A stretch of 20,711 nt of DNA from Planctomycetota bacterium. GTDB lineage: Bacteria > Planctomycetota > Brocadiia > JAJRTI01. The notes beneath the pieces are model-generated. The model made no database searches. It was not told where the DNA came from and worked only from the letters and a program-made list of their open reading frames with translations. The stretch spans positions 1 to 20,711 of the forward strand of contig JAJRTI010000677.1 in the NCBI GenBank assembly GCA_024278415.1, read 5' to 3'. Each line of letters begins with the position of its first letter. Within the stretch, counting starts at the first letter, position 1. Shown in pieces: positions 1 to 20,711 of this stretch. A program made the position numbers and the translations under genes.

Positions 1-1
1 G

Positions 2-1264
2 GCCGGCGCAATGCTCGACAAGGACGGCAACGTGCTGTGCAATAGCATCGTCTGCTTCGACAACCGCGCGCAGGCGCTGTTCGACGAGTGGATGCAGGGC
101 CAGGATCCGGCGGCGCTCATGGCCACGACCGGCCAGCCGCCGAGCCAGATGTACTCGCTCGCCAAGCTCATGTGGGTCAAGGCCAACCGGCCCGATCTGT
201 ACGAGCGCATGTGGAAATACCTCTGCTACGAGGAGTATGCGATCTACCGTATGGGCCTGCCGCCCACCACCGACTACTCGGTCGCGGGTCGGACCATGGC
301 GTTCGACGTGCTCGCGGGGGCGTGGTCCGTGAGCATTTGCGAAGCCGCGGGCATCGACCCCAATCTGTTTGCCGACGCCAAGCCGTCCGGCGTGGTGGTG
401 GGGGAAATCGGAGCCGCCGCGGCCGAGGAGCTGGGCTTGCCCAAGGGCTGCAAAGTCGTGACCGGGGGACACGACCAGCCGGCCGGCGCGGTGGGCTCGG
501 GCGTGATCGAGGGAGGCTTCGCGGTGGACGGCACCGGCACGACCGAGTGCATCGCGCTCGCGTTTGACAAGCCCATGACCGGGGAGCACATGTTGCGCAA
601 CAACCTCTGCTGCGCGCACCACGTCATGCCCGGCCTCTACATGACCCTCCTCTTCAACCTCACCGGCGGCAGCCTGCTCAAGTGGTACCGCGACACGTTG
701 GCCGAGGCGCAGCGCCGCGACGCAGACGCCAAGGGCGCAGACGTGTACGACCTCATCATGGCCGAGATGGCCGATGAGCCGACCGACCTCTTCGTGCTGC
801 CCCACTTCACCATGACCGGCACGCCGTATCTCGACGCGGACCCCACCGGCGCGATCATCGGCCTCTCGCTCACCACGACGCGGGGCGAATTGATCCGGGC
901 CCTCGTCGAGGGCATCACGTACGAGATGAAACTCAACCTCGCGCTGGTGCGGGAGGCTGGCATCGAGGTGCGCGAACTGCGCGCGACCGGCGGCGCGGCC
1001 AAGTCCGATCGCTGGCTCCAAATCAAGGCCGACATGTTCAACACGACGGTGGTGAAGCTGTCGGTCACGGAGGCTTCGTGCCTCGGCGTGGCCATGACCG
1101 CGGGGGTGGCCAACGGCGACTACGGCTCCTTCGAGGAGGCCGTCGCGCACGTGGTGAAGCCAGAGACGACCTTCGAGCCGGATCCCAAGCGCGCCGCGAT
1201 CTACGACGAGAAGCTTGCGAAGTATCGCGAGCTGTACCCCATGCTCAAGGAGTGGCGCCAGTAG
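2..1264 (+). CDS. FGGY-family carbohydrate kinase (xylulokinase-like), 5' truncated by window edge
   Basis: This is the C-terminal four fifths of an ATP-dependent sugar kinase of the FGGY family, which phosphorylates pentoses, polyols or related sugars in the cytoplasm. The frame is open from position 2, and the first visible ATG (11) falls inside the fold, so the true start lies upstream; family members are near 500 residues and about 417 are visible. The actin-like C-terminal domain carries GGHDQPAGA, whose Asp (codon 473-475) matches the catalytic base of xylulokinase (GGGDNAAGA in E. coli), followed by DGTGTTE. GGAAKSDRWLQIKADMF and a LGVAMTAGVANGDY-like segment match the family's ATP-site and C-terminal signatures. 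The substrate cannot be read from sequence. The gene stops with TAG and is followed by a strong hairpin. The family call is firm; the sugar is unknown. Confidence 0.9.
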   Translation, partial: AGAMLDKDGNVLCNSIVCFDNRAQALFDEWMQGQDPAALMATTGQPPSQMYSLAKLMWVKANRPDLYERMWKYLCYEEYAIYRMGLPPTTDYSVAGRTMAFDVLAGAWSVSICEAAGIDPNLFADAKPSGVVVGEIGAAAAEELGLPKGCKVVTGGHDQPAGAVGSGVIEGGFAVDGTGTTECIALAFDKPMTGEHMLRNNLCCAHHVMPGLYMTLLFNLTGGSLLKWYRDTLAEAQRRDADAKGADVYDLIMAEMADEPTDLFVLPHFTMTGTPYLDADPTGAIIGLSLTTTRGELIRALVEGITYEMKLNLALVREAGIEVRELRATGGAAKSDRWLQIKADMFNTTVVKLSVTEASCLGVAMTAGVANGDYGSFEEAVAHVVKPETTFEPDPKRAAIYDEKLAKYRELYPMLKEWRQ

Positions 1265-1269
1265 GTGGC

Positions 1270-1313
1270 GGGGACATGAACCAAGGACGCGTCGCGTCCG
1301 ACTTCGTGTCCCC
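1270..1313 (+). terminator. Nested hairpin downstream of the FGGY kinase
   Basis: Arms GGGGACATGAA (1270-1280) and TTCGTGTCCCC (1303-1313) pair over 11 positions with one G-T. Inside them, 1285-1299 is a second stem of GGACGCG against CGCGTCC. It begins six bases after the kinase stop. There is no T tract, so it is either a non-canonical terminator or a dispersed structured repeat. Confidence 0.45.
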
Positions 1314-1332
1314 GGAAGCCGCATTCCCGCCA

Positions 1333-1413
1333 CGTAGCCGCACCCGTTAGGCTGCGGGCCGCAGTGCGTTTCGCATCTCCCGCATTCCCCGCATGCTGGC
1401 GCATGCGGCTACG
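1333..1413. repeat. Inverted repeat with internal CCGCATGC/GCATGCGG palindrome (copy 1 of 3)
   Basis: CGTAGCCGCA (1333-1342) is the exact reverse complement of TGCGGCTACG (1404-1413). Inside the right end, 1389-1408 is CCGCATGC-TGGC-GCATGCGG, a perfect 8-bp inverted repeat with a 4-base loop. The same core recurs at 5981-6000 (inverted) and 8621-8638. The first ATG of the following long reading frame (1393) sits inside this palindrome. Confidence 0.75.
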
Positions 1414-1434
1414 GCCGCCATTATCCAATTGTCC

Positions 1435-4185
1435 ATGATCCAACCGCCAGACACGAAGCCACAGCGTTTGCCTCGTGGGGGCGGCGGCCAGGCGCTCGTG
1501 CTGCTTCTCTTCTTCGCGTCCGGCGCGAGCGCACTTGCGTATGAAATCATCTGGATGCGGCAGTTGTCGCTGGTGTTCGGGGTCACTGTCTTTGCGCTCA
1601 GCGCGGTGCTTTGTGCGTTCATGGGCGGCCTTGCGATGGGGAGCGTCGTCTTCGGCCGCGTGGTCGATGCGCGGCCGCGGTGGGCGCTGGCGCTGTATGG
1701 GTGGATGGAAATCGCGATCGCGCTGTACGCGCTCGCACTACCGGGGCTTATTCAGGGCGTGATGCCCATCGCGGCCTGGGCGCGGCTCGCGCTCACCGAC
1801 TCCTTCTGGCTCCTCAGTCTGGTGAAGCTGGGCGTCACGCTCGCGCTTCTCTTGCCGGCCACGGTGCTCATGGGCGGCACGTGCCCCGTACTGGTGAAGC
1901 ATTGCGTGACGCGGGCTGACGCAGTGGGCAAACGCGTGGCCTGGCTCTACGCCGCGAACACGCTGGGCGCGACGGTGGGCTGCTTCGCGACGACGTTCTT
2001 CATCATCGCCGCGCTCGGCGTGCGGCACACCTTGTGGCTCGCGTCGGCCGTGAGCTTCGGCGTGGGTGTGTGCGCGCTCGTGCTCCATGCACGGAGTGCG
2101 CGTGGGAGCGAGGAGCCCGCCGCCGCGGCGCCCCCCGAGGAGTCGGCAGAAGAGATCGAGCCGGCCACGCGCCGCGTGGTGCTGTGGGCTTTCGCGTTTG
2201 CAGGGTTTTGCGCGCTCGCGTACGAGACGCTGTGGACGCGCATGCTCGCGCACTTGGTGGGCAACGACGTGCAAGCGTTCGGCGCGATGCTCAGCACGTT
2301 CTTGGTGGGGCTGGCGATCGGCAGCTTCGCGGTCTCGAGGCTGTCGTTGTCGCGGCGGGGTGCGTTGGCCGGGTTTGCCATCGTTGAGGCGTTCGTTGGT
2401 TGCGGAGCGTTCTTATCCATCGCCGGCTTCGCCATGGCGTCCCCGATCGGAGCCTTGGTGTCGGACACACTGGGCCGGGCGGCCCTAGGGCGCGTGCCCG
2501 TGGTGGCGCTCTTGCGATGCGCGCTGGTCATGCTGGCTCCGGCCGTGCTCATGGGCGCGGCCTTCCCGCTCGCGAGCCGGGCGATCACCGGCCGGCTCGA
2601 CGGCCTGGGCCGCGGCATCGGCGCGCTCTACGGCGCCAACACGCTCGGTGCGGTCGCGGGATCTGTGCTGGCTGGATTCGTGCTGACTCCGTTTATCGGC
2701 GTGCAGAGGAGCATATTCCTGTTGGGGCTGGTCAACGTTGGCATTGCCGTGGCGCTCGCGTCGCGCGTCTGGCGACACATGCCGCGCCTGCGCGTAGCGA
2801 CAGTGGCCGTAGGCATCGCCGTGGCTCTCGTCGTGTGCGGCTTCGTTGGGCTGGAGCCCATTCGAAGGCCGCTCGTGTTTGCGCATCGCGACCCGGCGCT
2901 CTTCGAACTCATCTACTACCGCGAGGGCATATCGAGCAACATCGCGGTCCTCCAGAGCCGGCTTAATCCCGCGCAGCGAGAGCTGTCCGTCAACGGCGAC
3001 CCGGTGTCGTTCACCAACTACGACGACGTGAAGATCCAGAAGCTGCTGGCCCACCTGCCGCTGCTGCTGCACCCGGAGCCCAAGAAGGCGTTGCTCGTCG
3101 GGTTTGGCTCGGGCTGCACCTCGTACAGTGTCACACTCCACCAGACCTACTTGACCTGCATCGAGTTGGAGCGCGGCGAGATCGAGGCCGCGCAGTTCTT
3201 CCGCGAGCAGAACCACGACATCTTCAACAACCCGTACTTCCAGCTCCGCATCGACGATGGCCGGAACTGGCTGCTGACTGTGCCCGAACGCTATGACGTG
3301 ATCAGCCGCGACACGCTCCGCATCCGCACGAGCCAAGATCTGTTGACGCGCGAGTTCTACGAGATCTGCAAGTCGCGGCTGGCCGAGGGGGGCCTCCTCT
3401 GCGGCGTCATCCCGGTGCACATGTGCCCGGACGAAGCGTACTTCAAGATGCTGCTCAGGACCTTCATGGCCGTGTTCCCCCACGCGTCGCTTTGGTATGG
3501 GAACCCACAGATATGTCTTGTGGTCGGCTCGCGCAAAGAGCTGCGCCTCGACCCTGCCGCGCTGCGCCAGCGCATGGCGGCCCCAGGCCTGCGCGAGGAC
3601 TTGGCCGTGGTAGACATGGCTGACCCGGCCGTGTTCCTCTCGTACTTCCTTATGGCCGACGGGGCCTTGCGGGAGTACGTGGGCGAGGGCGAGATCAGCA
3701 CCGACGATCGGCCGCTGGGTTTCAGCACGCCGGTGCAGAAGCTTCCGCCCGACGCGGCTCTCGAACTGACCGAAAACCTCCTCAGCCACAAGCAGGTCTT
3801 TGCTGGCCTGTCCAACACACCAGCCGAACGCGCCGACCGCGTGGCTCGGCGAGTCATACGTGGCAGAATGCTCCAAGCACAACGCAAGTGGTCAGCCGCG
3901 CGCAGGGAGTTGGACCTGGCGCTGGCGCTTTCGCCGCAAGACGCGAACGCGCGCAGGAACGCGGCGCAAGTTTATGACAAGCTCGCGCAGAGGCTTTACG
4001 ATGCGGGCAAGAAAATCGAGGCCGTGAAACTGCTGGAGCGGGCGGTTCAGCTCGATCCCACCGCAGAGCAGCCGCTCCTGGGGCTGGCCACGTGCTACGA
4101 GGAGATGGGCATGACGCAGCAAGCGCGTGCCGCGCAGAGGCGGCTCAAGGGGATGAAGGATCAGGGATTAGGGATTAGGGATTAG
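1435..4185 (+). CDS. Multi-pass membrane protein with spermidine-synthase-like domain and C-terminal TPRs
   Basis: From ATG 1435 this is 916 aa. Residues about 20-470 are a membrane region made of two related halves: ASALAYEIIWMRQL in the first matches CALAYETLWTRML in the second, and LYAANTLGA matches LYGANTLGA. Residues about 490-780 are a spermidine-synthase-type SAM-binding Rossmann domain, with GFGSGC near residue 556, the acidic strand end CIELE and then RIDDGRNWL. Residues about 800-905 are TPR-like helical repeats. Fused membrane/spermidine-synthase proteins are common in environmental bacteria and their products are mostly unknown, so polyamine synthesis is not assured. ATG 1393 would add 14 residues but lies in a dispersed palindrome, so 1435 is preferred; neither has a clear ribosome binding site. 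The last codons and TAG stop come from a GGGATTA heptad repeat. Confidence 0.85.
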   Translation: MIQPPDTKPQRLPRGGGGQALVLLLFFASGASALAYEIIWMRQLSLVFGVTVFALSAVLCAFMGGLAMGSVVFGRVVDARPRWALALYGWMEIAIALYALALPGLIQGVMPIAAWARLALTDSFWLLSLVKLGVTLALLLPATVLMGGTCPVLVKHCVTRADAVGKRVAWLYAANTLGATVGCFATTFFIIAALGVRHTLWLASAVSFGVGVCALVLHARSARGSEEPAAAAPPEESAEEIEPATRRVVLWAFAFAGFCALAYETLWTRMLAHLVGNDVQAFGAMLSTFLVGLAIGSFAVSRLSLSRRGALAGFAIVEAFVGCGAFLSIAGFAMASPIGALVSDTLGRAALGRVPVVALLRCALVMLAPAVLMGAAFPLASRAITGRLDGLGRGIGALYGANTLGAVAGSVLAGFVLTPFIGVQRSIFLLGLVNVGIAVALASRVWRHMPRLRVATVAVGIAVALVVCGFVGLEPIRRPLVFAHRDPALFELIYYREGISSNIAVLQSRLNPAQRELSVNGDPVSFTNYDDVKIQKLLAHLPLLLHPEPKKALLVGFGSGCTSYSVTLHQTYLTCIELERGEIEAAQFFREQNHDIFNNPYFQLRIDDGRNWLLTVPERYDVISRDTLRIRTSQDLLTREFYEICKSRLAEGGLLCGVIPVHMCPDEAYFKMLLRTFMAVFPHASLWYGNPQICLVVGSRKELRLDPAALRQRMAAPGLREDLAVVDMADPAVFLSYFLMADGALREYVGEGEISTDDRPLGFSTPVQKLPPDAALELTENLLSHKQVFAGLSNTPAERADRVARRVIRGRMLQAQRKWSAARRELDLALALSPQDANARRNAAQVYDKLAQRLYDAGKKIEAVKLLERAVQLDPTAEQPLLGLATCYEEMGMTQQARAAQRRLKGMKDQGLGIRD

Positions 4186-4230
4186 AGACAACTGCACCTC
4201 ATCTCTCATCCCTCATCCCTAATCCCCTGG
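4163..4230. repeat. GGGATTA heptad repeats forming a long hairpin
   Basis: Three GGGATTA units (4164-4184) are followed after a short spacer by the degenerate reverse complement (CATCCCTCATCCCTAATCCC, 4208-4227 region). The arms can pair over about 25 bases with G-T wobble. The left arm encodes the last residues (GLGIRD) and TAG stop of the preceding gene. It may also terminate transcription before the ispH-ubiA gene. Confidence 0.7.
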
Positions 4231-4235
4231 CGCTG

Positions 4236-4244
4236 TGGTAGAAT
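4236..4244 (+). promoter_or_regulatory. Extended -10 element (TGGTAGAAT) for the ispH-ubiA fusion gene
   Basis: TG-N-TAGAAT lies 14 bases before ATG 4259, with no recognisable -35, as is usual for extended -10 promoters. Transcription would begin near 4250, giving a leader of about ten bases or fewer. No Shine-Dalgarno motif precedes the ATG, which fits a leaderless or near-leaderless message. This rests on a single motif. Confidence 0.35.
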
Positions 4245-4258
4245 AGCCGTCAACGACC

Positions 4259-5980
4259 ATGAAAGTCCGACTCGCCAAGACTGCCGGCTTCTGCATGGGC
4301 GTGCGCCGCGCGATGGATATCGTGCTCGACATGGCCGACCAGGCGCGCGGGCCGCTCTACACCGAAGGGCCGCTGATCCACAACCCGCAAGTGCTCGAGT
4401 TGCTCGAAGCGCGCGGCGTGTGCGCGCTCAGTGAAGATGCCGATCTCGAAGACGCGACCGTGGTGGTGCGCGCACACGGCATCACGCCTGAGCGCCGGCG
4501 CGAACTGAAGGCCCTCGGCCTCCGGCTGCGCGACGCAACTTGTCCCCACGTGGCGCGCGTGCAAGGCCACGTGAAAAAGGCCACGCGCGGCGGCCGAGAC
4601 ACGGTCATCGTCGGCGACGCCGGCCACGCGGAGGTGGTGGGCATCCAGGGCTTCGCCAAGAACGGCGGCTTCGTCGTCCAGACCGTCGAGGAGGTGGACG
4701 ATCTGCCGGAGTTAGGGCCGGTCACCGTCGTCGCGCAGACGACCCAAGGCCGAGAGCGCTACGAGGCCATCTGCGCGCGGCTCCAGGAGCGATACGCGGA
4801 CTGCGAAGTGCGCGACACGATCTGCGACGCGACGCGGGACCGGCAGCAGGAGGCTGTTGCGCTGGCCAAGGAGGTGGACGCGATGGTGGTGGTAGGGGGG
4901 CGCGGCAGCGCGAATACCAAGCGCATCGTAGCGCTGTGCGAGGCGACAGGCACGCCCACGTATCACGTCGAGACTGAGGCGGAGTTGGACCTGAACGCAT
5001 TGCGCCGGCTCGACGTGGTGTGCGTGACCGCGGGCGCGTCTACGCCGACGTGGATGATCACGCGCGCGGTCGAGCAACTCCACGCGCTGCGCCCGGCAGA
5101 GCCGCCGTTGGTGGAGGCGCAAGCCAAGTTGGCTCAGGCGTTCATGTATACGAACTTGTACTCGGCGACCGGCGCGCTGGGGCTCGCCTATGCCAACTGC
5201 CGGCTCATGGGCATCCGTCCGGGCGCGGTGCCGTGGCTCGCGTTCTTTTACGTGTTCTCGATCCAGACGCTCAACATGCTCGTGGAGCGGCGCTCGGAAC
5301 TGCTCAACGATCCCCCGCGCGCGCAGTTCCTCCAGCGCCACGCGGTACTCATGCTGCTTGCCGCGCTGGGCGCGACCGCGGCCGCGGTCATCGGCGCGCT
5401 TCTGTTGGCCAACGAATGGGCCGGCGCGATGCTCATCCTCGCCTGCGCGCTCGGCGGGCTCTACCGCGTCCCTTTCACCCCCGCGCGGCTTCGCGGCCGG
5501 CTGCCGTTTCGGCGGCTGGCCGACATCGCCGGCACCCGCGAGATGTTCATTGTAGGCGCGTGGGTCGTGTCCACCGTGTTCGTGCCGGCCTTGGCGCGGC
5601 CCCGCGGCCTCGAACCGTCCCTAGGCGTGGCCATGTGCTTCGCCGGCGCGCTCGTGTTCCTACGCACGATCGTGCTGTCGATCCGCGACATCCAGGGCGA
5701 CCAGGTGATCGGCAAGGAGACGCTGGCCACGTTCCTCGGCCTGTGGCGCAGCAAGGTGCTCATCGTGCTCACGATTCTCGTCACGGTCGGCCTCCTCATC
5801 ATCGCGCCGCGCATGGGCTGGACCGACCGCGCGAGCTATGGGATGCTCGCATGCTGCGCGTACGCGGCGGGCTACCTCGCGCTCTACCACTTCCGCATCA
5901 TCAAAACGCGCCTGACCATGGAGGCCGTGGTGGACGGCAACTTCCTACTCGCGGGGTGCATTGCGGTGGCCTTGGGGTAG
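4259..5980 (+). CDS. ispH: IspH (HMBPP reductase) fused to a UbiA-like membrane prenyltransferase domain
   Basis: This 573-aa fusion begins with a full IspH domain (residues 1-277), the [4Fe-4S] enzyme that turns HMBPP into IPP and DMAPP in the MEP pathway. The cluster cysteines C12, C95 and C189 are present, with H41, H73, H123, E125, the QTT motif at 160-162, S216/N218 and S260. Stand-alone IspH is about 280-320 aa. Residues about 285-573 form a hydrophobic multi-helix domain of UbiA type, ending in the second Asp motif RDIQGDQVIGKETLA (D477, D481) and a DGNF segment near the C-terminus. The usual first motif NDxxDxxxD appears as N338-x3-E342-x3-E346, with Glu in place of Asp. I infer a membrane-tethered isoprenoid enzyme that may hand its product to prenyl transfer; the acceptor is unknown. 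It stops with TAG, directly followed by a dispersed palindrome. Confidence 0.9.
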   Translation: MKVRLAKTAGFCMGVRRAMDIVLDMADQARGPLYTEGPLIHNPQVLELLEARGVCALSEDADLEDATVVVRAHGITPERRRELKALGLRLRDATCPHVARVQGHVKKATRGGRDTVIVGDAGHAEVVGIQGFAKNGGFVVQTVEEVDDLPELGPVTVVAQTTQGRERYEAICARLQERYADCEVRDTICDATRDRQQEAVALAKEVDAMVVVGGRGSANTKRIVALCEATGTPTYHVETEAELDLNALRRLDVVCVTAGASTPTWMITRAVEQLHALRPAEPPLVEAQAKLAQAFMYTNLYSATGALGLAYANCRLMGIRPGAVPWLAFFYVFSIQTLNMLVERRSELLNDPPRAQFLQRHAVLMLLAALGATAAAVIGALLLANEWAGAMLILACALGGLYRVPFTPARLRGRLPFRRLADIAGTREMFIVGAWVVSTVFVPALARPRGLEPSLGVAMCFAGALVFLRTIVLSIRDIQGDQVIGKETLATFLGLWRSKVLIVLTILVTVGLLIIAPRMGWTDRASYGMLACCAYAAGYLALYHFRIIKTRLTMEAVVDGNFLLAGCIAVALG

Positions 5981-6000
5981 TCGCATGCGCCAGCATGCGG
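5981..6000. repeat. CCGCATGC/GCATGCGG palindrome (copy 2 of 3, inverted)
   Basis: This is the reverse complement of the core at 1389-1408, with one outer mismatch: CGCATGC, spacer GCCA, GCATGCGG. It begins at the first base after the ispH-ubiA stop codon and lies between convergent genes, where it could help end transcription. Confidence 0.7.
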
Positions 6001-6017
6001 GAGGTCGCCGCGCCTCT

Positions 6018-6151
6018 TGGAGTGCGGTCCCGCATGTGCGGGAACGCCGCTTTGGCTTTCCGCCTGTGACTTGCGAACTGCTAGAGCGTCCGCGGATGCA
6101 AAGCAGCGCTACGCGCTGCGATCCAAAGCGCCGTCAAGCCGGCGCACTCCA
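6018..6151. repeat. Two inverted modules of a dispersed TGGAGTGCG...CGCTTTGG repeat
   Basis: Module 1 (6018-6060) runs TGGAGTGCG, a TCCCGCA-TG-TGCGGGA hairpin, then GCCGCTTTGG. Module 2 (6097-6151) is in the opposite orientation and ends CGCACTCCA. Module 2 matches 8440-8494 at 54 of 55 bases. Its minus-strand frame supplies the last residues (WSAPA) and TGA stop of the pfkB-family gene. The spacer between the convergent ispH-ubiA and pfkB genes holds only this repeat and the palindrome at 5981-6000. Confidence 0.75.
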
Positions 6152-7081
6152 GATGGCCGCGCTCCGAGCGCGTGCGCACAGCCGCTCGTAGGTCGCTCGC
6201 TCGATCGTGCCGCTTGCCGCGGTGAGCGCGCAGGCGGAGCCGCACGCGACCCCGCGGCGCAGGCACTCGTCCATAGGCGCCGCGTCGTCGAGCCCCGCGC
6301 AGAAGCCGGCCAGGAACGCGTCGCCGCAGCCCACCGTGTTCACCACGTCCTCGGCCGGCACGTCTGCCCGTGCGCACCAGGCGCCGTCACGCGTCACGCA
6401 CACCGCTCCTTCCGGACCCAGCGACACGACGACGATCTCGATTCGGTCGAGCAGCTTGCGCGCCTCGCGCACCGCGGCGTCCACGCCGTTCACCTGCGCA
6501 CCGCTGATCTCCGCAAGCTCGACATCGTTCGGCTTCACGAGCGCACACCCATGCTCCGCCGCGGCCGCCAGCGCGGGGCCGCTCGTGTCGACGCACACGC
6601 GCCGGCCGCCGGCCGCGCAATGGTCGATGAGCGAGACGAGCGCGGTGGGTTCCATGCCGGGCGGCAGGCTGCCGGCGATGACCACGATCGACGTGGCGGG
6701 CAGCAACTCGTCGAGCTTCGCGTGCAGGCGTTCGAGGTCGCCGGCTCCGACGTTGAACCCTAACTCGCGCACGTGCGTGACCGTGTTGTCCACGGGATCG
6801 ATGATCGTCGTATCGAAGCGCGTGGGCTCGTCCACTGACACGAGTGCGACCTGCGCCGGCGTGCCCGCGAAGGCCTGCTCGAACATGGCCTCCTCGCCCC
6901 AGCCCACGAACCCGCTGACGATGGATGGTTTGCCAAGCGTGCACAGCGTGCGCGAGATGTTCACCCCTTTTCCCGCGGGCAGTATCTCCACGACGCGGCC
7001 CTTGGTCGTGTCGCCGACGCGGAAGTTGGCGACCTCGATTGCGCGGTCGATTGCGGTATTGGGGGTGATCGTGAGGATCAT
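6134..7081 (-). CDS. PfkB-family sugar-phosphate kinase (1-phosphofructokinase / tagatose-6-phosphate kinase type)
   Basis: This 315-aa protein is a ribokinase-fold kinase of the 1-phosphofructokinase subgroup, using ATP on a phosphorylated hexose in the cytoplasm. The N-terminus MILTITPNTAIDRAIEV is the typical start of FruK/LacC proteins, and PAGKGVNISRTL near residue 35 is the first PfkB signature. The second signature is VNTVGCGDAFLAGF, with catalytic base D254 and anion-hole glycines; a KPND motif sits near residue 180. The gene follows the dapA-family gene after 34 bases on the same strand, so the two are probably cotranscribed. No Shine-Dalgarno is obvious. The final residues and stop lie inside a dispersed repeat, so the natural C-terminus may have been altered slightly. 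Fructose-1-phosphate, tagatose-6-phosphate or a keto-deoxy sugar phosphate are all possible substrates. Confidence 0.87.
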   Translation of the reverse strand: MILTITPNTAIDRAIEVANFRVGDTTKGRVVEILPAGKGVNISRTLCTLGKPSIVSGFVGWGEEAMFEQAFAGTPAQVALVSVDEPTRFDTTIIDPVDNTVTHVRELGFNVGAGDLERLHAKLDELLPATSIVVIAGSLPPGMEPTALVSLIDHCAAGGRRVCVDTSGPALAAAAEHGCALVKPNDVELAEISGAQVNGVDAAVREARKLLDRIEIVVVSLGPEGAVCVTRDGAWCARADVPAEDVVNTVGCGDAFLAGFCAGLDDAAPMDECLRRGVACGSACALTAASGTIERATYERLCARARSAAIWSAPA

Positions 7082-7115
7082 GGGAATGTTGGACGGGGCG
7101 CCTCGGTTCCGCGGG

Positions 7116-8027
7116 TCATAGCACGCCCTCGCGTTCGAGGATCGCCCGCACCTGCGCCAGCTCGTCGTCGCTTAGTGGCGTGAACGGCTGCGCGAGCCGG
7201 TCGCTGTCGAACACGCGCATGAGCATTAGCGCGGACTTGACGGCTTGGATCCCGGCCATGGTCGAGCTGCCGACGAAGAAGCACTCGGTGATGCGGTCGG
7301 CTTGGCGCTGAAGCGCGTCGGCCCGCGCCATGTCTCGCGCCCGCGCGGCCTCGAAGAGGTCGGCCACGAGCCGCGGCGCGAGGTTGCCTAGACCGGTCAC
7401 GAAACCGTCCGCGCCTTGGCTTGCGCCCATGGCCAGCAGCGGGGCCGCGGCGATCATCGCGCTGAAATGCGGGTGCTTCCGCGAGAGTGCGAGGAGCTTC
7501 GTGAAGTAAAGCATGTCCGCACTGCTGTCCTTGATCGCAGCCACGTTCGCGGTTTCGATCAGCTCCTCGACCACGTCTGGCGCCATAGTGACCTTGGACA
7601 TGCGCGGGAAGTTGTAGATGAGGATCGGCAGGTCGGTCTCTTGGCTCAGGCAGCGGTAATGGTTGACGATTGCGGCGTCGTCCATGGGGTAGTAGTAGGG
7701 CGCGATCATCGCGAGGCAATCCGCACCCGCGGCCTCGGCCATGCGCACCAACGGCAGGACGCGCTTGACGCTCGTCTCGCTCACGTTGATGCAAATCTTG
7801 ACGCGGCCCTGGACGGTTTCGGCGACCACATCGCACACGCCCTGTTTCACGTCGTGCGTCAGGAGCGGAAACTCGCCGGTTGTGCCGAGCACGAAGAGGC
7901 CGCTCGCACCACCGTCGATCACGTGTTCGAGCAAGCGAACGAAGCTCGGCACGTCGAGGTTCTCGTCGTCGGTGAGCGGCGTGGGGATGGGCGGGACAAG
8001 GCCGGTGAGGATTCTGGGTGTAGGCAT
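7116..8027 (-). CDS. DapA/NanA-family aldolase-lyase (dihydrodipicolinate synthase-like)
   Basis: This 303-aa protein is a class I (Schiff base) aldolase of the DapA/N-acetylneuraminate lyase family, a TIM barrel that splits or joins pyruvate and an aldehyde. GTTGE is at 48-52, Y138 in LIYNFP is the conserved active-site Tyr, and K166 in AIKDSSAD is the Schiff-base Lys. Length is normal for the family. The pairing with a PfkB kinase 34 bases downstream points to sugar-acid or amino-sugar breakdown rather than lysine synthesis, but this is inference. The start MPTPRILTGLVPPIPTPL is well placed, though no Shine-Dalgarno is visible. A 91-base stem-loop lies 20 bases upstream of the ATG. Annotation as plain dapA would be unsafe. 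Confidence 0.87.
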   Translation of the reverse strand: MPTPRILTGLVPPIPTPLTDDENLDVPSFVRLLEHVIDGGASGLFVLGTTGEFPLLTHDVKQGVCDVVAETVQGRVKICINVSETSVKRVLPLVRMAEAAGADCLAMIAPYYYPMDDAAIVNHYRCLSQETDLPILIYNFPRMSKVTMAPDVVEELIETANVAAIKDSSADMLYFTKLLALSRKHPHFSAMIAAAPLLAMGASQGADGFVTGLGNLAPRLVADLFEAARARDMARADALQRQADRITECFFVGSSTMAGIQAVKSALMLMRVFDSDRLAQPFTPLSDDELAQVRAILEREGVL

Positions 8028-8047
8028 TTGCTAGACGGGTTGAAGGG

Positions 8048-8138
8048 CATCGCCGTCAGGATAACCTGAGCGTCGCAAACTGCCCCCACCGCGAGAGACT
8101 CGGTGGGGAGTCGGACTGAAGTTATCTGGACGGCGGTG
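8048..8138 (-). promoter_or_regulatory. Structured leader element upstream of the dapA-family gene
   Basis: The outer arms 8048-8070 and 8116-8138 match as an inverted repeat at 18 of 23 positions. Read on the minus strand they give a 9/10-pair basal stem, a 2x2 internal loop, GATAAC/GTTATC, and a further short stem. The apex is CCCCACCG/CGGTGGGG, a perfect 8-bp stem. The element ends 20 bases before ATG 8027. I do not recognise it as a known riboswitch; it may be a cis-regulatory RNA or a REP-like repeat. Confidence 0.45.
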
Positions 8139-8146
8139 GGCGCAAG

Positions 8147-8280
8147 GCGGGCTTCGCCCGCAACCCGGGAGCGGATCCCGAGGCTTCGGGATCCGCTCCC
8201 GGCAAGCAGCTTCTTGTTTTTTGTGACAGTTCCGGATGGATAAGGCACTACGCTTTCTCGCAGACTTCGCTGCGAGAAAG
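8147..8280. repeat. Cluster of three perfect hairpins
   Basis: GCGGGC/GCCCGC (8147-8161) is followed by a perfect 17-bp stem with a GGCT loop (8165-8202; arms start CCGGGAGCGG and end CCGCTCCCGG). After a T-rich stretch comes CTTTCTCGCAG/CTGCGAGAAAG (8253-8280), an 11-bp stem with a six-base loop. The T-rich stretch 8211-8222 after the 17-bp stem could make it a plus-strand terminator, but no plus-strand gene precedes it. These look like REP-type elements. Confidence 0.6.
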
Positions 8281-8310
8281 GGGCGGCGGCGCTGCCGTCG
8301 GGCCGCTTGT

Positions 8311-8380
8311 AGTAGGGCGATTTATCGCCCGTCTGCCTCGTGAGAGCAAGGACGTTCGACGGGCAATGAATTGCCCTACT
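8311..8380. repeat. Inverted AGTAGGGC...CCCGTC repeat, each arm itself palindromic
   Basis: Arms 8311-8333 and 8358-8380 are inverted copies matching at 20 of 23 bases. Each arm also folds on itself (GGGCGATTTATCGCCC in the left arm, GGGCAATGAATTGCCC in the right). The whole can form a cruciform. It has the form of a small non-autonomous repeat. Confidence 0.65.
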
Positions 8381-8401
8381 CCAAACCACTCGCACCGCAC
8401 A

Positions 8402-8534
8402 CATCGACAACATGTTGTCGTTCGAAAGCCGCTAAGGGCTGCAAAGCAGCGCTACGCGCTGCGAGCCAAAGCGCCGTCAAGCCGGCGCACTCCACATCGG
8501 AGCGCATCGACAACATGTTGTCGTTCGAAAGCCG
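8402..8534. repeat. 30-bp direct repeats flanking a copy of the TGGAGTGCG-type repeat
   Basis: Identical 30-bp copies lie at 8402-8431 and 8505-8534. Each contains the perfect 16-bp palindrome CGACAACATGTTGTCG. Between them, 8440-8494 repeats 6097-6151 with one mismatch. This could be insertion of the dispersed repeat with target duplication, or a local tandem duplication. Confidence 0.75.
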
Positions 8535-8620
8535 GTAAGCGCCTAAAGGGCAAGGGTTGACGGCGCACACTATAGCAAGTCCCGGGGACGCTCCGAAATG
8601 AGTACACCGTGGTCGTATTC

Positions 8621-8638
8621 CCGCATGCTGGCGCATGC
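8621..8638. repeat. CCGCATGC/GCATGC palindrome (copy 3 of 3)
   Basis: CCGCATGC-TGGC-GCATGC repeats the core seen at 1389-1408 and, inverted, at 5981-6000. The flanking ATTCCC is also shared with copy 1. It lies just upstream of the tyrS promoter. Confidence 0.7.
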
Positions 8639-8665
8639 AGCGACCAACGGCATTGTCGCCAAAAC

Positions 8666-8694
8666 TTGACCGGCGGCCGGCAGTGGCCTATAAT
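8666..8694 (+). promoter_or_regulatory. Sigma-70 type promoter of tyrS (TTGACC-N17-TATAAT)
   Basis: The -35 TTGACC (8666-8671) and the perfect -10 TATAAT (8689-8694) are separated by exactly 17 bases. Transcription should start near 8701, giving a leader of about 53 bases that opens with a small CCCCG/CGGGG hairpin (8703-8716). This is the best promoter in the window and shows that tyrS retains intact expression signals. Confidence 0.75.
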
Positions 8695-8753
8695 CCACGA
8701 CTCCCCGTAGGCGGGGCAACGTTCGCTAAGCGTGTCATCTATTGGAGTGCGAA

Positions 8754-9980
8754 GTGGCCGATTTTTTGCCAGTTGATGAGCAAATGCGCATCCTCAAGCG
8801 CGGCACGGAAGAGATCTTCCCTGAGGAAGAACTTGCCGAGAAGCTTGAGGCGTAGAGGGCGGCCGGCCGGCCTCTGCGCATCAAGTACGGGATCGATCCG
8901 ACCGCGCCGGACGTGCACCTTGGGCACACCGTGCCGATCAGGAAGCTGCGCCACTTCCAAGAGTTGGGCCACCTGCCCGTCATCATCATTGGCGACTATA
9001 CCGCGATGGTCGGCGATCCGTCCGGGCGTGATGAGACGCGCAAGTCGGCGCCCCAGCACGAGGAGGTGCTCGCTCTCGCGCAAACCTACGTGGAACAACT
9101 GGGCAAGATCCTTGACCTGGACCAGATCGAAGTGCGGCACAACGGCGATTGGTTCAAGGACATGACCTTTGCGGATGTCATTTGGCTGACGTCGAAGATC
9201 ACGGTCGCCCGCATTATCGAGCGCGACGATTTCAAGAAGCGCCTGGACGCGGGCATTCCCATTGGCTTGCACGAATGCCTCTATTCCCTGATGCAGGGGT
9301 ACGATTCGGTGATGGTCGAGGCGGACGTGGAGCTTGGCGGCACGGAGCAGAAGCACGCGCTGCTCGTGGGCCGCGACTTGCAGAAGGACGCCGGCCAGAC
9401 GCCCCAGGTGTGCATGACGTTCCCTATCCTCGTCGGCACGGACGGCACGCGCAGGATGGGCAAGAGCCTGGGCAATTATATTGGCATCGATGAGGCGCCG
9501 GAGGAGATGCTGGGCAAGATCATGTCAATTCCGGACCACGCGATGCGGCAGTATTTCGAGTTGACCACGGACTTGCCCGTGGAGCGCATCGAGGAGTTGT
9601 TGAGCGACAAGACGCATCCCCGCGACGCGAAGGCGCTGCTCGCGAAGACCATTGTGGCCCGCTATCATGGCGAGGCCGCGGCGCGGGCGGCGGAGGAGCA
9701 TTTCGACAAGCTTTTCCGGCAACACGAGCAGCCGGACGACATGCCCGATGTCGTGATCACACGGGAGGACTTGAAGGACGGCAAGTTGTGGATCGCGAAA
9801 CTGATTGTGAAGGCTGGCTTCGCCAAGAGCAATGGCGAAGCGCGGCGGCTTGTCGCACAGGGCGGCGTGGTTTTGGATGGGCAGAAGGTCCGCGATCCGA
9901 GTTGGGACTTTGAGCCACAATCGGGCGCCGTGCTGCAAGTCGGCAAGCGGCGATTCGCGGCCCTTCGGGTGCAGGCGTGA
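8754..9980 (+). CDS. tyrS: Tyrosyl-tRNA synthetase interrupted by an in-frame TAG at codon 34
   Basis: The product charges tRNA-Tyr with tyrosine. GTG 8754 has GGAG (8744-8747) six bases upstream and a strong promoter. The frame reads the usual TyrRS N-terminus (EQMRILKRGTEEIFPEEEL), meets TAG at 8853-8855, and continues without shift into RPLRIKYGIDPTAPDVHLGH, the HIGH-type motif (H55-H58). A KMSKS-like RMGKS is at 234-238 and an S4 RNA-binding domain at about 345-405. Total length of 408 codons is normal for the family. The only other candidate start, GTG 8913, would drop the tyrosine/ATP-binding strand YGIDPTAPD just before the HIGH motif, so it is unlikely to give an active enzyme. Everything but one codon looks functional: a base error, a recent nonsense mutation or readthrough are possible. 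Four other genes here stop with TAG, which argues against general reassignment. Confidence 0.9.
8853..8855 (+). other. In-frame amber codon within tyrS
   Basis: TAG follows KLEA and precedes RAAGRPLRIK, a surface-helix position where related enzymes carry variable polar residues. TCG, AAG, GAG, CAG or TGG would each be one substitution away. No frameshift accompanies it. Confidence 0.9.
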
Positions 9981-10058
9981 CCCTTTGGTCCACAGCGACC
10001 CCGCCGCCGGCCTCGTGGCGCTGAGCTTGTGACTGCGTTCAGCAGAAGGAGAACACCG

Positions 10059-11141
10059 ATGCCCCCTTATGGTTTCGGCCTTGTCGGCTGCGGCATGATT
10101 TCGCGCTTCCACGCCGCGGCGATTGATGCGATTCCGAACGCCAAACTGGTCGCGGTGAACGACGTGGCCGAGGCGGCAGCGAGGCGTTTCGGCGAGGAGT
10201 TCGGCGTTGACTGGCATACGGACCTGGACGACATGCTGGCTCGCGACGACGTGGACGTTGTCTGCGTGTGCACGCCCAGCGGGTTCCATCGCAATGCCGC
10301 AGTCGCGGCCGCCGACGCCGGCAAACACGTCGTCGTCGAGAAGCCGTTGGACATCACGCTCGCCAAGTGCGATGCGATCATCGACGCGGCCGAGCGTAAC
10401 AACGTGAAGCTGAGCGGCATCTTTCCCTCTCGTTTTTTTCCGTGCAATCAATTGGTCAAGAAGGCGGTGGACGAGGGCCGTTTTGGCCGCATCACGCTGG
10501 GCGACGTGTACACGAAATGGTGGCGCACGCAAGAATACTACGATGGCGGCGGCTGGCGCGGGACGTGGCGACTCGATGGCGGCGGCGCGCTGATGAACCA
10601 AGGCGTGCATGCCATCGACTTGTTGTTATGGATCATGGGGCCGGCCGAGTCCGTGCAAGCCTTCACCACGTGCCGCTGCCACGAATGCATCGAGGTCGAG
10701 GACACGGCCGTGGCGTGCGTGCGGTTCAAGAGCGGCGCGCTGGGCGTCATCGAGGGCGCCACGTCTGTCTATCCCGGCATGCCCAAGCGGATGGAGATCA
10801 GCGGCGAGAGGGGCACTGTCATCGTGAGCGAGGAAGATATCACCACTTGGCAGTTCGCTGACGAGCGTCCGGAGGACGAGCGAATTCGGCACGAGTTTGC
10901 GCGCAAGGGCAAGACCGCGGGCGGATCCACCGATCCCAAGGCGATCAGCCACGAAGGCCATCAGCGGCAGTTGGAGAACATGATCCGCGCGATTGAAACC
11001 GACACGCCACCCCCTGTTGACGGCCGCGAGGCCCGCAAGGCCGTCGAGTTGATTCTGGCCATCTACCTGTCGTCGCATGAGCAGCGCCTAGTAGAATTGC
11101 CGTTGCGCGAGGATCCGGAGTTTGTTGTGCAAGAGGTCTGA
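10059..11141 (+). CDS. Gfo/Idh/MocA-family NAD(P)-dependent oxidoreductase
   Basis: This 360-aa protein has an N-terminal Rossmann domain with GLVGCGMISRFH (G10-x-G12), which binds NAD(P), and the family's E94-K95-P96 motif with the catalytic Lys. The C-terminal alpha/beta domain contains GGGALMNQGVHAIDLL, with H184 and D187 as the expected active-site residues. Such enzymes oxidise or epimerise sugars, inositols or their derivatives in the cytoplasm; the substrate cannot be told. ATG 10059 is chosen because AAGGAGA (10046-10052) precedes it by the right distance. GTG 10029 upstream would add ten unconserved residues and place the RBS inside the gene. It lies 78 bases after tyrS on the same strand and may be expressed separately. 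A MITE is inserted directly after its stop. Confidence 0.9.
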   Translation: MPPYGFGLVGCGMISRFHAAAIDAIPNAKLVAVNDVAEAAARRFGEEFGVDWHTDLDDMLARDDVDVVCVCTPSGFHRNAAVAAADAGKHVVVEKPLDITLAKCDAIIDAAERNNVKLSGIFPSRFFPCNQLVKKAVDEGRFGRITLGDVYTKWWRTQEYYDGGGWRGTWRLDGGGALMNQGVHAIDLLLWIMGPAESVQAFTTCRCHECIEVEDTAVACVRFKSGALGVIEGATSVYPGMPKRMEISGERGTVIVSEEDITTWQFADERPEDERIRHEFARKGKTAGGSTDPKAISHEGHQRQLENMIRAIETDTPPPVDGREARKAVELILAIYLSSHEQRLVELPLREDPEFVVQEV

Positions 11142-11148
11142 CCAGTGG

Positions 11149-11156
11149 GTAAACCG
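11149..11156 (+). repeat. Target-site duplication, left copy (GTAAACCG)
   Basis: The 8-bp sequence directly before the left terminal repeat of the MITE is identical to 11412-11419 directly after its right end. Confidence 0.85.
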
Positions 11157-11411
11157 GTAACACTTCAGCCGATTGCAACAGCCGTTGGCCCCATGCACGT
11201 GCGCGACAGCGTTTCCGCTTGACGCAACGCTGTTTGGAAGCCCAACGGGCTTCCGGCTTCTAGCCCAGGGTTGCGGCCGCAGGCCGCTACCCTGGGGCCA
11301 GGGCTGATATCCGGAATCCCGTTGGGATTCAGATACCCCAACACGCGGCATTGCACGGAAGCTTTGACAGTATTCCGGGTACCCGACTGTTGTACTTGGC
11401 TGAAGTGTTAC
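11157..11411. mobile_element. 255-bp IS66-like MITE with 14-bp terminal inverted repeats
   Basis: The ends GTAACACTTCAGCC (11157-11170) and GGCTGAAGTGTTAC (11398-11411) are perfect inverted repeats. Similarity continues inward after a gap (CAACAGCC against CAACAGTC). An 8-bp direct duplication, GTAAACCG, flanks the element exactly. Ends beginning GTAA and 8-bp duplications are characteristic of the IS66 family. There is no transposase gene, so the element is non-autonomous. The interior contains several hairpins: GAAGCCC/GGGCTTC, a CCAGGG/CCCTGG arrangement, and AATCCC/GGGATT. It sits between the Gfo/Idh and acyl-CoA synthetase genes and breaks no recognisable gene. Exact target duplications suggest fairly recent insertion. 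Confidence 0.85.
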
Positions 11412-11419
11412 GTAAACCG
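11412..11419 (+). repeat. Target-site duplication, right copy (GTAAACCG)
   Basis: It is identical to 11149-11156 and abuts the right terminal inverted repeat of the MITE. Confidence 0.85.
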
Positions 11420-11516
11420 TAATCTCGCTTACGGCCTGCGTCTGCTCGACAAGAGCCATGACGGCGATTACGATTGCGACGACGACCAAGATTACGCGAG
11501 GTAGGAGAACTGTCCC

Positions 11517-13058
11517 GTGATCCCATCCGGCATCCCCAACCACAGTATCCGCGACTACTGGGTCCACAACCTCCAGAAATTTCCCAACAAGACTGCGGTC
11601 ATCTACGAAGGCGATTCGTGGACCTTCGCCGAATGCGACGCGCGGATCGAGAACGTGCGGCGCCACATGGTGCGCGAGTGGGGGCTCAAGAAGGGCGATA
11701 CGGTCGCCATGGCCATGCCCAACTGCTTCGAGTTCCACGTGGCCTACTGGGCTGTCATCAAACAGGGCGGCGTCGTCGTGCCCGTCAACATCCGGCTCGA
11801 AGTCGATGGCATGAAGCACGTCATTGGCTCGTCCGACGCGGCGATCCTCGTTTCACACTCGGAAAGCTGGGACAACATCAAGCAAGCGGCCGCGCAGTGC
11901 GAGAACATCAAGCACATCGCCACGGTCGGCTTTGCCGACGAGGGCACGACCGAGTTCGACGCGATCGCCAAGACGGAAGGCGAGTGCGTGCCTGACCCTG
12001 AGATCGTCGAGGACGACCTCGCGATCATCATGCACACCTCCGGCACGACCGGCCAGCCCAAGGGCGCGATGGTCACGCACGGGAACCTGATCTTCAACGT
12101 GAAGATGACCATCATCACGCACGGCTTCCGCCATGAAGACGTGCACCTGCTCGTGGTGCCCATGTTCCATTGCACGGGGTTGTACAGCATGCTGCCGTGC
12201 AGCGCGTACCAGGGCAGCACGATTGTGATTGCGCCGCGGCCGCAGATTGGCGAGATCGTCGACCTCATCGAAACGCACCGCATCAGCACCTTCCTCGGCG
12301 TGCCGACCATGTTCCACTTCATGGTGAACCTTCGCGGCATCGAGGCGCGCGATCTGAAGTGCCTGAAGATGATTGGGTACGCGGGCTCGCCAATGCCGGT
12401 GCAGACCATCGCGAAGCTGCGCGAGAAGTTCCCCTGGCTCCAGATGCGCAACTTTTTCGGGCTCACCGAGACCATCTCGGTCACGCACGTGCTGCCCGAC
12501 GCGGACGCGGACGTGCGGCCGCACTCGGTGGGGAAGTTGCTGCCGGAGGTCGCCCATCGGCTGATCGACGACGAGGGCAACGACGTGCCTATCGGCGAGG
12601 TGGGTGAGTTGTGCCTGCGCAGGGAGAACGTGGTCCAGGGCTACTGGAAGCGGCCGGGCCTCATGGAAGAGGCGATGATTGGTGACTGGTTTCGGACTGG
12701 CGACTACGGGATGGAGGACGAGGAGGGCTACCTCTACCTCAAGGGCCGCAAGAAGGACATGATCATTGTGGGCGGTGAGAACGTGTACGCGCTCGAAGTC
12801 GAGACTTGCATCATGCAGCACGAAGGCGTGATGGAGGTTGCGTGCGTGGGCGCGCCGGCCACCGGCGTGCGCGCCTATCTCGGCGAGGTGGTGAAGGCTG
12901 TTGTCGTCGCCAAGGAGGGGGCCGAGTTGGCCGAGCGCGACATCAAGAAGCATTGCGCAGAACGGCTGGCGAGCTACAAGTGCCCCGTTGTCGTCGAATT
13001 CATCGAGAAGCTGCCACGCAACCCGTCGGGCAAGGTGTTGAAGCGCGAGTTGCTCTGA
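11517..13058 (+). CDS. AMP-dependent acyl-CoA synthetase (fatty-acid CoA ligase type)
   Basis: This 513-aa enzyme belongs to the ANL superfamily. It activates a carboxylic acid with ATP to an acyl-adenylate and transfers it to coenzyme A. The P-loop-like TSGTTGQPKG is at residues 174-183. The FFGLTE motif lies around residue 307, and TGDYG and GRKKDMIIVGGENVY in the hinge region mark the move to the C-terminal domain. RNPSGKVLKREL at the end carries the catalytic Lys K506. Length and order match medium/long-chain acyl-CoA ligases; the exact acid is unknown. The start is GTG 11517 with AGGAG (11503-11507) nine bases ahead. No other fatty-acid gene is nearby. A MITE upstream, ending at 11411, separates it from the preceding gene. 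Confidence 0.92.
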   Translation: MIPSGIPNHSIRDYWVHNLQKFPNKTAVIYEGDSWTFAECDARIENVRRHMVREWGLKKGDTVAMAMPNCFEFHVAYWAVIKQGGVVVPVNIRLEVDGMKHVIGSSDAAILVSHSESWDNIKQAAAQCENIKHIATVGFADEGTTEFDAIAKTEGECVPDPEIVEDDLAIIMHTSGTTGQPKGAMVTHGNLIFNVKMTIITHGFRHEDVHLLVVPMFHCTGLYSMLPCSAYQGSTIVIAPRPQIGEIVDLIETHRISTFLGVPTMFHFMVNLRGIEARDLKCLKMIGYAGSPMPVQTIAKLREKFPWLQMRNFFGLTETISVTHVLPDADADVRPHSVGKLLPEVAHRLIDDEGNDVPIGEVGELCLRRENVVQGYWKRPGLMEEAMIGDWFRTGDYGMEDEEGYLYLKGRKKDMIIVGGENVYALEVETCIMQHEGVMEVACVGAPATGVRAYLGEVVKAVVVAKEGAELAERDIKKHCAERLASYKCPVVVEFIEKLPRNPSGKVLKRELL

Positions 13059-13506
13059 GAGGGACGAAACGCACAGGCGCAAAGCGGGTGCCCGCGAGGA
13101 ACTGCGCCGTTCTCGCCAAGACGGGGCGGCCTTCGAGGCCGATGGCGTGGGCCGTACATAAAGCGGGCCGCGGTGTGCAGGTGTGCCGCGGCCCAGCGTA
13201 CTCGAAAGACAGGTGGGATGCCTGCCTCGTGCAGGTAGACGAGCACGCTTAAAAAAGGATAGCACATCGGGAACGTCAAGTCGAGCCCCAAGCGCGGATT
13301 CCGCATGCCCGTGCCGCCGGACTCCGCACAACCACGAGTGCGCACGCCAACATGGAGGTTCTGGACACGCTTGCAGGGCAAGTCTTCCACACCGTGGTGC
13401 GCCAATCCACAAGCCGCTTGCCTGCGCGCGAGCCTGCATGTAACATCCGTACGGTCAAAGTGCATGGCCCCGATCGCGACATGCCAGCAGCAGCGGAGAA
13501 ACCCGG
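13059..13506. other. Intergenic region without a recognisable gene
   Basis: The 448 bases between the acyl-CoA ligase and the GH32 gene contain a GGCCT/AGGCC mini-hairpin near 13130 and the stem-loop at 13165-13194. Open frames on either strand lack conserved character. Near the end is the GH32 ribosome binding site GGAGAA (13495-13500). I see no promoter of good quality. Confidence 0.5.
13165..13194 (+). terminator. Stem-loop downstream of the acyl-CoA synthetase
   Basis: GGGCCGCGG (13165-13173) pairs perfectly with CCGCGGCCC (13186-13194) across a 12-base loop, about 105 bases after the stop. There is no T tract, so its action as a terminator is uncertain. Confidence 0.4.
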
Positions 13507-15024
13507 ATGAACTCAGCGAAGACGAATGCCGCGGATTGCATGATCCCGTGCGCCCGCGACTTGAGGGCGCAGCTTCTCGCCGACCCACACCGCCCGCGGT
13601 ACCACTTCTGCGCGCCGGAGGGCGTCGCCATGCCTTTCGATCCCAATGGGTGCATCTACTGGCGCGGGCGGCATCATCTTCTCTACATTTTCCAAGACCG
13701 ATCGCTGCCTCATAGTGGCCATTGTTGGGGCCACGTGTCGAGCGCCGACTTGCTGCACTGGGTACATCATCCCACCGCGATCGCGCCGGCTCCGGGCGAT
13801 CCGGAGACAGGCATTTTCAGCGGCAACGCGCTCGTGAACAAGGAGGGCGTGCCTACGATCATGTATCTGGGCGTCGGCGCCGGCATCTGCATGGCCACAA
13901 GCGACGACGACAACCTCGACCGCTGGACCAAGTGCGCGGCGAACCCGGTGATCCCGATCCCCCAAGAGGGCGATCCTGGTTTCGGCCAGTACAACGTCCA
14001 CGACCCGCATGTCTGGCTCGATGGCGACAGGTACTACGCGATCCTCAACGGCAGGGGGCGGCCACAGCGCGATTACGATTACGCATTCCTTTTTCGGTCC
14101 AAGGACTTGGTCAACTGGGAGTATCGGCACCCCTTCTACGAACCCAATCCGGCGTGGACTTGCCCTGACGAAGACTGTGCGTGTCCCGACTTCTTCCAGC
14201 TTGGGGACCGGCACGTGCTGCTCGCAATTAGCCACTCCCGCGGCGCCCGCTACTACCTCGGCCGCTACGAGAACGAGACCTTCTACCCTGAGGAGCACCA
14301 TCGCATGAACTGGCCGGGCGGGACGTGCTTCGCGCCGGAAAGCCTGCTCGACGGCCATGGCCGCCGGATCATGTGGGCGTGGGCGCTCGACAGGCGTACC
14401 GAGGAGCAGACGCGCAAGGCCGGCTGGAGCGGCACGATGACGCTGCCGCGGGTGCTGTCGCTTGGCGATGATGGAGGGCTGCGCATCGAGCCAGTGGCAG
14501 AACTCGAAGCGCTACGCAGCAATCATCGGCGGGTCGAGAGCCTTGCGGTGGCCGCAGGTGCCGAAGTGTCCATCGACGACGTACGGGGCGACTGCCTGGA
14601 ACTCGACGTGGAGATCGAGACCGCCGGAGTAGGGGAGGTGGGTCTGAAGGTGCGTCGTTCCCCAGGTGGCGAGGAGGAGACGGCGATCGCGTACGACTCC
14701 GAGCGTCAGTGCTTGCGCATCGACGTCGAGCGCTCCAGCCTCGACCCGGAGATCGTGTACCGCACGTACTGCATGCGCGCCGGAGAGAACCCGGCCGTCA
14801 CGGCACAGGAGGCTCCGCTTGAACTTGCTCCAGGCGAACCCCTGAAACTGCGCGTCTTCCTTGACCGTTCGATCCTCGAGGTCTTAGCCAATGGCCGGCA
14901 GTGCGTCACGCAGCGCATCTACCCCACGCGCGGCGATAGCCTTGGCGTGTCCGCATTCATCCGAGGCGGCGACGCGACCATGACGCTCGACGCGTGGGAT
15001 ATGGCCCCGACGAATCCGTGGTGA
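13507..15024 (+). CDS. GH32-family glycosidase-like protein with atypical active site
   Basis: This 505-aa protein has the GH32 layout: a five-bladed propeller (about 30-320) and a C-terminal beta-sandwich (about 340-500). GH32 enzymes cut fructosyl bonds in sucrose, levan or inulin. FDPNG has the nucleophile at D45. CWGHVSSADLLHW and GIFSGNAL match further family motifs. The RDP motif reads H165-D166-P167, so the stabilising Asp is kept but the Arg is changed. The acid/base motif, normally WECPD, reads CACPDFF with A225 where Glu is expected; E222 three residues earlier might substitute. There is no signal peptide, so it should act on imported sugar or have lost activity. ATG 13507 has GGAGAA eight or so bases upstream. 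The fold is firm; substrate and activity are uncertain. Confidence 0.85.
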   Translation: MNSAKTNAADCMIPCARDLRAQLLADPHRPRYHFCAPEGVAMPFDPNGCIYWRGRHHLLYIFQDRSLPHSGHCWGHVSSADLLHWVHHPTAIAPAPGDPETGIFSGNALVNKEGVPTIMYLGVGAGICMATSDDDNLDRWTKCAANPVIPIPQEGDPGFGQYNVHDPHVWLDGDRYYAILNGRGRPQRDYDYAFLFRSKDLVNWEYRHPFYEPNPAWTCPDEDCACPDFFQLGDRHVLLAISHSRGARYYLGRYENETFYPEEHHRMNWPGGTCFAPESLLDGHGRRIMWAWALDRRTEEQTRKAGWSGTMTLPRVLSLGDDGGLRIEPVAELEALRSNHRRVESLAVAAGAEVSIDDVRGDCLELDVEIETAGVGEVGLKVRRSPGGEEETAIAYDSERQCLRIDVERSSLDPEIVYRTYCMRAGENPAVTAQEAPLELAPGEPLKLRVFLDRSILEVLANGRQCVTQRIYPTRGDSLGVSAFIRGGDATMTLDAWDMAPTNPW

Positions 15025-15095
15025 GGGGTGATGGCACGGGCACAGAGACACCTGGGGGGGCTAGCGCTGAAGTGGCGGCAATGTCAATCGCGTGG

Positions 15096-15101
15096 TACAA
15101 T
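15096..15101 (+). promoter_or_regulatory. Possible -10 (TACAAT) for the UPF0175/DUF3368 pair
   Basis: TACAAT lies 45 bases before the antitoxin start; no good -35 is seen 17 bases further up. Type II modules usually have their own autoregulated promoter, which this could be. Confidence 0.3.
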
Positions 15102-15146
15102 ACGAACCGATATTTGCGGACCTTGTCCATGCCAGGAGCCTAAGCT

Positions 15147-15392
15147 ATGGCGCTCATAGTACAGGATGATTTGCTCAAGGCGGCCGGGACAACCCCCGAG
15201 GAAGCTCGACGGCTGCTTGCGGTGGCGGTATATGTGCAAGGCCAAGCTTCGTTTGGGGCGGCCGCGCGTCTGGCCAACATGGATCGCCAGGAGTTCCAGA
15301 AACTCCTGGGGAGGCACCGGGTGCCGATGGGGCCTAGCGCTGACGATCTGGACAAGGAGGCCCTCACCTTGAGACGCCTCAAGCTCCTATGA
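15147..15392 (+). CDS. UPF0175-family antitoxin-like protein
   Basis: This 81-aa protein matches the UPF0175 family in length and pattern: DDLLKAAGTTPEEARRLLAVAVYVQG, then the helix-turn-helix-like GAAARLANMDRQEFQKLLGRHRVP, then an acidic LDKEALTLRRL tail. UPF0175 proteins are predicted antitoxins or DNA-binding partners of DUF3368 PIN-like toxins and would repress their own operon. AGGAG (15134-15138) lies eight bases before the ATG. Its stop overlaps the next start as ATGA, so the two are translationally coupled. The gene appears complete while its toxin partner is broken, leaving an orphan antitoxin. Confidence 0.8.
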   Translation: MALIVQDDLLKAAGTTPEEARRLLAVAVYVQGQASFGAAARLANMDRQEFQKLLGRHRVPMGPSADDLDKEALTLRRLKLL

Positions 15393-15803
15393 TCGTCGTC
15401 AGCGACACCCCGCCAGTCACTAATCTCATCGGGTGCGGGCTGCTCCATGTCCTCCCTGTGCTGTACGGGCGCGTCTTGGTGCCCCAAGCTGTGTGCAGGG
15501 AACTCGCTATGCTGGTCGATGCTGACCCAGCGTACGATGTCGCCGCGTACGACTGGATCGAGGTCCATACTGTCCAGGATCAGCAGCGCAGATCTTGTGC
15601 TGATCGACGAGCGCAGGGGATCCCAAGTGGCTGATGAACTCGATCTGCCGCACGTTGGCGTGCTGGGTACACTGCTGGCGGCCAAGAAGCGGGGGCTCAT
15701 TGCTGCCGTCGCACCCGTAGTTGACGAGTTGCGATATCACGTTGGCTTCTGGCTCACCGATGATGTGGTGCAGCGTGTGATGGAGCTGGCGGGCGAAAGC
15801 TAA
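15389..15803 (+). pseudogene. DUF3368 PIN-like toxin disrupted by internal deletion and frameshift
   Basis: The first frame (from ATG 15389) reads MIVVSDTPPVTNLIG through YDWIEVHTVQD, the normal DUF3368 N-terminus with the first catalytic Asp in SDT. From about 15582 the homology continues in another frame as SADLVLIDERRG, then GVLGTLLAAKKRGLI, and ends MELAGES at TAA 15803. DUF3368 proteins normally have about 45 residues from WIEV to the LLIDER motif; here there are about 17. So roughly 28 codons, including the conserved GEAEA acidic motif, have gone, with loss of frame. The toxin should be inactive. It overlaps the antitoxin by ATGA. Confidence 0.8.
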
Positions 15804-15857
15804 CGCTCGGGGAGTGTGCCAGCGGCACGTTTGGCGAGTTGGCCCCCGGCGTGCGCA

Positions 15858-16955
15858 TCAGACAGGGTCAAAGCTCGGCACGTCCATCTGCACGCCGCCA
15901 GCCAGTGCCGACTGATGTGCAATCAGGCCTGGCGCGGTCATGGCGATGGATTCGTACACGTCCACGGCTGGCTCTCGGTCTTCGAGCAGCGCGGCGATGA
16001 ACTCCGCACAGAGGAACGCCGCACTGCCGCCGTGGCCGCTGGAATGGCGCATGGGCTCGGGGAGGAGGTCCGTCTCCCAGTAGTTCGGGATCTCCCACGG
16101 CTCCCGAGTGCCGTCGAGCTTCGCCACGGTCTGGGGCTGGCCGCCGGAGCCTGGCATGTAGCATGACACCTTCTCGCCGAACCACTGCCCGCGCTCGCCG
16201 TGGGCCGCGATGCTCCAGCACACGCTGAAGCGGCAGACGTTGCCCTGGTCCGTGATGCCGAGCGCGATCTCGTTGTCGAACGGGTTGCCGTATGGGTTCT
16301 CGTCTCCGGCTGGGAAATCCTCGTCGACCAACTGGCCCAAGCACGACACCTTTACGATCCGCTCCCGCGTCACACCCACGAGCAGGCCGAGCGAGTGGGT
16401 GGGGTAGAACATGGGTGGGAAGCCCCAGCGCCAGGTGCGTTCGCCCGCCCGTTGCGAGAGGTCGCTCGAGCGTCGGCCAATGCCGGGATGGTAGTACTCG
16501 ACCTCCGAGTACAGCAGCCGGCCGAACTCGCCGGCATTGTACGCCTCCCGTGCCGCGATGCAGGGCTGCCGGTAGTAGCTCGACTCGTGCATCATGTACT
16601 TCATGCCCGTCTTCTCTTTCGCCTCCTTCACAGCCCGCAACTCGTCGAGTGAAAGGCCCACCGGGCACGCGCTGTCCACGTGCTTGCCGGCCTCCAGGCA
16701 CATGACTGCCTGCGCCGCGTGGCTCGGAGCATCGCTGAAGATGGCGACCGCGTCGAATGTGTCACCGGCTTTGTCGAGCATCTCCTCGAGCGACTCGAAG
16801 GACGCGTCGCAGCCGTATTTCTCCATGAGCCGCTGCTGGCGGCTTTCGTCCGCGTCTGCGACCGCGGCCACCTCGCAGTTCGGATGCTCGTGCCAATGGT
16901 GGCTCGCGCCGAAGCCGCCTCCGACGACAGCGATGCGGACCGTGGGTGCTGACAT
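15858..16955 (-). CDS. Gfo/Idh/MocA-family protein lacking the EKP lysine, possibly GH109-like
   Basis: From ATG 16955 this is 365 aa. AVVGGGFGASHH (residues 10-20) is the dinucleotide-binding loop. The usual EKP motif is A96-C97-P98, so the catalytic Lys is Cys. The C-terminal domain has YYRQPCIAAREAYNAGEFG and YPTHSLG (Y184-H187). A similar YPTHxLG motif occurs in GH109 glycosidases, which use bound NAD for elimination-type cleavage, so an atypical glycosidase or lyase role is possible. GGAGG lies about ten bases upstream of ATG 16955, so the earlier ATG 16997 is rejected. It follows the sulfatase-fold gene after 73 bases, so the pair is probably one unit for sulfated or acetylated sugars. 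The family is firm; the reaction is inferred. Confidence 0.87.
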   Translation of the reverse strand: MSAPTVRIAVVGGGFGASHHWHEHPNCEVAAVADADESRQQRLMEKYGCDASFESLEEMLDKAGDTFDAVAIFSDAPSHAAQAVMCLEAGKHVDSACPVGLSLDELRAVKEAKEKTGMKYMMHESSYYRQPCIAAREAYNAGEFGRLLYSEVEYYHPGIGRRSSDLSQRAGERTWRWGFPPMFYPTHSLGLLVGVTRERIVKVSCLGQLVDEDFPAGDENPYGNPFDNEIALGITDQGNVCRFSVCWSIAAHGERGQWFGEKVSCYMPGSGGQPQTVAKLDGTREPWEIPNYWETDLLPEPMRHSSGHGGSAAFLCAEFIAALLEDREPAVDVYESIAMTAPGLIAHQSALAGGVQMDVPSFDPV

Positions 16956-17028
16956 TACCAGTAATCCTCCATGTGAGTGCCTGGATACAGTTGACAAGGC
17001 ACAGACTACAGGACGAGGTGAGGGAGCC

Positions 17029-18447
17029 TCAGTCTAGGCCCTGCGCCTGCGGCCCGTAGCGCTCCTGCTTGACAACCAGGCTCTCGCCGTCGGAGAAGCC
17101 GTCGCCGCGCTCGCCGAGGATCTTGATGAGGCGTTGGCGCCATTGCGCAACGCGGTCCGCGTGCTCCGGCTTCTTGGCCAGATCGACCAACTCGTCGCGA
17201 TCTTGGGTGAGGTCGAAGAACTGCTCGTCGCCGGTCATGGGAAACCAGATGTACTTCTCTTTGCCGTCCGTGAGGTACTGCATGGCCTGCGTCGTGTCGT
17301 AGCAGGGCGAGTGTTCTCCATGCATGAACTCGCGCCATGGCTCGCCTCGGATCGCCTTGAACACGCTCTGCCCGGTGCAGGTGTCCGGGATCTCAATGCC
17401 GGCGCAGTCGAGGATTGTGGGCATCACGTCTTGCAGGCCGACCGGCGCGTCGAAGGCGCCCGATGGCAGATTGAGCCACGCGGGGTAGTGAATCACAAAT
17501 GGGATGCGTGCGGAGCCCTCGTACGCGTAGCACTTGCGGTGCATATGGTGGTCGCCGAGCATGTCGCCGTGGTCCGCGGTGAAGATCATGATCGTGTTCT
17601 TGAGGTCGATGTTGGCGTAGCGAGGCAGCATCTCCATCATGCGGCCGAGTTCATAGTCGATGTGTGTAATGCAGCCGTAGTACCCAATGCGCCCGCGGCG
17701 GGTTTGTTCGTCTGTGAGGCGGCCGCGCCAAGCGCAGCGCGCGAGGCCGGGGGTGGGGATGTCGTGCACGTGCGCCCAGTCGCCGACCGGCACGGGGGGC
17801 ATCTGCGCGTCCTTGTACATGTCCCAGAAGAACTGGGGCGGGTCGTACGGCGAGTGGGGCCGCAGGTGGGAACACCAGAGGAAGAACGGCTTCGTCGGGT
17901 CGCGCTTGGCGAGTTGCTGGAGGGACACGTCCGTGGTCCACACCGTAGGGTGGAGGCGCTCGTCCAGGTGCCACGGCCTGGCGAGCCAGCCGTTCGCGTC
18001 CACGCCGTGGCCGCGCTCCATGGCCTCCGGGCCGGCCTGCTCCTGGAGCCAGTCCATGTAGTCGTCGTCGCCCTTGTGCAGATCGTGGGGGATAACCATG
18101 TGGTATCCGTAAAGCTTCCGCCGCGGATGCATGTTGCGCCAGCCCACGTTAATGCAGTGGTATCCGTTGCGCGCGAGCACGGACGGCAGCGTGTGCGTCT
18201 CGTCAAACTCAGCGCCTGCGTACCCAATGAGGCCACAATGGTAGTTTCCCTGGCCGAGGTGCAGAATGCGCCGCGCGCCGGTGGTCGATGGAATCTCTGT
18301 GTACGCGTTTGGGAAATACGCACCGTTGTTGACCCATGAGTCAACGTTTGGAGTTTCGCACACCGGGTGGTTGGCGATACTCAGGCAGTCGCCTCGGTGC
18401 TGGTCGGTCGTGAACAGGATGATGTCCGGGCGTTTCTCTGCGGCCAT
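17029..18447 (-). CDS. Sulfatase-fold hydrolase with Thr at the formylglycine position
   Basis: This 472-aa protein belongs to the sulfatase branch of the alkaline phosphatase superfamily. FTTDQHRGD near the start gives metal ligands D15 and Q16. The activation motif, normally C/S-x-P-x-R, reads T55-T-G-A-R59 (in PSTTGARRILHLG), so the Cys or Ser that becomes formylglycine is absent. The second metal site FTADHGDMLGDH (D292, H293) and K305 are intact, as is RPHSPYDPP. Related phosphodiesterases use an unmodified Thr nucleophile, so the enzyme may act on phosphate esters or as a weak sulfatase. No signal peptide is seen, suggesting a cytoplasmic enzyme. ATG 18447 is preferred to 18483 because a GGAGAG site precedes it. 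It heads a unit with the Gfo/Idh gene. Confidence 0.88.
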   Translation of the reverse strand: MAAEKRPDIILFTTDQHRGDCLSIANHPVCETPNVDSWVNNGAYFPNAYTEIPSTTGARRILHLGQGNYHCGLIGYAGAEFDETHTLPSVLARNGYHCINVGWRNMHPRRKLYGYHMVIPHDLHKGDDDYMDWLQEQAGPEAMERGHGVDANGWLARPWHLDERLHPTVWTTDVSLQQLAKRDPTKPFFLWCSHLRPHSPYDPPQFFWDMYKDAQMPPVPVGDWAHVHDIPTPGLARCAWRGRLTDEQTRRGRIGYYGCITHIDYELGRMMEMLPRYANIDLKNTIMIFTADHGDMLGDHHMHRKCYAYEGSARIPFVIHYPAWLNLPSGAFDAPVGLQDVMPTILDCAGIEIPDTCTGQSVFKAIRGEPWREFMHGEHSPCYDTTQAMQYLTDGKEKYIWFPMTGDEQFFDLTQDRDELVDLAKKPEHADRVAQWRQRLIKILGERGDGFSDGESLVVKQERYGPQAQGLD

Positions 18448-18523
18448 GTGAACTCTCCGAGTGGGGGGCGCCGGGGCGGCCAATGTTCAGCGCGGAGCGC
18501 CAGTCCGGGGGCTGGCCGGTCCG

Positions 18524-18545
18524 AGTATAAGTGATCATAGGATCA
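18524..18545 (-). promoter_or_regulatory. Candidate promoter and operator for the sulfatase-fold gene
   Basis: On the minus strand TATACT (18529-18524) is a possible -10. Just upstream is the inverted repeat TGATC-N4-GATCA (18532-18545), which would sit between -35 and -10, as repressor sites often do. The -35 is weak. The leader would be about 70 bases. Confidence 0.35.
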
Positions 18546-18601
18546 TATGCACGAGCGGAAGGCGTGTCAAGACGGCGTCAAGAAAGTTATCTGATTTCTA
18601 C

Positions 18602-18630
18602 TTGACAGGGAGGCTGATGGGTGTTTAGAT
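18602..18630 (+). promoter_or_regulatory. Sigma-70 type promoter of the HARE-HTH gene (TTGACA-N17-TTAGAT)
   Basis: A consensus -35 TTGACA (18602-18607) is followed by a 17-base spacer and TTAGAT (18625-18630). The region is locally AT-rich compared with its surroundings. Transcription should start near 18637, giving a leader of about 76 bases to ATG 18713. Confidence 0.65.
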
Positions 18631-18712
18631 AGTTACAAAGTTTCATTTGTTGCGATTTACATCGTGACAGGGACGGTCGCCCTTTCGGCCTATGCATGTT
18701 GGAGACAATACT

Positions 18713-19123
18713 ATGGCGAAGCGCAAGATGACGATTGCAGCGCTTGAGAAAGCATTGCAAGAGAAGAAGGTGCAGCTGGACGGGCTGCACAACGAACGCA
18801 AGAAGCTGTTGCAGCAGTTGGCGAAACTGGACAAGCAAATCGCGGCGGTTCAGGGCGGCGCCACGGGCCTGGGGTCGCGGAGCACAGGAGGACGGGGACG
18901 TCGAGGGCCCAGCCTGATTGAGCGGATCGTTCGGATTCTGGCCAAGAACAAGAAGCCCATGACGGCCGGCGAGATTGCAGACGAGGTGCTCGCCGGTGGC
19001 TACGAGACCAAGAGCGACAACCTTCAGACCCTGATCTGGTCTCAGATTTACAAGGACGATCGTATTGTTCGTCCGGAGCGGGGCAAGTTCCAACTCAAGG
19101 CAGGCGTGAAGGTCGAGGACTGA
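18713..19123 (+). CDS. Small coiled-coil protein with C-terminal HARE-type winged helix
   Basis: From ATG 18713 this is 136 aa. Residues 8-47 are a charged coiled coil (LEKALQEKKVQLDGLHNERK), followed by a Gly/Arg-rich linker (48-66, GGRGRRG), which may touch nucleic acid. Residues 68-130 look like a HARE-HTH winged helix: MTAGEIADEVLAGGY is the helical part, and YKDDRIVRPERGKFQLK is the wing. HARE-type domains are predicted DNA-binding modules, but the role of such small proteins is unknown. GGAG (18701-18704) lies eight bases upstream; an earlier ATG at 18692 is less likely because it would put that site inside the gene. It stands alone with its own strong promoter and a strong hairpin after it. 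Confidence 0.75.
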   Translation: MAKRKMTIAALEKALQEKKVQLDGLHNERKKLLQQLAKLDKQIAAVQGGATGLGSRSTGGRGRRGPSLIERIVRILAKNKKPMTAGEIADEVLAGGYETKSDNLQTLIWSQIYKDDRIVRPERGKFQLKAGVKVED

Positions 19124-19153
19124 TTCGCCTCACGAGCTGTTCATGTACCCCCC

Positions 19154-19181
19154 CCGGGGCTCCGGCGATGCTGCCGGAGCC
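19154..19181 (+). terminator. Stem-loop downstream of the HARE-HTH gene
   Basis: GGGGCTCCGGC and GCCGGAGCCCC form a perfect 11-bp stem with a six-base loop, about 30 bases past the stop, preceded by a run of eight C. It lacks a T tract but is well placed as a terminator between convergent genes. The next 110 bases contain short GATCTCTGATTTC-type repeats close to the flippase stop. Confidence 0.5.
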
Positions 19182-19292
19182 CCGCACCAATCCAGTGGGG
19201 CCACCGGGGGCACATGTGAGCCCGGTGCAAGGGCCCGGCCAAAGCGACGGAGCCGCCAGGCCGCTTCTGATCTCTGATTTCTGATCTCTCAT

Positions 19293-20711
19293 CTACCTCG
19301 GGTGGTTCGTCGGTGTAGTCGAGCGGAGGGCGCGCAGGACGGAGGACACGTCGGCCACCGTAATGAACCGGCACGCGAAAGCGGCAAGCGCGTAGGACGC
19401 GACAAACGCTACGCCGGTGGCGACGAAGACAATGCCGTATCCTAGTCGGCCAGAGGGCAGGTGGGCTTGGCAGGTTTGTCCGCACACCCACCATCCCACC
19501 CCACTCGCAGGCGCGCAGGAGATCGCTGCCGGCAGATAGACCCGCCGCACCAGAACAAGGAAGGAGAAGGGGGTTCGGCGGTGGAAATCGTACATGTAGT
19601 AAGCATAACTCAGCACGCTAGCCACGAGTGTGCCGCGCAGCGCACCGACGAATCCATACTCGATGACGAGCACAAAGCTGAGGCTGGCATTGAACACGAG
19701 CAGGCACACGGCCGCACGCACCTCCGGCCCCAACTCGCCCATGCCCCGCGCGACCGACTTGGCCACGCCGGCCAAGAGGAGCGCCCCGCACGCGATTGAC
19801 AGATAGCGCGCGGCCTGCGCGATGGACATGTATCCTTGGAGGGCTTCCGGGGCCGGTTCGCCAAGGTAGAAGTACACGATGTGGTCCGCGAAGAGCAGCA
19901 CAAACACGCAGAGCGGAGCCGTGGCCGCGACCATGTATCGGGACGCGCGCAGGTAGAGTTCGGCGAGCGCGTCGCCGTTGTCCTTGGCGAAGAGTTCCGC
20001 GGACGCGGCCTCGATCGCCCCCAGAAGCATGAAGGACACCGTGCGGATGACGTTGCTGATGCGGGCGCCAATGTCGTAAAAGCCCACCAGCTTGGTCTGG
20101 CGCATGAGCGCGCCAAGCAAGAGCTTGTCCACGTGGAAGTTGACGATCTCCGATACGGCTGCCACTTGGATCTTCCAGCCAAAATGGAACAGACGCTTGA
20201 GCATGTGCCCGTTGCACCAGCGCAGCCCCAGTCGCAGGGAGGGCAAAACGCGCCGCGAGAAAAGGACAAACCCCGCGGCGCTCACAACAGCCATGAGGAG
20301 GCGGCTGATGACTAAACCCTTCAAGCCCCAGCCTCGTTCAAGCAGCACCACCGTGCACACGGCGCCGATCACAGCCGAGGCCAACTGCGTGCCGTGCACG
20401 AGATCCAGGCGAAGTAGGCCATTGAGGATGGCCCGGAACATGAGGAGCGTGTAGTTCGTGGCGAAGATGGCGAGCACCGCCCTGAATGCAAAACGGCCCT
20501 CCGGGAGATCGCAGTTGATCCAAGTGAGCACACGGTCCGTCATCGACCAGCCGACTGCCACGAAGACCAGGCTGAACGCGGCGGAGAAGAGCAACCCCGT
20601 GTTGATCACTTGGTTGGTGCGCTCGTGGTCCCCCTTCGCCTGGAACTCCGCGATGTGCTTCATGTACGCCGTGGCGATTCCGAGGTCCAGCAGCGCAGCA
20701 AAGTCGGTCAC
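19293..20711 (-). CDS. Wzx-type polysaccharide flippase, N-terminus beyond window
   Basis: At least 472 residues of a multi-pass inner-membrane protein of the oligosaccharide flippase (MOP/Wzx) superfamily, which moves lipid-linked sugar units across the membrane for exopolysaccharide or O-antigen. The visible part starts at FAALLDLGIATAYMKHIAEF, which in this family lies after the first helices, so about 60-70 residues are missing upstream of 20711. Many hydrophobic helices follow (for example INTGLLFSAAFSLVFVAVGW). VDKLLLGALMRQTKLVGFYDIGARI, with its conserved Gly-Tyr/Phe-Tyr pattern, marks the central region of these flippases. It stops with TAG at 19295-19293. It converges on the HARE-HTH gene. 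Confidence 0.85.
   Translation of the reverse strand: MTDFAALLDLGIATAYMKHIAEFQAKGDHERTNQVINTGLLFSAAFSLVFVAVGWSMTDRVLTWINCDLPEGRFAFRAVLAIFATNYTLLMFRAILNGLLRLDLVHGTQLASAVIGAVCTVVLLERGWGLKGLVISRLLMAVVSAAGFVLFSRRVLPSLRLGLRWCNGHMLKRLFHFGWKIQVAAVSEIVNFHVDKLLLGALMRQTKLVGFYDIGARISNVIRTVSFMLLGAIEAASAELFAKDNGDALAELYLRASRYMVAATAPLCVFVLLFADHIVYFYLGEPAPEALQGYMSIAQAARYLSIACGALLLAGVAKSVARGMGELGPEVRAAVCLLVFNASLSFVLVIEYGFVGALRGTLVASVLSYAYYMYDFHRRTPFSFLVLVRRVYLPAAISCAPASGVGWWVCGQTCQAHLPSGRLGYGIVFVATGVAFVASYALAAFACRFITVADVSSVLRALRSTTPTNHPR

Follow-up and report, generated by a model that had tools for sequence, protein, structure and literature searches.

An amber codon within an inverted repeat of an otherwise intact planctomycete tyrosyl-tRNA synthetase gene

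How is an in-frame stop codon to be understood in a gene whose product, tyrosyl-tRNA synthetase (TyrRS), is essential? The question is raised by the tyrS gene on a 20,711-nucleotide stretch of planctomycete DNA (contig JAJRTI010000677.1), the whole of which is referred to here as the window. The stop could be an error in the deposited sequence, a real mutation, or a codon that translation gets round.

The tyrS frame and its single stop

The tyrS gene occupies positions 8754–9980 of the forward strand as a single frame whose sole internal stop is the TAG at 8853–8855, codon 34. Upstream on the same strand is a putative sigma-70-like promoter, TTGACC-17-TATAAT (8666–8694), with 11 of 12 consensus matches; the assignment is a pattern match alone, and the pattern occurs at one site in 8000–10200 versus 0.4 sites in shuffles. 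A GGAG at 8744–8747, likely the ribosome-binding site, stands 6 nt before the GTG start at 8754. The preliminary description of this locus had named the same near-consensus promoter, ribosome-binding site and GTG start, together with a frame broken only at codon 34, and all of these were recovered. A structured tyrS leader acting as an attenuator was considered and dropped, the fold having a z-score of −0.02.

Codons 1–33 (8754–8852) encode an N-terminal segment in which 25 of 32 residues are identical to the closest relative, P0002, so that the sequences on the two sides of the TAG are parts of one gene. Past the stop, the catalytic and S4 domains are encoded (8856–9980, ending in a TGA at 9978–9980). 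This segment matched Pfam tRNA-synt_1b and S4, and scored 349.5 bits against TIGR00234, well above the 113.8-bit cut-off for assignment as a TyrRS; the nearest solved chain by sequence was PDB 1h3e (E 9.5e-107). The window gene thus shares with bacterial TyrRSs (TIGR00234, 1h3e) the catalytic and S4 domains and the HLGH motif, but differs from them in that its frame, as deposited, is cut by TAG at codon 34. The KMSKS loop reads RMGKS, as it also does in close relatives. The first in-frame ATG, GTG or TTG past the TAG is the GTG at 8913–8915 (forward strand), and a protein started there lacks the strand YGIDPTAPD. The database gene call for this locus (P0001, 355 aa) begins at that GTG.

The region upstream of tyrS also carries repeated sequence. 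The 16-mer GCATGCTGGCGCATGC has three exact copies in the window (1391–1406, 5983–5998 and 8623–8638), near or between genes, versus 0.04 expected in shuffles when up to 2 mismatches are allowed. A 74-nt repeat has two copies of 89% identity (6094–6167 and 8437–8510), the second upstream of tyrS and flanked by the two 95%-identical copies of a 38-nt repeat containing GACAACATGTTGTC (8402–8439 and 8505–8542). A 24-mer of the 74-nt repeat was absent from 121 loci, and a 20-mer was absent from viral contigs.

Codon 34 and the constraint on tyrS among relatives

The codon-34 site was compared at the DNA level across 118 loci, 116 of which gave a match (L091 and L092 did not); the set includes duplicates and its members are all distant. 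The site was a codon for Ser (81 rows), Ala (31), Gly (2), Cys (1) or Asn (1), and a stop in none of the 116. The same TAG, which the preliminary description had proposed looking for in relatives, is therefore absent from every row of this distant set, as is any kept stop of the kind that programmed readthrough or a suppressed amber would leave. In 119 protein homologues the column held Ser 103 times, Ala 12 times and a gap four times, and never Tyr; that list is biased and blind to stops because gene calls end at stops. Three of the gaps (P0068, P0070 and P0087) reflect loss of a short loop, and the fourth (P0008) loss of the whole N-terminus. The closest TyrRS proteins, at 79, 78, 77, 76 and 75% identity, are available as proteins only, and relatives of 75–79% identity have Ser at this column. 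The first matches to carry an organism name belong to Brocadiales and Planctomycetota, which, together with the neighboring LytB–UbiA fusion that many Planctomycetota matches share, makes the window probably a piece of an uncultured planctomycete genome.

The rest of the gene bears no mark of decay. At 85 columns conserved in at least 95% of sequences, three of them before the stop, the window TyrRS departs at none; this is ordinary, as 54 of 120 sequences likewise show no departure. A decaying pseudogene would be expected to have accumulated more than one lesion, or substitutions where the family is conserved; the window gene has one stop and no changed column out of 85. In a phylogenetic tree its sister is P0002 (support 99/92), and its end branch measures 0.21 versus 0.12, which could reflect slightly faster change. 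Since tyrS shows no sign of decay, the stop must have arisen very recently, be an artifact, or be bypassed by the ribosome.

No near strain was found in which the codon could be read, the window's 90% cluster consisting of one sequence (P0001) and the next match being at 79%. In genomes, the best tyrS match reached 60% in a scan of genome contigs and 60–61% among the matches listed for 392 genomes of the phylum. Searches at E ≤ 1e-152 for a nearer tyrS gave none in 75 genomes of one class (that of G001) nor in 9 of another (that of G003); with the threshold set barely beyond the best known match, these empty results show just that nothing nearer scored.

The frequency of interrupted and duplicate tyrS genes was surveyed by searching 149 planctomycete genomes with TIGR00234, 136 of which had a match at E ≤ 1e-20. 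In two of the 136, a tyrS is interrupted by a single in-frame TAA. By eye, the one in G045 (L119, G045:C1) falls in the stretch that joins the catalytic part to the S4 region, and the one in G145 (L120, G145:C128) falls within the catalytic part; a further tyrS of G145 (L121), of the window's kind, has an open frame. Interrupted tyrS genes, whether errors or real, thus occur at roughly the percent level in public genomes. Seven of the 136 genomes gave two matches. On reading, these proved to be one gene in two pieces in four cases (G011, G043, G102 and G148), fragments on different contigs in two (G038 and G150), and two distinct genes in one, G145. Two tyrS genes in one genome were accordingly found in 1 of 136 genomes by such reading and, in a separate set, in 1 of 9 (G009, on different contigs); among the matches listed for 241 genomes, at least two (G239 and G260) had two tyrS matches.

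An inverted repeat at the stop: probable error or possible recent mutation

The TAG lies within an imperfect inverted repeat that is new here, having gone unmentioned in the preliminary description. Its left arm (8844–8862) holds the TAG, its right arm (8867–8885, same strand) falls in the codons for RPLRIK, and across a loop of 4 the arms form 16 of 19 possible Watson–Crick pairs plus one G–T. The window was scanned for inverted repeats with 19-base arms, a minimum of 16 pairs and a loop of 3–10 bases. This gave five rows, four of which represent a single place near 8163, outside the long genes, in shifted alignments; the tyrS repeat is thus the only match that falls within one of the window's long genes. 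The strongest inverted repeat in the scan (8163–8204, 17 of 19 pairs, loop 4) is upstream of a dihydrodipicolinate-synthase-like gene. The stretch 8840–8920 folds at −41.5 kcal/mol (z −3.04), a better value than that of any of 200 shuffled sequences. By folding energy in 60-nt windows, however, the tyrS hairpin is just tenth on the forward strand, where 44 of 6884 windows are equal or better, and several stronger folds sit inside genes.

Among 93 distinct relatives (each counted once, and leaving aside rows with no usable place), the best repeat of the same kind over the codon reached 13 of 19 pairs, and when synonymous codons were resampled 200,000 times with both the TAG and the register of pairing held constant, 0.9% of the resamplings reached 16 pairs. 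The pairing involves rare codons on both arms: AGG, the codon after the TAG, accounts for 23 of 382 Arg codons (6%) and pairs with CCT, which accounts for 24 of 292 Pro codons (8%); a CTT (52 of 573 Leu codons) pairs with the common AAG. Two bases of the TAG, A and G, are paired with the right arm, and its T forms the G–T. These statistics are suggestive only, the repeat having been spotted after the fact.

On balance we favor the reading that the TAG is a base-calling, library or assembly error at this fold-back sequence, and that the organism's tyrS is most probably intact. The GC-rich arms would fold back on each other during sequencing or amplification and so favor an error, and the repeat could place a wrong base, or a new one, exactly at the TAG, whether through a miscall or through a template switch. 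What argues for an error is the combination of a lone lesion, a frame that is otherwise constrained, with 0 of 85 columns changed, a sense codon in 116 of 116 relatives' rows, and the position of the TAG in the only repeat of such arm pairing within a long gene; the in-frame TAA in tyrS of 2 of 136 other planctomycete genomes points the same way. From the single in-frame stop, the constrained gene and the repeat, all of them observed, we infer that one base of the TAG is wrong. Moreover, a consensus sequence containing a lethal stop is not expected, since TyrRS is essential and most of the planctomycete genomes searched showed one tyrS.

Illumina miscalls after inverted repeats and GGC are reported in PMC3622629, which cites an earlier study for them; the same paper finds short GGC context to be an unreliable predictor of errors, which counts against an error here. 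Assembly errors have been held responsible for many of the internal stops seen in public bacterial genomes (PMC11017572). The window gene resembles such cases from draft assemblies in that one stop interrupts a contig gene that is normal in other respects; it differs in being known from one assembled contig.

Other observations also weigh against an error. The remaining long genes have no in-frame stop, so errors are not frequent across the contig. One exception stands beside that statement: at 15389–15803, behind a UPF0175 gene, a DUF3368-type gene is apparently split over two frames, its N-terminal part seemingly in the frame of 15389 and its DUF3368 match in the frame of 15447. The folds in the window that are stronger than the tyrS hairpin carry no such stop. 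Furthermore, the pairing of the rare AGG with CCT in the repeat fits a real, templated change equally well.

Such a change is the basis of the main competing explanation, namely that the TAG is real and arose very recently as a nonsense mutation, perhaps through a template switch from one arm to the other, with TyrRS supplied from a second tyrS or through a suppressor tRNA. We consider this a substantial possibility, though one that we would sooner doubt than accept. Template switching is described to homogenize the arms of inverted repeats in yeast coding DNA (PMC8604942). As in the quasipalindrome mutations described there, the stop is located in an inverted repeat with imperfect arms, its A and G pairing with the opposite arm; in contrast to them, the window's arms still hold one G–T and two mismatched positions, and the comparison involves the window sequence alone.

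Quasipalindrome mutations made by template switching have reportedly been studied in E. coli as well. In favor of a recent mutation, the A and G of the TAG, with the following AGG, pair with a right arm that includes CCT, the repeats of relatives are weaker, and 16 pairs are rare among the resamplings. A second tyrS does occur in some planctomycete genomes, as in G145 and G009. Set against this are the low frequency of such genomes (1 of 136 and 1 of 9), the lack of any further sign of decay in tyrS, and the conjectural nature of the templating, the repeat having been noticed post hoc. Both an assembly error and a recent nonsense mutation, which the preliminary description had put forward as the simpler options, fit the evidence.

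Internal starts, suppression and reassignment

The remaining readings let translation get round a real TAG. Ribosomes might reinitiate or start inside the gene, for example at the CTG at 8874, giving a TyrRS that lacks its first 40 residues and keeps the active-site strand. This CTG is in frame, 18 bases past the TAG, precedes YGIDPT and has an AGAGG (8854–8858) upstream of it. CTG is a weak start codon, however, and here it lies within an arm of the hairpin; the GTG at 8913 would omit YGIDPTAPD, and the 33 codons upstream of the TAG are conserved. A possible parallel is P0008, a TyrRS of 354 aa and 70% identity to that of the window, which is annotated from the same internal GTG at the same VHLGH position. 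It is the only such case among 119 other listed homologues, and its gene lies on a contig of 1909 bases; a cut contig could yield the same gene call. The preliminary description had held internal initiation to be unlikely because the stop precedes the YGIDPTAPD strand. The GTG at 8913 is behind the strand; the in-frame CTG before the strand is a possible if weak start. We regard an internal start as improbable.

A programmed or suppressed amber is less probable again, and we think it very unlikely. Here a suppressor tRNA, possibly tRNA-Tyr, would read the TAG with help from the hairpin, and the level of TyrRS would track tRNA charging. The frame is conserved on both sides of the TAG, its surroundings form a more stable fold than any of 200 shuffles (z −3.04), and the loss of the short loop in P0068, P0070 and P0087 (3 of 119 homologues) suggests that an unusual residue might be tolerated at this place. 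Yet none of the 116 rows from distant relatives, duplicates included, has a stop at the codon; Tyr is never found at the column in the 119 protein homologues, a biased list that is blind to stops; efficient suppression would come at a cost in a window where TAG closes 4 of 12 long genes; and the hairpin ranks just tenth on the forward strand by 60-nt energy. A hairpin that helps readthrough is unsupported by the relatives seen here.

The boldest form of this idea is that the hairpin-embedded amber couples TyrRS synthesis to a suppressing tRNA, so that the synthetase responds to how far its own tRNA is charged; P0008 might then be another instance from the same wider group. We hold it to be more remote still. 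The preliminary description had likewise suggested that an amber codon in this gene could act as a feedback switch, and the suggestion found little support: no relative's row among the 116 has the stop, and no tRNA gene is present in the window. The window also had no Rfam match at the gathering threshold, and a literature search by title and the start of the abstract gave no readthrough stop in a tyrosyl-tRNA synthetase and no UAG reassignment in planctomycetes.

Reassignment of TAG to an amino acid in this organism has nothing besides the single codon in its favor and a negligible probability, with one in-frame TAG in 12 long genes (5674 codons), four of which end in TAG: those for an FGGY kinase, an MFS/spermidine-synthase-like protein, a LytB–UbiA fusion and a flippase. 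The fusion, the one of the four compared in this way, ends within a few residues of the ends of 7 aligned relatives, so its TAG very probably terminates translation. TAG thus very probably still serves as a terminator here, and the earlier statements that it ends four other genes and that global reassignment is unlikely both hold. The fusion gene itself (4259–5980) joins LytB (IspH) to a UbiA-type prenyltransferase, a two-domain protein that is widespread among matches with Planctomycetota names, mostly Brocadiales.

If the switch were true, it would be a new way of regulating a synthetase. Short of that, the case illustrates how one can weigh, with no reads to hand, an internal stop that interrupts an essential gene in an uncultured lineage, and it marks the inverted repeat as the cause to check first for such stops.
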